This document shows, in pieces, positions 1 to 64,000 of a stretch of DNA of 64,000 bases. How positions within the stretch are numbered: the first letter of the stretch is position 1; every line of letters begins with the position of its first letter. The notes below the pieces were generated by a model. That model was given only the letters and a program-made list of their open reading frames with translations, searched no databases and was not told the DNA's origin. This stretch comes from an uncultured Sphingomonadaceae bacterium (GTDB taxonomy: Bacteria > Pseudomonadota > Alphaproteobacteria > Sphingomonadales > Sphingomonadaceae): assembly GCA_947488625.1 (NCBI GenBank), contig CANKZR010000002.1:186001-250000 (forward strand). The letters are read 5' to 3'. The position numbers and the translations under genes were made by a program.

Positions 1-95
1 CGCCACCCGCTCGCAGCCATGGCGGTAGCGACGTTTATGGCTGACGTGGTTTTTCCCACCCCGCCTTTCTGATTGGCTATGGCTATGACGATCAT
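1..95 (-). CDS. parA: ParA chromosome-partitioning ATPase, N-terminal fragment
   Basis: Only the first 31 codons lie in the window; the gene runs off the left edge. They begin [20 protein letters not shown], which contains the deviant Walker A motif KGGVGKT of ParA/MinD ATPases. ParA binds nucleoid DNA and moves ParB-parS complexes. Its ATG overlaps the rsmG stop codon (ATGA, 92-95), so it is translated downstream of rsmG on the same transcript. The order mnmE-mnmG-rsmG-parA-parB is conserved near alphaproteobacterial origins; parB would be expected just outside the window. Confidence 0.93.
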   Translation of the reverse strand, partial: MIVIAIANQKGGVGKTTSAINVATAMAASGW

Positions 96-718
96 CGAAT
101 CGTAGGCCTCCCTTTGCCGATGAGTATCCCCGCAGTAGGGTCGGTTTTCGATTGTTCCACGTGGAACATCTTTCGAATCGCTGGCGGTTGCTCTGACAAC
201 TCAATCGCCCCGTTCCGCCCTTTCGGCAACAACCAGGTGGTAGAGCGTGTGGAAAAGCGCGCGGATAACTTCAGCAGCTTATCCAGCGGAGCGAACGCTC
301 TTGCCGTAATTACAGCTATTTCTCGGGTTTCAAGATTCTCAAGACGAGCGGGAGCGACTTCGCAATTTTTTACGCTGAATTCACTGCAGACCTGGCGCAG
401 CCACTCGATGCGGCGTTTTCGAGACTCGACCAATGTTATGGATAAATCTGTCCGCGCAAATGCGAGAACAAGTCCTGGAAACCCCGCTCCCGATCCAAGG
501 TCCATCCACGTACCTGTTTCACGTGGAACATAATCCAATAGTTGCAGGCTGTCCGCAAGATGCCGTGTCCAGACATGATCCAAGCTGGAATTGGAGACGA
601 GGTTCTGGTGCTTATTCTCGGCGATTAACAGTCGTATAAACCGCTCAAGTCGTTCCATCGCCGCCGAATCACATCGCTCAGAGCAATATTCGCGGGCCTG
701 TGCTTCGCTTTCGATCAC
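92..718 (-). CDS. rsmG: 16S rRNA (guanine-527-N7) methyltransferase RsmG
   Basis: A 208-residue Rossmann-fold methyltransferase (GidB) that methylates G527 of 16S rRNA with S-adenosylmethionine. Visible motifs are HLADSLQL (53-60) and the SAM-binding [10 protein letters not shown] (73-82); length is normal for the family. The start is GTG at 716-718, inside a GTGA overlap with the mnmG stop, and the stop overlaps the parA ATG, so the three genes are translationally coupled. Two parS sites lie inside the coding sequence (153-168 and 515-530); one is read as FHVEQ near the C-terminus and the other as VPRET, so coding and partition signals are superimposed. Confidence 0.95.
153..168. other. parS partition site 1 (in rsmG)
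   Basis: Perfect palindrome TGTTCCACGTGGAACA. It matches the bacterial parS consensus (TGTTtCACGTGaAACA) with symmetrical C/G changes. ParB loads here to form the partition complex. One of five such sites in 3.6 kb. Confidence 0.9.
515..530. other. parS partition site 2 (in rsmG)
   Basis: TGTTTCACGTGGAACA, a hybrid of the two arm types seen at the other sites, with the invariant CACGTG core. It lies inside rsmG. Confidence 0.88.
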
Positions 719-2568
719 GCCGGCAGGTTCCTGCGTTTGGCATGGACTAGCAATGCGGCAAGAGCGGCTGGCGTAATTCCTCGTACCCTACCTGCGGCAG
801 CCAAATTTGGGGGCTGGGCCGAACTTAACCTCTCAACCATCTCGTTCGATAGGCCCGGAACTTCCGCGAACGGGAAGTCATCCCCAAGAGTCAGAGCTTC
901 GCTACTCCGCAGGTCGCGCAATTCCGCGTCCTGGCGCGCAAGATATGGAGCATAGGCCGCATCTTCAACGAGTTCGGCCGCAACTTCGCTTCTCGCATCA
1001 AGCCCATCAGGCAACCAAGGCGTAAGTTCTGGTAAATGTAAATCAGGCAGTGACAACCATTCCGCAAGATTCTTGCGCCCCCAATCGCGTTTCACTGCGA
1101 GACCTGCATCGTGCAATTCGGTTGCGGGCACTGCGAGGTTTAATGCATTGTTCCACGTGGAACGTTCCTGTTCGCGCCTCTCAAACCAGTCGCGGCGGGT
1201 TTTCCCGACGCAACCGGCCTCAAGTGCTATCGGGGTCAACCGAGAACTCGCATTGTTCGCCCTCAAACGTAGCCGGTATTCGGCTCTGGCGGTCAGCATG
1301 CGATAGGGCTCGCTGACTCCATGCAAGGTGAGGTCGTCGATCATCACGGCCATATAGCTGTTGGAACGATCAATGCCGGGAGGCGCCTGGAGGCGGATTT
1401 CAGCGGATGCATTCAGGCCGGCAATCAGACCTTGTGCGGCTGCCTCTTCATAGCCTGTGGTGCCATTGATCTGGCCGGCGCAATACAGACCCGCAAGGGC
1501 TTTCAGTTGAAGGTCTGGGCCTAGGGCGCGGGGATCTATGTGATCGTACTCAACCGCATACCCCGGCACCTCCATCGATACCTTCTCCAACCCATCCATC
1601 TCTCGCAGCATCGCCAGCTGAACATCGACGGGCAAACTGGTGCTAATGCCGTTTGGATAGACCAAATGGGTGTCCAGTCCTTCTGGCTCTAGGAAAACCT
1701 GATGCCCATCCCTGTCAGCAAAACGATGTATCTTGTCTTCGATCGATGGACAATACCGTGGTCCGACGGCATCGATCGCCCCCGTGAACATGGGCGATCG
1801 ATCGAGATTCTGCGCAATAATCTCATGCGCACGCGGATTGGTTCGGGTTATCGCGCAAAACACCTGCGGATTTTGCCTGCGGACCGTCAGATCCGACATG
1901 GTCCATTCTTCGCTGTCGGAGGGCTGCTCCGCCAGACGCGCCCAATCGATCGTTCGCCCATCAAGCCGTGGCGGTGTCCCGGTTTTCAACCTGGCCATCG
2001 GCAACTGTGCCGCGCGCAACTGCTGCGCCAACTTCTGGGCTGAGTTCTCCCCGATCCGGCCGCCCTCTAATCGCTCTTCTCCCCTGAAAAGAGTACCGCC
2101 AAGAAAAGTGCCCGTACACAGGATGACCGCTCGCGAGCGTATTTCGGAGCCGTCGGAAAGTCGGATACCCTGCACACGCTCACCAACAAGGAGAAGCTCG
2201 CTCGCTTCTCCCTCAATGACCTGCAGATTTTTCTGGCGCGCAATCATTCCCTGAACCGCCTGCCGGAATAGCTTGCGGTCTGCCTGGACGCGCGGGCCCT
2301 GGACGGCGCTACCTTTTGAGCGGTTCAACAACCGATAGTGGATCGCTCCAGCATCTGCGGCTCGGCCGAGCAAACCGTCAAATGCATCCACTTCCCGAAC
2401 CAGATGCCCTTTGCCAAGACCGCCAATGGCAGGATTGCAACTCATCGCGCCGAGGGTATCCGCGTCGAATGTGACGAGCGCGGTCCGCACACCGGTTCGG
2501 GCTGAGGCGCAAGCCGCCTCACATCCAGCATGGCCCCCGCCAATAACAATCACGTCGAAATCGTACAT
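715..2568 (-). CDS. mnmG: tRNA uridine-5-carboxymethylaminomethyl modification enzyme MnmG
   Basis: A 617-residue FAD protein (GidA). With MnmE it installs the cmnm5 group on wobble U34 of tRNAs. The N-terminal dinucleotide-binding motif GGGHAG (10-15) and the family signature SCNPAIGG (43-50) are present, and length is typical. It sits between mnmE upstream and rsmG downstream, and its TGA stop overlaps the GTG start of rsmG. One parS site (1149-1164) is inside the gene, encoding residues RSTWN. The start ATG follows a short gap (2569-2607) that holds another parS. Confidence 0.96.
1149..1164. other. parS partition site 3 (in mnmG)
   Basis: TGTTCCACGTGGAACG: 15 of 16 positions match site 1, with only the last base changed. 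It lies inside mnmG. Confidence 0.85.
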
Positions 2569-2589
2569 TGACGCAGCCTTTAGCCGATC

Positions 2590-2605
2590 TGTTCCACGTG
2601 GAACA
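2590..2605. other. parS partition site 4 (mnmE-mnmG gap)
   Basis: Perfect TGTTCCACGTGGAACA. It fills much of the 39-bp gap between the mnmE stop (2608) and the mnmG start (2568), the only intergenic site of the five. Confidence 0.92.
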
Positions 2606-2607
2606 GG

Positions 2608-3882
2608 CTATTTCCCGATACAAAATCGGCCGAATAACGCATCAAGAACATCCTCGGTCGAGGTCCTGCCCACAAGCGTATCGAATGCTCGACGGGTTCG
2701 GCGGAGGTTTTCCGCCACCAGCAGCGGATCGCTTTCCCTATGCGCCATCTCGAGATGTTCGACCGCCTCACGCAAATGATCCCGCTGGCGCTTGTTTAGC
2801 GCCGCTCCTCCGGGTTTGGGCATCATCGAGCGTGCCGCATCGATCAATGCACTTCGCAAGGTTTGCATACCTTCATTCGTCAAAGCGGAAACACGAAAAT
2901 CAGGGGAACGCTTGCTTGCCAGCGCGTCGCGATCGATTTGAGCGGCGATTTCCCAACTTCCTTGAGGCCCCTGCCCTTCTTCCCCTAACCAGAGCACAAG
3001 GTCGGCCTTGGCAATTTCATCCTTCGCACGCGAAATGCCAATCGACTCAATCTCGTCGTCGCTATCGTCGCGAAGACCGGCCATGTCAGCAAAAGTGAAC
3101 GGTATTCCGGACAGCGCTACCGATCGCGTCAGCACATCGCGCGTCGTACCGGCAATGTCCGCCGTTATTGCAGCTTCGCTCTCGATGAGGGCGTTGAATA
3201 GCGTCGACTTGCCAGCATTCGGAGGGCCTGCCAGTGCCACACGAAACCCCTCGCGCAGCGTCTCCGCATGCGGTGCGGCAAGGCTCGTACGCAAGTCAGC
3301 CTCAAGGTCAGAAAGGTCTTCCGAGAAACGTTCCGGCAGACCCGCGACATCATCCTCATCGTCAAAATCCAGCACGGCTTCGACCTGTGCAGACAGGCGC
3401 AACAGGTCCTCGCGCCAGCTCTCTACCTGTCGCGACAACGCGCCACCGGCCATCGCCAGAGCGCTGCGACGCTGGAATTCGGTCTCGGCCGATAAAAGAT
3501 CCGCCAGCCCTTCGGCTTCGGCGAGATCAATGCGACCGTTGGCAAATGCTCGACGCGTGAATTCACCCGGCTCCGCCCGACGACAACCATCGAGTTCGTC
3601 GATCGCCTGCTCCACCGCAGCTATGACGGCGCGCCCCCCATGGCAATGAAGTTCGGCGAGGTCATCGCCGGTTACAGAATTGGGCGAGGGGAAAAAGAGC
3701 ACTAACCCGTCGTCGAGTGTTTCACGTGAAACATTGCGGAAAGTAGTTCGCACCGCACGGCGCGCCGGTGGAATGGTTCCAACGATTGTCTCGAGTACAT
3801 AACGTACTTGCGGTCCGGTGATGCGGATAACGCCAATTCCTGCAGGTGGCTGCCCGCTCGATAGCGCGTAGATCGTGCTCAT
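2608..3882 (-). CDS. mnmE: tRNA modification GTPase MnmE
   Basis: A 424-residue potassium-activated GTPase that partners MnmG in modifying tRNA wobble U34. The N-terminal tetrahydrofolate-binding domain is followed by a G domain with G1 GPPNAGKST (219-227), the G2 threonine (TT, 246-247) and G3 DMAG (266-269); the protein ends in the essential CIGK motif (421-424). The usual G4 NKxD is replaced by AQID (314-317), a possible loss of guanine specificity. The ATG at 3882 gives the conserved start MSTIYALSSG and avoids overlap with the upstream gene; an in-frame extension to 3936 is unlikely. A consensus parS (3718-3733) lies inside. Confidence 0.95.
   Translation of the reverse strand: MSTIYALSSGQPPAGIGVIRITGPQVRYVLETIVGTIPPARRAVRTTFRNVSRETLDDGLVLFFPSPNSVTGDDLAELHCHGGRAVIAAVEQAIDELDGCRRAEPGEFTRRAFANGRIDLAEAEGLADLLSAETEFQRRSALAMAGGALSRQVESWREDLLRLSAQVEAVLDFDDEDDVAGLPERFSEDLSDLEADLRTSLAAPHAETLREGFRVALAGPPNAGKSTLFNALIESEAAITADIAGTTRDVLTRSVALSGIPFTFADMAGLRDDSDDEIESIGISRAKDEIAKADLVLWLGEEGQGPQGSWEIAAQIDRDALASKRSPDFRVSALTNEGMQTLRSALIDAARSMMPKPGGAALNKRQRDHLREAVEHLEMAHRESDPLLVAENLRRTRRAFDTLVGRTSTEDVLDALFGRFCIGK
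3718..3733. other. parS partition site 5 (in mnmE)
   Basis: TGTTTCACGTGAAACA, identical to the classical consensus parS of Bacillus and other bacteria. It lies inside mnmE and is read as NVSRET. Confidence 0.93.
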
Positions 3883-3889
3883 CGTAAAG

Positions 3890-4159
3890 CTAGCCAGTCG
3901 AGTCTTTGCCTGCAGACGGGGACCTACCACCGCCACCCTTTGCAGCGTTCTCCATGAAATTCTGGAACATCTTCATGCCCATCTGGCCCATCGGAGCAAG
4001 CTGTTTGGCATACTGCTCCAGCTGCTCGATATTGGTAACACCCTGCATCGCCTTCGAAATCGACTCGACGTAAATCTCATTAGCCTGTTCGACGTCCGGC
4101 AGACCCATGAAGCGACGCGCCTCTTCGGGCGAGCAGTCGATCTCGATATTGACCTTCAT
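3890..4159 (-). CDS. DUF6489 family small protein
   Basis: An 89-residue protein of unknown function conserved in sphingomonads and relatives; I recognise its start MKVNIEIDCSPEEARRFMGL. The N-terminal half carries a conserved pattern around PEEARRFMGLPDV, the middle is helical with many Met and Gln, and the tail is Gly-rich and low in complexity. The ATG at 4159 is preceded by AAGG at suitable spacing; a GTG three codons earlier is possible. It lies just upstream of mnmE on the same strand with a 7-bp gap, so it is probably co-transcribed with the tRNA-modification genes. The family name is from memory. Confidence 0.75.
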   Translation of the reverse strand: MKVNIEIDCSPEEARRFMGLPDVEQANEIYVESISKAMQGVTNIEQLEQYAKQLAPMGQMGMKMFQNFMENAAKGGGGRSPSAGKDSTG

Positions 4160-4228
4160 CTCGGACACCTTTCACAATACGTGCGTAGTTAGTCGTATGA
4201 CCAATCGTGACGCGCAGGAGAAACATAT

Positions 4229-4927
4229 ATGAGCGAGACAGTGCGGATTACCACCCTCGAAGGACCCGACGCCTTCGATTGCTATATTGCGCGGCCCGCA
4301 GGGACTGCAAAATCCGCGATTATCGTGATCCAGGAGATTTTCGGCGTCAACGCCGGCATCCGTCGCAAGTGCGACAAATTGGCCGAAGAAGGCTATCTCG
4401 CCCTTGCGCCCGATCTGTTCTGGCGGCTTGAACCGGCCGTGGAACTCGATCCCGACATCGAACCTGAATTTGAAACCGCGCTCAAACTGATGGGCAAGTT
4501 CAACCAGGATCAGGGCATTCGCGATATTGAAGCGACGATTCACTACGCTCGCACACTTGCCTCAACAGGAAAGGTCGGCGCTGTGGGCTACTGCCTGGGC
4601 GGTCGCCTTGCCTACATAACAGCTGCGCGGACCGATGCCGATGCAACCGTCGGATATTATGGCGTCGGGATCGACGAACTACTGCGTGAGAAGCACGCCA
4701 TTGCCCACCCGTTGATGCTGCACATTCCGACCGAAGATGGTTTTGTCGACAAGGATACGCAAAAGGCCATGCATGAAGGGTTGGACGATCACCCCAAGGT
4801 GACGCTGCATGACTACGAAGGCTTGGACCATGGCTTCGCCACGGAGTTTGGCAAGCGAAGGGATGAGAAAGCTGCAGAACTGGCAGACCAACGCACGGCG
4901 GAGTTCTTTGCCCAGCACCTGAGCTGA
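4229..4927 (+). CDS. Dienelactone hydrolase family protein
   Basis: A 232-residue cytoplasmic alpha/beta hydrolase. The nucleophile elbow GYCLGG has Cys122, with Asp170 (in TEDGF) and His201 (in LDHGF) completing the Cys-Asp-His triad of dienelactone hydrolases. Carboxymethylenebutenolidase activity is possible, but many family members act on other esters, so the substrate is unknown. A strong ribosome site (CAGGAGAAA) precedes the ATG. It is the only plus-strand gene in the otherwise leftward block before hemE, and it converges on rho with a shared terminator at 4947-4980. Confidence 0.88.
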   Translation: MSETVRITTLEGPDAFDCYIARPAGTAKSAIIVIQEIFGVNAGIRRKCDKLAEEGYLALAPDLFWRLEPAVELDPDIEPEFETALKLMGKFNQDQGIRDIEATIHYARTLASTGKVGAVGYCLGGRLAYITAARTDADATVGYYGVGIDELLREKHAIAHPLMLHIPTEDGFVDKDTQKAMHEGLDDHPKVTLHDYEGLDHGFATEFGKRRDEKAAELADQRTAEFFAQHLS

Positions 4928-4946
4928 TCGTCTGGATGCCGAATGC

Positions 4947-4980
4947 AAAAAGGGGGCCGCAAAGCCCCCTTTTATTTTTT
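4947..4980. terminator. Bidirectional intrinsic terminator between the hydrolase and rho
   Basis: A 10-bp stem AAAAGGGGGC / GCCCCCTTTT (4948-4957 with 4964-4973) with a six-base loop is followed by A and six T on the plus strand. On the minus strand five T follow the stem. It serves both converging genes. Confidence 0.88.
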
Positions 4981-5002
4981 TCCAGATACTTCTTTCGAAT
5001 TT

Positions 5003-6259
5003 CTACTGGTTCATCGTCTCGAAGAAGTCTTCGTTGGTCTTCGAATCCTTCATCTTGTCGAGCAGGAATTCCATCGAGTCGATCGTGCCCATCTGCATCA
5101 GGATACGGCGCAGGACCCACATCTTGGAGAGCTGATCCTTGTCCACCAGCAGCTCTTCCTTGCGAGTGCCGGACTTGCCAACGTCCAGAGCCGGGAAGAT
5201 GCGCTTGTCGGCCACCTTGCGGTCCAGCACGATCTCGCTGTTACCGGTGCCCTTGAACTCCTCGAAGATCACCTCGTCCATACGGCTACCGGTATCGATC
5301 AGCGCGGTTGCGATGATGGAGAGCGAGCCGCCCTCCTCGATGTTGCGTGCAGCGCCGAAAAAGCGCTTCGGACGTTGCAACGCATTGGCATCCACACCGC
5401 CCGTCAGAACCTTGCCGGAGCTGGGAACAACGGTGTTGTAGGCACGGCCGAGGCGCGTGATCGAGTCGAGCAAGATCACTACGTCCTTCTTATGCTCTAC
5501 CAGGCGCTTGGCCTTCTCGATTACCATTTCGGCAACCTGCACGTGGCGCGAAGCAGGCTCGTCGAATGTCGACGAGATGACTTCGCCATTCACGCTGCGC
5601 TGCATGTCGGTGACTTCTTCGGGACGTTCGTCCACCAGCAGCACCAGCAGGAACACCTCAGGGTGGTTATCCGTGATGGCCTTGGCAATGTTCTGCAACA
5701 GCACGGTTTTACCCGTGCGCGGCGGCGCCACGATCAGGGCGCGCTGGCCCTTGCCCTGCGGCGAGATGAGGTCGATCACGCGGGCCGACTTGTCCTTGAC
5801 CGTGGGGTCCTTCGTATCGAGATTCAGGCGACTGTCGGGATAGAGCGGCGTGAGGTTATCGAAGTTGGTGCGATGGCGCACCGCATCGGGATCCTCGTAA
5901 TTGACTTCCTTCAGCTTGGTAAGCGCGAAGTAGCGTTCACCATCCTTGGGCGCGCGGATTTCGCCTTCCACCGTATCCCCGGTGCGCAGGCCCCATTTGC
6001 GGACCTGGTTAGGCGAGACGTAGATATCGTCCGGCCCGGCGAGGTAGTTGGCTTCGGGGCTGCGCAGGAAGCCGAAACCGTCCTGCAGCACTTCGATAGT
6101 GCCGATGCCGAGGATTTCTTCGCCCTCTTCCGCCACTTCCTTGAGGATGGCGAACATCAGTTCCTGCCGGCGCAGAGTCGAGGCACCTTCGACGCCCAGT
6201 TCCTCGGCCATGGAAACCAGCTCTGCCGGCGCCTTCTGTTTTAGTTCCTTGAGATGCAT
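5003..6259 (-). CDS. rho: Transcription termination factor Rho
   Basis: A 418-residue hexameric RNA-dependent ATPase that ends transcription at Rho-dependent sites. The N-terminal helical and cold-shock-like RNA-binding domains ([13 protein letters not shown], about 55-67) precede the ATPase domain with Walker A PPRTGKT (179-185). Length and start (MHLKELKQ) are typical. The neighbours rho-hemJ-hemE on the same strand match the gene order near other alphaproteobacterial origins. About 175 bp (6260-6434) separate it from hemJ and could hold its own promoter and leader; I see no clear hairpin there. Confidence 0.97.
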
Positions 6260-6434
6260 TTTCTTTATATTCCAGATAGTTGGGGTACCGGCAGGTCAAT
6301 ATGGGCTTGGAGAAAGCAGACCTTGGTGGCGCGAATGATCGGCGCGCCTTTGCCGTTGGAGATTCATGCAGATATGGCTTTCACCAATTCCGGTCAATTC
6401 GCAAATCGCAAGTGAGCCGAAACTCGCCTGTAAA

Positions 6435-6878
6435 TCAGAACGGTTTGACGATCACGAGGATAACGATCAGCGCCACCGCCACGCCGGGCACTTCGTTCAG
6501 CAGTCGCAGCTTTTTGCCGGAGAGAGGTCGCTCTCCGCGCGCCAGTTTCTTAGCGTATCCCGCCATGTAGCCATGATAGCCCGACAGAATCAGAACCAGC
6601 AGTAATTTCGCATGCAGCCAGCCTTGCGACCATGCATCGAGCACGATGGCGAGCGCGATGCCAAGTGCCCAGACCACGATAATCGAGGGCAGCAGAATGA
6701 TTTTGAGCAGCTTGCGCTCACGATCGGCAAATCGGGCCGCTTCGTCAGAGCCTTCAGGCGCTTCCTGGTGATAGATGAACAGGCGCGGGAGCATGAACAG
6801 CCCGGCGATCCAGAAAATCACGAAGATGATATGACCGGCCTTGAGCCAGAGATAGGTCATGGAAAGCACATCCTGCAT
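6435..6878 (-). CDS. hemJ: Protoporphyrinogen oxidase HemJ (CopD-like membrane protein)
   Basis: A 147-residue inner-membrane protein with about four transmembrane helices. It matches HemJ (formerly UPF0093): an early conserved histidine (H16 in LKAGHIIF), an Arg-bearing FMLPRLFIYH stretch and a later HAKLLLVLILSGYHG segment. HemJ oxidises protoporphyrinogen IX to protoporphyrin IX in bacteria that lack HemY or HemG. Its place beside hemE, another haem-pathway gene, supports this function. The ATG at 6878 is used; a second ATG six codons later is possible. It is probably co-transcribed with hemE, 39 bp upstream. Confidence 0.88.
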   Translation of the reverse strand: MQDVLSMTYLWLKAGHIIFVIFWIAGLFMLPRLFIYHQEAPEGSDEAARFADRERKLLKIILLPSIIVVWALGIALAIVLDAWSQGWLHAKLLLVLILSGYHGYMAGYAKKLARGERPLSGKKLRLLNEVPGVAVALIVILVIVKPF

Positions 6879-6917
6879 AGCGCGTATCTAGGGCCACAAT
6901 AGCCTTGCGTCATCCCC

Positions 6918-7934
6918 TCATCCGCGCACGATCTGGAGAAGTCTTTCCACATGGGCGATCGGGGTTTCCTTGTCGATGCCATGGCCCAGATTGAATATGT
7001 GCGGGCGCCCTTCGAATGCCGAGAGAATATGCCGCGCCGAATCTTCCATCGCCTTGCCGCCAGCCAGCAGCAGCATGGGATCAAGATTGCCCTGCACCGG
7101 CATATCCGCGGGCAGTTCGGAATTGATCCAGACAGGATCGGTCGTCTCGTCGATCCCCAGCGCATCCACCCCGGTTTCACGGGCATAGGCAGGCAACTTG
7201 GCGCCCGCCCCCTTGGGGAAACCGATGACGGGAACACCGGGGCGCTGTTCGTGAATGGCGGCAGCAATGCGAGCGTTGGGTGCGATCACCCATTTTTCGA
7301 ACTGTGCAGGACTGAGCGAACCGGCCCAGCTGTCGAAAAGTTGCACCGCTTCTGCACCGGCATCGATCTGTCCGACGAGATATTCGATACTCGCGCTCTC
7401 GATTGCGCCGATCAGCGAGGCAAAGGCCTCGGGATCGCGGTAGGCCAGCTTGCGCGCCGTGCCCTGGTCTTTCGAACCCTGCCCGGCCACCATGTATGTC
7501 GCCACCGTCCATGGAGAACCCGCAAAGCCCAGCAAGGTGGTCTCAGAGCCCAAACGCGCCTTCACAGCCGCCACGGTACGGTAGATCGCATCAAAGTGAT
7601 GGAAGGCACGCTCCAGCCCTTCCCAGGCCCCATCGGCGAGCGAAGGAGCAAGCCGCGGTCCCTCGCCAGCTTCGAACCACAGGTCCTGACCCAGCGCGTG
7701 CGGCACGATGAGGATATCCGAAAACAGGATGGCACCATCGAAACCGAAGCGGTCGATCGGCTGGATCGTGACCTCGGCTGCCGCTTCATGATCGTAGACC
7801 AGTTCCAGAAATCCGCCCTTTTCCGCGCGCAATTCGCGGTATTCGGGAAGGTATCGTCCAGCCTGCCGCATGAGCCAGACCGGGCGTCTTGCGGTCCGCT
7901 GACCGGCAAGCGTTTCAAGGAGACATCCGGGCAT
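6918..7934 (-). CDS. hemE: Uroporphyrinogen decarboxylase
   Basis: A 338-residue enzyme that removes four carboxyl groups from uroporphyrinogen III to give coproporphyrinogen III. The N-terminal substrate-binding signature PVWLMRQAGRYLPEY is intact, as are the downstream DILIVPHALG and GFAGSPWT motifs. The ATG at 7934 is chosen; an in-frame TTG at 7946 would add four residues. Its upstream region is the presumed replication origin. On the minus strand a TATAAT at 7966-7971 in an AT-rich run could be its -10 element, although no good -35 is visible. Confidence 0.95.
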   Translation of the reverse strand: MPGCLLETLAGQRTARRPVWLMRQAGRYLPEYRELRAEKGGFLELVYDHEAAAEVTIQPIDRFGFDGAILFSDILIVPHALGQDLWFEAGEGPRLAPSLADGAWEGLERAFHHFDAIYRTVAAVKARLGSETTLLGFAGSPWTVATYMVAGQGSKDQGTARKLAYRDPEAFASLIGAIESASIEYLVGQIDAGAEAVQLFDSWAGSLSPAQFEKWVIAPNARIAAAIHEQRPGVPVIGFPKGAGAKLPAYARETGVDALGIDETTDPVWINSELPADMPVQGNLDPMLLLAGGKAMEDSARHILSAFEGRPHIFNLGHGIDKETPIAHVERLLQIVRG

Positions 7935-8236
7935 CGAAGAGTCCAATCAAACAATAAATATATATATTATAAAGGATTTAGGACGTTGTTGGTCCTGTGG
8001 ATTTCGGGGATATCGCGCCTTTGCCTGAATTCTGCCGGATTGAGAACCCATTTCAGGGCGTGCGACTCATGCTCGCTGGCGAGTCAAACGAGTCTTCTCC
8101 CCGCTATCCCCAGACTGTTAAGAACCAGGCTCATCTGTCTATGACCCGTCTCATCGAACCGGTTTGGATCGGGGGCTAACTTAACCGACAGCTTGTCCGC
8201 AGATCGATCCCGTGGTTTATGCCAGTGCTTATCCAC
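7935..8236. other. Probable chromosomal replication origin (oriC) in the hemE / ppsR gap
   Basis: This 302-bp gap lies between hemE and the RP001/UPF0085-type gene ppsR, the place of oriC in Caulobacter and Rickettsia (established). Visible here: an almost pure A/T tract at 7947-7979 that could be the unwinding element; a perfect DnaA box TTATCCACA at 8229-8237; and weaker 7-of-9 matches at 7996-8004 (reverse), 8104-8112 and 8193-8201. Gene direction switches from leftward to rightward across it, and the five parS sites lie 4-8 kb away. The gap must also hold the hemE and ppsR promoters. Origin function is inferred. Confidence 0.72.
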
Positions 8237-8237
8237 A
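8229..8237 (+). promoter_or_regulatory. DnaA box (perfect consensus)
   Basis: TTATCCACA, the exact high-affinity DnaA box. It ends on the A of the ppsR ATG chosen here. Its position inside the probable oriC makes a role in initiation likely. Confidence 0.65.
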
Positions 8238-9091
8238 TGGCCAGACTGCACCTTCATCTTCTCTCTGACTCGACCGGCGAAACGCTGGAAATGCTTGCAA
8301 AGGCAGCGCTGGCGCAGTTCGGCGATGCCGATGTGCAACGCCATTTCTGGCCGATGGTGCGATCTGTGCAGCACCTCGAGCGGATCATCGATGACTTCAA
8401 GACCAACCCCGGACTTGTTCTCTACACGTTGAGCAACGAGGCCACGCGCAAGCGGCTGGAGGAATGCTGTCGCCAGCTTGCCCTGCCCCATGTCGCCGCA
8501 CTGGACCCTGTCGTGGAGGCGCTGGAAGAACGGCTGGGCCAGGAAGCGCACGGTCGCCCCGGCGGCAAGAACAAGATGGACGCCGAGTATTTCGAGCGCG
8601 TCGATGCCATCCAGTTCACCATCGCCCATGACGACGGCATCAGCTGGGACGACTGGGAAGAGGCCGATATCCTGCTGGCGGGCGTTTCGCGCACCTCGAA
8701 AACGCCGACGAGCATCTACCTTGCGAACCGTGGCTTCAAGGTGGCCAATATTCCCCTGGTGGTGGAAAGCCCGCCGCCGAAGATGCTGTTCGGATTGCGC
8801 CATCCCATGGTGGTGGGCCTGACCACGGCGCCCGCGCGGCTGATACAGATCAGGCGCAACCGGCTGCTTTCCCTGAACGAAAAGACCGAGACCGCCTACG
8901 TGAACGAGGACAAGGTCAGCAAGGAAGTCGCCTTTGCCCGCCGCATGTTTGCCGACAATGGCTGGCCCGTGATCGACGTAACCCGGCGTTCGATCGAGGA
9001 AACCGCGGCAGCGATCATCAAGCTCTACCAGGAACGCGAAGGTCGCCGCGAAAACGACCGCGCCCCGCAGTCCGGCACAAAACCGATATGA
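8237..9091 (+). CDS. ppsR: PEP synthase / pyruvate phosphate dikinase regulatory protein (DUF299)
   Basis: A 284-residue bifunctional ADP-dependent kinase and Pi-dependent phosphorylase that inactivates and reactivates PEP synthase or pyruvate phosphate dikinase. The P-loop-like motif GVSRTSKTP (about 149-157) and the N-terminal [10 protein letters not shown] stretch identify the family. It is the RP001-type gene next to oriC. The ATG at 8237 gives the conserved start MARLHLHLL; another ATG at 8219 would add six residues and place the DnaA box in the coding region. It heads the rightward run ppsR-maf-aroE-coaE-dnaQ, the same order as the first genes of Caulobacter and Rickettsia. Confidence 0.93.
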
Positions 9092-9101
9092 TCGTACCGG
9101 C

Positions 9102-9680
9102 ATGATTGTACTGGCGTCGAAATCCGCGTCGCGCCGCGCCATGCTGGAAGCGGCAGGCGTCGCCTTCGAGGTACGAGCGGCCAATGTCGACGAGCGGGCG
9201 CTGGAAGCTGCGCTGAAGGACGCCGCGCCGGACGAGGTCGCGCTTGAGCTCGCCAAGGCTAAGGCGCTTGCAGTCGCAGAAAACGAACGACCCGTGCTCG
9301 GCAGCGATTCGCTGGTCGTGGTCGACGGGCAACGGTTCGACAAGCCGGCAGACCGTGAAGAGGCGGCAAACCACCTGCGTGCCTTCTCCGGCCACACGAT
9401 GCAGCTTCATTCCGCTGCTGCCATAGCACGCGATGGCAAGATTATATGGCAGCACGCTGCCCGCGCCGACCTGACGGTGCGCAATCTCTCGGATCGCTTT
9501 ATCGAGGGCTATCTCGATGCCGAATGGCCGGATGTCCGATATTGCGTTGGAGTATTCCGTATCGAAGCGCTCGGTCCGCAGCTTTTCACCAAGATCGAGG
9601 GCGACCAGTTTACCGTACTGGGCATGCCGCTGCTGCCGGTGCTGGGCGCACTGCGCGATTTTGGGGAGTTGCCGGAGTGA
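9102..9680 (+). CDS. maf: Maf-like nucleoside triphosphate pyrophosphatase
   Basis: A 192-residue protein of the Maf/YhdE family, which hydrolyses non-canonical or specific NTPs (dTTP/UTP or m7GTP, depending on subfamily) to monophosphates. The substrate loop [10 protein letters not shown] (6-15) and the catalytic [10 protein letters not shown] block (Asp69) are present. Which subfamily it belongs to is not resolved here. It starts 10 bp after ppsR and its stop overlaps the aroE GTG start (GTGA, 9677-9680), so translation is coupled to aroE. Confidence 0.9.
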
Positions 9681-10546
9681 CCCGCCCTGTTTCCCGATAT
9701 GCAGAGGTAATTGGCGACCCGATAGCGCAATCGAAATCGCCGCTCATTCACAACCACTGGTTGCGAAAGCTCGGTTACCAAGCCGACTACCGGGTATGCC
9801 AGGTTACCGCCGGAAAACTGTCCGATTATATCGCGGCGCGCCGAGAAGATCCGGACTGGGCAGGCTGCAATGTCACCATGCCAAACAAGCAGGCGGTGAT
9901 GCGGTTGCTGGATGGGATGGATCACCTCGCCGAAGCGGTGGGGGCGGTCAATACCATTATTCCCGCAGATGATGGCACGTTGCTTGGCACAAACACCGAT
10001 GGCGCCGGCTTTCTTGAACCTTTACGCCCTTATCTGGCGAAGCAGCACCTGTTTCGCATGGCGCGCATTCTCGGCACAGGCGGTGCGGCGCGCGCGATTG
10101 TCTGGGCGCTGGCCGACAAAGGGTTCACCATCGTGCTGGCCGGGCGCGATCCGGACAAGGCGCGGAAAATTCTGGACGAACTTGCTCCGGGCGGTGAGCA
10201 CCACGCCGCCCCCCTGTCGCATTTTGCCGAACCGACGGATTTCCCTTTCGACGACCGCGAAGGCTGTTTCGATCTGGTGGTGAACGCCAGTCCGCTGGGG
10301 ATGGAGGGCCAGCCGCCTCTGCAATTCGATTTCAGCCACGTACCGCCGGGCAGCATTATCTACGATATCGTCACCGCTCCGCTGGATACGCCCCTGTTGC
10401 AAGCGGCCAGAGCGAAAGGGTTTCGCAATATCGATGGCCTATCGATGCTGATCGGGCAGGCGGCCGTCGCCTTCGAGAAATTCTTCGGCATGGCCCCGCC
10501 GCGGGAGGAGAACGACGTGGAATTGCGCAGGATATTGACCCAGTGA
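9677..10546 (+). CDS. aroE: Shikimate dehydrogenase (NADP+)
   Basis: A 289-residue enzyme reducing 3-dehydroshikimate to shikimate in aromatic amino acid synthesis. Shikimate-binding serines sit in [10 protein letters not shown] (17-26), the catalytic Lys71 in NVTMPNK, the substrate motif TNTDGAGF follows, and the NADP loop GTGGAARAI is intact. The GTG start at 9677 sits in a GTGA overlap with maf; the open frame extends further upstream inside maf, but the family start and the overlap support this choice. Its own stop overlaps the coaE GTG start in the same way. Confidence 0.95.
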
Positions 10547-11151
10547 GCAACGCGAGACCCCTTGTCATCGGGCTGACCGGATCGATCGCCATGGGCAAGA
10601 GCACGGTGGCGCAGATGTTCGAGGATGCAGGCGTGCCGGTGTTCGACGCCGATGCCGAGGTGCGGCGAATGCAAGGGCCGGGAGGCGACCTGCTTCCCGC
10701 GATCGAGGCGGCTTTCCCCGGCAGTACCGGTCCGGAAGGGGTCCGGCGCGAAGAACTCGGCAGTATCGTGTTCGGCGATGCCGATGCGCTCGCTCGGCTT
10801 GAGACGATAGTGCACCCAGCGGTCGGCAGGCAGCGAGAGCAGTTCCTTAAAACCAACGCGGTCGCGCCGATGGTGGTGTTCGACATACCCTTGTTGTTCG
10901 AAAAAGGGGCCGCCTCGCTGGTGGACACGGTGGTGGTCGTGTCCGCTCCGGCGCAGGTCCAGCGTGACAGGGTGCTGGCCCGCAAGGGCATGACCGAGGA
11001 AAAGTTCGCGCAGATCCAGGAAATTCAACTTCCCGACGCTGAAAAGCGCGCGCGTGCAGATCACGTGATCGATACCGGTACCCCGCTGGATGAAACGCGG
11101 GCCCAGGTTCAGGCACTGGTGGACAAGCTGCAAGCCGACTTGCGCAGCTAG
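10543..11151 (+). CDS. coaE: Dephospho-CoA kinase
   Basis: A 202-residue P-loop kinase for the last step of coenzyme A synthesis, phosphorylating the 3'-hydroxyl of dephospho-CoA. Walker A GLTGSIAMGKST is at 10-21, and the family motifs VFDADAEVRR and FDIPLLFE follow. The start is GTG in a GTGA overlap with the aroE stop, the third case of coupling in this gene run. dnaQ follows after 24 bp. Confidence 0.95.
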   Translation: MSNARPLVIGLTGSIAMGKSTVAQMFEDAGVPVFDADAEVRRMQGPGGDLLPAIEAAFPGSTGPEGVRREELGSIVFGDADALARLETIVHPAVGRQREQFLKTNAVAPMVVFDIPLLFEKGAASLVDTVVVVSAPAQVQRDRVLARKGMTEEKFAQIQEIQLPDAEKRARADHVIDTGTPLDETRAQVQALVDKLQADLRS

Positions 11152-11175
11152 CCCAACACAGGCGATAGGACGGTC

Positions 11176-11862
11176 ATGCGCGAGATCATATTCGACACCG
11201 AAACGACAGGACTGGACCCCAGGACAGGCGACCGGATGGTGGAGATCGGCTGCATAGAGATGGTCAACCGCGTGGCAACCGGGCGCAGCTTTCACGAATA
11301 TTTCAACCCCGATCGCGACATGCCGGCAGAGGCCGAGAAAGTGCACGGCCTTTCCGCCACGTTCCTCTCCGACAAGCCCCGCTTTCGGGAAAAAGTGGAG
11401 GCCCTGCTCGAATTTCTCGGCGATTCGCCCCTGGTGGCGCACAATGCGCAGTTCGACTTCGGCTTCCTGAATTTCGAGCTGGAGCAATGCGGCCTTGCCT
11501 GTGTCGGCAACGATCGGATGATCGATACGCTGGTGCTGGCCCGCCGCCGCCATCCGGGCGCCAAGCACTCGCTTGATGCGCTATGCTCGCGCTACGGCGT
11601 GGACCGCAGCCATCGTACGCTGCATGGCGCGCTGCTGGACGCGGAATTGCTGGCCCAGGTCTATGTCGAATTAACCGGCGGGCGGCAGATCGGTCTGCAA
11701 CTGGCTGTCGACAACACATCGGCGGAAAAGTCTGTGCCGACACGTTTTGTCCCGAAAACAGGGGAGTACCGTGCACCGCGCCCCCATGCTGCCAGTGCAG
11801 CCGAGATTGCCCGGCACAAAGACTTTCTGGAATCGTTGCAATCTCCCCTCTGGACCTCGTGA
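11176..11862 (+). CDS. dnaQ: DNA polymerase III epsilon subunit (proofreading exonuclease)
   Basis: A 228-residue DEDD-family 3'-5' exonuclease. ExoI DTETTG (7-12), ExoII HNAQFDFGFLN and ExoIII HRTLHGALLDAELL are complete, so it should be active. A C-terminal tail of about 50 residues should bind the alpha subunit DnaE. The ATG follows AGGACGGTC. It closes the conserved origin-proximal run ppsR-maf-aroE-coaE-dnaQ. Confidence 0.95.
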   Translation: MREIIFDTETTGLDPRTGDRMVEIGCIEMVNRVATGRSFHEYFNPDRDMPAEAEKVHGLSATFLSDKPRFREKVEALLEFLGDSPLVAHNAQFDFGFLNFELEQCGLACVGNDRMIDTLVLARRRHPGAKHSLDALCSRYGVDRSHRTLHGALLDAELLAQVYVELTGGRQIGLQLAVDNTSAEKSVPTRFVPKTGEYRAPRPHAASAAEIARHKDFLESLQSPLWTS

Positions 11863-11918
11863 GACTTACGTCCCACATGGGGTAGAGAAGCGAACGAAAA
11901 CAAAAGGAGCAACGCCTC

Positions 11919-12488
11919 ATGGATATTCGCGTGTCGGGACACCAGGTCGATACAGGTTCTGCGTTACAGGAGCATGCATCCGACCGACTTGAGACAATCG
12001 TCGACAAGCATTTCAAGCGCGCGATTTCATCCTCGGTCACTTTCGGAAAGGCGCCTGCCAGCGGATTTGCCGCCGATATCGTTCTGCATGTGAATCACGG
12101 ACTTATCCTGAAAAGCCACGGCCAGGCGCAGGATGCGCATGTCGCCTTCGATCAGGCGGCAGAGAAGATCGAGAAGCAGCTGCGTCGCTACAAGCGTCGC
12201 CTGAAGGACCGGCACGAGCAAGTGGCCCATTCCGCCAAGGAAGAGGAAGCCGCCTACACCATTTTCGCATCCGAAGAACCGGCGACCGAGGAAGAAGCCG
12301 GCGAAGAGTCGCCCCCCATCATCGCGGAAACGCGTATCGATGTGCCCGACGTCAGCGTTTCGGACGCCGTGATGCTGCTGGATTTGCGGCACACCAACGC
12401 CCTGTTCTTCAAAAATGCTGGAACCGGACGCCATAATATGGTGTATCGCCGCGAAGACGGCTCGATCGGATGGGTCGAACCGTCCTGA
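11919..12488 (+). CDS. hpf: Ribosome hibernation promoting factor, long form
   Basis: A 189-residue protein with an N-terminal RaiA/YfiA domain (about 1-100) that binds the 30S decoding site, a charged Glu-rich linker, and a C-terminal dimerisation domain (about 130-189, with SVSDAVMLLDL and GSIGWVEP). Long HPF alone dimerises 70S ribosomes into inactive 100S particles in stationary phase. A strong ribosome site AAAAGGAG precedes the ATG. It lies upstream of ptsN, the same pairing seen in many proteobacteria where it adjoins rpoN. Confidence 0.93.
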   Translation: MDIRVSGHQVDTGSALQEHASDRLETIVDKHFKRAISSSVTFGKAPASGFAADIVLHVNHGLILKSHGQAQDAHVAFDQAAEKIEKQLRRYKRRLKDRHEQVAHSAKEEEAAYTIFASEEPATEEEAGEESPPIIAETRIDVPDVSVSDAVMLLDLRHTNALFFKNAGTGRHNMVYRREDGSIGWVEPS

Positions 12489-12602
12489 CCGCCAGCAGCA
12501 CGTAAGCTAGACTGTGGCGGCATCAACCGGAGACGGGGGTTTTGGACCGTGCGCCAGATGGCGCTGCGGGTCGCCACGGGATAGCACGAGTTTTCTGAAG
12601 CA

Positions 12603-13064
12603 ATGAATTCGATTTTTCTGATGACGCCCGAGTCGGTTTGCGTAACGCAGGCCGATGGCAAGGACCATATACTGCGTCGCCTCGGCGAGTTGTTCGCCGA
12701 AGCATATGCTCTCGATGGCTCGATGGTTCTGGAACATCTCGAGGAACGCGAGAATCTGGGAAGCACCGGATTTGGCCGCGGCGTGGCCATTCCCCATGCC
12801 CGCATGCCCGGACTGAAACGGCCGGTGGCTGCCCTGCTGAAGCTGGAGCGTCCTGTAGATTTTGCCGCAGCAGATGGGCTGCCAGTTGACTTGGTGTTCG
12901 GCCTCCTATCGCCCGCCAACAGCGGCGCCACGCACCTGCACGCTCTGGCCGCGATCTCGCGGCTCGTGCGGGACGAAGGTGTCCACGACGCGCTCAGCGA
13001 TGCCACCAATGGCGAGGCTCTCTACAGCGTACTGACCAATGCGACGGACCGTGACGCTGCCTGA
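12603..13064 (+). CDS. ptsN: PTS IIA-like nitrogen regulatory protein
   Basis: A 153-residue EIIA-Ntr phosphocarrier. The phosphorylated histidine is His65 in GVAIPHAR, inside the family-typical stretch GFGRGVAIPHARMPG. It takes phosphate from the PEP-fed PtsP/PtsO relay and regulates potassium and nitrogen functions rather than sugar import. It follows hpf by 114 bp and overlaps the next gene. Confidence 0.93.
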   Translation: MNSIFLMTPESVCVTQADGKDHILRRLGELFAEAYALDGSMVLEHLEERENLGSTGFGRGVAIPHARMPGLKRPVAALLKLERPVDFAAADGLPVDLVFGLLSPANSGATHLHALAAISRLVRDEGVHDALSDATNGEALYSVLTNATDRDAA

Positions 13065-13533
13065 TTCGGCCCGAACGGCGGATGACAGCGCGAAAGAAGC
13101 GCACTTTCGCGCCTTGGAGAACCTCTACGCCTCGGCGCCTGTAAACGGGCTATTCGAATCAGATCTGGAGATTGTCGAGGCGGGACGCGCCCGCATAACC
13201 TTCCAGGCGCAGGAACGATATTTCCACGCTGCGGGGGCAACCCATGGCACGCTCTATTTCAAGATGCTGGACGATGCCGCCTTCTACGCCGCCAATTCGC
13301 TGGTGTCCGATCGTTTCCTACTAACTACCGGATTCAACCTTCATTTTACCAAGCCCTTGCGCGAAGGTCGCGTCATTGCGGAAGGTAAATGGATCAGCGG
13401 CAAGCGCCGGATCTTCATCGCCGAAGCGCACCTGATGGATGAAGAGGGCGACGAGATCGGTCGGGGCACGGGCACTTTCATGCGTTCGCACATCGCGCTT
13501 TCGGGTATCGATGGCTATCGGCTGCCCGGTTGA
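13039..13533 (+). CDS. PaaI-family hotdog-fold acyl-CoA thioesterase
   Basis: A 164-residue single hotdog-domain protein. The stretch HAAGATHGTLYFKMLDDAAFYAAN resembles the helix-turn region of PaaI/YbgC-type thioesterases (given here as family recognition, residues about 67-90). The natural substrate is unknown. The ATG at 13039 overlaps ptsN by 26 bp; a GTG at 13051 is equally possible and would shorten it by four residues. The DUF1491 gene starts 4 bp after its stop. Confidence 0.8.
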   Translation: MRRTVTLPDSARTADDSAKEAHFRALENLYASAPVNGLFESDLEIVEAGRARITFQAQERYFHAAGATHGTLYFKMLDDAAFYAANSLVSDRFLLTTGFNLHFTKPLREGRVIAEGKWISGKRRIFIAEAHLMDEEGDEIGRGTGTFMRSHIALSGIDGYRLPG

Positions 13534-13537
13534 GCGC

Positions 13538-13882
13538 ATGCCGGACGATCGCCTCCCCGCCCATCTCGAAGTGAGTGGACTGATCCGCGCGGTGGAGGCC
13601 GCTGGCGGGTTCGGCATGGTTCTTTCGAAAGGGGAACGTACTGCCGGAACCTTGATGGTAGTGTGTTGTAATCGCGCCACTTTGGCCCGGGCATACGAGC
13701 GGATGCCGCAACTGGACGGCTCGCGAAAATGGACGGTATCCAAGGAACAAGACCCTGAAAACCCTATGGATTTTCATGAATTTTGTCAGCGTAGGGGACG
13801 GCAGGATCCCGATCTCTGGGTGGTTGAACTGGATATCGACAACGCGGAACGGTTCATCGATGTTGCAGTGCACAATAGTTGA
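13538..13882 (+). CDS. DUF1491 family protein
   Basis: A 114-residue protein of unknown function typical of alphaproteobacteria. The N-terminal pattern RLPAHLEVSGLIRAVEAAGG and the mid-region FGMVLSKGERTAGTLMVV identify the family. The ATG at 13538 gives the conserved start MPDDRLPAHLEV and sits just after the thioesterase stop; a longer frame would overlap that gene. No catalytic motif is obvious. Confidence 0.82.
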   Translation: MPDDRLPAHLEVSGLIRAVEAAGGFGMVLSKGERTAGTLMVVCCNRATLARAYERMPQLDGSRKWTVSKEQDPENPMDFHEFCQRRGRQDPDLWVVELDIDNAERFIDVAVHNS

Positions 13883-14086
13883 CTCTGAAATCTGATAGCC
13901 TATCTGCCGACGAACTTTCCGACAGCGTAGGTTGTTAGGCACCGCAATTCGGCGGTGGTTTTCAGCGCGCAGACGGGGGGATGACCGGCAGGTCCGTTGC
14001 GAAACGGGATGTGGGCGACAGACGGTGTTATCGCACCGCGCCCGCCAGCCTGCTCAGGTCTCTCACCGCCTCGAGTAACGGGATCG

Positions 14087-14767
14087 ATGAAATTCATCAG
14101 CAAGCGAGTCGGAGCAACCGCTCTGGCTGCAACTTTGGTTGCGACATTCTTCGGCGCCGCAGGTAGCGATGCCGTCGCCCAGGACCAGGCAGAGCAGGAT
14201 TCGCTCGAAGTGGCCCGGACTCAATCAGCACCGGCTTTCGTTGCATCTGCCGCGGAACCCGAAGTCCGCTTCGTGATGAACGAGGTAGTGCAGGAACTTC
14301 CCGAAAAAGCTGAAGTTCCCGAAATTTCTCTTCCAACCCCAGGGGCCGCTGCATCTCTGCGCGAGCTCGTGGGTGACATCGATACCAGCGGCGAGATGTC
14401 GCGTGAAATGATGTGCCTTGCACAGGCCGTTTACTTCGAATCGCGTGGTGAACCGCTCGACGGTCAGCTGGCCGTTGCCCGCGTGGTCATCAACCGCGCG
14501 GAAAGCTCGCGTTTTCCCGACGATTACTGTTCGGTCGTGACGCAGCGGGCGCAGTTCTCCTTCGTGCGCGGTGGCCGCATCCCTGCCCCCAACCACTCCT
14601 CACGCGCATGGACAAAGGCCAAGGCCATTGCCCGCATCGCCCATCGCGACCTGTGGGAAAGCCCAGCCCACGATGCGTTGTATTTCCACGCGACCTACGT
14701 GCGTCCGAGTTGGGCCGGTCGCATGACGACGCGCGCAACCATCGATAACCACATTTTCTATCGGTAA
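14087..14767 (+). CDS. SleB-family cell wall hydrolase, secreted
   Basis: A 226-residue exported protein. Residues 1-28 form a signal peptide (Lys/Arg start, hydrophobic Ala-rich core, AVA cleavage site). A disordered acidic region leads into the hydrolase domain from about residue 105, with AVYFESRGEPLDGQLAVARV holding the conserved catalytic glutamate. SleB-type enzymes are lytic transglycosylases of peptidoglycan. The ATG at 14087 is used because it gives a clean signal peptide; the frame stays open about 90 bases upstream. A convergent hairpin terminator follows. Confidence 0.85.
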   Translation: MKFISKRVGATALAATLVATFFGAAGSDAVAQDQAEQDSLEVARTQSAPAFVASAAEPEVRFVMNEVVQELPEKAEVPEISLPTPGAAASLRELVGDIDTSGEMSREMMCLAQAVYFESRGEPLDGQLAVARVVINRAESSRFPDDYCSVVTQRAQFSFVRGGRIPAPNHSSRAWTKAKAIARIAHRDLWESPAHDALYFHATYVRPSWAGRMTTRATIDNHIFYR

Positions 14768-14773
14768 CTTGCT

Positions 14774-14801
14774 TGGCGAAGCCGCACAGCCGGCTTCGCC
14801 A
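14774..14801. terminator. Hairpin between convergent sleB-like and xthA genes
   Basis: A perfect 11-bp stem TGGCGAAGCCG / CGGCTTCGCCA with a six-base loop, seven bases after the hydrolase stop. There is no strong T tract, so it may act with Rho or as a 3' end stabiliser for both genes. Confidence 0.6.
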
Positions 14802-14814
14802 GCCACACAACGGA

Positions 14815-15600
14815 TCAGGTCTTCAACTCGACCCACACGGGCGTGTGATCGCTGGCTTTCTCTCGTCCGCGATATTCCTTGTCGACACCGGCGGCGGCCA
14901 TGCGATCCGCTGCTTCGGGCGATAACAGCAGGTGATCGATGCGAAACCCGTGATCGCGCTGCCAGGCACCTGCCTGGTAGTCCCAGAATGTCCACACCCC
15001 GCCGCGCGGGTTGAACGTGTCGATCGCATCGATCCAGCCATCACCCAGCAAGCGCGCATAGGCATTTCGCGATTCCGGTTGCATCAAGGCATCGTTCTCC
15101 ATGGCCTTTACGGACCAGACGTCCTTGTCCTCCGGGATGACGTTGTAATCGCCCAGTACGACGGTGGGCCGTTCCAGCGCAGACAGTTCGGCCATGCGCC
15201 TACGCAGCAGCTTCATCCACGCCAGTTTGTAATCGAATTTCGGGCCAGGCTGCGGATTGCCGTTGGGCAGGTAGAGGTTGCAGACACGCACGCCGTTTAC
15301 GTCGGCTTCCAGATAGCGAGCTTGCTCGCCCTCGCCTTCCTTGGGTCCATCAATGCCCAGCCCGCGCTGCGTTTCTACCGGCGCAACGCCATCGGCGAGA
15401 ATGGCAACACCGTTGAAACCCTTCTGGCCGTGCCAGATTGCCTTGTATCCCATGTCCTCGAACTCGGACGCCGGGAAGCCTTCGTCCTGTGTCTTGATTT
15501 CCTGCAGACAGGCAACAGCAGGACGGGTTTCTTCCAGCCATTCCTTGAGGCGCGGCAGACGCGCCTTGATCCCGTTGATGTTGTAGCTGGCGATCCGCAC
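14815..15600 (-). CDS. xthA: Exodeoxyribonuclease III
   Basis: A 261-residue endonuclease/exonuclease/phosphatase-fold enzyme for base excision repair (AP endonuclease, 3'-5' exonuclease, 3'-phosphatase). Motifs: SYNINGIKAR near the N-terminus, Glu34 in CLQEIKTQD for metal, the GDYNVIPEDKDVW active-site Asp/Asn block, and SDHTPVW at the C-terminus with the catalytic His. The GTG start at 15600 gives the family start VRIASYNING and lies 8 bp after the erpA stop; longer frames overlap erpA. Confidence 0.93.
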   Translation of the reverse strand: MRIASYNINGIKARLPRLKEWLEETRPAVACLQEIKTQDEGFPASEFEDMGYKAIWHGQKGFNGVAILADGVAPVETQRGLGIDGPKEGEGEQARYLEADVNGVRVCNLYLPNGNPQPGPKFDYKLAWMKLLRRRMAELSALERPTVVLGDYNVIPEDKDVWSVKAMENDALMQPESRNAYARLLGDGWIDAIDTFNPRGGVWTFWDYQAGAWQRDHGFRIDHLLLSPEAADRMAAAGVDKEYRGREKASDHTPVWVELKT

Positions 15601-15608
15601 AGATGTAC

Positions 15609-15938
15609 TCAGATGCCGAAGGAGCTGCCGCAGCCGCAACCGGCAGCGGCATTGGGATTTTCCACGCGGAAAGCAGCGCCGCCCAGCGATTCGACGTAAT
15701 CCACCGTGCAACCCGCCACGAGGTCGAGACTGACAGGGTCGACGACCAGTCGGACGCCGTCGGTTTCGCTCACCGCGTCATCGGCCTCCGGGGCATCATC
15801 CAGTTCGAACTTGTACTGAAAGCCCGAGCAGCCACCACCCTCCACGGACAGTCGCAGGACTGCGGGCTTGTCCTGTTTCTTGGCAATCAGGCCGATGCGC
15901 GAGGCGGCGGCTTGGGTGAGTGTAAGTGAACTGGTCAT
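15609..15938 (-). CDS. erpA: A-type iron-sulfur carrier protein ErpA/IscA
   Basis: A 109-residue HesB-family protein that carries Fe-S clusters to target enzymes. The three cluster-binding cysteines are present: Cys37 in GGGCSGFQY, and Cys101 and Cys103 in GCGCGSSF. The ATG at 15938 gives the usual start; an ATG further upstream adds unconserved residues. A second A-type protein ends the SUF operon at 48112-48477, so this one may be the specialised ErpA-like carrier. Confidence 0.9.
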   Translation of the reverse strand: MTSSLTLTQAAASRIGLIAKKQDKPAVLRLSVEGGGCSGFQYKFELDDAPEADDAVSETDGVRLVVDPVSLDLVAGCTVDYVESLGGAAFRVENPNAAAGCGCGSSFGI

Positions 15939-15970
15939 ATCAACCGATGTAGTGACCTTACGGCCTACCC

Positions 15971-16399
15971 TCAAGCTGTGGCGATATATTCACGCATTTG
16001 CTGAGCTTCGGCCTCGATGATTTCCATGCGGTATTTCACCAGGTCACCGATGGAGACAAAGCCGATCATCTTCGCGCCGTCCATCACTGGAAGGTGGCGG
16101 ATACGGCGGCGCGTCATCAGGGAAAGCGCCTTCAGGGCATCGGTGTCCAGGTCTATGGTGATGGCAGGCGACGTCATGACCTCGCCAACCGGGCGCGGAA
16201 GCACTTCCGCCCCGTCACGTGCGACGCAATAGAGCAGATCGCGTTCAGAAAAGATGCCCGCGATACCATCGCCATCCATCACGGGCAGGGCGCCGATCTT
16301 CTTGTCCGCCAGCAGCGTTGCCGCCAGCTGCACGCTATCCTGCGGCGTACAGGAAACGATCGTGTGATCGCGGTTGTTGACGATCTTGGAAATGGACAT
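15971..16399 (-). CDS. CBS-domain pair protein
   Basis: A 142-residue protein made of two CBS domains (about 8-60 and 72-128), with the repeated features IGALPVMDGDGIAGIFSERD and RHLPVMDGAKMIGFVSIGDL. CBS pairs bind adenosine nucleotides and usually act as regulatory modules; a stand-alone pair has no assigned target. A good ribosome site (GGAGAG) precedes the ATG. It is divergent from the next gene and reads toward erpA. Confidence 0.88.
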   Translation of the reverse strand: MSISKIVNNRDHTIVSCTPQDSVQLAATLLADKKIGALPVMDGDGIAGIFSERDLLYCVARDGAEVLPRPVGEVMTSPAITIDLDTDALKALSLMTRRRIRHLPVMDGAKMIGFVSIGDLVKYRMEIIEAEAQQMREYIATA

Positions 16400-16513
16400 T
16401 CTCGCTCTCCTTCATGTGTTGCGCGCCGGAGTCTGCCGCGATTGTGCCACGACAGGGCGGCTCTGGGCAAATCATGGCCTATTGGACCCTTGCTGTATCC
16501 ACCGTCCGCAGGC

Positions 16514-16897
16514 ATGGCTCACCTCATGTCAAAGCCTTCCCCGCTCGACGATCCGGAAAACGCTGCCTTCGCGTGGGCGCGATATCGCCGCCTGATGCGA
16601 CTTATGATGGGGATCACGCTGTCAACGGTAATCATCGCCCTGGCAGTGATCTACAAGCAAGTGGACGAGGTTTCTCCGCACCTCTTCATCGCCGCAGCGC
16701 TGGGCATCGGTTTCTCGATGCTATTGATGAGCGCGTTGATGGGGCTGGTGTTTCTTTCCAGCGGTACCGGCCATGACAATGCGGTGGAGCACGATCTGGA
16801 TAAACTGGATCCGGATGCCGCGGGTTCGAATGGCCAGCACAGGGACCGGCCGAGGGATCGCCGAACCATGGGCTGGAAAGAGGGCGCGGAGCGCTAA
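16514..16897 (+). CDS. Small two-helix membrane protein, unknown function
   Basis: A 127-residue protein with two transmembrane segments (about 36-55 and 62-84), a charged N-terminus and a polar Asp/Arg-rich cytoplasmic tail. I do not recognise a named family, though similar small proteins are common in sphingomonads. The ATG at 16514 follows GCAGG; an ATG four codons later is also possible. Its stop overlaps the convergent ferredoxin stop region by a few bases (16894-16897). Confidence 0.7.
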
Positions 16898-17265
16898 TCG
16901 CGCTTCGGCCTCAGGCGAAACTCTTCTACCGGCTGGCCGCCGATCAGGTGTTCCTGGATAATTCGTTCCAGTACCTCTTCGGTACAGGAACGGTACCATA
17001 CGCCGTCGGGATAGACGACGGCGACAGGTCCCGCTTCGCAAACTTGCAGGCAATCGGCCTTGGTGCGCTGGACGCCGCCCTTTCCGGCGATGCCCAGCTG
17101 TTTCATCCGACGTTTCAGATACTTCCAGGCGCGCTCCCCGACGTCGCGTTTGCAGCACTTCTCCTTGCCTGCCATCGCGCAGATGAAGATATGACGTTCG
17201 ATCGACTCCCCGCCGATCTTGGCAAGAGCACGTTCGGCCTTTTCGATTTCTCGCTTGTTAGTCAG
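16894..17265 (-). CDS. Thioredoxin-like (2Fe-2S) ferredoxin
   Basis: About 123 residues of thioredoxin-fold [2Fe-2S] ferredoxin. The cluster cysteines lie in [14 protein letters not shown] and [11 protein letters not shown], the spacing of this family; the electron partner is unknown. Family members begin near [13 protein letters not shown]. The codon there is CTG at 17263-17265, overlapping the upstream TGA (CTGA) and preceded by GGAAAG about eight bases away. The only other in-frame start is an ATG at 17343, which would add 26 unconserved Arg-rich residues over the popZ-like gene, so a CTG start is proposed. Confidence 0.8.
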
Positions 17266-17750
17266 GGCTTCTTTCCGGCGATGCGGGCGATCTCGGCTTT
17301 CACGAGGCGTTCGACTATTTCGGGCAGATTCGCATCCAGCCATTGCGCCAGCATTGGGCGCATCATTTCGCGCACCAGGCCTTCCACCGAAGTCTCTCCG
17401 GAGCGCACGATCTGCGGCTTGGCAGGAGGATCGGACAACATTGCCAGCGCAGCAAGCGACTGGCGCATGGCATCGGCAGCGCGATCGGTGGTAAGTTTCT
17501 CCTCACTTTTCCCGCTATCGTCGCTGACTTCGATCGGGTCGCTCTCATCCTCGTCTTCGTGAAGAGTGGAGCCGACCAGGCCCAGGTCGAGAATGTCGTC
17601 CTCCTCGTCCTCTTTGGATTCCTGCCGGGCCACGAGGCCTTCACGGCGGCGCGCCTTGGTAGCCTGCGCTGCCTCGCTGGCATCGCGCGCAATCACCTTC
17701 TTGATCGAATCAAGAATTTCCTCGACCGACGGTTCGCCTTCCTGCCGCAT
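17262..17750 (-). CDS. popZ: PopZ-like polar organising protein (DUF2497)
   Basis: A 162-residue protein with the PopZ layout: a short N-terminal helix ([15 protein letters not shown], about 6-20), a long acidic disordered middle rich in Asp and Glu, and a conserved C-terminal helical block (about 125-158, with [18 protein letters not shown]). In Caulobacter PopZ forms a polar matrix that anchors ParB-parS at the cell pole, which fits the parS cluster in this window. Whether this sphingomonad protein has that role is inferred. It directly follows tolC and overlaps the ferredoxin. Confidence 0.82.
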
Positions 17751-19274
17751 TCAATTCCCCTGGGTATTCAGCTGCCCTGGTGCCGTATCCGAATAATCGA
17801 TGATTTCGGTATCGAATTCTTCCAGCGGCTGGTTGCCATCAACTTCCCCATCCGGGGCCATGATGTCAACGGTTCGCGAACTCGTGGCGACAGGTTCGGG
17901 GTCGCGCTGCCAATCCCAGATAATGCCGCGAACGCGATCGTAATTGTCGATGGGATCGTAAAGCACGCCCTCGTCGCCAAGGCCCAGATCGCGCGCCTCG
18001 GCCCTGCCCATCGCCGCGAGCAGGGAAAAACCGGCGACGTAGGCGTTGCGCCGCGCGGTTACGAGCTGGACCTGCGCGCTGAGCAATTCCTGCTGCGCAT
18101 CGAGGATATCGAGAACGGTCCGGTTGCCCACCGTGTTTTCGGCGCGAACACCCTCCAGGCTGAGGGCAGCGGCATCGACCGCCGCCTGGCTGGAGGCGAT
18201 AATTGCATTGGCCGCGCGCCAGCTGGAATAGGCCGCACGCACCTGGGCGATAATGTTGCGTTCCGTGGCGATAACCTGCTCGAGCTGTGCCTGCGCCTGC
18301 GCCGTGGCCTGTCGCTGCTGCGCGGCAACGCGGCCACCCTGAAACAACGGCAAGGTCATGCGGATACCGGCCGTGGCGCTGGTGGCCGTCTGGTCTGCCG
18401 TGGTGCCCGGGACGGCACCCAGAGTACCGAGGAAGTTCTGGTAGCCGCCGTTGGTGAAGGCGCTGAAGGTGGGCAAGCGGCCCGCGCCGGCAACTTCGAT
18501 ATCGAACCCTGCGGCAACGGCCCGTTCCTGCGCTGCGAGGAGGTCGGGATTGTTCTCCAGCGCCACCTGCACCGCCATGTCGGGGCTTTCGGGAAGGCCC
18601 GGAAGAGGTGGCGGCGGCTGCAGATCGGTAGGCGCTTCACCCACCAGGGCAATGTAGTTTTCGCGCGCCGAAAGCAGGTTCGCCTCCGCCGTGCGCAAGT
18701 CCCCGCGTGCCAGAGCCAGCCGGCTTTCCGACTGCGCCACGTCGGTGCGCGTCAGGTCTCCGATTTCGAAACGGTCGCTGGTGGCTTCGAGGTTGATCGA
18801 GAGCACTTCGACATTGTTGGCCGACAGACCGACGAGCGCCTCGTTCAGGATGACATTCATGTAGGTCGAGACGACCTGTGTGAAAATCGTGCTCTCGGTA
18901 CCGCGAAGGTCTGCCCTGCCCGCTTGCACCCGGTTTTCCGCCGCGCGGATGCCGTTTTTCACAGCCCCGCCCTGATATAGCGGAACGGCGAGATCGACGC
19001 CGGCATTGATCTGGCGTTCCGGCGCGATGAAGCTGGTAGAGTTCTGTACGAGGAATTCGGAGTATGTCGTGGTCGTGTTGACCGAGGGCAGACCCTGGGA
19101 CCGCTGGATCACGACGTTTTCATCGATCGCGCGCTGTTGTGCACGGGCGGCTTCCAGAGTGGGGTTGTCAAAATAGGCCTGCGTCAGCGCTTCCTTCAGC
19201 GTGTCGGCCGATGCAGGGGAAGCAAGCAGGGTGACGCCCGCCATTGCGGTTGCCAGCCGAAAAGCGGGGCGCAT
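17751..19274 (-). CDS. tolC: TolC-family outer membrane channel protein
   Basis: A 507-residue outer-membrane efflux protein with a signal peptide (about 1-23, ending ASPASA) and two OEP repeats of coiled-coil and beta-strand, seen in the paired stretches around INAGVDLAVPLYQGGAVKNG and IRMTLPLFQGGRVAAQQR. It forms the outer-membrane tunnel for tripartite exporters or type I secretion; no pump gene adjoins. It starts 2 bp after the methyltransferase stop, with GGAG inside that gene as ribosome site. The PIMT-tolC-popZ order is common in alphaproteobacteria. Confidence 0.93.
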   Translation of the reverse strand: MRPAFRLATAMAGVTLLASPASADTLKEALTQAYFDNPTLEAARAQQRAIDENVVIQRSQGLPSVNTTTTYSEFLVQNSTSFIAPERQINAGVDLAVPLYQGGAVKNGIRAAENRVQAGRADLRGTESTIFTQVVSTYMNVILNEALVGLSANNVEVLSINLEATSDRFEIGDLTRTDVAQSESRLALARGDLRTAEANLLSARENYIALVGEAPTDLQPPPPLPGLPESPDMAVQVALENNPDLLAAQERAVAAGFDIEVAGAGRLPTFSAFTNGGYQNFLGTLGAVPGTTADQTATSATAGIRMTLPLFQGGRVAAQQRQATAQAQAQLEQVIATERNIIAQVRAAYSSWRAANAIIASSQAAVDAAALSLEGVRAENTVGNRTVLDILDAQQELLSAQVQLVTARRNAYVAGFSLLAAMGRAEARDLGLGDEGVLYDPIDNYDRVRGIIWDWQRDPEPVATSSRTVDIMAPDGEVDGNQPLEEFDTEIIDYSDTAPGQLNTQGN

Positions 19275-19276
19275 GG

Positions 19277-19894
19277 TCAGAAGCTCCAGCCCTTTGGCTT
19301 GTCGAATTCGTGCAGTTGCGGAATGCCGATATCGTAGACAGGCATAAGCGAAATACCGCCGTCGCCCTTCCGGCCCACGGCAATCCGCGTTACCCCGCCG
19401 CTGACGATACCGGTCACGATGCGTGCGCCATCGGCAAGGCGTTTGGCGAGCGAGGCGGGTATTTCCTCCACCGCGCCATCGATTACCAGCAGATCTGCAC
19501 CCTTGCCCTTCGTACCCTTGCCGACGGCTTCTTCAGGGCTGATTACGGTAAGGTTCGCAACCATCGGACGCAGCAATTCGGCCAGGTAGCCCGAGCCTGC
19601 ATCCACGACGATGGCCTTTTCCATACCCGCAGGCGCGGCTTCTTCCAGTATCTTGCCCTGCACCAGCGGAGCAGGCAGCCACGCGCCGTTTTCGAGGCGG
19701 ATCGCGCGATCGACATAGGCCACGCCCTTGCTGGCGGCGGGCACGAAATCCTCGCGCGGCACCTGCGACATCCGGCGGATGACGGCGGGCGCATTTACGC
19801 CGCTGGTGCGCAACTGGCTGTCAATCATCGCGCGGCGCGCGGGATTGCTGGCGATGTTGGCTGCTTCGGCAGAATCGAGCGGGTCGGAAATCAC
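19277..19894 (-). CDS. Protein-L-isoaspartate O-methyltransferase-like protein
   Basis: A 205-residue SAM-dependent methyltransferase-like protein of the PIMT family. The N-terminal signature RRAMIDSQLRTSGV and the motif I VVDAGSGYLAEL are visible, but the SAM loop and later motifs are weaker than in true Pcm, so repair of isoaspartate is uncertain. The GTG at 19894 has a GAGAGA ribosome site eight bases upstream; a frame to 19957 adds low-complexity Ala/Pro residues. It lies directly before tolC, and a link with envelope protein quality is only inferred. Confidence 0.8.
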   Translation of the reverse strand: MISDPLDSAEAANIASNPARRAMIDSQLRTSGVNAPAVIRRMSQVPREDFVPAASKGVAYVDRAIRLENGAWLPAPLVQGKILEEAAPAGMEKAIVVDAGSGYLAELLRPMVANLTVISPEEAVGKGTKGKGADLLVIDGAVEEIPASLAKRLADGARIVTGIVSGGVTRIAVGRKGDGGISLMPVYDIGIPQLHEFDKPKGWSF

Positions 19895-20081
19895 TGCGTC
19901 AATCTCTCGTGCTTGCTGGACGAAAATCGCCTTAGGGGCTGCCGGGGCGGCGGGCAATGCCCGCGTTGTCGCAATTCGTCACACCCGGTTCGGACGATAG
20001 CGGCAATGGACAATGAAACGCCTTTGACCACATAGGCCCGCCATGCCTATGGGCAACTCGACCAAGAGGAGTGCAGAAACG

Positions 20082-21608
20082 ATGAGCGACATGATCACCA
20101 TTCGTGAAGAAGACCTGATCGAGACGGTGGCCGATGCGCTGCAATATATCTCCTATTACCATCCGATGGATTACATCCAGGCGCTGGGAGAGGCCTACAA
20201 GGCCGAACAGGGCCCCGCGGCAAAGGATGCGATTGCGCAAATCCTGACCAACAGCCGCATGTGCGCAGAAGGGCACCGGCCCATTTGCCAGGATACCGGC
20301 ATCGTGAACGTGTTCCTCAAATGGGGTCAGAACTGCCGCCTTGAATCAAGCTCAAGCCTGCAGGAGGTCGTCGACGAGGGCGTGCGCCGCGCTTACAATC
20401 ATGCCGAGAACAAGCTGCGCGCCTCGATCCTTGCCGATCCCGCCTTCACCCGGCGCAACACGCGCGACAATACGCCCTGCGTTCTCTCGGTGGAAATGGT
20501 GCCCGGCGATACGGTGGGTGTCGATGTTGCGGCCAAGGGCGGCGGTAGCGAGAACAAGTCCAAGTTCAAGATGATGAACCCCAGCGACAATATCATCGAC
20601 TGGGTGCTCGAACAGATACCCTCGATGGGTGCGGGATGGTGCCCGCCGGGCATGTTGGGCATCGGCATCGGCGGTACGGCGGAACATTGCGTGAAGCTGG
20701 CCAAGCAGAGCCTGATGGACCCGATCGACATGGCCCAGCTGAAGCAACGCGGCGCGCAAACCGATATCGAGCAGTTGCGGATCGACATCTTCGACGCGGT
20801 GAACGCCCAGGGTGTGGGTGCGCAGGGGCTGGGCGGGCTATCCACCGTGCTGGACGTGAAAATTCTGGACTGGCCGTGCCATGCTGCGGGCAAGCCCGTG
20901 GCGATGATCCCCAATTGCGCCGCGACCCGCCATGCGCATGTCACGCTGGATGGCAGCGGTCCGGCTTACCTGCCGCAGCCCGATCTGGAGGCATGGCCCG
21001 ATGTGCACTGGGAGCCTGACGCCGAGGCAAAACGCGTCGATCTGGATACCCTCACGCCAGAGGAAGTCGCCAGCTGGAAGCATGGCGATCGCCTGTTGCT
21101 GAACGGTGCCATGCTGACCGGGCGCGATGCGGCGCACAAGAAGATCAAGGATATGCTCGACGCGGGCGAGGAACTGCCCGTCGATTTCAGGGGTCGCGCG
21201 ATCTACTACGTCGGCCCTGTCGATCCGGTGATGGGCGAGGTTGTCGGCCCTGCGGGCCCGACCACCGCCACGCGCATGGACAAGTTCACCGAGATGATGC
21301 TGGACCAGGGCCTGCTCGCCATGATCGGCAAGGCGGAGCGCGGTGCCGATGCGGTTGACGTGATCAGCCGCTTCAAGGTCGCCTACCTCATGGCCACGGG
21401 CGGCGCCGCATACCTGGTGGCGCGCGCCATCAAGGAATCGAAGGTCGTCGCTTTCGAGGAACTGGGCATGGAAGCCATCTACGAATTCACCGTGAAGGAT
21501 ATGCCGGTAACGGTGGCAGTGGATTCGCAAGGCAACAACGTTCACACGCTGGCCCCGTTGCATTGGCGAGAGAAGATCCGCGAAGAGGGCCTGCTGACGG
21601 CGAAATGA
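20082..21608 (+). CDS. fumA: Fumarate hydratase class I
   Basis: A 508-residue [4Fe-4S] fumarase converting fumarate to malate in the TCA cycle. N-terminal cluster cysteines are Cys61 and Cys69 in SRMCAEGHRPICQDTG; a third lies further on. Alpha and beta parts are fused in one chain, as in E. coli FumA and FumB. The ATG at 20082 is preceded by AGGAG; earlier in-frame ATGs are less well placed. The Fe-S demand fits with the SUF operon elsewhere in the window. A hairpin follows at 21651-21678. Confidence 0.95.
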   Translation: MSDMITIREEDLIETVADALQYISYYHPMDYIQALGEAYKAEQGPAAKDAIAQILTNSRMCAEGHRPICQDTGIVNVFLKWGQNCRLESSSSLQEVVDEGVRRAYNHAENKLRASILADPAFTRRNTRDNTPCVLSVEMVPGDTVGVDVAAKGGGSENKSKFKMMNPSDNIIDWVLEQIPSMGAGWCPPGMLGIGIGGTAEHCVKLAKQSLMDPIDMAQLKQRGAQTDIEQLRIDIFDAVNAQGVGAQGLGGLSTVLDVKILDWPCHAAGKPVAMIPNCAATRHAHVTLDGSGPAYLPQPDLEAWPDVHWEPDAEAKRVDLDTLTPEEVASWKHGDRLLLNGAMLTGRDAAHKKIKDMLDAGEELPVDFRGRAIYYVGPVDPVMGEVVGPAGPTTATRMDKFTEMMLDQGLLAMIGKAERGADAVDVISRFKVAYLMATGGAAYLVARAIKESKVVAFEELGMEAIYEFTVKDMPVTVAVDSQGNNVHTLAPLHWREKIREEGLLTAK

Positions 21609-21650
21609 GGTGCATTCCGGCGTGGATGCGCAGTCCTGATCGACCAATGG

Positions 21651-21678
21651 CACACCGGTTTCGATGGAAACCGCTGTG
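21651..21678 (+). terminator. Hairpin downstream of fumA
   Basis: CGGTTTC / GAAACCG seven-base stem with loop gatg, extended by CACA / TGTG after one mismatch. It lies 43 bp after the fumA stop and 40 bp before the histidine kinase start. It lacks a T tract, so terminator strength is uncertain. Confidence 0.5.
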
Positions 21679-21718
21679 CGGGCTGGCTGGATTTACGCCT
21701 GTCGGGTAAACCGGCAGG

Positions 21719-22912
21719 ATGGATTTTGCTGCAAAGCCCGAAAAACACAGATCCCGTCTGCCGTTCAAGACAGTGCTCGCATCTGTCGTCGGCCTGTGGG
21801 CGACCTATTTTGTCCTTGTCTCCACGCGGGCAGAACTGCTCGATATGCCGTTGGCGGACGAACTTCTCTGGTTGCGTCTCCTCTCGGTGGGCGTCGGCAT
21901 CTTCATAACGCTGGGTCTGTGGGTGGTGTTGCGCGCGTTCGACGGCAGGCCGCTATGGACGAAGATCGCCGCTGCGCTGGTATTCGCCTTGCCTGCAGCA
22001 TTGCTCAGCGCACAGGCGAACCGGGTGATATTCGCCGATGCGCAGGCTGCGCTGGACGAGAAGGTCCTGCAGGAATTCGTTCAGACGCGTGGCTTCTCGT
22101 CGGAGGAAGAAGAGAGCAGTACCGAGCTTTTCGAAGGGCTGACCGAACTGGTTTCCGTCAGCGCGCGGACCCAGCTGATCGAGATCACCTACAGCCGCTA
22201 TTTCATGCTGCTGGCATGGTGCGCCCTGTATCTGGCATTGCTGACCGGCGAAAAGGCCCGCGATGCAGAGCGGCGCGAGCAGCAGTTCCGCAACGCTGCA
22301 AAGGCTGCGGAACTGCAATCGTTGCGCTACCAGGTAAACCCGCATTTCCTGTTCAACACGCTCAATTCGCTGTCGGCGCTGGTGCTGACCGGCAAGACCG
22401 AAATGGCAGAGCGCATGATCCAGATGATCAGCACGTTCTATCGCCGCAGCCTGGCCGATGACACCACGTCCGACGTGCCGCTGCGAGACGAGATCCATCT
22501 TCAGAAGCTCTATCTTGAAATCGAAGCCGTGCGCTTCCCCCTGCGGTTGCACACACATTACGACATTCCTGCCGATCTGGAAAACGCACTGATTCCGGGC
22601 ATGATCCTGCAACCGCTGATCGAGAATTCGGTGAAGCACGCCGTCGCGCCCTCGTCGGGGCAGGTCACGATCACGCTGTCGGCGCGCGAGGAATACGATC
22701 GGCTGGTGGTTACCATTTCCGACAATGGCCAGAGCGCGGAAGATCGAGACGATACGCGCCCCGGTTTCGGCATCGGTCTGACCAATGTTCGCGAGCGGTT
22801 GGAGGCACGGTTCGGCAATGAAGCGACCGTGGTCTCCGGCCAGGTGCCGGGCGGCTATGCAACGCACCTGCGCATGCCGCTGCGGCGCATCAAGGAACGG
22901 GCGGCCGCGTGA
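21719..22912 (+). CDS. LytS-type sensor histidine kinase (first pair)
   Basis: A 397-residue membrane kinase. The N-terminal half has about four hydrophobic segments (18-36, 52-72, 82-100, 160-178) as sensor; the His_kinase domain begins with RYQVNPHFLFNTLNSL, where His209 is the phosphorylated residue, followed by an HATPase_c domain (LQPLIENSVKHAV and GFGIGLTNVRERL). The signal is unknown. The LytTR regulator follows 39 bp downstream. A similar pair lies at 61444-63473 on the other strand. Confidence 0.92.
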   Translation: MDFAAKPEKHRSRLPFKTVLASVVGLWATYFVLVSTRAELLDMPLADELLWLRLLSVGVGIFITLGLWVVLRAFDGRPLWTKIAAALVFALPAALLSAQANRVIFADAQAALDEKVLQEFVQTRGFSSEEEESSTELFEGLTELVSVSARTQLIEITYSRYFMLLAWCALYLALLTGEKARDAERREQQFRNAAKAAELQSLRYQVNPHFLFNTLNSLSALVLTGKTEMAERMIQMISTFYRRSLADDTTSDVPLRDEIHLQKLYLEIEAVRFPLRLHTHYDIPADLENALIPGMILQPLIENSVKHAVAPSSGQVTITLSAREEYDRLVVTISDNGQSAEDRDDTRPGFGIGLTNVRERLEARFGNEATVVSGQVPGGYATHLRMPLRRIKERAAA

Positions 22913-22951
22913 TGCATGACAGGCCCAGTGCAACCGGGAGCGTGAAACGCC

Positions 22952-23692
22952 ATGAACGATAACGAGAACGACGATCTTCGGACACTTATCGTCGATGACG
23001 AGCCGCTGGCGATCGAGCGGATGCAGGTTCTGTGTTCCGAGATACCCCGGCTGACCGTTATCGGCACTGCGAGCGATGGCGAATCCGCCCTGCGCCTGTC
23101 CGAAAAGCTCAATCCCGACCTCCTGCTGCTCGACATGACCATGCCCGGCAAGGATGGGCTCCAGGTTGCGCGCGAAGCAGGCAAGCTGGAAGCGCCGCCC
23201 GCCGTGATCTTCGTTACCGCACATGAGAATTTCGCCGTGGAGGCCTTCGATCTCGAAGCCATCGACTACGTTTTGAAGCCGGTCGCAACCGAAAGGCTGG
23301 AGCGAGCCATCGAGCGCGCCTTTGCCCGCAAGGGTCGCGGTTCTGAGGATGCCGAGGATACGTGGCTCAGCGAATTCTGGGTGCCGCACCGTTCCGAACT
23401 GTTGCGGATCGAAGCCTCCGAAGTTTACCGCATCGATGCAGAGCGCGACTATGTGCGGCTGCACGTCGGAGAAACCAGCTACCTGTTGTTGCAGACTATT
23501 GCCGGGCTTGAGGAAAAGCTGGACCCGGAGAAATTCATTCGCATCCACCGATCAACCATACTGCGCCGCGATTTCATTACCGGACTGAAGCACGAAGGGC
23601 TGGGCGTATGGTGCGCAGAACTTGCCGATGGCGAGGAACTGCGGATCGGCCGCACTTATCTGAAGAAGGTGAAGGCGATGGCGGGCCGCTAG
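22952..23692 (+). CDS. LytTR-family response regulator (first pair)
   Basis: A 246-residue regulator. The receiver domain (about 10-125) has acidic residues near VDDEP, phosphoacceptor Asp61 in LLLLDMTMPG and Lys109 in VLKPVA; a LytTR DNA-binding domain follows (about 140-244, with DYVRLHVGETSYLL and FIRIHRSTI). It should be phosphorylated by the kinase just upstream. LytTR proteins bind paired 9-bp direct repeats; I did not find a convincing pair in the neighbouring gaps. Confidence 0.93.
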   Translation: MNDNENDDLRTLIVDDEPLAIERMQVLCSEIPRLTVIGTASDGESALRLSEKLNPDLLLLDMTMPGKDGLQVAREAGKLEAPPAVIFVTAHENFAVEAFDLEAIDYVLKPVATERLERAIERAFARKGRGSEDAEDTWLSEFWVPHRSELLRIEASEVYRIDAERDYVRLHVGETSYLLLQTIAGLEEKLDPEKFIRIHRSTILRRDFITGLKHEGLGVWCAELADGEELRIGRTYLKKVKAMAGR

Positions 23693-23718
23693 AATTCGCT
23701 GTCTCGCTACCGGACGCC

Positions 23719-23755
23719 AAACGGGACGCCCCGCGACCAGCGGAGCGCCCCGTTT
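23719..23755. terminator. Hairpin between convergent LytTR regulator and urcA
   Basis: A 16-base arm beginning AAACGGG pairs with a 3' arm ending CCCGTTT around loop gacca, with two mismatches. It sits between two convergent stops and could end both transcripts, although the T tract is short. Confidence 0.55.
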
Positions 23756-23777
23756 GATGTCGTCGATGTGAAAGCCG

Positions 23778-24110
23778 TCAGCCGCCGCGCTGGGCGTCGT
23801 TCACGATCTGCGCGAACTGGCGTTCAAGCTGGCGCTTGGCATCCCGATAGCATTGCCGACTTTCGCGGCTGCGAGCCCGGGTGCCGACTTCGACTTCGTC
23901 CATGCCGCAGACTTGCTTCGCCGCGCGGTCGATGCGACGATCGAGTTCCGCCACGCCTTCCGGCGTTGCCAGGTCAAGGTCGGTATGGGTAACGCCGGTG
24001 GTGCGCGTTTCCACGTTCTGCGCCGAGACTGCCGGAGCAATGGCGACGCCACTTGTTGCCAGAATCAGTGCAGCGGCACTCAGGACATGGGTCATTGAAA
24101 GGGGTTTCAT
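23778..24110 (-). CDS. UrcA family protein
   Basis: A 110-residue exported protein with a signal peptide (1-30, ending AVSA) and the UrcA pattern: DLATPEGVAELDRRIDRAA followed by a conserved Cys (VCG) and a second Cys (RQCYRDA). The family is widespread in sphingomonads and Caulobacter; its function is unknown. A strong ribosome site (GGAGGAGAA) precedes the ATG. The two cysteines probably form a disulfide in the periplasm (inferred). Confidence 0.85.
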   Translation of the reverse strand: MKPLSMTHVLSAAALILATSGVAIAPAVSAQNVETRTTGVTHTDLDLATPEGVAELDRRIDRAAKQVCGMDEVEVGTRARSRESRQCYRDAKRQLERQFAQIVNDAQRGG

Positions 24111-24154
24111 CAGGTTCTCCTCCTGTAGCCCCGTATTCTCCTGTCTTGGAGGGG

Positions 24155-24194
24155 TCGCACCGCAGCCGGTGGGACTGGAACGGCTGCGGTGCGA
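24155..24194. repeat. Perfect 14-bp inverted repeat in the urcA / membrane protein gap
   Basis: TCGCACCGCAGCCG at 24155-24168 is exactly complementary to 24181-24194, with a 12-base loop. It lies in a 238-bp divergent gap (24111-24348) with no gene. It lacks a T tract on either side. It may be an RNA structure in a leader or a binding site; nothing else recognisable is in this gap. Confidence 0.7.
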
Positions 24195-24348
24195 TTACGT
24201 ATGTAGAACGATCAACGAGGCAGCGCTGCTAGTGGTCGACCTGCGCGCCTGCCTTCTCGACGAGCGAGCCTCACATCCGACCAAGGGGCTACCGCGTTCC
24301 ACCAACGACAGATTGCACCTGTTACGCCAATCGTGCAGGAGCACAGGC

Positions 24349-24615
24349 GTGGCGCTGATAATCACCTTTCTCATGGGCATGGGCAATTTCGCCTGCCATC
24401 AGGCGGTGATTGCCAGCGGCCATCGCATGGTGACGCAGATCCCTCCGCGAACGCTGCGCATTGCACGCGCTTCCAGCCTGACACTGGAGTTCATCATCTT
24501 GTGCGGTGCGCTATACGCGGCGAAGGCCGGGGCGATGCACTGGATCTGGCTGTACGGCGGCTATTTCCTCATCAACCTGACTGCGGCCTGGTCAATCGTC
24601 ACGCGTCGTATCTGA
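24349..24615 (+). CDS. Small three-helix membrane protein, unknown function
   Basis: An 88-residue protein with hydrophobic segments at about 1-18, 42-58 and 64-82. Comparable small proteins occur in sphingomonads; no function is assigned. The GTG at 24349 has an AGGAG nine bases upstream and gives a compact membrane protein. The same frame is open far upstream but reads through the urcA region antisense, so that extension is rejected. It precedes the lipid-kinase gene by 36 bp and may be co-transcribed. Confidence 0.68.
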   Translation: MALIITFLMGMGNFACHQAVIASGHRMVTQIPPRTLRIARASSLTLEFIILCGALYAAKAGAMHWIWLYGGYFLINLTAAWSIVTRRI

Positions 24616-24651
24616 CGGGAACTGGCAGGCCACCCCGGCGATTTCAGTACC

Positions 24652-25506
24652 ATGGCAAAAGCAAGGCCCCTCTGGCTGGTTCACAACGATGCAAGCGGTT
24701 CCAACGACCGCGAGGCTCTGGAAAGGATGAGTGAGGACTGCGCCGACTACGGTCTGCGCGTCGCTTTCAGCACCAGTTTCCCTACCGACGATCTACCAAC
24801 GCCAGCGATGCTGGACGCCGCGGATCTCGATCTGGTGGCGATCTTTGCAGGTGACGGCACGGTGAATGCTGCGCTCGACGCGCTGACGGGCTGGGGCGGC
24901 CAGGTGCTGGTGCTGCCGGGCGGAACGATGAACCTTCTCTACCATCGCCTGTTCGGCGAGATGGACCTGGCCGAGGTGTTGAGCAAGGCTGGCAGTGGAA
25001 GCCTGGTCGTGCGAAGGCCCGGCGTCATCACCAGCCCCCTGGGCACGGCCTATGCCGGATTGCTGGCGGGGCCGGGAACCAGCTGGAACGAGGTGCGCGA
25101 AGCCATGCGTAACCTCGATGTTATCACGATGGCGGCAGAAACGCGTGAAGCCTTTGCGCGCACGCTCAATGACGAGCGATTGCGATGCGTCGAACCGCCG
25201 TTGGGTCGCCCCGACGGCTATCCCCTGCTGCTGCTGGAGCCTCGCGACGGCAGTATCGAGGTGAACGCCTACCATGCCGAAACGACTGCGGAATTTCTCG
25301 ACCAGCTGTTTGCGCTGGCAAAGCATGACTTTCGCGAAGGGCCGCACGATCATATCGGCAGCGAGCAGGCCCTGACGCTTTCGGGGGCTGACGACGGCGG
25401 GTTTGGCGTGCTGCTGGACGGAGAGCCTGCGGTCGCCGCTCGTGCCACGCGTTTCCAGCTGTCGACATGCGAGGTGGACCTGCTAGCGATGCGCACCGAT
25501 GATTGA
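24652..25506 (+). CDS. Diacylglycerol kinase catalytic-domain protein
   Basis: A 284-residue lipid kinase-like protein of the DAGK/sphingosine-kinase fold. The nucleotide motif AGDGTVNAAL and the following LPGGTMNLLYHR identify the catalytic domain. Sphingomonads make sphingolipids, so a sphingoid or diacylglycerol substrate is possible, but neither is shown by the sequence. It overlaps the phosphoesterase gene by 8 bp, so the two are translationally coupled. Confidence 0.87.
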   Translation: MAKARPLWLVHNDASGSNDREALERMSEDCADYGLRVAFSTSFPTDDLPTPAMLDAADLDLVAIFAGDGTVNAALDALTGWGGQVLVLPGGTMNLLYHRLFGEMDLAEVLSKAGSGSLVVRRPGVITSPLGTAYAGLLAGPGTSWNEVREAMRNLDVITMAAETREAFARTLNDERLRCVEPPLGRPDGYPLLLLEPRDGSIEVNAYHAETTAEFLDQLFALAKHDFREGPHDHIGSEQALTLSGADDGGFGVLLDGEPAVAARATRFQLSTCEVDLLAMRTDD

Positions 25507-26356
25507 AACGAAGCTGCTGTTCCATCTTTCCGACATTCACTTCGGGCTCGAGGACAACCACGCGCTTGACTGGGTGAAGCGCGAGATTGCAGACCGAAAG
25601 CCCGATGCCGTGGCCATCACGGGCGATTTGACGATGCGCGCCAGGCAACGTGAATTCGACGCTGCAACCGCATGGATCAAATCGCTGGAAGCGCCTGTCA
25701 CGGTGGAAGTGGGCAACCATGACCTGCCGTATTTCAACCCGATCGAGCGGTTCTTCGATCCTTACAAACGCATCCGCGCCATCTCCGACAAGGTGGAACG
25801 GGAAATCGATCTGCCCGGCTTGGCCATTATTCCGCTGAAAACGGTGCGCCGCTGGCAACCGCGATTGAACTGGTCGAAAGGCTGGGTCACGAATGCGGCA
25901 CTGGATCGATGCCTGACTGCACTCGACGCCCTGCCGCAGGGGACGCAGGCGCTGGTTACCGTTCACCATCCATTGCGCGAAGTCGGCACGCAGGGAACTG
26001 CATTGACGATGCACGGGCAAAAAGCGCTGAACGAACTCGCGCAGCGCCCGGTGCTGGCGGTGCTGTCGGGTCATGTGCATGATGCCTTCGATATCATGGA
26101 GGAAACGGTCCACGGCAAAGTTCGGATGATCGGTGCAGGCACTCTTTCGCAGCGCGTCCGGTCCACTCCGCCCAGTTTTAACGAACTGCGTTGGGATGGC
26201 GAGTCTCTGCAGGTGAAGGTGCGCAACTTGGAAGATTTCAGGACGCGGGACATGATGATCCGCGATGTTCCTGAAGATGCGATGCCGCCGCGCAAGCCCG
26301 GTGAACCCGTGGCACCAGTTGGCAGGGTACCGCGAACCGATCCGCCGATTCATTGA
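25499..26356 (+). CDS. Metallophosphoesterase
   Basis: A 285-residue calcineurin-like phosphoesterase with the full set of metal ligands: LSDIHFG, ITGDLT, VGNHDLP, VTVHHPL and SGHVHDAF. The protein resembles class III cyclic-nucleotide and lipid phosphohydrolases (LpxH-like), but the substrate is not clear. Its coupling to the lipid kinase suggests the pair acts on a lipid or its headgroup (inferred). Confidence 0.87.
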   Translation: MIETKLLFHLSDIHFGLEDNHALDWVKREIADRKPDAVAITGDLTMRARQREFDAATAWIKSLEAPVTVEVGNHDLPYFNPIERFFDPYKRIRAISDKVEREIDLPGLAIIPLKTVRRWQPRLNWSKGWVTNAALDRCLTALDALPQGTQALVTVHHPLREVGTQGTALTMHGQKALNELAQRPVLAVLSGHVHDAFDIMEETVHGKVRMIGAGTLSQRVRSTPPSFNELRWDGESLQVKVRNLEDFRTRDMMIRDVPEDAMPPRKPGEPVAPVGRVPRTDPPIH

Positions 26357-26516
26357 GGCAGGACCATGTAAGTCGATTTGAATTTATTGCTTTTCCCGGA
26401 TCATTCATTCCAAATTTACTACCGAAACCGCCTCATTACGGTTGTTTGTCGAATAATCGAACCATTTGGTCGCAATTGCGGGATCGCAATCCGTGGTTCC
26501 AGCGTAAAGTGCCGAA

Positions 26517-26894
26517 ATGGCGACCAGAGTCCTAATTGTGGAAGACGACCTGTTGAACCGCATGTTCTACGAGGCGGTCTTCAACCAGCGCGGCTACGAG
26601 CTGATGCTCGTGGACGATGGCGCACGCGTACTGGACGCGGTGGACGACTTCGCGCCCGATCTCATCACGATGGATATTCACTTGCCGCACGTTTCAGGGC
26701 GCAAGCTGATCCGCGAGATCAAGCGCAACCCCGAGACCGCGCAGATCCCGATCCTCGCCATCACCGCCTATGCCGGCAAGCGCGACGAGGAAGGTATCCG
26801 CCGGGCAGGCGCGAGCGGCTACCTCGCCAAGCCGCTTTCTATCGATCAGTTGCTGGGCGAAGTGGATTCGCTGCTGGGCGAACCGGTCCACTAG
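26517..26894 (+). CDS. divK: DivK-like single-domain response regulator
   Basis: A 125-residue receiver domain with no output domain. VEDDLLN carries the metal-binding acids, Asp53 in ITMDIHLP is the phosphoacceptor, and Lys105 in YLAKPL completes the site. The pattern IVEDDLLNRMFYEAVFNQRG matches DivK, which controls the CckA-CtrA cell-cycle pathway through DivL in alphaproteobacteria. pleD is not adjacent here. The 160-bp upstream gap (26357-26516) is AT-rich and probably holds its promoter. Confidence 0.85.
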   Translation: MATRVLIVEDDLLNRMFYEAVFNQRGYELMLVDDGARVLDAVDDFAPDLITMDIHLPHVSGRKLIREIKRNPETAQIPILAITAYAGKRDEEGIRRAGASGYLAKPLSIDQLLGEVDSLLGEPVH

Positions 26895-26942
26895 GGACGT
26901 GGCGCCAACCCCCTCGATAGCGAACCCCCGATAGCACCATGC

Positions 26943-26981
26943 AAAAAGGGCGACCCCTCGTGGGAGCCGCCCTTCGCATTT
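26943..26981 (-). terminator. Intrinsic terminator of rplM-rpsI
   Basis: AAGGGCG (26946-26952) pairs with CGCCCTT (26968-26974), with an inner CCC / GGG stem. On the minus strand the stem is followed by five T, giving a strong terminator after rpsI. It probably also stops divK transcripts. Confidence 0.85.
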
Positions 26982-27028
26982 TCCTCCGTCGAGGAAACTC
27001 TTGAGAAGCGCTGGTAGAGCTTCGATAC

Positions 27029-27562
27029 TTAGCGCTTGCTGAACTGGAAGCTGCGACGTGCCTTTGCACGGCCGTACTTCTTGCGCTCCACAACGCGGCT
27101 GTCGCGAGTGAGGAAGCCAGCGGCCTTCACCGTGGCACGCAGCGCGGGCTCGTAACGGGTCAGGGCCTGGCTGATGCCATGCTTTACCGCACCGGCCTGG
27201 CCGGAAAGACCGCCGCCGGAGACGGTGGCAACCACGTCATACTGGCCTTCACGGTCGGAGATCGTGAACGGCTGGTTGATCACCAGTCGCAGCGTCGGAC
27301 GCGCGAAGTAGACTTCCTGATCCTTGCCGTTGACAGTGACTTTGCCGGTGCCGGGCTTGATCCACACGCGAGCGGTGGCATCCTTGCGGCGACCGGTTGC
27401 GTAAGCACGGCCCTGCGCGTCGATTTCCTGCTCGCGCAGCGGCATGGTGGGGGCAGCCGGAGCCGTATTCTCACCACCATCAGCGTCGGCTGCGGGTGCA
27501 TCGCCAACCACTTCCTTCAGGTCGGCAAGATCGGTTGCGGTGTTGTTTTCTTCGGTAGCCAT
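27029..27562 (-). CDS. rpsI: 30S ribosomal protein S9 with N-terminal extension
   Basis: A 177-residue S9. The usual domain of about 130 residues ([15 protein letters not shown] to the C-terminal RRSFQFSKR) is preceded by about 45 acidic, Ala-rich residues, an extension usual in alphaproteobacteria. The conserved C-terminal KR reaches the P-site tRNA. Its ATG overlaps the rplM stop by one base (TAATG), so the two are translated together. Confidence 0.97.
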
Positions 27563-28041
27563 TATGCGGACACCTTGTTCTTGCGGTTCATCGAGGCAAC
27601 GTCGAGCGTTTCGGGCTTCTGGCCGTCATGCGGATGCTCGGTGCCGTTGTAGAGGTGCAGCGCTTTCATTTGCGCACGGCCAAGCGGACCCGTGGGAATC
27701 ATGCGCTCGACAGCCTTTTCCAGCACGCGCTCGGGGAAACGGCCTTCGAGAATCTTCTCGGCGGTGGTTTCCTTCAGGCCACCGGGATAGCCGGTGTGCT
27801 TGTAATAGACCTTCTTGGCGGCCTTGTTGCTGGTGAACTTCACCTTGTCTGCATTGATGACGATGACATGGTCACCGCAATCGACGTGCGGGGTGTAGGT
27901 CGGCTTGTGCTTGCCGCGCAGGATGTTGGCGATGATCGAAGCCAGGCGGCCGACGACGAGACCTTCGGCGTCGACGATGTGCCACTTCTTTTCGACCTCT
28001 GCCGGCTTGATCGACCGGGTGGTCTTGCTCAGAGCCTTCAT
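27562..28041 (-). CDS. rplM: 50S ribosomal protein L13
   Basis: A 159-residue early-assembly 50S protein. The family stretches [29 protein letters not shown] and [11 protein letters not shown] are intact. GAGGAA lies before the ATG. The rplM-rpsI operon is near-universal. The upstream 170 bp (28042-28213) up to cutA hold the promoter and probably a leader; no clear structure is visible. Confidence 0.97.
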
Positions 28042-28213
28042 GGCTTAATTCCTCAAAAATCAGTGCGAATGGATCGCCGCTGTCCGAATCGTAGGTGCAT
28101 TACCCGCTCTCGAAGCAGCGAAGGCGCGGCATTTGTCGCTTCGGGGGTCTCAAGTCAAGCAAATCCGGGCCTCTCGAGAGAGGTAAAATAATACCGTAGC
28201 AATTGCCGCGGAA

Positions 28214-28561
28214 TTATTGCGTGCCGATTTCGGAAAGCGATCCTGCCAACCAGTCGAGCGTTTCGGGCGGGGCGCTGTCTGCTATCCAGCCGCATATTGC
28301 CGGAGTATCGTAGGGATGCAATTCGGCCAGCCGGGCGGTCAACACGTCGAGCACGTCGGCGCGCGTCTTTAACAATACGCCTACTTCGGCGCAGGACTGG
28401 ACCTTTCCTTCGTACCGAAAAAACGATTGCACGTGCGGCACGATATTGGCGCAGGCAATCAGCCCTTCTTCCAGCAAGGTTCCGGCGACGGCCATGGCAT
28501 TGTCAGTCGTATCGAACGGGCTCCAGACCAGCGCCGCCTGCTGTGTGCCGGGCAAGGTCAA
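28214..28561 (-). CDS. cutA: Divalent-cation tolerance protein CutA
   Basis: A 115-residue CutA1-family trimeric protein. The conserved core IACANIVPHVQSFFRYEGKVQ and the later KTRADVLDVL and HPYDTPAI are intact. CutA is tied to copper tolerance in E. coli, but its biochemical role is unresolved. The start is TTG at 28559-28561 in a TTGA overlap with the ctaA stop; a frame that runs on into ctaA is rejected. Confidence 0.9.
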   Translation of the reverse strand: MTLPGTQQAALVWSPFDTTDNAMAVAGTLLEEGLIACANIVPHVQSFFRYEGKVQSCAEVGVLLKTRADVLDVLTARLAELHPYDTPAICGWIADSAPPETLDWLAGSLSEIGTQ

Positions 28562-29616
28562 GTCCGCACTCGGCCGAGGACGTGCGCGCCCCAGGCGAAG
28601 GCAGCCACGAGCAGCGCACCGACCAGCTGGTGCGCCACGGCAAGCCACAGGTCCACGCCGGTCATGACGGTGGCGATGCCGAGGAGGATCTGAACGCCGA
28701 AAGCGCTGTGGATCGCGATCGACGCGCGCCGGTCCAGCGGTTTCACACGGCGGGCGAGCACGATCAACGCCGCCACGGCGACCCATGCCCACCAGCGATG
28801 GAGGAAATGCAACCAGAAGGGATCGTGCGTAAAGGTCCACCAAGCGCCGCGTGACCAGTCCGCCTCGGGCACGAGCTGCCCCTGCATCAGCGGCCAGGTG
28901 TCGGATGCAAGGCCCGCGTTCAATCCGGCGACCCATGCCCCCAGCAGCAACTGGAGGAACAGAATGATGCCGACGATCCACGACAGGCCGTTGAAGCGAG
29001 CGGGGGCACCTCTTCCTTCTGCATCGAGCTGGCGCAGATCCAGCGCGGTCCAGACAAGGCCGCCCAATGTGACGAACGCCGTAAGCAGATGAATCGAAAG
29101 CCAGAAATGCGAGACATCGGTCATCTCGCTGCCAAGGCCGGAGCGCACCATGAACCAGCCGAACGCACCCTGCATCCCGCCAAGCGCCAGTAGGGCGACG
29201 AGGCGCGGCTTGTAACCTTGCGGGATTGCGCCACGCAGCCAGTACCAGGCCAGGGGCAGGGCAAAGGCAAGACCGATCACGCGCCCCAGCAGCCGGTGGA
29301 ACCATTCCCAGAAATAGATGAACTTGAACGCGGCCAGGTCCATTCCGGCAGGTCCCGTTACATTCTGGTATTCGCCCGTCTGCTGGTACAGGTCGAACTC
29401 GGCCTGCCAATCCGCCTCATTCAGTGGAGGCAGCGCGCCCGTTATCGGGTCCCACTGCGTGATCGAAAGGCCGCTTTCGGTCAGCCGCGTAATCCCGCCG
29501 ACCACGACCATGACGAGAACCAGCACGGCCACGGCGAAAAGCCACCGGGCAAGGGCAAGAGGCCGCGGGCCAGCCTGCGGTTGGTGCGGAACTGCGGATG
29601 CTGCCTGTGCGACCAT
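28558..29616 (-). CDS. ctaA: Heme A synthase (COX15/CtaA)
   Basis: A 352-residue membrane enzyme with eight transmembrane helices that converts haem O to haem A for cytochrome oxidase. The family start VVVGGITRLTESGLSI is clear, and four conserved His lie in WEWFHRLLG, SIHLLTAF, FLHRWWAW and VAHQLVGA. The ATG at 29616 is chosen; an ATG at 29685 would add 23 residues with no conservation and leave only a 60-bp divergent promoter gap to merC. It is coupled to cutA by a TTGA overlap. Confidence 0.93.
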   Translation of the reverse strand: MVAQAASAVPHQPQAGPRPLALARWLFAVAVLVLVMVVVGGITRLTESGLSITQWDPITGALPPLNEADWQAEFDLYQQTGEYQNVTGPAGMDLAAFKFIYFWEWFHRLLGRVIGLAFALPLAWYWLRGAIPQGYKPRLVALLALGGMQGAFGWFMVRSGLGSEMTDVSHFWLSIHLLTAFVTLGGLVWTALDLRQLDAEGRGAPARFNGLSWIVGIILFLQLLLGAWVAGLNAGLASDTWPLMQGQLVPEADWSRGAWWTFTHDPFWLHFLHRWWAWVAVAALIVLARRVKPLDRRASIAIHSAFGVQILLGIATVMTGVDLWLAVAHQLVGALLVAAFAWGAHVLGRVRT

Positions 29617-29726
29617 AGTGGCGGCGATCTGCAACTTTGCCGGAGAAATCGCAAGCTTCCCTTTGGTTGGTAACCGCCGGGCCATGACAGACTCGGACCG
29701 AATGTTGCATCATTACCTCTTGCGCA

Positions 29727-29743
29727 ATGTTATGACGTTACAT
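29727..29743. promoter_or_regulatory. Possible Fur/Zur-type operator before the MerC gene
   Basis: ATGTTATGACGTTACAT, an imperfect palindrome with outer ATGT / ACAT and inner TTA-like half-sites. It ends three bases before the MerC start codon at 29746. It resembles Zur boxes in proteobacteria, but it could be chance. Confidence 0.4.
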
Positions 29744-29745
29744 AC

Positions 29746-30123
29746 ATGCCGGACATGGCTTCGATCACCCCATGGATTCGCGGTCGCCTCGATCGCGCCG
29801 GCGTCATGCTTTCCGCGCTGTGCCTCGTGCACTGCGTGCTGGGCCTGGTGTTGGTGGCCGGCATGGGGCTGGGTGGAACGTTCCTCCTTGATCCGGATCT
29901 GCACCGCTGGGGCCTGTTGCTGGCTACGATCGTCGCGGGCGTTGCCATCGGTATCGGTGCCATTCGCCACCGGCGCGCCATGCCCTTCGTGGTGGCGATG
30001 ACTGGCCTTACCTTCATGGGCGGCGCATTGGCCGTTGGCCATGGGTTCGAGGAGGCTGTTCTCACGATGATCGGCGTTACACTTGTCGCTGCAGGACACA
30101 TCCTCAACTTGCGCCGAGCCTGA
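29746..30123 (+). CDS. MerC-domain membrane protein
   Basis: A 125-residue protein of the MerC family with about four transmembrane helices. The signature [20 protein letters not shown], with its conserved Cys, identifies it. MerC transports mercuric ion in mer operons, but there is no mer operon here, and chromosomal MerC-domain proteins in sphingomonads may move another metal. A palindrome resembling a Zur box lies just before the start. The stop is 22 bp before the thiSG start. Confidence 0.83.
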
Positions 30124-30145
30124 CAGGGCTTATGTGGCGCTGGTG

Positions 30146-31132
30146 ATGACCCAGCCCAAATCCCTTATCGTCAACGGTGAACCCCGCCGTACCCCCGCCG
30201 CCAGCATTGCCGATCTCGTGCGCGAACTGGGCCTGAAACCAGAGAAGGTTGCGGTCGAATACAACGGCGAGATCGCGCCGCGCTCCACTTTGGAAGACGT
30301 AGCGCTTGCCGAGGGCGACAAGCTGGAAATCGTGCACTTCGTGGGCGGAGGCTCCGGCGCCGGTGATGACAGCTGGGAAGTTGCCGGACACCGCTTCAAC
30401 AGTCGGTTGATCGTGGGAACGGGCAAGTACAAGGATTTCGCCCAGAACGCCGCTGCGGTGGACGCTGCGGGTGCCGAGATCGTGACCGTGGCCGTACGCC
30501 GCGTGAATATCTCCGACCCCAGCCAGCCCGTCTTGATGGACCATATCGACCCCAAGAAGGTCACCTATCTTCCCAACACCGCCGGATGCTTTACCGCCGA
30601 CGATGCGATTCGCACGCTTCGCCTGGCGCGCGAGGCGGGCGGCTGGGACCTGGTGAAACTGGAAGTGCTGGGAGAGGCGAAGACGCTTTATCCTAACATG
30701 GTGGAAACCATCCGCGCCTGCGAAGTGCTGGCCAAGGAGGGTTTCAAGCCGATGGTATATTGCACCGACGATCCCATCGCCGCGCAGCAGCTGGAAGACG
30801 CAGGCGCTGTTGCGATCATGCCGCTTGGTGCACCGATCGGAAGCGGCCTCGGCATTCAGAATCGGGTGACGATCCGCCTGATTGTGGAAGGCGCGAATGT
30901 TCCGGTGCTTGTGGATGCGGGCGTCGGCACGGCATCCGATGCCGCCGTGGCGATGGAGCTTGGCTGCGACGGCGTGCTGATGAACACTGCCATTGCCGAG
31001 GCGAAGGACCCCATCCGCATGGCGCGGGCCATGAAGCTGGCGGTGGAAGCCGGCCGCGAAGCCTATCTGGCGGGCCGCATGGGGCGGCGCAAATATGCTG
31101 ATCCGAGTTCGCCGTTGGCTGGACTCATTTGA
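30146..31132 (+). CDS. thiG: ThiS-ThiG fusion: sulfur carrier and thiazole synthase
   Basis: A 328-residue fusion. Residues 1-68 are a ThiS ubiquitin-like sulfur carrier ([25 protein letters not shown]) ending in FVGGG; residues about 75-328 are ThiG, with the Schiff-base Lys171 in [10 protein letters not shown]. Together they make the thiazole phosphate of thiamine from deoxyxylulose phosphate, glycine-derived imine and ThiS thiocarboxylate. Because the ThiS Gly-Gly is internal, it must be freed or work unusually. An ATG at 30146 is chosen. The repeat family starts right after the stop. Confidence 0.9.
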
Positions 31133-31445
31133 ATGTGATAGCGCCTTCGCGCTCACATCCTCGCTAGACGCTCAGCAAGCTGCGCCCGCTGCGGGCGGCC
31201 ATTTGGCCTTGCGGTTCACTGGGTGGATCGTGTCCCGCTATCTTCCTATCGGCTTGAAATGGGCCTGGCGCGAAGGCGACCGCAAGCGCGGATTCGGAGG
31301 CGGAGCCGGAGAAGGCCGTAGGCCAACCGCCCGCGCGCACGAGCTTGTGCGAGGGCAGCCAAGCGAGCGGATGCGAACGCAGGCGCTTGAAGCCAAGCAA
31401 AAATATAACGAGGACGGAGCCGCTGAGGCGGCTTTGAAAAGCAAA
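31128..31445. repeat. Dispersed intergenic hairpin element, copy A (full length)
   Basis: An imperfect, mostly palindromic element of about 318 bp filling most of a 400-bp gap (31133-31532). The left end is a hairpin module AGCGC-CTTC-GCGCT with outer ATGTG / CACAT, then CTCGCTAGACGC and CGCCCGCTGCGGGCG (31183-31197). The right end is the inverted module: CGAGGACG followed by stem AGCCGC-TGAG-GCGGCT (31418-31433). The middle holds CTTGCGG and its complement CCGCAAG. Two related copies occur at 41600-41751 and 61195-61443. The rest of the gap (31446-31532) holds only the leader of the next gene. Confidence 0.75.
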
Positions 31446-31532
31446 CATTCTGCAAAAACCGATACCCATGCACACCAATAATTAACCATAGGGGCGCACA
31501 CCTTTCCTCCTGTCCGCAAAGGAAGGGTCGCA

Positions 31533-32063
31533 ATGGGCTACGAATCGAAGACGTTTTCGCTGACGATCGCAGAAATGCGCGAGTTCGCAGGTTTTGACGA
31601 GCACGAGCAGCGGTTTATCGAGCGTTCGCTGGATATCGCGCTGGCACGCGGCGATGCCTTCAAGAGCTGGAGCGGTTCCGCCGCAGACCAGCGCGCCATT
31701 CGCGGTCAATACCTTGCATACCGCGAGTTGCGGCAATTGCGCTCGGCTATCCCAGATAGCGATGGTTTCGACGGGATCGAGAGCCTGATGGGCACGCTGA
31801 TGCGCATTTCCGCGCAGGATCTTGCCATGGAACAGCTGGAAAGCTTTTCCGCTTACCGGTTCCTGTACGAGCGCCTGCTGGGCGCTGCTGTGCGGCCATT
31901 CCTTCCGGCAGCCTTCTGCGCGGCAGCCGCGCTGCCCCAGATCCGTCCGCAGCGCCGCCGTATGCTGCTGCAAAGCCTGAGCGAGGCGGCGGCCACGGCG
32001 CCTGCGTGGTCAACGCAGGAACCGGCTTTCTTTCCAGAAAAGATCGAGATCGAAGCGGCCTGA
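31533..32063 (+). CDS. Hypothetical protein, alpha-helical
   Basis: A 176-residue protein I cannot assign. It is mostly helical, rich in Ala, Arg and Leu, without signal peptide or convincing transmembrane helix; the first half is acidic (DEHEQRFIERSLDIALARG), and a stretch around FLPAAFCAAAALP (about 123-135) is mildly hydrophobic. AAGGAAGGG precedes the ATG, so translation is well supported. It lies between repeat copy A and the convergent porin gene, without an operon partner. Confidence 0.7.
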   Translation: MGYESKTFSLTIAEMREFAGFDEHEQRFIERSLDIALARGDAFKSWSGSAADQRAIRGQYLAYRELRQLRSAIPDSDGFDGIESLMGTLMRISAQDLAMEQLESFSAYRFLYERLLGAAVRPFLPAAFCAAAALPQIRPQRRRMLLQSLSEAAATAPAWSTQEPAFFPEKIEIEAA

Positions 32064-32073
32064 AGAACCAGGT

Positions 32074-32104
32074 CCGGGGCTCGCCATATCGCGCGAGACC
32101 CCGG
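32074..32104. terminator. Bidirectional hairpin between the hypothetical gene and porin
   Basis: CCGGGGCTCGC pairs with GCGAGACCCCGG, with one bulged base and an eight-base loop. It is 10 bp from each of two convergent stops. There is no long T tract. Confidence 0.65.
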
Positions 32105-32113
32105 CTCGCCGGA

Positions 32114-33766
32114 TCAGAATGCCACTTGCGCTCCGGCGAGGACCACGTTCGTGTCAACGCCCTGCTCTGACCATGTGCTGCCATCCGCGAAATTGCCGCC
32201 CGACAGGAAGTTGAGCGGCACGAAACCGTCGACATGCACGAATTCGCCGAACAAGTTTACGTTGGGCATGGCGAACCACGATCCACCCAGCACGATCTGG
32301 TTCTGCCGTTCCCACGGCGCCCCATCCTCGCCCGAAATAAATTTCGAGAATTCTGCTGAAAGCGCGAAGGCGCGGCGCTGGGAGCTTGCCAGTTCCTCGC
32401 CAAAACCCACGCGCCCGCCGAACGTAAAGGATTGCGCCTCCACTGCGCTGAACTGGCTTAGGGGATTGCGCGGGTCTGGCACGGCGGTTCCGGCCCATTC
32501 ATCCGTCGTGGTGGCATATTCGCCCAGCAGCGTGACAGGCCCGTAGGTCAGGCGCCCATAGGCGGCGACACCCGGATTGTTATCGGCACAAGGATTGAAG
32601 TGGAACACCGGATAGCCCTGACAATAGGCGGTGCCATGCTGGTAACTGGCACCCACCATCAGCGCGTTGCCTTCTCCGCCCAGCTCCAGCGTATATCGTC
32701 CGTCGAAGGCGAAATTGTTCGCCCGCGAGGGGACAGATGTGCCCAGCACAGGGTTGTTGGCAGCGCGGAACTGCGAACCGCCCTGTATCAGCATACCGCG
32801 CAGGTGTAGTCCGCCCGAAACGAACCCGGCCTGCGCCCCGTAGGCGAGACCCGCAAAAGCGTGCCAGTTGGTGGAATTGGTGAAGGGGCTGACCGTGTCG
32901 TTCAGGCCGAAGGGTATGTCCATCTTGCCCAGCAGGGCATAGACTGGCATCGCGTCGAGATCGCCGTACATCACCCAGCCCCGGCGCAGCTGCACCTGAT
33001 TGCGGGTAAGCGCAGTAATCGTTCCCGAGCCGAAGCTTTGCTGCGGATCGTACAGAAATTCCGCATAGGCCATAAGGCGCGGTGCGACGCGGGCGGTCAG
33101 CGCCAGCGAAGCGGAATGCAGCACCGCTTCGGACACGTGATCGCCCAGCTGGTTGGCGCTGGTGGGATGGCGCATCAGGTAACCGAACTTGTCCGGCGTA
33201 TCGGTCCACTGGTAATTGGCGATAGCCGTGACCTGTCCCGACAAAGTGACCCGATCCGACAGTTCGCCTTCCTGCAGCGCGGCCAGCTGGACAAGCGGCT
33301 TGGTGTTCACGTTTTCGGCATGATCCAGCACGCGGTAGGCGTAGGTGGGGTTGGTGCCGACGAAATTTTCCGAGCCTGCCACCTGCATTTCGCGCGGATC
33401 GTCGACTTCGGTGACATTATCGACAGGACCGCTCGAAGCGTTGTCGCTGCTGGCCATCATCGTCCCGCCAGGAATGCCATCCTGTGCGGTGGCAGCCGGA
33501 CCGTCGCCTTGCGGGGCGGAGAGGGCGAGCGTGTTCGCTTGATCGGGCGCGACGCCGTCCCGCAGCGCATCGACCTGCGCGCGCAATTGCGCGTTCTCGG
33601 TTTCGAGTTGCTGAAAGCGCGCTTCCAGTGCCTCGAGCCGTTCCAGCATCGCTGCATCCTGTGCGGCAACGGGCATTGCAACAGCTACGGATGCACCTGC
33701 AAGCAGGCAGGCGAGGTTCTTGCGCAAGCGACCATGCATCGCATGGCTGCGGACCGTCGAATTCAT
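32114..33766 (-). CDS. Outer membrane porin-like protein with N-terminal coiled coil
   Basis: A 550-residue exported protein: signal peptide (about 1-35, ending PVAA), a heptad coiled coil (MLERLEALEARFQQLETENA, about 40-59), a linker, then a beta-rich domain (about 150-550) ending in Phe, as outer-membrane beta-barrels do. Porins of this layout include DcaP-type and LbtU-like siderophore porins; the substrate is not known. A possible earlier start is limited by the upstream gap. It converges on the hypothetical gene, and 155 bp separate it from the acyl-CoA synthetase. Confidence 0.78.
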   Translation of the reverse strand: MNSTVRSHAMHGRLRKNLACLLAGASVAVAMPVAAQDAAMLERLEALEARFQQLETENAQLRAQVDALRDGVAPDQANTLALSAPQGDGPAATAQDGIPGGTMMASSDNASSGPVDNVTEVDDPREMQVAGSENFVGTNPTYAYRVLDHAENVNTKPLVQLAALQEGELSDRVTLSGQVTAIANYQWTDTPDKFGYLMRHPTSANQLGDHVSEAVLHSASLALTARVAPRLMAYAEFLYDPQQSFGSGTITALTRNQVQLRRGWVMYGDLDAMPVYALLGKMDIPFGLNDTVSPFTNSTNWHAFAGLAYGAQAGFVSGGLHLRGMLIQGGSQFRAANNPVLGTSVPSRANNFAFDGRYTLELGGEGNALMVGASYQHGTAYCQGYPVFHFNPCADNNPGVAAYGRLTYGPVTLLGEYATTTDEWAGTAVPDPRNPLSQFSAVEAQSFTFGGRVGFGEELASSQRRAFALSAEFSKFISGEDGAPWERQNQIVLGGSWFAMPNVNLFGEFVHVDGFVPLNFLSGGNFADGSTWSEQGVDTNVVLAGAQVAF

Positions 33767-33921
33767 GATAAAACTTCCCCTGCTTGCCCCGCCGCGCCTG
33801 GTGCGACGGAACAGTCCGTGATCCGGGCAACGCTTTTTGCGCGCTGCAACAGACCGGGGACCTAGGGGGGATGCCTTTAAAAGAGGTTTACCGCGGTGAC
33901 GCGAAAGGTCCGCGAAGGGGC

Positions 33922-35718
33922 CTAGTACAACGCGTCGAGCTGATCCTGGTAATTTTCCCGGATCTGCATGCGGCGGATTTTCATCGTCGGCGTCATCATG
34001 TCGTTGTCGACCGTGAAAGGTTCATCTGCGAGCACGAATTTGCGCACCTTCTCGATCACGGAAAGATCCCGGTTGGTGCGATCTATCGCGGCCTTGATGG
34101 CGGAGCGGAAAGCGGGAAGATCCTGCAAGGCAGCCATATCGAAAGCCTCGCCATTCTCGCGTGCCCATAGCACCGCCCATTCGGGATCGGGCACGATCAG
34201 CGCGACCATGTAAGGCTTCTTGTCTCCCGAAACCATCGCCTGGCTGATCTCCGGCTGAAGGGTCAACATACCTTCCAGCTTTTGCGGCGCGACATTGTCG
34301 CCCTTGTCGTTGACGATGATATCCTTCTTGCGGTCGGTGATCTTGATGCGGCCCTTGTCATCGATATGGCCGACATCGCCCGTGTGCAGCCAGCCGTCCT
34401 TTATGGTGGCTTCGGTATCTTCGGGACGCTGCCAGTAACCCAGCATCACCAATTCGCCGCGCACCAGGATTTCTCCGTCCTCGGCAATCCGGACCTCGAC
34501 GCCCGGCAACGGCGGTCCAACCGTGTCGAGCTTGATCCCGGCGCTGGGGTAGTTGCAGGCGATAACCGGCGCGCTTTCGGTCTGGCCGTAGCCTTGCAGC
34601 ATGGTGAGGCCCATGGCCTGAAAGAAACCGCCCACCTCGGGGTTGAGCGGAGCGCCGCCAGATACCAGTGCTTTGACCCTGCCTCCAAAACGCTGCCTGA
34701 TCTTGGGTCGCAGGGTGGCAGACAGCAGCAGTTCGTCGGGCCGGGTCATTATTCCATCGCGACCGGAAACCTGTTTCTCGCCCAGCGAAAGCGCGCGGCC
34801 CAGCAGGAAACGGGCAACACTGCCCTGCTTTTCGATAGCCTTGATCATCTTGCCGCGCAGCACTTCGAACAGGCGCGGCACCACCACCATGACGGTGGGC
34901 GATGCTTCCTCAAGATTGCTGGACAGCTTGTCCAGTCCCTCGGAAAACCAGATGTCCGCGCCCAGACCCAATGGCAGGTAGAAGCCCGCCGTATGCTCGA
35001 ACGCGTGGCTCAGTGGCAGGAAAGAGAGAAACCGTTCCTCCTCCCAGCCCAGGTCATGCTCGATCACATTTGCCGCCGCGCTGACGTTGTGCAGGATGGC
35101 ACCGTGGTGCAGCATAACCCCGCGCGGCGCACCGCTGGTGCCGCTGGTGTAGATGATGCAGGCCATGTCGCGGCGTTTTATGTCCGCAATGCGCGCATCC
35201 ACGGCCTTGCGCGCCGCTGCCGCATCGCCCGTGGTCATTTCTTCCCAGCGGTGCAGGTCTATCGAGCCTGACTGTGATGACGGAACCGGGTCGATCGCAA
35301 TGACGTGGTGCCCGCGACCTGTCTTCATGATCGCGGGAAACAGCGCTTTCGTCAGCTTGGCATTGCCTACGAACACCGCGCTGGCTCCCGAATCGTCGAG
35401 GATATGGCTGTGATCGCGTTCCGTATTGGTGGTGTAGGCAGGGGTGGTGATGCAGCCTGCCGCCATGATGGCAAGGTCGGCAATGCACCATTCGGGCCGG
35501 TTTTCGGCGACGATCATCACGCGGTCGCCATCGCGAAGACCAATCGCGCGCAGGCTTTCGGCCAGCAGGCAGACTTTATCCGCCGCTTCGGCGTATGAGA
35601 TCGACGTCCACTCACCGTCGATCTTGGCAGTCAGGAAAGGCTTGTCCCCGCGCTGGTCGGCACGCTGCAGGAACAGCGCAACGAGGCTGGTGGCATTGTC
35701 GATATCACTCAGTTCCAC
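33922..35718 (-). CDS. Long-chain fatty-acid CoA ligase (AMP-forming)
   Basis: A 598-residue adenylate-forming enzyme activating long-chain fatty acids to acyl-CoA. The ATP motif YTSGTSGAPRGV, the adenine-binding LQGYGQTE and the hinge motif DGWLHTGDVG with RKKDIIV are present. It resembles the FadD15/FACL family rather than E. coli FadD. The start is GTG at 35718; the protein starts MELSDIDN. It is adjacent to gamma-glutamyltransferase but with 76 bp between, so co-transcription is possible. Confidence 0.92.
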   Translation of the reverse strand: MELSDIDNATSLVALFLQRADQRGDKPFLTAKIDGEWTSISYAEAADKVCLLAESLRAIGLRDGDRVMIVAENRPEWCIADLAIMAAGCITTPAYTTNTERDHSHILDDSGASAVFVGNAKLTKALFPAIMKTGRGHHVIAIDPVPSSQSGSIDLHRWEEMTTGDAAAARKAVDARIADIKRRDMACIIYTSGTSGAPRGVMLHHGAILHNVSAAANVIEHDLGWEEERFLSFLPLSHAFEHTAGFYLPLGLGADIWFSEGLDKLSSNLEEASPTVMVVVPRLFEVLRGKMIKAIEKQGSVARFLLGRALSLGEKQVSGRDGIMTRPDELLLSATLRPKIRQRFGGRVKALVSGGAPLNPEVGGFFQAMGLTMLQGYGQTESAPVIACNYPSAGIKLDTVGPPLPGVEVRIAEDGEILVRGELVMLGYWQRPEDTEATIKDGWLHTGDVGHIDDKGRIKITDRKKDIIVNDKGDNVAPQKLEGMLTLQPEISQAMVSGDKKPYMVALIVPDPEWAVLWARENGEAFDMAALQDLPAFRSAIKAAIDRTNRDLSVIEKVRKFVLADEPFTVDNDMMTPTMKIRRMQIRENYQDQLDALY

Positions 35719-35794
35719 GCGGAACGCTCTCCCGTTTCAGACAACTCTCGTCTCATGGATTAGGGCCGTGAAATGATCACGGCAAGGGCGTGCA

Positions 35795-37537
35795 TCAGTC
35801 GGCCATGACCGGTGCTGCTTCCAGCCGTCCGCGAAAGCGCGGATCGTAGGCTCCAGTCCAGCCGTTGGCCGTGTTGATCGCACCCACCTGCCCGACAGAG
35901 CCGAACGGCTGCGGCCCGGTACGGACGCTGCCGTAGCCCAGCGCCAGCAGCGCATTTTCCTGTCCGGCCAGCCAGGTATCCTCTTCCACGAACAGGGTGG
36001 AGCCGAAGCCCATGACGATCGGCAGCGAGAAAGCCTCTTCCAGCGACATGCCGAAATCCACGATGCCGATAATGGAACGCGCGGTCTGCACCGGGATGAA
36101 CGGACCGCCTGCCCCGCCGATGACGAGGAAGGGTTCGCCTTCCGGCGACCACACCATGGCCGGCGACATGGAACTGCGCGGACGCTTTCCGCCCTCGACG
36201 CGGTTTGCCACGGGCACGCCGTCACGCTGCGGACTGAAGCTGAAATCGGTCAGTTCGTTGTTGAGGTAATAGCCGCCGAATTGCAGGCCGGAACCAAAGC
36301 CACCCTCCACCGTGGAGGTGTAACTGACCATCGCGCCTTCGCTATCGACGGCCACGAAATGGGTGGTGCCACGTTCGGGCGGTTCGTCCCCGTCGGCATA
36401 TGCGGCAAGGCTGCCGACGGGATCGCCAGCCTCGTATTCGCCCAGCGCTCGGTCAGGATCGATCAGCATGGAACGTGCAGCCAGATAGTCGGGTGCGATC
36501 ATCTCGCGGGCAGGGACGGAGACATAATCGCTGTCGCCGGTGTAGATTTCGCGGTCGGCATAGGCGAGAAGTTGCGACTGCGCGAACAGGTGCCAGAACT
36601 GCACCGATTGTGGCTTCATGACGGAAAGGTCGAACCGTTCCAGTTGGCCCAGGATCTGCAACAGAGCGATCCCCCCGGACGTGGGCGGACCCATCGAGCA
36701 GATGCGATACTCGCGATAGGTGCCGCACAGTGCCTCGCGTTCCTTTGCTTCGTATCCGGTGATGTCGGCAGGCTGCATCGTCGCCTCGCCCGGCGTGTTG
36801 GCAGCGACGTGCGCCGCAAGAGCCTCGGCGGCCTCCGCCCCGTACATGGCGTCCGGCCCTTCTGCGGCAAGGAGACGAAAGGTTTCTGCCAGTTCCGGGC
36901 GTGCGATCATCGTGCCGACGCTGCGCGGCTCTCCATTGCTCTGGTAGAAGGTGGCGCGCATCAGCGGGTCCTGTCCTGCGCGAGCGATGCTGCCTTCCAG
37001 CGACTGGTGCAGGCGTGGGTTCATCACGAAACCTCCTGCCAGGGCGATGGCGGGTTCGAACAGTTGCGCCCATTCAAGCTTGCCGTGCTGTGCATGCGCC
37101 CGCGCGGCCAGCGCGATATTGCCGGGAACGCCCACGCTCAGCCCTGTCAGCACAACGTCGCGATAGCCCAGCGGTTCGCCGTTTTCGCCAAGAAACCAGT
37201 CCGGCCCGGCGGCGGCCGGCGCGGTTTCGCGGCCATCGAAGGTGGTCACCGTGCCATCCGGCAGGCCGCGCACCATGAAGCCGCCGCCACCGATACCGGA
37301 GCTTTGCGGTTCCACCACTGTCAGCGCCAGCATGACCGCGATTGCCGCATCGGTGGCACTGCCGCCCCGCCGCAGCATCTCGCGTCCCGCTTCGGCAGCG
37401 CGTGGATCGGCGGCCTGCACCACGCCCGTTTCGGCAGGTGCGGGTGCGGCGGGTACAGTCTGGCAGCTGGCAAGGCAAAGCGCAGCAACGGGGGCGAGCA
37501 GGGTACGAAGGAATGTCACGGGCCGCGTGCTATTCAC
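35795..37537 (-). CDS. ggt: Gamma-glutamyltransferase, lipoprotein
   Basis: A 580-residue NTN hydrolase, exported as a lipoprotein: the signal ends LASC with the lipidated Cys at about 25. The precursor is expected to cleave itself before the catalytic Thr in ERGTTHFVAVD to give large and small subunits; SSGIGGGGFM and SSMSPAMV are family stretches. It cleaves the gamma-glutamyl bond of glutathione. The start is GTG at 37537 (GTGAATAG overlap with pyrD) or a GTG at 37519; a longer frame would overlap pyrD more. It is likely co-transcribed with pyrD. Confidence 0.9.
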   Translation of the reverse strand: MNSTRPVTFLRTLLAPVAALCLASCQTVPAAPAPAETGVVQAADPRAAEAGREMLRRGGSATDAAIAVMLALTVVEPQSSGIGGGGFMVRGLPDGTVTTFDGRETAPAAAGPDWFLGENGEPLGYRDVVLTGLSVGVPGNIALAARAHAQHGKLEWAQLFEPAIALAGGFVMNPRLHQSLEGSIARAGQDPLMRATFYQSNGEPRSVGTMIARPELAETFRLLAAEGPDAMYGAEAAEALAAHVAANTPGEATMQPADITGYEAKEREALCGTYREYRICSMGPPTSGGIALLQILGQLERFDLSVMKPQSVQFWHLFAQSQLLAYADREIYTGDSDYVSVPAREMIAPDYLAARSMLIDPDRALGEYEAGDPVGSLAAYADGDEPPERGTTHFVAVDSEGAMVSYTSTVEGGFGSGLQFGGYYLNNELTDFSFSPQRDGVPVANRVEGGKRPRSSMSPAMVWSPEGEPFLVIGGAGGPFIPVQTARSIIGIVDFGMSLEEAFSLPIVMGFGSTLFVEEDTWLAGQENALLALGYGSVRTGPQPFGSVGQVGAINTANGWTGAYDPRFRGRLEAAPVMAD

Positions 37538-38561
37538 TTCCGACGGCTTGCGCAATCGAAGCGAAGCCATCACGTTTCATCAGGTGTTCCAGGCCCCTGG
37601 TGATCTGCCTGGCGATACCGGGGCCGTGATAGGTTATGGCGCTGTACAGCTGCACGAGACTGGCACCTGCCCGAATACGCTCCCATGCGTCGGCAGCGGT
37701 GGCGATGCCGCCCACGCCGACAAGCGGGATTGCCCCGCCCGAAGCCTTGCGAAATGCGCGCAGCGTCTGCAGCGCCAGTGGTTTTAACGGCGCACCCGAA
37801 AGGCCACCGGTTTCGTGCGCTTTGTCCGAGGCGAGATCGGGCCGCGAAATGGTGGTGTTGGCAACGATCAGCGCGCCCAGTCCCTTGTCCATGGCAATGC
37901 GGGTAATCGCGTCCACGTCTGCCGGTTGCAGGTCCGGCGCGACCTTCAGGAATACCGGCGGGCCTGCATCGCCGCGCGCTTCCAGCACGCCGTCCAGCAA
38001 CTCCACCAGCGCGCTTTCATCCTGCAGGGCACGCAGGCCCGGGGTGTTGGGGCTGGAGATGTTGACGGCGAGGTATGTGGCATAAGGCGCCATGATGCGC
38101 GTCATCGCGGCGTAATCGGCAATGCGATCCGCGCTGTCCTTGTTGGCGCCGATATTGATGCCGAGGACGCCCGGCCTGTCCCCGCGCGCGGCAACGCGCC
38201 GCGCCGCCGCCTGCGCCCCGCCGTTGTTGAACCCCATGCGATTGATCACGGCGCGGTCCTTTTCCAGCCGGAACAGGCGCGGTTTGGGATTGCCGGCCTG
38301 CGCCAGCGGCGTGATCGAGCCGACCTCCACGAAGCCGAATCCCAGCCCCAGCAGGGCGTCTGCTACCTGGGCATCCTTGTCGAAGCCCGCTGCCATGCCG
38401 ACGGGGTTGGGAAAGGCGATCCCCGCAACGGTTGTCGACAGCGGCCCATCAGCTTTGACGGGCTTTCCGGCCGGAAGAGCCTTCAGCGCCGCGATGGCAA
38501 GGCCATGCGCGCGTTCTGCATCGAGAGCGAAAAGGGCAGGGCGGATCAACGAGTAAAGCAT
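37530..38561 (-). CDS. pyrD: Dihydroorotate dehydrogenase (quinone), class 2
   Basis: A 343-residue FMN enzyme oxidising dihydroorotate to orotate and passing electrons to quinone. The N-terminal membrane-binding segment MLYSLIRPALFALDAE is typical of class 2; the FMN domain has GFDKDA, NRMGFNN and the catalytic serine in NISSPNTPGLR. The ATG at 38561 follows AAGGAA; a longer frame to 38645 has no conserved residues. The end overlaps the ggt start. Confidence 0.94.
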   Translation of the reverse strand: MLYSLIRPALFALDAERAHGLAIAALKALPAGKPVKADGPLSTTVAGIAFPNPVGMAAGFDKDAQVADALLGLGFGFVEVGSITPLAQAGNPKPRLFRLEKDRAVINRMGFNNGGAQAAARRVAARGDRPGVLGINIGANKDSADRIADYAAMTRIMAPYATYLAVNISSPNTPGLRALQDESALVELLDGVLEARGDAGPPVFLKVAPDLQPADVDAITRIAMDKGLGALIVANTTISRPDLASDKAHETGGLSGAPLKPLALQTLRAFRKASGGAIPLVGVGGIATAADAWERIRAGASLVQLYSAITYHGPGIARQITRGLEHLMKRDGFASIAQAVGSE

Positions 38562-38696
38562 GGGAGGTTCCTTGGCAGCATGGCAGGCCAGGACGCAATC
38601 CCTCCTGTGCAAGTGGCACCCTGAACCAAATGTATGCCCGCGCAATATTATCGCAGGTTAAGCCGTTCAGGGCTTGAATTGACGCCTTCTTACAAT

Positions 38697-38819
38697 CGCC
38701 TTCGGCAAGAATCGGCTAGTGATTGTCTTGCGACCCGAAGGGCTCGAAGCGATATTCGCCAAGAGTTCTCTACTTGAACAGGGCGGCTTTTCCCTTGGTG
38801 GAACGGCCGCCCTTTTTTT
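38697..38819 (+). ncRNA. Candidate small RNA ending in an intrinsic terminator
   Basis: The 323-bp gap between divergent pyrD and the DUF885 gene has no ORF but holds a strong plus-strand terminator (38781-38819). No annotated plus-strand gene is upstream to need it: pyrD reads the other way. A TACAAT at 38692-38697 could be a -10 box, although no good -35 is visible. A transcript from about 38700 would be near 115 nt. It could instead be a premature terminator for the DUF885 leader. Start position and function are inferred. Confidence 0.4.
38781..38819 (+). terminator. Strong intrinsic terminator in a divergent gap
   Basis: GGGCGGC (38781-38787) pairs with GCCGCCC (38806-38812), with an inner TTCC / GGAA stem, followed by seven T. 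It is the best terminator in the window and belongs to no annotated gene on its strand. Confidence 0.88.
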
Positions 38820-38884
38820 ACGGGCTTTCGAGAGCGGCTTTCATCCTCTAGATTGGCCAGTCCATTCAAGAGGATACAATTTCT

Positions 38885-40702
38885 ATGCGCCGCAAGACCA
38901 TTCGTCCTTCACTTCGCCTCGCGCTGACCGTCTCCAGCGCGCTTGCCCTTGCCGCCTGCGCCACCACCCCCTCCGCTGGCGACAGTGCGACTCCGGCGAC
39001 GCAGGCACAGGTGCCTGCCGATATCGGCACATTCTTCGAACATTATAACGAGGCGCAGCTTGCACTCTCGCCGCAGACCAAGGCCTATCGCGGCATCCGC
39101 GACGAGGATTACGGCCAATGGAACGAGCGCAGCAAGGCGGCAGACGAAGCGCGCGATGCGCTGCGCGACCAGTGGCTGAAGCGTATGCGCAGCGGTTACG
39201 ACCTTGCCAGCCTCTCGCCCGAGGATCAGTTATCCTACCGATTGTTCGAGGCCACAGCGACACGTTCGGCATCGCTCGATCCCTTCCAGGACTACGGCTG
39301 GTTCTTCGACCAGATGAATGGCGAGCAGAGCGGGATACCCGCCTTCCTGATCAACACTCACGCAGTGCAGAATGTCGATCATGCACGCGATTACATCAGC
39401 CGGATCGAGGGGATCGAGCCGCTCCTCGATACGCTCATTGCCCGTTCTGCCGAGCGCGCGAACGACGGCGTCATGCCGCCCGACTGGGTGTACCCCTATG
39501 TCCTTTCCGACATCCGCAACATGCTCGACGCCGGGCTGGACAACGCCGTGCTGGAGGATTTCCGCAGCGAGGTGAACGAACTGGACATCTCCGAAACGGA
39601 GCGCGCCGCGCTCGTTGCCGATGCGGATGCCGCGTGGCGGACCCATGCGGCGCCCGCCTATTCGCGCCTGCTTGCCGAAATGGAACGCCAGCAGACGATG
39701 GCGCCGGACGAGGATGGCATCTGGCGCTTCGAAGATGGTGCTGCCTATTACGACGCGCTGCTGGAATATTACACCACGACGCAACTGTCCGCAGACGAGA
39801 TCCATAACATCGGCCTGCGCGAGGTGGATCGCATCCAGGGCGAAATGCGCGCAATCATGCAGCAGGTAGGCTTCGAAGGCACCTTGCAGGAGTTCTTCGA
39901 ATTTACCCGTAGCGACCCGCAATTCTATCACACCAGCCGGGAAGACTACCTGGCCGAGGTGGACGAGGTGATGAGCGCAATGGAAGCGCGCCTGCCGGAA
40001 TACTTCATCACGCTGCCGGAATACGAATTGCAGGTGAAACCGGTGGAGGCCTTCCGCGAACAGAGTGCGGGCAAGGCGTTCTACCAGTCGCCGGCGACCG
40101 ATGGTTCACGCCCAGGCACCTATTACGTCAATCTGTATGATCTGAATTCGATGAGCCGCAACGAACTGGAAGCGCTGGCCTATCACGAGGGTGTGCCCGG
40201 CCATCACCTGCAGCGCGGCATCCAGACCGGGCTTGGTGATTTGCCGCCGTTCCGCCGCTATGGTGGATTCACGGCCTATACCGAGGGCTGGGGCCTCTAT
40301 TCGGAGGAACTGGGCAAGGACATGGGCTTCTACACCGATCCCTATTCCGATTTTGGGCGACTGCAGATGGAACTGTGGCGTGCGGCGCGGCTGGTGGTGG
40401 ACACCGGCCTGCATCACAAGCGCTGGAGCCGTGAGGAGGCCATCGCCTACTTGCAGGAAAACACGCCCAATCCCGAGGGCGATATCCGCAAGGCCATCGA
40501 ACGCTACGCTGTCTATCCCGGCCAGGCGACCGCATACATGATCGGCAAGCTGAAGATCATGGAACTGCGCGAACGGGCACGCGAGGCATTCGGCGAAGAC
40601 TTCGACATTCGTCAGTTCCATGAACTGGTGCTTGCAAACGGGCCTGTTCCGTTGTCCATACTGGAAGAGCAGGTCGATAACTGGATTGCCGAGGAAAGCT
40701 GA
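38885..40702 (+). CDS. DUF885 family lipoprotein, probable metallopeptidase
   Basis: A 605-residue lipoprotein: the signal ends LAAC with Cys25. The zinc-binding motif HEGVPGHH lies near residues 435-442, in a DUF885 domain otherwise of unknown substrate. The HExxH-like HEGVPGHH points to a metallopeptidase of the M32-like type, anchored in the periplasm. A hairpin-ended transcript may be produced from its promoter region. It is followed closely by the AraC-type gene. Confidence 0.88.
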   Translation: MRRKTIRPSLRLALTVSSALALAACATTPSAGDSATPATQAQVPADIGTFFEHYNEAQLALSPQTKAYRGIRDEDYGQWNERSKAADEARDALRDQWLKRMRSGYDLASLSPEDQLSYRLFEATATRSASLDPFQDYGWFFDQMNGEQSGIPAFLINTHAVQNVDHARDYISRIEGIEPLLDTLIARSAERANDGVMPPDWVYPYVLSDIRNMLDAGLDNAVLEDFRSEVNELDISETERAALVADADAAWRTHAAPAYSRLLAEMERQQTMAPDEDGIWRFEDGAAYYDALLEYYTTTQLSADEIHNIGLREVDRIQGEMRAIMQQVGFEGTLQEFFEFTRSDPQFYHTSREDYLAEVDEVMSAMEARLPEYFITLPEYELQVKPVEAFREQSAGKAFYQSPATDGSRPGTYYVNLYDLNSMSRNELEALAYHEGVPGHHLQRGIQTGLGDLPPFRRYGGFTAYTEGWGLYSEELGKDMGFYTDPYSDFGRLQMELWRAARLVVDTGLHHKRWSREEAIAYLQENTPNPEGDIRKAIERYAVYPGQATAYMIGKLKIMELRERAREAFGEDFDIRQFHELVLANGPVPLSILEEQVDNWIAEES

Positions 40703-40725
40703 GACGTAAAAAGCAGGGGGTCGCA

Positions 40726-41613
40726 ATGAAGAAGGATGACATGCCGGGCGGGGAATTGACCCCGCCCAACCGCTTCAGGATCGATTACAGTGAACCCGAA
40801 GGCGAGATCGCGCAGTTCGTCACCGTATTCTATCATTTCAGATGTGACGATCCGCTGGTGCGCGATATCCAGCCGGCGGCCATCGGGCATCTTTCGCTGT
40901 TTCCCAGGGGGCAGGGGCGGCTGTTTCGGCCTGATGGCGGATTTGACCGCTCGCACGAGGTTAATTTGCTCACCCCGCTGGCCTGCGCCCTGCCGATCGA
41001 GGTGGACGGGCCGTTTCACGCGCTGGGTGCCGCGCTCTCTCCGTTGGGCTGGGCGGCGCTGACGGGGCTCAATGCGGCCGAGCATGCGAACAGGTTGTAC
41101 AAGGCAGCAGACTGGCTCGACCCGGAAATAGAAGAGACGGGTGCCAGGCTGTGTGCTGCCTATCGCGATGATGAGGCGGGCCTGCCCGATGCCGTGCGAG
41201 ACCTGTCAGCCTTTATCCTTTCCCATGCCAGGCTGCCGCGGCCGCGGCATCTGCAGTTGATGGCCGATGTCGGCCAATGGCTGGCAGGCAGCATGTTGCC
41301 CGATGTCGAGGATCTCTACACGGCCAGCAGTTTTTCCCGCCGCCAGACGCAGCGGTTGGTGCAGCAGTATTTCGGCGTCTCTCCCGTCACCTTGCGGCGC
41401 AAATACCGCGCGCTGCGCGCCGCCGCCGCCTTGTCCAAGCCCGAGCTCTCTTCGGAAAAGGAGGCTGAAATCTACGATGCCTTCTACGACCAGCCGCACA
41501 TGATTCACGAGATCAGCGAATTCGTGGGCCGCACGCCTGCAAGACTGTCCGATGGTGCTGCGCCCTACCTTGAAGAACTGATCGACGGTAAGAACCTGCG
41601 CGAATTGCGCTGA
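40726..41613 (+). CDS. AraC-type transcriptional regulator
   Basis: A 295-residue regulator. The N-terminal part (about 20-145) resembles a cupin-like sensor with DUF6597 features; an AraC DNA-binding domain follows (about 175-260), with LYTASSFSRRQTQRLVQQYFG as the recognition part. Targets are unknown. Its stop codon and last codons (CGC GAA TTG CGC TGA) form part of repeat copy B, so the 3' end of the gene coincides with a hairpin repeat. Confidence 0.87.
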   Translation: MKKDDMPGGELTPPNRFRIDYSEPEGEIAQFVTVFYHFRCDDPLVRDIQPAAIGHLSLFPRGQGRLFRPDGGFDRSHEVNLLTPLACALPIEVDGPFHALGAALSPLGWAALTGLNAAEHANRLYKAADWLDPEIEETGARLCAAYRDDEAGLPDAVRDLSAFILSHARLPRPRHLQLMADVGQWLAGSMLPDVEDLYTASSFSRRQTQRLVQQYFGVSPVTLRRKYRALRAAAALSKPELSSEKEAEIYDAFYDQPHMIHEISEFVGRTPARLSDGAAPYLEELIDGKNLRELR

Positions 41614-41751
41614 GGCGCATTCGCAAAACCATGAGGCAAAAACGGTCGGCCTGCCAGACCGCAAGGGCGACCGCCCGCCCGCAGCGGGCGCAGCTTGCAT
41701 GCGCGTCTAGCGAGGACGGATGCGCGGAGGCGCATTCGCAAAACAAAAACG
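41600..41751. repeat. Dispersed intergenic hairpin element, copy B (truncated, reverse)
   Basis: Related to copies A and C but shorter and in the opposite orientation. The core CGCCCGCAGCGGGCG (41676-41690) and the module CTAGCGAGGACG with stem ATGCGC-GGAG-GCGCAT (41707-41738) are shared. A 24-bp near-perfect direct repeat (23 of 24) bounds it: 41606-41629 and 41721-41744, each with GAGGCGCATTCGCAAAAC. The first lies across the AraC stop codon. Confidence 0.75.
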
Positions 41752-41810
41752 CTAACGACTCGCAACAAGCGGAAATGGGTTGATTCCGGCTATTTTACGC
41801 ATAGGTGACT

Positions 41811-41833
41811 AATCAGAACAATATGGTCCGATT
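41811..41833. promoter_or_regulatory. Palindromic operator before the rrf2 / suf operon
   Basis: A 23-bp palindrome with half-sites AATCnGAnCA and TGnTCnGATT, separated by three bases, ending five bases before the rrf2 ATG; 16 of 23 positions are symmetric. Rrf2-type regulators bind such sites as dimers, and autoregulation of suf operons is common. It probably overlaps the promoter or the leader, so binding would block transcription. Confidence 0.65.
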
Positions 41834-41838
41834 AACTT

Positions 41839-42255
41839 ATGCGCTTATCAAACCTAGCAGATTACGCCGTCGTCACGATGAGCCAGGCTGCCCGCCACTG
41901 TGGCGGTGGGCGCACGAGTGCGGCTGAACTGGCCGAGCAATCGGGCCTGCCCGTACCCACGGTGCAGAAAGTGGTGAGCAAGCTGACGGCGGCGGGCCTG
42001 CTACGCTCCACCCGAGGGGCAGGCGGCGGGCTGCAACTGGCGCGCCCGGCAGCGGCGATCAGCCTGGCCGACATCGTAGAGGCAGTGGAGGGGCCGATTG
42101 CGCTCACCTCCTGCGTCGATGGCGGGCGGCATGATTGCGCGCTGGAAGGCAATTGCGCAGTGCAGCCGCACTGGCCGATCGTGAACACAGCTTTGCGCAG
42201 CGCACTGGCGGATGTTTCGCTGGTGCAGCTGGCAAGAACGGAAGAAATGGCATGA
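41839..42255 (+). CDS. Rrf2-family regulator of the SUF operon
   Basis: A 138-residue winged-helix Fe-S sensor-type regulator. The N-terminal half is the DNA-binding domain ([20 protein letters not shown]). Three cysteines (Cys92, Cys100, Cys106) in [19 protein letters not shown] match the cluster ligands of Rrf2/IscR proteins. It leads the suf operon and overlaps sufB (ATGA), so it should report Fe-S status and repress or activate the operon. A probable operator is just upstream. Confidence 0.92.
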
Positions 42256-43733
42256 ACGAACAAGTCGAAATCAAGGACCGCGAAGCGCGCGAGGCTGCCG
42301 ACAGGGCTGCGGAATACGAGCATGGCTGGTCTTCCGATATCGAAACCGAATTTGCGGAAAAGGGCCTGACCGAGGATACCGTCCGCTTCATCTCCGGCAA
42401 GAAGAACGAGCCGGAATGGATGCTGGACTGGCGCCTGAAGGCCTTCCGCCTGTGGCAGGAGATGGAAGAGCCGAACTGGGCCAAGCTCGGTTATCCGGAA
42501 ATCGACTACCAGGATGCCTATTACTACGCCGCGCCGAAGAAGAAGGTCGAGCTGGAATCGCTCGACGAGCTCGATCCCGAGATCAAGTCCGTCTACGACA
42601 AGCTGGGCATTCCCGTGGCGGAGCAGGAAGTGCTCGCCGGGGTAAAGGGCGCGCGCAAGGTGGCCGTGGATGCGGTGTTCGATAGCGTTTCCGTCGCCAC
42701 CACGTTCCGCGAGGAATTGAAGAAGGCGGGCGTCATCTTCCTCTCCATCAGCGAAGCTTTGCAACAGCATCCCGACCTGGTGAAGAAGTGGCTGGGCAAG
42801 ATCGTGCCGCAGCGCGACAACTACTTTGCCTGCCTCAACGCCGCAGTCTTTTCCGACGGCACCTTCGTCTACGTGCCAGAGGGCGTTCGCTGCCCGATGG
42901 AGCTCAGCACCTATTTCCGCATCAATGCGGAAAACACCGGCCAGTTCGAACGCACGCTGATCATCGCTGAGAAGGGCAGCTACGTCAGCTACCTGGAAGG
43001 CTGCACCGCGCCCATGCGTGACGAGAACCAGCTGCACGCCGCCGTGGTGGAACTGATCGCGATGGAAGATGCCGAGATCAAGTATTCCACCGTGCAGAAC
43101 TGGTATCCCGGCAATTCCGAAGGTGTTGGCGGGATCTACAACTTCGTCACCAAGCGGGGCCTCTGCCAGGGTGACCGATCCAAGATCTCGTGGACGCAGG
43201 TGGAAACCGGCTCTGCGGTGACATGGAAATACCCCTCCTGCGTGCTGAACGGCGAGAACAGTGTGGGCGAATTCTACTCGGTCGCGGTTACGAATAACCA
43301 CCAGCAGGCCGATACGGGAACCAAGATGGTTCATAACGGCAAGGGCTCGCGCTCCACGATCATTTCCAAGGGCATCAGCGCGGGCAAGTCGAACAACACC
43401 TATCGCGGCCTCGTCCGCGTGGCGGCCAATGCCGACAATGTGCGCAACCGTACAGAGTGCGACAGCCTGCTGCTGGGCGACCAGTGCGGCGCGCACACCG
43501 TGCCCTATATCGAGGTGAAGAACCCCACCGCCCAGATCGAACACGAAGCCACCACCAGCAAGATTTCCGATGACCAACTGTTCTACGCCATGCAACGCGG
43601 CCTTGACGAGGAAGAGGCCGTGGCCCTGATCGTCAACGGCTTCGCGAAAGAGGTGCTGAAAGAACTGCCGATGGAATTTGCCGTGGAGGCGCAGAAGCTG
43701 CTCGCGATCTCGCTTGAGGGGAGTGTGGGGTGA
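42252..43733 (+). CDS. sufB: Fe-S cluster assembly protein SufB
   Basis: A 493-residue scaffold subunit of the SufBC2D complex. Family stretches include [23 protein letters not shown] and [14 protein letters not shown] with the conserved cysteines. The ATG at 42252 overlaps the rrf2 stop. It is followed by two non-canonical genes before sufC, each overlapped or nearly so. SufB receives sulfur from SufS and builds the cluster with SufC ATP hydrolysis. Confidence 0.96.
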
Positions 43734-44002
43734 TGCTCGAGCCACTGATCTTTTTTTTGGCGTTTGCGGGTTTGATGGCTTGGTTGCTGAAGAGAAGACT
43801 CGCGAGCCGAAATATCGCTTTCGAGCCAGCTGATCCTCGCCACAATGATCGCGACTGGAATCCAGTGGCGTTCTGGAGCCTGAATTTGCCAATCATTGGC
43901 GCGATGCTTCTCGGGATCGGTGGAGCCCTGCTCTGCTTGACGGACATGACTGGTGTGACCTCATTCTTCGCCGGTATTGAAGCGGAAGGTGTGCCGCAAT
44001 GA
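43733..44002 (+). CDS. Small membrane protein in the SUF operon
   Basis: An 89-residue protein with two transmembrane segments (about 4-20 and 46-66), a short Arg-rich loop and a small C-terminal tail. I do not recognise a family. It starts in a TGATG overlap with sufB and its stop overlaps the next gene (ATGA), so it is part of the operon. The base composition (several T-rich codons) is lower in GC than that of sufB. A role in Fe-S assembly is only suggested by position. Confidence 0.8.
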   Translation: MLEPLIFFLAFAGLMAWLLKRRLASRNIAFEPADPRHNDRDWNPVAFWSLNLPIIGAMLLGIGGALLCLTDMTGVTSFFAGIEAEGVPQ

Positions 44003-44547
44003 CCGAACGCAAGACACTCAACCTCCGCGACACGTCGGACGCCGAAGCCCCTGCAATCAAGAAGAAGGGTCGAGGCTGGGAAATTTCCGAGAAGCGGCTC
44101 GACAACCTGCACGATCAGGCGCGCAAGATGCGGCGCGAAGCCTCCGATGCGCACAAGGCGCTGGCCGAGCGGTTCTCGAAAGCCGATCTGGGGCGCTATA
44201 CCTTCAAGCGGTTCGCCGTGGTGGGCAGCGCGATTGTCGACTTCAATTGCCACAACCTCGGCATGGCCATCGTGATCGACGAGGAAGACGACGACCCGGC
44301 ATTGAACCGTCGCCGAGACAAGTCGCTGGATGCTGTTGGCGTAAAGGTAATGCACCTTAACGCCGCCGACATTCTGGAAAACATGGACGAGGTGCTGAAG
44401 CGCATCACCGCCGGAATGCGCCAGCGCATCGCCGACAAGGGCGAAGCGCGCCGCCGTCACGAAACCGAAAACCCCCGGCAGACCCGCCCCCGCTACGACC
44501 GCGACGGCAACGGGCCTCCCCGCAGAACGAACACACGGAACGACTGA
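43999..44547 (+). CDS. DUF559-like protein in the SUF operon, probably non-catalytic
   Basis: A 182-residue protein. Residues about 66-140 follow the DUF559/Vsr-like endonuclease pattern: a FKRFAVVGSAIVDFNCH stretch, then IDEE, then RDKSLDAVGVKVMHLNAADIL. The conserved catalytic Glu before DG is replaced by Val, and the Gly by Glu, so nuclease activity is doubtful. The C-terminus is a basic disordered tail. The start overlaps the preceding stop (ATGA) and its stop overlaps sufC (TGATG). Confidence 0.78.
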   Translation: MTERKTLNLRDTSDAEAPAIKKKGRGWEISEKRLDNLHDQARKMRREASDAHKALAERFSKADLGRYTFKRFAVVGSAIVDFNCHNLGMAIVIDEEDDDPALNRRRDKSLDAVGVKVMHLNAADILENMDEVLKRITAGMRQRIADKGEARRRHETENPRQTRPRYDRDGNGPPRRTNTRND

Positions 44548-45293
44548 TGCTGAAAATCGAAAACCTCCACGCCGAGATAGACGGCAAGGAAATCCTAAAG
44601 GGCCTCTCGCTCGAAGTGAACGCTGGCGAGATCCACGCGATCATGGGGCCGAACGGCGCGGGCAAGTCCACGCTGGCCTATGTGCTTGGCGGACGGCCCG
44701 GCTACGAAGTCACGCAGGGCACAGTCACCTTCGACGGGAAAGACCTGCTGGACATGGAACCGCACGAGCGTGCTGCCGCCGGCATGTTCCTGGGTTTCCA
44801 GTATCCCGTGGAGATTCCCGGCGTTTCCAACGTGCAGTTCCTGCGCGAGGCTTTGAACTCGCAGCGCAAGCAGCGCGGCGAAGAGCCGATGAGTGGCGGC
44901 GAATTCCTGAAGCTGGCAAAGGAAAAGGCCGGACTGCTGAAGCTCGACATGGAAATGCTGAAGCGCAATGTGAACGTCGGCTTTTCCGGCGGCGAGAAGA
45001 AGCGCAACGAGATGGTGCAGATGGGTATCCTCGATCCCCAGTTCGCCGTGCTGGACGAGACCGATTCCGGTCTCGACATCGACGCGCTGAAGGTCGTGGG
45101 CGAAGGCATCAATGCCATCATGCGCAAGAGCGACAAGGGCGTGATGCTGATCACCCATTACCAGCGCCTGCTGGATTACGTGCAGCCCGATTTCGTGCAC
45201 ATCCTTGCCGCTGGCCGCATCGTGAAGACCGGCGATGCCGATCTTGCCAAGCAGCTAGAAGCCGAAGGCTACGACGAGGTGATGGCCGCATGA
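44547..45293 (+). CDS. sufC: Fe-S cluster assembly ATPase SufC
   Basis: A 248-residue ABC-type ATPase. Walker A GPNGAGKST is at 34-42, the ABC signature is FSGGEKKR, and the Walker B region reads FAVLDETDSGLD. It drives the SufBC2D scaffold. The ATG shares one base with the stop of the DUF559-like gene (TGATG), and its own stop overlaps sufD (ATGA). Confidence 0.97.
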   Translation: MLKIENLHAEIDGKEILKGLSLEVNAGEIHAIMGPNGAGKSTLAYVLGGRPGYEVTQGTVTFDGKDLLDMEPHERAAAGMFLGFQYPVEIPGVSNVQFLREALNSQRKQRGEEPMSGGEFLKLAKEKAGLLKLDMEMLKRNVNVGFSGGEKKRNEMVQMGILDPQFAVLDETDSGLDIDALKVVGEGINAIMRKSDKGVMLITHYQRLLDYVQPDFVHILAAGRIVKTGDADLAKQLEAEGYDEVMAA

Positions 45294-46036
45294 GCGAACT
45301 TCCCACCATACGAGACGAGAGCTGGCGCTATGCCGATTTCGATGCCGTGGAGCAGCTGGGTGTCGAGGCGCTAGACCAGTGGCAGAACGTATCGGTCGCA
45401 GATGGCGAAACGCACCGGCAGTGCCTGATCGTGGGCAGCGATGCGCCTGAACTTCACCGCATCCGCCTGAACATCGGCAAAGGCGCGCGAGCCGAGATTT
45501 TCGTTGTCGTCATCGGCAACGATTACACCCGCGTCGAAGTGGAAACCGACCTTGGCGAAGGTGCGCATTTCGAATTTGGCGGCGTCACCATTGGCGGCGG
45601 CGACGCGGTGCGCGAATTCGTGACCCGCACCACGCATGACCGGCCCGATGCCACGTCCAACCAGGTGGTGCGTGCGGTTCACTGGAACGAGGCGACCGGC
45701 AATTTCCTTGGCGCGATCAACGTGGGCAGTGAAGGCCAGCGCACCGATGCCGCGCAGGATTTCAAGGCGCTGGTGCTGGAAAAGGGCGCCACCGCCAATG
45801 CCAAGCCCGAGCTTGAAATCTTCGCCGACGATGTGAAATGTGCCCACGGCGCGGCCATCGGGCAGATGGACGAAATGGCGCGCTATTACATGGCCAGCCG
45901 AGGCATCGCGCCCGATGTGGCGCAGCGCCTGCTGGTGCGCGCCTTCATCGCCGATGCGCTTGCCGCGCTGGAGGACGAAGGCGAGGCCGAACGTCTGCTG
46001 GAAGCGGCGCTGAATGTGCTGGAGGCGCGCAAGTGA
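45290..46036 (+). CDS. sufD: Fe-S cluster assembly protein SufD, short form
   Basis: A 248-residue SufD, much shorter than the usual 400 or more. The C-terminal conserved block with CAHGAAIGQMDE and the following YYMASRGI is present; much of the N-terminal half of typical SufD is absent. It is still in-frame and coupled to sufC, so it is likely functional in a reduced SufBC2D. The start overlaps the sufC stop. Confidence 0.92.
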   Translation: MSELPTIRDESWRYADFDAVEQLGVEALDQWQNVSVADGETHRQCLIVGSDAPELHRIRLNIGKGARAEIFVVVIGNDYTRVEVETDLGEGAHFEFGGVTIGGGDAVREFVTRTTHDRPDATSNQVVRAVHWNEATGNFLGAINVGSEGQRTDAAQDFKALVLEKGATANAKPELEIFADDVKCAHGAAIGQMDEMARYYMASRGIAPDVAQRLLVRAFIADALAALEDEGEAERLLEAALNVLEARK

Positions 46037-46428
46037 AGCGCCTTTTCGCCACCCTTGCCTTACCGTTGACCCTGGCCGCCTGCGCCACGACGCCGGTCGT
46101 CGATGCACCGCCGGCCAGCGCCTACACGCGGCTGAGCATTCCCGATCGTGCCTTCGCATCCGAGGACCAGGTAATCGACCACTACCTCAACCGCGCCAAT
46201 ACCCGGGGGGCCGACGTTACCCGCGAGGTTGGCCGCGACGGCTCCGGCCTTGGTTCGCGCATGATCCTCGTCACCACCGATGGCTATCGCGACGATTCCG
46301 TAATGGGTGAACAGTGGCGCATCGTGCTGGGCGAAGCTGGCGACGACTATCGCGTGTTGCAGGCGGGCATCCGCTACAACTGCGCACGCGGTGCAAATCC
46401 GGGATGGAGCCGCGACCTGTGTCCGTAA
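46033..46428 (+). CDS. Small lipoprotein in the SUF operon
   Basis: A 131-residue protein with a lipoprotein signal (MKRLFATLALPLTLAAC; Cys17). The mature part is short, with two further cysteines (RYNCARG and DLCP) that could form a disulfide. The function is unknown. It starts with GTG in a GTGA overlap with sufD and overlaps the sufS start by one base (TAATG), so it belongs to the operon, although it is exported and SUF is cytoplasmic. Confidence 0.78.
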   Translation: MKRLFATLALPLTLAACATTPVVDAPPASAYTRLSIPDRAFASEDQVIDHYLNRANTRGADVTREVGRDGSGLGSRMILVTTDGYRDDSVMGEQWRIVLGEAGDDYRVLQAGIRYNCARGANPGWSRDLCP

Positions 46429-47606
46429 TGCAAACCATATCTCGCAAGGCCGATTTTCCCGGCCTCGTCACACCCGACGGCAAGCCGTGGCACTACCTCG
46501 ATTCAGCAGCAACGGCGCAAAAGCCGCAAAGCGTGATCGATACGGTCAGCTGCGCGATGGGCGCGGACTATGCGACCGTTCATCGCGGCGTCTATTCGCG
46601 GTCTGCCGAAATGACGCTGGGCTACGAGTCAGCGCGCCGCACGGTTGCCAGCTTCATCGGCGGCCAGGAGGACGAGATCGTCTTCACCCGCGGTGCGACC
46701 GAAGCGATCAACCTGCTGGCCTACAGCTATCCCGACAAGGGCCGCGTATTGTTGTCCGAGCTGGAACACCATTCCAACATTGTGCCCTGGCAGCTTGCCG
46801 GCTGGCAGGTGGACGTATGTCCCATCACAGACGATGGCCGGATCGATCTCGACGCGGCCGAAGCCATGCTGACGAGCGAGCACACCATGGTGTCCTTCGC
46901 CCACGTTTCCAACGTGCTGGGCAGCATGGTCGACGGCAAGCGTGCCGCCGATCTGGCGCATGCGGTGGGCGCAAAGCTGCTGCTGGACGGATGCCAGGCC
47001 GTGCCCCGCGTGCCGGTGGATGTTGCCGCGCTCGATTGCGATTTCTATGCCTTCTCCTCGCACAAGCTCTATGGCCCGACGGGCATCGGCGCACTGTGGG
47101 GACGGGCGGATCTGCTGTCTGCCATGCCCCCGTGGCAGGGCGGCGGCGCGATGATCGACAAGGTTGGCTTCGACAAATCCACCTACGCCCCTGCGCCGCA
47201 GCGTTTCGAGGCGGGTACGCCGGCGATTATCGAGGCGATCGGTTTCGCCGCAGCCTGTGATTACACGTTGGCAATCGGCCTGGAATCCATCCATCGGCAC
47301 GAAGCCGAGCTTGTCCGGCAGACGCGCGAAGCGCTGGCGGCGATGAATGACGTTACGCTTTACGGCCCCGATGACAGCGCCGGTATCGTGAGTTTCCTGA
47401 TCGATGGGGTTCACCCGCACGATCTGGGCACCATATTGGATGAAGAGAACGTGGCGATCCGGGCAGGGCATCACTGCGCGCAGCCGCTGATGGAGAAGCT
47501 GGGCATTACTGCCACTGCGCGCGCCAGCTTCGGTATCTATTCCGACGAAGAGGATGTTGTCGCACTGATACGCGGCATCGAACGCACCAAAAGGATTTTC
47601 GGCTGA
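46428..47606 (+). CDS. sufS: Cysteine desulfurase SufS
   Basis: A 392-residue PLP enzyme that takes sulfur from cysteine. The PLP Lys213 is in SSHKLYGPTG and the active-site Cys350 in RAGHHCAQPL; the group II features fit SufS. No sufE gene is in the operon, so the sulfur acceptor is uncertain. The ATG at 46428 shares one base with the lipoprotein stop (TAATG); an in-frame GTG at 46419 is also possible. Confidence 0.95.
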   Translation: MQTISRKADFPGLVTPDGKPWHYLDSAATAQKPQSVIDTVSCAMGADYATVHRGVYSRSAEMTLGYESARRTVASFIGGQEDEIVFTRGATEAINLLAYSYPDKGRVLLSELEHHSNIVPWQLAGWQVDVCPITDDGRIDLDAAEAMLTSEHTMVSFAHVSNVLGSMVDGKRAADLAHAVGAKLLLDGCQAVPRVPVDVAALDCDFYAFSSHKLYGPTGIGALWGRADLLSAMPPWQGGGAMIDKVGFDKSTYAPAPQRFEAGTPAIIEAIGFAAACDYTLAIGLESIHRHEAELVRQTREALAAMNDVTLYGPDDSAGIVSFLIDGVHPHDLGTILDEENVAIRAGHHCAQPLMEKLGITATARASFGIYSDEEDVVALIRGIERTKRIFG

Positions 47607-48112
47607 TGGAAAATCAGAACGACGACAAGGACTTCATCGCAGCACCTTCGCCCACGGAGAACGTGGTCGAAAAGCCGCCCCGCGCGCGGGTGTCCGATGC
47701 GCCCATTCCGGACGAGGAAACCGCAGGCGACAAGCTGGAACGCAAGCGCGATTACCTGGAGGGCTTTTTGCAGAAGAAGCCCGAGGGCGTCGCACCCGGG
47801 GAACCCGGCGGCGATCTGCACCAGTCGGTGATCAATGCGCTGAAGGATATCTTCGATCCGGAAATCCCGGTGAACATCTATGATCTCGGCCTGATCTACA
47901 ATGTGGAAGTGGTCGAGGACGCCGACGTGAAAGTCACCATGACGCTCACCACGCCGCATTGCCCGGTTGCCGAAACCATGCCCAACGAGATCGAGATGCG
48001 CGTGATGGGTCTGCCCGGCGTGCGCGATGCCGAAGTCGTGGTGACCTGGGATCCGCCGTGGGATCCTTCCAAGATGAGCGACGAAGCGCGGCTTGAACTG
48101 GGGATGCTGTGA
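47606..48112 (+). CDS. sufT: SUF system Fe-S assembly protein SufT (MIP18/DUF59)
   Basis: A 168-residue protein with an N-terminal disordered segment and a DUF59 domain (about 70-168) with the family stretch DPEIPVNIYDLGLIY and TPHCPVAE, whose Cys is conserved. SufT assists maturation of Fe-S proteins. It starts within a TGATG overlap with sufS and overlaps the next gene. Confidence 0.93.
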   Translation: MENQNDDKDFIAAPSPTENVVEKPPRARVSDAPIPDEETAGDKLERKRDYLEGFLQKKPEGVAPGEPGGDLHQSVINALKDIFDPEIPVNIYDLGLIYNVEVVEDADVKVTMTLTTPHCPVAETMPNEIEMRVMGLPGVRDAEVVVTWDPPWDPSKMSDEARLELGML

Positions 48113-48477
48113 TGAGCGACAACACGACCAAGACACGTCCTGCGCCCAAGGCTGCCGTTATCCTGACGCCCGCTGCCGAGCAGCGCGTGGCCGACCTGAT
48201 GGCGAAAGCGCCGGGCGATGCCATCGGCGTGAAGCTGTCCACTCCGCGCCGGGGCTGTTCCGGCCTTGCCTACTCGGTCGATTACGTCACCGAGGAACAG
48301 GCTTTCGACGAGAAGATCGAAACGCCCGGCGGCGTTTTCTACATCGACGGCGCCAGCGTGCTCTATCTGATCGGCAGCACGATGGACTGGGTGGAAGACG
48401 ATTTCACTGCCGGTTTCGTGTTCGAGAACCCCAACGCCAAGGGTGCCTGCGGTTGCGGCGAAAGCTTCATGGTCTAG
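48112..48477 (+). CDS. sufA: A-type Fe-S carrier SufA
   Basis: A 121-residue HesB/IscA-family protein ending the suf operon. Cluster-binding cysteines are in RRGCSGLAY and GACGCGESF. An in-frame GTG at 48109 would add one residue. It differs from ErpA at 15609-15938 and probably takes clusters from SufBCD to targets. It converges with the hypothetical gene 48496-49437, with only an 18-bp gap, and I see no clear terminator. Confidence 0.93.
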   Translation: MSDNTTKTRPAPKAAVILTPAAEQRVADLMAKAPGDAIGVKLSTPRRGCSGLAYSVDYVTEEQAFDEKIETPGGVFYIDGASVLYLIGSTMDWVEDDFTAGFVFENPNAKGACGCGESFMV

Positions 48478-48495
48478 GCCGCTGGGGCAGCGCGG

Positions 48496-49437
48496 TTACG
48501 CGATGCCGGTTTCTTCCGCGATGAACTCCAGCAGCGCCTTGTCGTAGGCATCGACTTCGCCGCTCGTGGCTATCTGCTCATCCAGCCAGGCTTGCTCGAT
48601 GCCGTTGACCTCTGCCTCGGCAGCAACCTGCTCGGCCCGGCCTGGGCCTTCGTTCTTCTTGCCGAACACAACGCCGAATGCATTGGGCGCGTTCTTGGCC
48701 ATGCTGCCCATGAAACGACCGATGTCAGCCTTGTTGTCCGCCACGAAGGCTTCCAGTTCCAGCATCCGCTCGCGGCTGATCTGGCCGCTGGAATGGGCGA
48801 AACCCATCAGGTAATTGCCTACGCCTTGTACGAACAGGCGCTCGAACTCTGGCGCGTTGTCGTTTCCGGCCACGGCGTTCTTGATCCGGAACAGCACCTC
48901 TGCCTCGCGGCGGCTGACAGCTGCGGGACGATCGCTGGCCTGGCCGAAGATAACGCGGCGCATGATGCGGCACTCGGCCTCGCTGACATGGGTGCCCGAC
49001 AGTTCTCCGCCGCAGCGCGTGGGGCCGGTGCCTTCCAGCACTTCACGTTCCATTACGCCGAGCACGAAAGTCTTCAGTGTTTCGGGCACATTTTGCGCGC
49101 GCTCTATGATGCGCGTGAGCAAGTCCAGTTCCGTCATGGAGCAGACCTTGCCGTCCGCCTCGACCTGGCCGATCAGCCAGTTGGCTTCTTCCGCGCTGGC
49201 AAAACCGTGCGGATCGCTGCCGTTGAGGACGTAATTCTGTATGGCTTCGACGAAAAAGTCCGACCATTCGCGCGACGGTTTCTCGATAGCGTGCTGGGTA
49301 GCGAATACGATTTCCGCTTCTTCGCGCGACATACGGCTATCGGCCCAGCCGGCACCGCGCAGGGCAAGCACCTCTTCTGCGGTTATCGAACGGTCGGCAG
49401 CGGCGTTCCGGGCAATCTCGGCGAATTCAAAACTCAT
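48496..49437 (-). CDS. Hypothetical protein with two homologous helical halves
   Basis: A 313-residue protein I cannot assign. It contains an internal duplication: MSREEAEIVFATQHAIEK with DFFVEAIQNYVL (about 36-70) corresponds to VSRREAEVLFRIKNAVAG with RLFVQGVGNYLM (about 174-208). Each half is predominantly helical, acidic, and not membrane spanning. The layout could be TerB-like, but I do not see its metal motif. It is a stand-alone gene between sufA and the next lipoprotein. Confidence 0.75.
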   Translation of the reverse strand: MSFEFAEIARNAAADRSITAEEVLALRGAGWADSRMSREEAEIVFATQHAIEKPSREWSDFFVEAIQNYVLNGSDPHGFASAEEANWLIGQVEADGKVCSMTELDLLTRIIERAQNVPETLKTFVLGVMEREVLEGTGPTRCGGELSGTHVSEAECRIMRRVIFGQASDRPAAVSRREAEVLFRIKNAVAGNDNAPEFERLFVQGVGNYLMGFAHSSGQISRERMLELEAFVADNKADIGRFMGSMAKNAPNAFGVVFGKKNEGPGRAEQVAAEAEVNGIEQAWLDEQIATSGEVDAYDKALLEFIAEETGIA

Positions 49438-49514
49438 GGGGGTCGGTCCTCCTGTCGCGCACGGTATGTCGCAACAGGCTTAAATTCGCGTTACCGGGAT
49501 GCGAATTTCGCTCG

Positions 49515-49949
49515 TCAGCGTGGGCGAGAAAGGGCCTGGATGCATGCGAGCCTGTCCACCGCCGCACCATCGCTGGCCCGCCGCGCCTCTATCCACGTGG
49601 CGACCGGCTGTCCGCCCTGCGTCAGCGGGTAGAGATAGATATCCATCACGCAGGCCTCCCCCCTGAACTGCAGCTTGCGCATGTCGCCTTCAGGCGTGTC
49701 GAGGCGTGGCTGGCCGAAACGGGCGATCAGCGACGGTGCCGTTTCGCGAATGATCCCGACAAGGCCCGGCCCTTCGAGAACCTCGGGTGTGCGAAAGCCT
49801 GAAACCTGCGGCGGTGGCGGCGGGGCATCGGTAGGCGGTACTACGCGCGGGTCCACCGTGATGGGCGGGGGCGGGGGTGCTTGCTGTGCCGGGATGGCAG
49901 CGCAGGCCGACAGGGTGGCGGTAAGGAGAAGTGCGGCAATCAGGCGCAT
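49515..49949 (-). CDS. Small proline-rich lipoprotein
   Basis: A 144-residue protein with a lipoprotein signal ending LSAC (Cys16), followed by a Pro-rich region (APPPPPITVDPRVVPP) and a globular C-terminus containing two Cys (GEACVMD and RLACIQ), probably a disulfide. The function is unknown. It lies 28 bp after the EI24 gene on the same strand. Confidence 0.75.
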   Translation of the reverse strand: MRLIAALLLTATLSACAAIPAQQAPPPPPITVDPRVVPPTDAPPPPPQVSGFRTPEVLEGPGLVGIIRETAPSLIARFGQPRLDTPEGDMRKLQFRGEACVMDIYLYPLTQGGQPVATWIEARRASDGAAVDRLACIQALSRPR

Positions 49950-49977
49950 AAGAGGCGGCTTTCCGGATGAACTGTAT

Positions 49978-50670
49978 CTATGGTGATTTGCGATGGAGAA
50001 GATGGGTTGCCGATGCCGCCCCCAGCACCGGCGCGAGGAAATTCAGGAAAGGTACGGCCAGCATCGCTGCTACAACGCCGCCCAGCAGGAAGCGTTCTCC
50101 CCTGCCGATCGGCGCGCCGCCCTGCTTGGTTTTCGAGTGGCGTAGCCATACCATATCCTGCAATTCGCGGCCAAGCAGGAAGGCGTTGACCAGCAGGAAC
50201 AGGGCGAAGGTGCCAACCCCTGTGAAGAGCAGCACGAGCGCGAAGGGCATGGCGACAAGATTGGCCAGCAGCGCCCGGCCCGCGCTCGACAAGGCTGCGC
50301 GGCTCTGCTGGGCAAGGGAAAGATCGCGCGCGGTTTCGGCAGCTTGAGGATAATAGCGCGCCTCCACCGCCTGCACCACGTCGTCCGCGTAGAACTGGAT
50401 CACGCCCATCGCGACGATGCGCCAGGTCAGCCACAGGCCCACCAGCGCGATGATGAAGGAAAGCGCGCCGCGCAGGGCACCTGCGCCGGTAAAAAGGCTC
50501 TCGTCCAGCCCGCCGCGCGCCAGCAGCCAGTCCAGCAGGAACCACCCGCCGGTCGCCACGATCGCGAACAGCACGATTGTCACCGCGATACTCTTCAGCA
50601 GGATGCGCAGGACCGCGCCATCGAACAACTGGCGCAGACCAAGGCCCAGCGATGTGGCAAGAGAACCCAT
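49978..50670 (-). CDS. EI24 domain protein (CysZ-like)
   Basis: A 230-residue membrane protein of the EI24/CysZ family with about five hydrophobic segments (25-50, 62-90, 128-165, 196-215). E. coli CysZ imports sulfate, but EI24-domain proteins vary, and no cysteine-synthesis gene is adjacent. The ATG at 50670 gives a polar start followed by the amphipathic N-terminus. It is divergent from the adenosine kinase gene across an 80-bp promoter gap. Confidence 0.83.
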   Translation of the reverse strand: MGSLATSLGLGLRQLFDGAVLRILLKSIAVTIVLFAIVATGGWFLLDWLLARGGLDESLFTGAGALRGALSFIIALVGLWLTWRIVAMGVIQFYADDVVQAVEARYYPQAAETARDLSLAQQSRAALSSAGRALLANLVAMPFALVLLFTGVGTFALFLLVNAFLLGRELQDMVWLRHSKTKQGGAPIGRGERFLLGGVVAAMLAVPFLNFLAPVLGAASATHLLHRKSP

Positions 50671-50750
50671 AGGCGCTTGCGATTGCGCGCGCCATCGGCC
50701 AAGTCAACGCCGCTTGGCGCGGATGCGCCGGATAATGTTCAGGAGAATGC

Positions 50751-51746
50751 ATGACTTCCCCCCGTTACGACGTAATCGCCATCGGCAATGCCATTGTCGA
50801 TGTGATGGCCCCCGCTTCGGATGAACTGGTGGAAGAACTGGGCATGACCAAGGGCGGCATGACGCTGGTCGATGCCGACCAGGCCAAAGAACTGTATGAC
50901 GCGATGGGCCCCGCGAAGGAAATTTCCGGCGGTTCGGCGGCCAATACCCTGGCGGGCCTTTCTGGCATGGGTGCCCAGTGCGCTTTCGTGGGGCAGGTTG
51001 CGGACGACCAGTTGGGGAATGTCTTCGCGCACGATATTCGCGCGGTGGGCATCGATTTCGATGTGCCTGCCCGCGAAGGAGAGCCGCCAACCGCACGCTG
51101 CCTGATTTTCGTGACGCCCGACGGCCAGCGCACGATGAACACCTTCCTTGGCGCCACGCAGTTCCTGCCTGCCGAGGCGTTGAACGAAGAAGCCATCGGC
51201 GGCGCGCAGATCCTTTATCTAGAAGGCTATCTGTGGGACCCGGAAGAACCCCGCAAGGCCATGCGCGCCGCGATCAAGAGCGCGCGCGATGCCGGGCGCC
51301 AGGTGGCCTTCACCCTGTCCGACGCATTTGTAATCGAACGCTATGGTGACGACTTTCGCAGACTGATCGACGATGGCATGATCGATATTCTCTTTGCCAA
51401 CGAGGTGGAACTGGGTGCGCTGACGGGCGAGGAGGATTTCAACGCCGGAATCGATGCGCTGAAGGGCAAGGTGCCGACGCTGGTCGTTACCCGCAGCGAA
51501 AAGGGCGCGGTTTGCGTCACGGGCGGCGAATTGCACCAGGTCGCGGCAGAACCGGTCGAGAAGGTGGTGGACACGACCGGCGCGGGCGACCTGTTTGCAG
51601 CGGGCTTCCTGTTCGGCCACGTTCGCGGGGAGGAACCGGCCCGGTGCCTGAAGCGCGGCGCCATCGCGGCGGCCGAGATCATCAGCCACTACGGCGCACG
51701 TCCCGAAAGCGATCTAGCCAAGTTAATGACCGAAAAGCTCGGTTGA
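50751..51746 (+). CDS. PfkB-family adenosine kinase
   Basis: A 331-residue ribokinase-fold sugar kinase. The PfkB signature near the N-terminus (GNAIVDVMA, SGGSAANTLAGL) and the C-terminal VVDTTGAGDLFAAGF (274 onward, with the catalytic Asp in GAGD) are complete. The overall pattern is that of bacterial adenosine kinases, phosphorylating adenosine to AMP. It is followed by the HhH lipoprotein gene after 85 bp. Confidence 0.9.
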   Translation: MTSPRYDVIAIGNAIVDVMAPASDELVEELGMTKGGMTLVDADQAKELYDAMGPAKEISGGSAANTLAGLSGMGAQCAFVGQVADDQLGNVFAHDIRAVGIDFDVPAREGEPPTARCLIFVTPDGQRTMNTFLGATQFLPAEALNEEAIGGAQILYLEGYLWDPEEPRKAMRAAIKSARDAGRQVAFTLSDAFVIERYGDDFRRLIDDGMIDILFANEVELGALTGEEDFNAGIDALKGKVPTLVVTRSEKGAVCVTGGELHQVAAEPVEKVVDTTGAGDLFAAGFLFGHVRGEEPARCLKRGAIAAAEIISHYGARPESDLAKLMTEKLG

Positions 51747-51831
51747 TGGCGCGACTTCGGTTGCGTTCTTGCAAAGCATTCGCAATAAGCCTCCGGCAAT
51801 TTACAGCAATCGCAACATGAAGGATTCGAAC

Positions 51832-52335
51832 ATGCGTAAGATCGTACTCGCCGCCGCTATGGCCGGCACGGCCCTCACCCTTGCCGCTTGCGGCGAAACG
51901 GCTGAAGTTGAAGCACCGGTCGAAGAGGAAATGGCCGCTGAAACCGAAGCGGAAGTTACTGAAATGGCAGGCGTAATGGATGCCAGCACTGCCACTGCCG
52001 AACAGCTTGCCAGTGTCGAGGGTGTCTCGCCCGAGCTGGCCGATGCCATCGTGGCGGGCCAGCCTTATGCCGACGTGACCGCGTTCCATGCCACGCTAAT
52101 GGAGAACGTTTCCGAAGAAGAAGCAGGCGCAATTCTCGAACGCGTGTTCGTGCCGATCAACCTCAACGATGCCAGTGAAGAGGCCATCGCCCTGATCCCC
52201 GGCATGACCGACCGGATGATCCACGAGTTCGAGGAATACCGCCCTTACGAGGATATGGGCGAGTTCGACCGGGAAATCGGCAAGTATGTCGATGCAGAGG
52301 AAGTCGCTCGCTTCCGCAACTATGTAACGCTCTAA
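51832..52335 (+). CDS. Helix-hairpin-helix lipoprotein (ComEA-like)
   Basis: A 167-residue lipoprotein: the signal ends LAAC. An acidic linker is followed by two HhH-like motifs: DASTATAEQLASVEGVS and NLNDASEEAIALIPGM, the latter close to the ComEA NINTAS...LPGIG pattern. ComEA proteins bind DNA in the periplasm for natural transformation, so DNA capture is a guess. AAGGA precedes the ATG at 51832; an upstream in-frame ATG at 51817 is less likely. Confidence 0.82.
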   Translation: MRKIVLAAAMAGTALTLAACGETAEVEAPVEEEMAAETEAEVTEMAGVMDASTATAEQLASVEGVSPELADAIVAGQPYADVTAFHATLMENVSEEEAGAILERVFVPINLNDASEEAIALIPGMTDRMIHEFEEYRPYEDMGEFDREIGKYVDAEEVARFRNYVTL

Positions 52336-52341
52336 CGGCCC

Positions 52342-52920
52342 CTATCGCCGTTGCAGCCAGAACCTGACGATCTCGATCGCGGCCAGTATCCCAATATGGA
52401 TATAGGCCGTGATCGGGTCGAAAGCCGCCAGCGCCCAGTGCACGAACACCAGGATCGCGGCGGGATAGACCAGTCGGTGCAATCGCTTCCAGCCGCGTTT
52501 GAGCGCTCTCATCGAGACATTGTTTGAGGTGATCGCCAGCGGCACGAACAATGCAAAGGCCAGCCAGCCTGTCAGCATGTCGGCATTGCCAGCCTCTTCC
52601 AGTACCGGTGCCAGTGCGGCCTTGTTCACCACGTAGATGATCGTGTGCCCCGCGGCATAGGCGAAGCTGGCGACGCCAAGGTCGCGTCTGCGCCGTATCA
52701 GCCACTGCGTCCACTTACGGTTGCGGAACATCAGGCGGATCGGCGTCACCGCCAGCGTGACCAGCAATAGCCACGCCGCCCAGTCGCCGCTGTCACCAAT
52801 GGCGTGTCCATAGCCATAGGCATCGGGCGTCAATGCCCATCGTCCCAGTATCCATGCGCCGGGCAGGGCGAGGATCAGCCATAGCAGCGGGCGAGATGCG
52901 GCCAGGGCCTTCGCGGACAT
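52342..52920 (-). CDS. Ferric-reductase-like transmembrane protein (MsrQ-like)
   Basis: A 192-residue protein with about five transmembrane helices and His residues (GHTIIYV; LHRLVYPAAILVFVHW) expected to bind haem b. It resembles MsrQ, the membrane partner of methionine-sulfoxide reductase MsrP, but msrP is not adjacent, so the electron acceptor is unknown. Its start is 11 bp from the purD stop on the same strand, so they may be co-transcribed. Confidence 0.8.
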   Translation of the reverse strand: MSAKALAASRPLLWLILALPGAWILGRWALTPDAYGYGHAIGDSGDWAAWLLLVTLAVTPIRLMFRNRKWTQWLIRRRRDLGVASFAYAAGHTIIYVVNKAALAPVLEEAGNADMLTGWLAFALFVPLAITSNNVSMRALKRGWKRLHRLVYPAAILVFVHWALAAFDPITAYIHIGILAAIEIVRFWLQRR

Positions 52921-52931
52921 GTGCGCGCCCC

Positions 52932-54215
52932 CTATCCCTCGCGTTCGATTTCCCGCCAGCCGATATCGGTGCGGTAGAAGCCGGTGGGGAAATCTATCTT
53001 GGCCACTGCAGCATAGGCAGCGTGCTGGGCAGCCTTCGTGCTGGGACCGGTGGCGGTGACATTAAGCACGCGTCCGCCGTTCGCAACCAGCGCACCATCG
53101 GCCAGCTTCGTGCCCGCGTGGAAGACCTTGACACCCTCGCGCTCGGCACCGTCCAGGTCGATCGTTCCGCCCTTCTTCGGCGTGCCGGGATAGCCATCGG
53201 CGGCCATCACGACAGTCATCGCCGTGTCCTCGGCAAAGGAAGGTTCGGGCAGTGCGGCCAATGTGCCGGCAGAGGCAGCGAGCATGTACTGCGCCAGATC
53301 GCTTTCCAGGCGCATCATCAGCACCTGGCATTCGGGATCACCGAAGCGGCAGTTGTATTCCACCAGCTTGGGTCCTTCCGACGTTAGCATCAGCCCGGCA
53401 TACAGCACACCGACATAGGGCGTGCCTTCCTTGTGCATCTGACGCACGGTGGGGAAGACGATCCGCTCCATCGATTCGGCCAGTAGCGCCTCTGTCAGCA
53501 CGCGTGCCGGGCTGTAGGCGCCCATGCCGCCGGTATTCGGACCAGTATCGCCTTCGCCCACCCGTTTGTGATCCTGCGCGGTGCCGAAGGGAATCACGCT
53601 TTCGCCATCTGTCAGCGCGAACAGGCTGACTTCCTCGCCTTCCATGAATTCCTCTATCACCACCTCGGCGCCCGCATCGCCGAATGCGCCGCCGAACATG
53701 TCCGCCAGCGCCTCGATCGCGTGATCCTCGTTCTCGGCGATTACCACGCCCTTGCCTGCGGCCAGTCCGTCCGCTTTCAGCACGAAGGGTGGGGAGAAGG
53801 TGGACAGCGCCTGCTTCGCCTGTTCCAGCGAAGCGCAATGTACGTAGCCAGCAGTGGGAATGCCGGCACGGTCGCACAGGCCCTTGGTAAAGTTCTTGCT
53901 GCCTTCCAGCTGGGCAGCGTCCCTGGAAGGGCCGAAAACGGCGATACTTGCGCTGCGCAGACTGTCCGCCAGACCGTCCACCAGCGGCGCTTCGGGGCCG
54001 ATCACGACGAGACCGATGGCCCTTTCACGGCAAAATGCCGTCACGGCGTCATGGTCGCCGGCATCCAGAGAAACCAGCAGCGCGCATTCGGCGATGCCGG
54101 GATTGCCCGGGGCGGCGTATAGCGTACCCCCATCCTCGGCGATTGCTGCGGATTGCGCCAGCTTCCAGCAAAGGGCATGTTCGCGGCCGCCACCGCCCAG
54201 TACAAGGATATTCAT
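52932..54215 (-). CDS. purD: Phosphoribosylamine-glycine ligase
   Basis: A 427-residue ATP-grasp enzyme making glycinamide ribonucleotide in purine synthesis. The N-terminal [15 protein letters not shown] and the ATP-grasp stretches [10 protein letters not shown] and [11 protein letters not shown]-like [11 protein letters not shown] are complete. The ATG at 54215 is the family start; a GTG at 54227 adds four residues. The start codon overlaps the xseA start codon of the other strand in a CATG. Confidence 0.95.
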
Positions 54216-55665
54216 GGCAAAGCGCACTCCCTACGACGATTCTTCGGACGACCGGCTGTTAGCGACCAGCGAGGCGGGCGACAATTCCGCCCCGCTTTCG
54301 ATCACCGAGATTTCACAGGCGCTGAAGCGCACGGTGGAGGATCGCTTCGGCTACGTGCGGCTTCGCGGGGAGCTTTCGGGCGTGAAACGCGCCGCATCGG
54401 GCCACCTTTACCTTGCGCTGAAGGACGAAAAGGCCGTTCTCGACGGTGTGATGTGGCGCAGCGCGACACCGCGCCTCGCATTTCAGCCGGAAGACGGTAT
54501 CGAGGTTGTCGCCACCGGCAAGCTGACCACCTACCCGGGTCGCAGCAAGTACCAGATCGTGATCGAGCGGATGGAAATAGCGGGCGAGGGCGCTCTGCTG
54601 GCTTTGCTGGAGAAGACCAAGGCGCGACTGGACGCGGAAGGGTTGTTCGCGCCCGAGCGCAAGCGTGCGCTGCCCTTCGCGCCGCGTACGATTGGCGTGA
54701 TAACATCGCCCACCGGCGCGGTGATCCGCGATATCCTGCATCGGCTGGAAGATCGTTTCCCCACCCATGTGATCGTATGGCCTGTGCTGGTCCAGGGCGA
54801 TGGCGCGGCAAAACAGGTTGCCGATGCGGTTCGTGGATTTGGTGCAATTGAACCGAATGGACCCGTCCCACGCCCGGACTTGCTGATCGTGGCGCGCGGT
54901 GGCGGTTCGATCGAGGACCTGTGGAGCTTCAACGAGGAAATCGTTGTGCGCGCCGTTGCCGAAAGCCCGATACCCGTGATCAGCGCCGTGGGGCACGAAA
55001 CGGATACCACCTTATGCGATTATGCTGCAGATCGCCGCGCGCCGACACCCACTGCCGCCGCCGAAATTGCCGTGCCGGTGCTGCGCGACCTGCTCGCCAC
55101 GATCGACGATCTTGCCCATCGCCAGCGCAAATGCGCGCTTCGCCCGGTGGAACTGGGCAGGGAACGTCTTCTAGCCCGCGCCGACCGAATGCCGAAGGCG
55201 GAACAGCTGCTTCAAGGCCATGCGCAAAAGCTCGACGATCTGGGCGAACGCCTGCGTCGTGGACTGGTGGACCGGGCCGCGAAAGGTCGAGAGCAGCTTT
55301 CCGATCTGCGCCTGTCGCCGGCGATATTGCGCGGGAATCTGCGCGAGGCGAAACAGCGCCTCACCGCTGCTCGGTTGGCCCCTTCGCTGGTTACGCGCCC
55401 GATTGCCGAACGGCGCGAACGCCTGGCCGCGCTTGAGCGGCTGCGCCTGCAGCTCGATCCCAAGGCTCCGCTGCAGCGCGGCTATGCACTGGTCTGCGCG
55501 GAGGGGCATCCGGTGGTGAAGTCTCAGGCCGTGGCGGCACAGCAACCTGTACTGACCCTGGAATTCGCCGATGGCACGTTGCAGGTAATACCCGGCGCCG
55601 CGCCTAGAAAGGCCCCCAAGCGGCCCAGGGAAGCGCCAGGAAGTGGCCAGCCGAAACTGCTGTAG
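54214..55665 (+). CDS. xseA: Exodeoxyribonuclease VII large subunit
   Basis: A 483-residue large subunit. The N-terminal OB-fold domain ([20 protein letters not shown] onward) and the catalytic core ([49 protein letters not shown]) are typical, followed by a long coiled-coil-rich region. With XseB it degrades single-stranded DNA. AAGGA lies seven bases before the ATG, inside the purD coding sequence. The divergent purD/xseA pairing is common in alphaproteobacteria. Confidence 0.95.
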
Positions 55666-55711
55666 CGTTCGTAAATTGCACTGAAAGCCTTCACCCATTA
55701 CATAGGCTACC

Positions 55712-55915
55712 ATGTTGATGTCATCCTCCGATAAAGCCGCGACGCTGATGTATGGCCCCAATGGCTTTCGCATCGTGAAACCCGGTCATTTCGTGCTGTG
55801 TGCCCAGAGCGGCGTGCCTGTCCCCCTGGAAGAACTGCGCTACTGGAGCGTTGAGCGACAGGAGGCCTACGCCAGCGCGGAACTTTCTACCCAGCGCGCG
55901 CTTGAGGATTTGTGA
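55712..55915 (+). CDS. DUF2093 family small protein
   Basis: A 67-residue protein. The stretch LEELRYWSVERQEAYASAE identifies DUF2093, a small family of unknown function in alphaproteobacteria. The ATG at 55712 or 55718 (two residues shorter) are both possible. Its stop overlaps the M23 peptidase GTG start, so it is translated in the same unit; it follows xseA by 46 bp. Confidence 0.82.
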   Translation: MLMSSSDKAATLMYGPNGFRIVKPGHFVLCAQSGVPVPLEELRYWSVERQEAYASAELSTQRALEDL

Positions 55916-56871
55916 GGACCAAGCCCAAGTATTTCGCAACCTCGGCCCTGTGTGCGCTTGGCGCCGCGTGTGCCGTTGTTCCCCAAACGAGTGACGCGCC
56001 CGCCACGCCTGCGCCCGCGCCTTCACCACCGGTGGAAACCGTGCAGCCCATTGCGGCGCCAACACCAACACCAGCACCAACCCCCACTCCCACTCCCACC
56101 CCTTCCGGGCCATCCACCTTCCTTTTTGACGGCGCGCTGACGCAGGGCGGCTGGATTCGCGGACAGGCTCCGGCGGGCACCGCCACGGCGCGACTGGGAG
56201 AAACCGAGCTGGTGCTGGACGACGAGGGCAATTTTTTCGCCGCGTTCGACCGCGATGCTCAGGCGCAGGCCGAACTCGTCGCCTTCCTGGGCGATGGACG
56301 CGAAGTGCGCAGCCCGATTACGGTCAGCCCACGCGACTGGAACATCGAACGCGTCAACGTCGCGCGCCGCGCGGGCAGTGCCAGTGAGAGCTTCATGCGC
56401 CGCCGCCAGCCTGAACTGGATGCGATCTGGGATGCTCGTACTGCCAATTCGGATACCGACGGCTGGAAGCAGGATTTCATCTGGCCGCTGACGGGTCGCA
56501 TCTCCGGACGCTTCGGTTCGCAACGCATCTATCGCGGTGAACCTGGCAGCTATCATTCCGGCATCGATATTGCGACGGGCGGACCGGGTGATCCTTTCGT
56601 CGCGCCCGCGGGCGGGGTGGTGACACTGGCCACGGACAGCCCCTTCAGCCTCGAGGGCTATCTTCTGATTATCGACCACGGGGCGGGGCTGAACAGCGCC
56701 TTCCTGCATCTTTCCGACATTGCCGTGGAAGAAGGCGACGTGGTGGAACAGGGGCAAATGCTCGGCCGCATCGGCTCTTCGGGGCGGGCCACGGGTCCGC
56801 ACCTGCACTGGAGCCTGAAGTGGCATCTTGCCCGGCTCGATCCCATCCTGTTCACCGGACCCATGCCCTGA
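55912..56871 (+). CDS. M23 family metallopeptidase, exported
   Basis: A 319-residue LytM-type zinc peptidase. After an N-terminal signal (about 1-27) comes a Pro/Thr repeat region encoded by tandem CCAACA and CCCACT units (about 44-65), a middle domain, and the M23 domain (about 195-315) with YHSGIDIA and PHLHW supplying zinc ligands. It should cleave peptidoglycan peptide crosslinks. It starts with GTG, coupled to DUF2093. Confidence 0.87.
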   Translation: MRTKPKYFATSALCALGAACAVVPQTSDAPATPAPAPSPPVETVQPIAAPTPTPAPTPTPTPTPSGPSTFLFDGALTQGGWIRGQAPAGTATARLGETELVLDDEGNFFAAFDRDAQAQAELVAFLGDGREVRSPITVSPRDWNIERVNVARRAGSASESFMRRRQPELDAIWDARTANSDTDGWKQDFIWPLTGRISGRFGSQRIYRGEPGSYHSGIDIATGGPGDPFVAPAGGVVTLATDSPFSLEGYLLIIDHGAGLNSAFLHLSDIAVEEGDVVEQGQMLGRIGSSGRATGPHLHWSLKWHLARLDPILFTGPMP

Positions 56872-56884
56872 CGGGTGAAGAGGC

Positions 56885-57868
56885 ATGAGAAAGCGTCGAT
56901 TGATCGCCGGGATCGTGCTTGCCCTCATGCTGTCTCCCGGAACGTTGCTACGCACCCAAATACCGTCCAGATCAACGGCGGATCTCACCATCACGCGACT
57001 GGCGGATTTGCCGGACGAGACAAGCAATAGCGGTTTCACGCGAATGGGCGTGTGGGAGCTATCCAGTTCGCGCATCGATTTCGGCGGCTACTCGGCCCTT
57101 CTGGTCTTGAACAACGCCACGTTGCGCGCCTTTTCGGACCGAGGGAAACGGCTGACCTTTGCCGAGCCGGGCCAGCCACAAGATCGCGAGGCGCAATTCG
57201 CCACCGTCTGGGATCGCGGGGACCTGAGCCCGACTGTCCCCGACATCGAGGCGGCGACACGCGATCCCGAAACCGGCGATTACTGGTTGGCGTTCGAGAA
57301 TACCCATGCGGTGATTCGCAATGACATCGCCAGCGCATTTGTCCGCTCGCGCCGCCCGTCTGCCTGGCAGGACTGGCCCGAGAACGGCGGTGCCGAGGCG
57401 ATGGCGCGCTTTCCGGACGGTCGCTTCATCATCCTGCCGGAACGCGACTCGACCGGCTTTCTGTATGCGTCAGACCCTACGGACGAAGTGGAGCCCCTGA
57501 CCTTCGATTTCACCGTTCCCGCCGATTATAATCCCACCGACATGATGGCATTACCCGATGGGCGCGTGCTGATATTGCTGCGGCAGCTGGAATGGGGGTG
57601 GCCACCTTTCGCCACTGCCATTGCGATCGCCGATCCTCGCGGGCTGACAGAAGGCGGGACGCTGGACATCGAGTTGCTGATACGACTGGAGACGATCCTG
57701 CCGCGAGAAAACTACGAGGCGCTTTCGCTGGCGGGGGTCGAGGAGGATGGCACGGTGATCCTCTGGCTCATGTCCGATGATAATCTTTCCGCCTTCCAGC
57801 GCACATTGCTGGCGAAGATGAGCTGGCGGGAAAAGGACGCCGGGCACGAAAAAGCGCGCGAGGAATGA
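56885..57868 (+). CDS. Esterase-like activity of phytase family protein, exported
   Basis: A 327-residue exported protein with a signal (1-25) and a beta-propeller-like domain of the phytase-like esterase family (DPETGDYWLAFE, RDSTGFLYASDPTD, YEALSLAGVEEDGT). The substrate is unknown. It lies 13 bp downstream of the M23 gene, so is likely in the same operon, and converges on rpmB with the rpmB terminator overlapping its 3' end. Confidence 0.8.
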   Translation: MRKRRLIAGIVLALMLSPGTLLRTQIPSRSTADLTITRLADLPDETSNSGFTRMGVWELSSSRIDFGGYSALLVLNNATLRAFSDRGKRLTFAEPGQPQDREAQFATVWDRGDLSPTVPDIEAATRDPETGDYWLAFENTHAVIRNDIASAFVRSRRPSAWQDWPENGGAEAMARFPDGRFIILPERDSTGFLYASDPTDEVEPLTFDFTVPADYNPTDMMALPDGRVLILLRQLEWGWPPFATAIAIADPRGLTEGGTLDIELLIRLETILPRENYEALSLAGVEEDGTVILWLMSDDNLSAFQRTLLAKMSWREKDAGHEKAREE

Positions 57869-57881
57869 CCCTCACGCGCTT
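57849..57881 (-). terminator. Intrinsic terminator of rpmB
   Basis: A 12-base stem, AAGCGCGCGAGG / CCTCACGCGCTT, with one mismatch and a six-base loop (57852-57881). On the minus strand five T follow the stem. It overlaps the end of the convergent phytase-like gene. Confidence 0.75.
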
Positions 57882-57906
57882 CTCAAACTCGCTCGACGCA
57901 AGCGCC

Positions 57907-58203
57907 TTACGCGGCGTCGGAGCTTTCGACGGCTTTCTTCAGTTCACGCTTCACGCGCTGGGCGCGGGTGGAAAGCTTTTCGCTCTTCGTCTTCAGCAGC
58001 CAGTTGTCGAGACCGCCATTGTGCTCAACCGAACGCAGGCCCTGCGTCGAGACGCGGAACTTGAAGCTACGGTCCAGCTTTTCGCTGATCAGCGTGACGT
58101 TCTGCAGGTTGGGCAGGAAGACGCGCTTGGTCTTGTTGTTGGCGTGGCTGACGTTGTGGCCGACCTGGCGGCCCTTGCCGGTAAGTTCGCAAATGCGCGA
58201 CAT
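57907..58203 (-). CDS. rpmB: 50S ribosomal protein L28
   Basis: A 98-residue protein with the L28 pattern: [21 protein letters not shown], then RRFLPNLQ-like RVFLPNLQ and [17 protein letters not shown]. The zinc-binding cysteines of some L28s are not present as a full set (a single Cys). The C-terminal helical extension is typical of alphaproteobacteria. It is divergent from the acidic lipoprotein gene across 158 bp. Confidence 0.96.
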
Positions 58204-58361
58204 GGCGAAATCTCTCGCTAAAAACGGTTTCGGTTACAGCTTTTGGGCTGGGAAAGGCGCGCGCTTACAGGGCGGCTACAGATTCGTCAAGCTAAGCTAC
58301 CACTTGCTACGCCCCCGCGCCGCGCTAAAAAGGCGGCACATTCTTTTGGGAGTACACTGAA

Positions 58362-58616
58362 ATGAAAAATCTGGTTGCCACTACTTTCCTCGGCGTCTCG
58401 TTGTTCGCTCTTGCCGCCTGCGATGTCGACCAGACTGAAGAAGGCGACATGCCCGAAGTTGATGTGGAAGGCGGTAACTTGCCTGAATACGACGTGGAAG
58501 GCCCCGATGTAGACGTCGATACCGGGACCGAGACGGTCGAGGTGCCGACGGTGGATGTCGATGTAGATGGCCCGGATGATGCCGAGGGTGAGCCAGTTAC
58601 CGACGACGAAGAATAG
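58362..58616 (+). CDS. Small, very acidic lipoprotein
   Basis: An 84-residue lipoprotein: signal MKNLVATTFLGVSLFALAAC, then a mature part of about 64 residues dominated by Asp, Glu, Val and Pro in DVE / DVD units, with no Arg or Lys. The length and composition suggest an unstructured envelope protein, perhaps a cation binder. It is a common small gene in sphingomonads; its function is unknown. TTGGGAG precedes the ATG at modest distance. Confidence 0.78.
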   Translation: MKNLVATTFLGVSLFALAACDVDQTEEGDMPEVDVEGGNLPEYDVEGPDVDVDTGTETVEVPTVDVDVDGPDDAEGEPVTDDEE

Positions 58617-58643
58617 GAATATATCGGGCGAGGCGCGACGGAT

Positions 58644-59099
58644 ATGATCCGCTGGCCCTCGCCCGAGCCCATGCGCCGCGCTCTGCAACTGGCGAATGAA
58701 GCCGCTGCTGCGGGCGAAGTGCCCGTGGGCGCTGTGGTGATCAAGGAGGGAAAGGTGGTCGGCGAAGGCCACAACCTCACCCGCACGAACCACGATCCTA
58801 CCGCTCATGCCGAAATGGTGGCGATCCGCGCCGCAGCGTCTACGCTGGGGGACGAGCGTCTGACCGGCTGCGATCTCTACGTAACGCTGGAGCCGTGCCC
58901 GATGTGCGCAGGCGCAATCAGCCATGCCCGCCTGGCGCGCCTCTATTACGCCGCCAGCGATCCCAAGGGCGGCGCGGTGGAACAAGGCGCGCGGGTTTTT
59001 CAGCAGCCGCAATGCCTGCATCGGCCAGAGGTTTATTCGGGGCTTGGTGAGACCGAGGCAGCGGAACTGCTGCGCGGCTTTTTCGCGGAACGGCGGTGA
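58644..59099 (+). CDS. tadA: tRNA adenosine(34) deaminase TadA
   Basis: A 151-residue zinc deaminase that converts wobble A34 of tRNA-Arg to inosine. The catalytic HAE (55-57, Glu57) and zinc ligands PCPMC (84-88) are present with the TadA-type spacing and the C-terminal ARLARLYYAASDPKGGAV. It starts 27 bp after the acidic lipoprotein gene. Confidence 0.92.
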   Translation: MIRWPSPEPMRRALQLANEAAAAGEVPVGAVVIKEGKVVGEGHNLTRTNHDPTAHAEMVAIRAAASTLGDERLTGCDLYVTLEPCPMCAGAISHARLARLYYAASDPKGGAVEQGARVFQQPQCLHRPEVYSGLGETEAAELLRGFFAERR

Positions 59100-59126
59100 A
59101 ATTCCAGGGCACTTCGTGTCGTTTCG

Positions 59127-59837
59127 TCAAAGCCCCCGCCAGATTCGCACCCTATCGTCGTTATCCGGCCCAAAACGCCCCGCGTCACAGGCCGTCGGCA
59201 TGAAGTCCGCGCCGTAACACAGCCGCATTTCGCGTAGCCAGCCGCGTTCGTTCACTACCAGTCCCACATCTTCTGCGTCCCAATGTGGATTTGCATCGGC
59301 AAAGGTGATTCGAACATCGCCTGCCGTCAGGCTATCGCGGCGGGAGAGGCGGTCGAAGTCGGGCCACCGCAGTGAATTCCACAGGATGCGGGTGACTTGC
59401 AGGTAGGCGTCGGGACTTGGAGTCATGCAGGCACCGTGCTTTTGCCATTGGCGCGCCAGCAGGGAGAGGTCGGGTGTCATGCACAGGGATTGTCGTACGG
59501 CATCTAAGCTGGGCTGGCGGCGCGTGGGGCACCACTGGGGCCAGCGACCGGGGCCGCTTTCCGGCCAAAGCCCGTGGACGATGAAGGCAAACCGGCCCGC
59601 CCGCCCTGCGCACTGGCGCGCGTGACGCCGTTCGTCATCGCGGAAGCGGCAGAACTCCGGGCTCCAGCTCAAGGCCAGGGTATAGCCGCGCACCGGCGTT
59701 TCGCGCACTTCGCCATCGCGCTGGACGGGCGGCAGGGAGACGGGGCCGGTGGGGACACGGCATTGATAGGCCTGCGCTTGCGCGGCGGCGGGCACGCCCA
59801 GGGCGAATAGCGCGGCTAGGCTAATTGAAGGTTTCAG
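59127..59837 (-). CDS. Ribonuclease T2 family protein, secreted
   Basis: A 236-residue RNase T2. The catalytic segments CAS1 (FIVHGLWPE) and CAS2 (QWQKHGACM) with both histidines are present, along with several Cys for disulfides. The start is proposed as CTG at 59835-59837: an AAGGAAAGGG ribosome site lies about eight bases upstream and the first 23 codons then make a complete signal peptide (KPSISLAALFALG ... QAQA). A GTG at 59795 would cut off the signal. The CTG start overlaps the preceding gene. Confidence 0.82.
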   Translation of the reverse strand: MKPSISLAALFALGVPAAAQAQAYQCRVPTGPVSLPPVQRDGEVRETPVRGYTLALSWSPEFCRFRDDERRHARQCAGRAGRFAFIVHGLWPESGPGRWPQWCPTRRQPSLDAVRQSLCMTPDLSLLARQWQKHGACMTPSPDAYLQVTRILWNSLRWPDFDRLSRRDSLTAGDVRITFADANPHWDAEDVGLVVNERGWLREMRLCYGADFMPTACDAGRFGPDNDDRVRIWRGL

Positions 59838-60279
59838 GTGACGAGCCCTTTCCTTGCGAGAACCAGCGATTGCTCTCGGGCAAGAACAGGAAGAGTAGCG
59901 ACAGCGCGAGCAGGAGGGGTTGCGCGAAGTAACTCCACCTTACCGGCTCGTCTGCTGTCTGAAATGTGGCGATCATCCCGGGAAGGTTCGCCAGTTCGAT
60001 CAGAGTGAAGACGGTGACCAGCCACCGCGCGATGCGGTTGGCGAAGATATAGATCAGCCCCACGGGGATCAGGGCGACGGATAGGAGCGCCGAGAGGGTG
60101 ACGATTGTCCAGTCCCTGCTCCAGCCGTCCCACGCAAAGGCGGCGGCATAGGCTGTCTGCTGCAATTCCAGATCGCCGAGTCCGAGGAGGAAGGCATAAA
60201 TGGCCGCACCCAGGAAGCTGACGACGAATAGCTGGATGGATCGTGGTCGGCGCCCTTTCGCCGGTGTTATTCGCGGCAT
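59821..60279 (-). CDS. Membrane protein, unknown function
   Basis: A 152-residue protein with about four transmembrane segments (16-36, 58-80, 84-105, 115-135). No family is recognised. Its stop overlaps the RNase T2 N-terminus, and it starts 2 bp after the nadC stop, so the three genes nadC, this one and RNase T2 probably form one transcript. Confidence 0.77.
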   Translation of the reverse strand: MPRITPAKGRRPRSIQLFVVSFLGAAIYAFLLGLGDLELQQTAYAAAFAWDGWSRDWTIVTLSALLSVALIPVGLIYIFANRIARWLVTVFTLIELANLPGMIATFQTADEPVRWSYFAQPLLLALSLLFLFLPESNRWFSQGKGSSPETFN

Positions 60280-60281
60280 TT

Positions 60282-61157
60282 CTACCCCACCGTGAAATCC
60301 AGGCCGATATCGGCGGCAGGCGCGCTTTGCGTCAGCCGACCTACGGAGATGTAATCCACGCCGCTGGCGGCCTTGGCGCTAATGGTGTCGAGAGTGATGC
60401 CGCCGCTTGCTTCCGTCTTTGCACGGGTGCCTATCATTCCCACGGCCTCTCGCAGAATCTCGGGGCTCATGTTGTCGAGAAGGATATGATCCGCACCGGC
60501 GGCCAGTGCGGGTTCGATCTGGTCGAGCCGGTCGACCTCGCAGATGATGTTCTCCACCCCCGCATTACGCGCGCGGCGCACAGCCTCGCCTACGTTTCCG
60601 GCAACGAGGATGTGGTTGTCCTTGATCATCGCCGCATCCCACAGCCCCATGCGATGATTGCTGCCGCCACCCATGCGCACGGCGTATTTCTCGATATGGC
60701 GCAAGCCGGGAATGGTCTTGCGCGTGTCCAGCAGCGTGCAATCCGGGTTGGCCCCGCCCGCTCTCATCGCATCGACATAGCGGCGTACCAGCGTGGCAAT
60801 GCCGGAAAGGTGCTGCACGGTGTTCAGCGCACTGCGCTCTGCGGTCAGCATGGCTCGGGCATTGCCCGAAAGGCGCATGAGGTCAGTACCGGGCGCAACC
60901 TGCTCGCCTTCTTTCACCAGCACATCGATTTGCATGTCCGGATCGAGATGGCGGAAGAAGCCGACGGCAATCGGAAGGCCCGCCACGGTGATGGGATCGC
61001 GACTATCCATCACCCCCTGAAAGCGCGCATCGGCAGGGATCACGCTGCTGGCAGTAACGTCCCTGCCGCCGCCTGGCAGTCCTTCGCCAAGGTCTTCGGC
61101 CAAGGTGTCACGGACGAATGCATGAAGGTCGAAGCCTTCGAGTTTGAATTCGGTCAT
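60282..61157 (-). CDS. nadC: Nicotinate-nucleotide pyrophosphorylase (carboxylating)
   Basis: A 291-residue quinolinate phosphoribosyltransferase making nicotinate mononucleotide in NAD synthesis. The active-site stretches AERSALNTVQHLSGIAT, TRKTIPGLR, YAVRMGGGSNHRMGL and the conserved Glu in RAKTEASGGI are intact. It lies just after repeat copy C; 37 bp separate its start from the element. Confidence 0.95.
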   Translation of the reverse strand: MTEFKLEGFDLHAFVRDTLAEDLGEGLPGGGRDVTASSVIPADARFQGVMDSRDPITVAGLPIAVGFFRHLDPDMQIDVLVKEGEQVAPGTDLMRLSGNARAMLTAERSALNTVQHLSGIATLVRRYVDAMRAGGANPDCTLLDTRKTIPGLRHIEKYAVRMGGGSNHRMGLWDAAMIKDNHILVAGNVGEAVRRARNAGVENIICEVDRLDQIEPALAAGADHILLDNMSPEILREAVGMIGTRAKTEASGGITLDTISAKAASGVDYISVGRLTQSAPAADIGLDFTVG

Positions 61158-61194
61158 GAATGGGTCTTAGTCGCTGGCGGGCCGCCTAGTCGAG

Positions 61195-61443
61195 AAAAGT
61201 TGTTTGTTTTTCGAAAGCGCCTCCGCGCTTTCGTCCTCGCTATACGCGCTCCGCTTCGCTGCGCGCCCGCTGCGGGCGGTCGTTCGGCCTTGCGGTCCCT
61301 GCACGGACCGTGGCTCTTACCTTGCGAGATATCTGACGGAAGCCCCGGGCGTGAAGCGACCGCAGGCGCGAACGCGCGCCCGAGCCTATGCGGGGATAGC
61401 CAAGTGAACGAACGCGAAAGCCGGCGCTTGAGGAACAAACAAA
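61195..61443. repeat. Dispersed intergenic hairpin element, copy C
   Basis: An element of about 249 bp in the 286-bp gap between the nadC start and the LytTR gene stop. It contains the end module GAAAGCGC-CTCC-GCGCTTTC (61214-61233) followed by GTCCTCGCTATACGC, the core CGCCCGCTGCGGGCG (61262-61276), GGCCTTGCGG, its partial complement ACCGCAGGCGCG, and a degenerate right module (AAAGCCGGCGCTT). It matches copies A and B in layout but has different stem bases. No gene or promoter is recognised. Confidence 0.75.
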
Positions 61444-62238
61444 CTAATGCACAAACCGCGCGACCACATCGCGGTAGCTGCGTGAAACCTTCACTTCAGC
61501 GCCCGAATCGAGCACCAGGAAGCATTCGCCGTTGGTATGCGGCTTCACCTGACGTACCTGGTCGAGATTCACGATGGTGGAACGGTGGACACGCTGGAAG
61601 TTCTTGGGGTCCAGCCTACGCTCGAGATCCTTCATCGTCTCGCGCAGGATCAGCGAGTTGTCGCCGGTATAGATGCACATGTAGTCGCCGGCCGCCTCGA
61701 TATGTTCGATGGTGTCGACATCGACGCGGAAGATTTGCCCGCGGTCCTTCACGTTGATCATCTTTTCGTAACGACCTGCGGCATCGCCATCCTCGCCCAG
61801 CGTTTCGAGGCTGTCTGGGCTGACTTCGGCCAGCACGTCCTTCAGTTTCTCGGCTTCGTCGGCAGAGCGTTTTTCGGCAAGGCGCTGGCGTACGCGTTCG
61901 ATGGTGTCGGCCAGCTTGTCCTCGTCCACCGGCTTCATCAGGTAGTTCACGGCATTGGCTTCGAACGCCCTGATCGCGTGTTCCTGATAGGCGGTGACGA
62001 AGACGAACAGCGGGGGATCGACATCCATCACGCCCTTTACGACGGAAAACCCGTCGAAACCGGGCATCTGGATATCGAGGAAGACCAGGTCCGGCTTCTG
62101 CGTCTTGATCGCGCGGATGGCCTCTCGGCCATTGGCGCAGGTCTCGATCACCTCGATATCGCTGAACGGCTCGAGGCGCAGTTGCAGGCCCTGGATGGCC
62201 AGTTTTTCGTCATCGACTACAATCGTGCGGATGCTCAT
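61444..62238 (-). CDS. LytTR-family response regulator (second pair)
   Basis: A 264-residue regulator: receiver with Asp55 in LVFLDIQMPG and Lys102 in LMKPVD, then a LytTR DNA-binding domain (about 155-264, with FQRVHRSTIVNLDQV). It is coupled by a 4-bp overlap (ATGA) to its kinase, just upstream. Compared with the first pair at 22952-23692 it is a paralogue with a longer interdomain linker. Its stop abuts repeat copy C. Confidence 0.93.
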   Translation of the reverse strand: MSIRTIVVDDEKLAIQGLQLRLEPFSDIEVIETCANGREAIRAIKTQKPDLVFLDIQMPGFDGFSVVKGVMDVDPPLFVFVTAYQEHAIRAFEANAVNYLMKPVDEDKLADTIERVRQRLAEKRSADEAEKLKDVLAEVSPDSLETLGEDGDAAGRYEKMINVKDRGQIFRVDVDTIEHIEAAGDYMCIYTGDNSLILRETMKDLERRLDPKNFQRVHRSTIVNLDQVRQVKPHTNGECFLVLDSGAEVKVSRSYRDVVARFVH

Positions 62239-63473
62239 GCGTTGGCTCCGGTTCGGGGGGCTGGGACGGTCTGCCCGTCACTTCGGGTTCCGTCACTTTG
62301 GGTTAGGTTCGCTGCCCCGGTATTGGAAACGGTCGAACGACGGGGAAGTTTCGCCCGCGCGCGCGGATCTTCCTCGGGCTCGCCCTCTTCGTAGGGCAGT
62401 TCGATAATCACGGTAAAGCCGCCATCGGGCGGAGTCTCGATTTCAAAACGACTTTGTTCGCCATAGGCCTGCGCCAAACGATCTCGAATGTTGGCAAGAC
62501 CAACGCCGGTGGAAGACGGCGTTGCTGCCAGCGTTTCAGCATTGCGCTGCGTGCCTTGCAATCCCGGCCCGGTGTCGGACACGGTCAGTCGCAGCATATT
62601 ACCGATCACCTGCGCGGAAAGGCTGATCCGGGCACCTTCTTCCTGCGCCGAGACGCCGTATTTGATCGCATTCTCCACCAGCGGCTGGAGCAGGAACGAC
62701 GGGATGCATCCGCGCGCAGCCATGTCGTCCACCCTGAAATCGGTGCGAAGCCGCTCTTCGAAGCGCATGCGTTCGATATCGAGGTAGAGCTTCAGCGTTT
62801 CCACTTCCTGCGCCACGGTCACCTTGCCGCCCGGCTGGTTCACCAGCGTGTGCCGCAGGAAGCTGGACAGCCGCGTCAGCATGGCGTTGGCGGGCTTGGT
62901 CTCGCCCAGAAGTACCAGTGTGCTGATGGAATTGAGCGTATTGAACAGGAAGTGCGGGTTGAGCTGATAACGCAGCATGGCCAGTTGCGCGCTGGTGGCC
63001 TGGGTTTCCAGCCGCTCCAGCCGATCGGCCTGCTGCTCGACCTGCAGGAAGAAGTTGATGGCGTAATACAGGGCCGACCACGCGCCCAGCAGCGTCATGT
63101 CGATATAGGCCACGCCCAGCATGAGTTGCAGGAAGCTTGTTTCGCTGCCGCCCTGGTACACGTCGAGGGTCCAGGCGTTGACGAAGGCAGAAACCGTCAC
63201 AGCCAACAACAGCACCACGGCAGTGGATGTCCAGGTGACCAGCGGTCGGCGGTTGATCAGGTTGGAGTAGATAACGCTTAACACGGTGCTGATGGAAAAG
63301 CCCGCGATGGCCCCGATCAACACCGTTATCAGGAAGTCCAGCGGTCGCTCGTTGGCGATGGTTGTGGCAGAGCGAAAGACGAGGGCACCGCCCCAGCCCA
63401 GCATCTGCAGGCGCCAGAATGCCTTGTTCTTGTCGGCGAAGAATGGCCTTGGACTGATGGGCAGTACGCTCAT
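62235..63473 (-). CDS. LytS-type sensor histidine kinase (second pair)
   Basis: A 412-residue kinase with an N-terminal sensor of about four transmembrane segments (25-40, 45-70, 82-102, 120-142), the His_kinase domain (LRYQLNPHFLFNTLNS, His174) and HATPase_c with GVGLANIRDRL, ending in a polar Arg/Pro tail of about 40 residues. The ligand is unknown. Its stop overlaps the regulator ATG (ATGA). About 80 bp separate its start from the DsbA-like gene. Confidence 0.92.
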   Translation of the reverse strand: MSVLPISPRPFFADKNKAFWRLQMLGWGGALVFRSATTIANERPLDFLITVLIGAIAGFSISTVLSVIYSNLINRRPLVTWTSTAVVLLLAVTVSAFVNAWTLDVYQGGSETSFLQLMLGVAYIDMTLLGAWSALYYAINFFLQVEQQADRLERLETQATSAQLAMLRYQLNPHFLFNTLNSISTLVLLGETKPANAMLTRLSSFLRHTLVNQPGGKVTVAQEVETLKLYLDIERMRFEERLRTDFRVDDMAARGCIPSFLLQPLVENAIKYGVSAQEEGARISLSAQVIGNMLRLTVSDTGPGLQGTQRNAETLAATPSSTGVGLANIRDRLAQAYGEQSRFEIETPPDGGFTVIIELPYEEGEPEEDPRARAKLPRRSTVSNTGAANLTQSDGTRSDGQTVPAPRTGANA

Positions 63474-63552
63474 ACCGCCCCTTATAGTCTCCGCGTTGCC
63501 GCTTGGCTGCTGGCCGGTGCCGACTTTCGGCGCCCGTTCGAGGCGGTTCGCC

Positions 63553-64000
63553 TCAGGAATCGCGGGCCTCGCCTATCGCCGTATTCAAGGTATCCGGCCC
63601 GACAGCGCCCGACAGCACCTGGTCGCCCACCACCCAGGCAGGTGTGCCGCCTACGCCCATGTTCTGCGCCAGAAAGACGTTGTTTTGCAGCTGGCCTTCG
63701 TACGCGCCGGCATTGATCGCAACCCGCGCACGCTCCAGGTCGACACCCGCCTGCCGGGCGGCTCGCTCTATGTTTTCCGCAGAAAGGCTTTCCGCAGCGA
63801 ACATCGCGTTGTGAAACTGCTCGTAGCGACCCTGCTCGGCTGCTGCCAGGGCCATGCGGGCAGCATCGGCGCTGCCTGCCGAAAGAATGGGATACTCGCG
63901 GATCACCACTTTTACATCGGGATTTGCAGCGACCACCTGCTTCACGTGATCAAGGCTCTGACGGCAATAGCCACAGGCGTAATCGGTAAATTCCACCAAG
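63553..64000 (-). CDS. DsbA-family thiol oxidoreductase, C-terminal part
   Basis: The gene runs off the right edge, so only about 149 C-terminal codons are seen. They contain the thioredoxin-fold CGYC active site (ACGYCRQ) near the window edge and the later cis-proline loop VGGTPAWVV, typical of DsbA/DsbG-like periplasmic thiol oxidoreductases with an inserted helical domain. An N-terminal signal peptide would be expected outside the window. Confidence 0.88.
   Translation of the reverse strand, partial: LVEFTDYACGYCRQSLDHVKQVVAANPDVKVVIREYPILSAGSADAARMALAAAEQGRYEQFHNAMFAAESLSAENIERAARQAGVDLERARVAINAGAYEGQLQNNVFLAQNMGVGGTPAWVVGDQVLSGAVGPDTLNTAIGEARDS

Follow-up and report, generated by a model that had tools for sequence, protein, structure and literature searches.

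A probable hemE-linked chromosomal replication origin in an Erythrobacter/Aurantiacibacter-type alphaproteobacterium

The short gap between the divergent genes hemE and ppsR is, in all probability, a DnaA-dependent chromosomal oriC of an Erythrobacter/Aurantiacibacter-type alphaproteobacterium, spanning positions 7947–8237 of the window—the stretch of 64,000 nucleotides analysed here, corresponding to contig C2:186001–250000 of a draft genome (G000) of 3,212,743 bases in 14 contigs. The location of the site, its elements, their conservation, the switch in strand polarity and a cluster of parS sites can be read directly from the DNA. An earlier note on this DNA had proposed the gap as the probable replication origin of the genome. 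This proposal is supported by the parS cluster, a flip in the orientation of GGGNAGGG, an AT-rich tract, a gene-strand-corrected skew, the divergent arrangement of hemE and ppsR in 80 of 80 related loci, the conservation of DnaA boxes 1 and 4 and the absence of a polarity flip at dnaA.

Gene neighbourhood and conserved elements of the gap

The source genome is that of a sphingomonad of the Erythrobacter group, as its ppsR is 95% identical to the ppsR of Aurantiacibacter rhizosphaerae. As in other hemE-linked origins, the site is located between hemE on the left (6918–7946, minus strand; TIGR01464 at 379.9 bits against a cut-off of 303, PF01208) and, on the right, a ppsR gene of the COG1806/DUF299 type (8237–9091, plus strand; PF03618 at 308.7 bits, NF003742). 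The two genes diverge from a gap of 290 bp (C2:193947–194236), the ppsR start at 8237 being the author's choice and an in-frame ATG at 8219 the other open start. Profile matches to the flanking genes bear out the order given in the earlier note, with hemE followed across the gap by ppsR, maf, aroE, coaE and dnaQ. To the left of hemE lie a UPF0093 gene, rho, mnmE, mnmG and rsmG, and then ParA- and ParB-type genes (C2:184.3–186.1 kb, locus L003). The divergent hemE–gap–ppsR arrangement is found in all 80 close loci (the best 80 of 561 confirmed ones; gap 279–386 bp) and in all 20 genomes from other families of the order (gap 312–497 bp). The order set comprises 20 of 24 genomes, leaving out G049 (contig start), G053 (partial match), G055 (without ppsR) and G056 (small contig). 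For the alignment of gaps, the 80 relatives and the window were combined without dropping a locus (n = 81); counts over these 81 gaps are not independent events, since the 80 loci are close relatives. With G000 withheld, a profile of the 80 related gaps recovers the gap at an E value of 3.8e-66, with one other match (E 0.074) in the sampled genome, and finds little in the 20 order loci (best E 0.0009).

The start codon of hemE is adjoined by an AT-rich tract (7947–7979, four G/C in 33), the probable DNA unwinding element. This tract, to which the earlier note had drawn attention, is indeed present and is unequalled in the 984 kb sampled for AT content and skew (about 31% of the genome): it is the sole cluster with at most five G/C per 33 in these 984,000 bases, and the only such cluster of the window begins at 7940. 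An AT content above that of the genome is a feature of hemE-linked alphaproteobacterial oriC. Among the 81 gaps the tract varies, the most AT-rich 33-mer no further than 150 bp from hemE containing at most five G/C in 35, at most seven in 63 and at most nine in 73 of them.

Four DnaA boxes are distributed over the gap. Box 1, AAATCCACA (7996–8004, minus strand), has two mismatches and is kept at two or fewer in 79 of the 81 gaps. Boxes 2 and 3—CTATCCCCA at 8104–8112 and TTGTCCGCA at 8193–8201, both on the plus strand and both with two mismatches—are kept less well than boxes 1 and 4: box 2 has at most two mismatches in 40 and at most three in 62 gaps, box 3 at most two in 23 and at most three in 70. 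Box 4, TTATCCACA (8229–8237, plus strand), is perfect, with at most one mismatch in 52 and at most two in 77 of the gaps. It abuts the chosen ppsR start codon, its final A doubling as the first base of that ATG (8237). The one perfect and three weaker boxes announced in the earlier note were thus all recovered at that count, none of them with a single mismatch; the interval that the note had assigned to the origin, 7935–8236, has to be extended by one base on the right to include the end of the perfect box. In this one genome, the DnaA boxes alone are weak evidence, suggestive and not unique. When the gap was shuffled 1000 times with its dinucleotides preserved, at least four such boxes arose 14 times; in the sampled genome, 8 out of 3336 windows of 299 bp contain as many, in a sample where L003 and the window overlap by 12 kb. 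Counting generic boxes genome-wide was rejected as an origin finder: TTWTNCACA occurs 41 times, one of them in the gap, versus 40 times for the reversed control. Across relatives, boxes with at most one mismatch number 1.40 per gap versus 0.07 in shuffles for the 81 gaps, and 3.90 versus 0.12 for the 20 order gaps; at least one is present in 70 of the 81 gaps and none in 11. Boxes that are conserved and exceed chance are what is expected of an oriC.

A GANTC site (GACTC, 8064–8068) of the type methylated by CcrM is conserved in every one of the 81 gaps, a second (8081–8085) in 32 and a third (8090–8094) in six. The three sites of the window fall within 31 bp (8064–8094), and three or more are found in 29 of 3270 sampled windows of 299 bp. 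GANTC is enriched in the family gaps (4.21 versus 1.31 in shuffles) and is not general in the order, where 8 of 20 gaps are without any. Timing by methylation is plausible, given this enrichment and the presence in the genome of a RAMA-domain (CcrM-type) match and of GcrA matches. In Caulobacter and near relatives, GANTC sites are described in the origin, and loss of CcrM left the DNA content the same in minimal medium, according to an excerpt of PMC3973325. Close to ppsR, the motif GTGGTTTATG (8212–8221, plus strand) is strongly kept, being exact in 56 of the 81 gaps and differing by one letter or gap in 24 of the remaining 25. It resembles no clear DnaA, CtrA or IHF site.

Strand polarity, parS sites and the position of the origin

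The earlier note had suggested looking for a skew minimum within 1 kb of the site. The raw cumulative GC skew does not provide it, as its minimum in the window lies at 18015, 10 kb to the right of the gap; a switch in the expected place emerges once the effect of gene strand is removed (C2:194000). In closed relatives, the raw minimum is found at +9.4 kb (G002), +9.3 kb (G036) and +29.9 kb (G010), and in the fourth, G018, close to where the analysed stretch begins on its left side. Taken at face value, the raw minimum of the window and those of G002 and G036 would indicate a true origin some 10 kb further right, at 16–20 kb of the window, with the hemE gap as a conserved neighbour only. Raw cumulative skew was nevertheless discarded as a locator: it points 10 kb off, and minus-strand reading frames occupy 14815–19957. 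Because such frames can lower the raw skew, gene strand was modelled. Third-position G versus C was fitted by gene strand and replichore to 291 predicted genes covering 337 kb of C2, on a 1-kb grid along this 545-kb contig, the genes coming from the author's ORF scorer and not from curated annotation. The best switch is at C2:194000, that is, at the gap, and exceeds the model with no switch by 18.7 log-likelihood units. Positions at 191–196 kb and also at 201 and 204 kb on C2 stay within two units of the best, the latter two being consistent with the more rightward position. A switch in strand composition, as expected at an oriC, is therefore seen at the site only after gene-strand correction. 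Among the relatives, the corrected switch is placed at +125 bp of ppsR in G002 (2.5 log units over none; range −39 to +25 kb) and at −5 bp in G018 (4.6 units over none; range −1.5 to +12 kb), and at +42 kb in G036 and +33 kb in G010, where the gap is 5.6 and 2.2 log units worse, respectively.

The orientation of GGGNAGGG, counted on sampled stretches of the genome, changes at the gap: forward and reverse copies on the sampled part of C2 are in a ratio of 4:13 to the left and 30:9 to the right (Fisher p 2.8e-4). Reverse copies continue on the right to 18914, with others at 14581 and 18002, which again would suit an origin 10 kb further on. With the best corrected switch at the gap, and with no equally AT-rich tract at 16–20 kb, such an origin is nonetheless highly improbable. 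An opposite flip of GGGNAGGG, from 82:8 to 3:16, was observed near C1:1.34 Mb, the border having been picked after seeing the data; this region is probably the terminus.

Sites for ParB point to the same place as the corrected skew. Perfect parS sites are located at 153–168 (TGTTCCACGTGGAACA), 515–530, 2590–2605 and 3718–3733, and a parS-like site with one mismatch at 1149–1164. These five are the genome's total at one mismatch or fewer, and all lie 4.2–7.8 kb from the gap, within the distance of about 10 kb expected between chromosomal parS and oriC. In 10 of 12 relatives, the perfect parS sites lie on the same side as hemE and no more than 10 kb from ppsR; of the remaining two, G049 fits across contig ends if circular, and G041 is without parS. 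On the other side of the gap, 9 kb from the predicted origin, lies a PopZ-family gene (17262–17750, minus strand; PF10691 at 88 bits), which scores 109.4 with the NCBIfam model PopZ_fam, under its cut-off of 125. In Hyphomonas neptunium, PopZ appears to be required for anchoring the ori regions, as stated in an excerpt of PMC6650430.

The gene for DnaA is remote from the gap: it lies on contig C1 at 253.5 kb (L260:970–2439), and in the seven genus relatives measured it is 337–517 kb away from ppsR (in G036 counted across contig ends). In many bacteria, the origin is found beside dnaA. Were this so here, the gap would be an ordinary divergent promoter region and its conserved blocks transcription signals, a reading favoured by the fact that hemE and ppsR both start at the gap and that some blocks, such as GTGGTTTATG, are not DnaA boxes. 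Against an origin at dnaA, GGGNAGGG forms a one-polarity block there, with the same orientation prevailing on either side (12:2 and 14:1); the distance between dnaA and ppsR, the parS sites and the corrected skew likewise argue for the gap. The promoter reading is already contradicted by these observations and must be considered exceedingly improbable.

The linker beside DnaA box 1 and the DnaA ATPase domain

Between the AT-rich tract and box 1 lies a conserved linker (7980–7995, plus strand) ending in TTGTTGGTCC, whose TGTTGG columns are identical in 73–81 of the 81 gaps. The succession of DnaA box, G/C spacer and AT-rich tract is one that the window shares with the basal unwinding system as described in excerpts of PMC8287927 and PMC10721633. 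The linker occupies the position held by DnaA-trios in other origins and departs from the strict trio pattern, defined from PMC8287927 as (NAN)x3 with a spacer of at most 16 bp from the box. This test could be anchored in 81 of 81 family gaps and in 19 of 20 order gaps. Unlike the basal unwinding system with DnaA-trios, the window contains no strict trio, and the pattern is absent from 72 of the 81 family gaps; it is found in the other nine (shuffles 13%) and in 7 of the 19 anchored order gaps (shuffles 35%). TAGTAG runs occur in three order gaps.

In the Bacillus subtilis protein, Asn187 of DnaA contacts the trio adenine, according to an excerpt of PMC10721633; in the DnaA of the window's genus, the residue aligned with Asn187 of chain 8btg_A is Val229. 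The DnaA of the genus features a diverged ATPase domain, with the Walker A motif AATGQGKT and with QEELLYTID where others have QEEFFHTFN. Its score to PF00308 is about 50 bits lower than in other families of the order (174–180 bits in five genus members versus 221–242 in 20 other-family genomes). Within the family, PF00308 is matched in 148 of 149 genomes with best scores of 161–234 except for one fragment at 79, and the Walker A motif is normal in the DnaA of L256 and L259. It is conceivable, and on balance rather doubtful, that origins of the Erythrobacter/Novosphingobium lineage open by an altered single-strand code, in which a fixed TGTTGG-type linker has taken the place of 3′-GAT-5′ trios and the ATPase domain of DnaA has been remodelled in parallel (AATGQGKT as Walker A, and Val aligned with Asn187). 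A simple residue-for-base pairing between DnaA residue 187 and the trio base found no support when 25 and 30 DnaA sequences were compared by eye. Order members with Tyr or Phe at this position carry TAG and TTG linkers alike, and 15 of 30 family members whose ATPase domain is ordinary have Val as well, in a set that leans to such domains because it consists of the best-scoring 30 of 148 family genomes.

Relation to known origins and proposed working

As a predicted origin, the gap belongs to the hemE-linked origins of alphaproteobacteria. For Sphingomonadaceae—exemplified by Sphingopyxis granuli TFA and DoriC entries—a location at hemE, a putative DUE and conserved boxes have already been published (PMC4741004), so that the origin described here is expected and, as a discovery, ordinary. 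It shares with these origins the family, the hemE side, the conserved gene order, the DnaA boxes and the putative DUE. The published origins, which are from other genera, were predicted by Ori-Finder and comparison; GANTC conservation and gene-strand-corrected skew are given here and do not appear in the available excerpt of PMC4741004. The origin of Novosphingobium PP1Y has also been placed near hemE (PMC4059872, in excerpt). Among the literature matches listed, no title concerned experimental origin mapping in Sphingomonadaceae. In Hyphomonas neptunium, the marker frequency maximum is close to hemE, and parAB is located about 7 kb from hemE with two parS sites upstream; neither skew nor dnaA nor DnaA boxes provided a clear answer in that organism (PMC6650430, in excerpt). 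The Hyphomonas origin has been mapped experimentally, and that of the window is predicted from sequence.

Cori, the origin of Caulobacter crescentus (Brassinga et al. 2001, as cited in PMC1914354 and PMC4741004), resembles the gap in its hemE/COG1806 flanks, AT-rich region and DnaA boxes (PMC1914354), in its weak boxes (PMC4468827) and in its GANTC sites (PMC3973325), each as far as the excerpts go. An origin of the Cori type, with cell-cycle repression by CtrA, would agree with these shared flanking genes and with the CcrM-type (RAMA) and GcrA matches of the genome. A CtrA half-site, TTAACC, lies at 8181, but is found in just 4 of the 81 gaps, and the full TTAA-N7-TTAA site, which Cori has, occurs in none of them. 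The gap of the window lacks the loose form TTWW-N7-TTWW, which 23 of the 81 family gaps and 12 of the 20 order gaps contain. It also lacks the IHF pattern WATCAN5WTR, another difference from Cori; this pattern was found in 9 of the 81 gaps. Predicted CtrA sites in the origins of Wolbachia and Rickettsia (PMC1914354, in excerpt) speak for the Cori type, which in view of the missing sites appears very unlikely here.

For the hemE-linked, DnaA-dependent origin, we infer DnaA binding, opening, helicase loading and methylation control at the gap from its anatomy and from what is established about origins in bacteria. DnaA would bind box 4, the perfect one next to ppsR, as well as the conserved boxes of weaker match, the weak ones being filled from the strong. 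An oligomer on box 1 would then open the AT-rich tract beside hemE, where helicases would be loaded and from where forks would depart in both directions. ParB bound to the parS cluster 4–8 kb to the left would move new origins apart, and CcrM methylation of the conserved GANTC may mark newly copied ones.

The blocks kept among the 81 gaps—box 1, box 4 at the ppsR start, one GANTC, TGTTGG and GTGGTTTATG—make tests of DnaA, CcrM and unwinding easy to design. As the zero point of the chromosome, the predicted origin would allow strand bias, dosage and gene order to be read correctly across the window, with the hemE side as the left arm and the ppsR side as the right arm.
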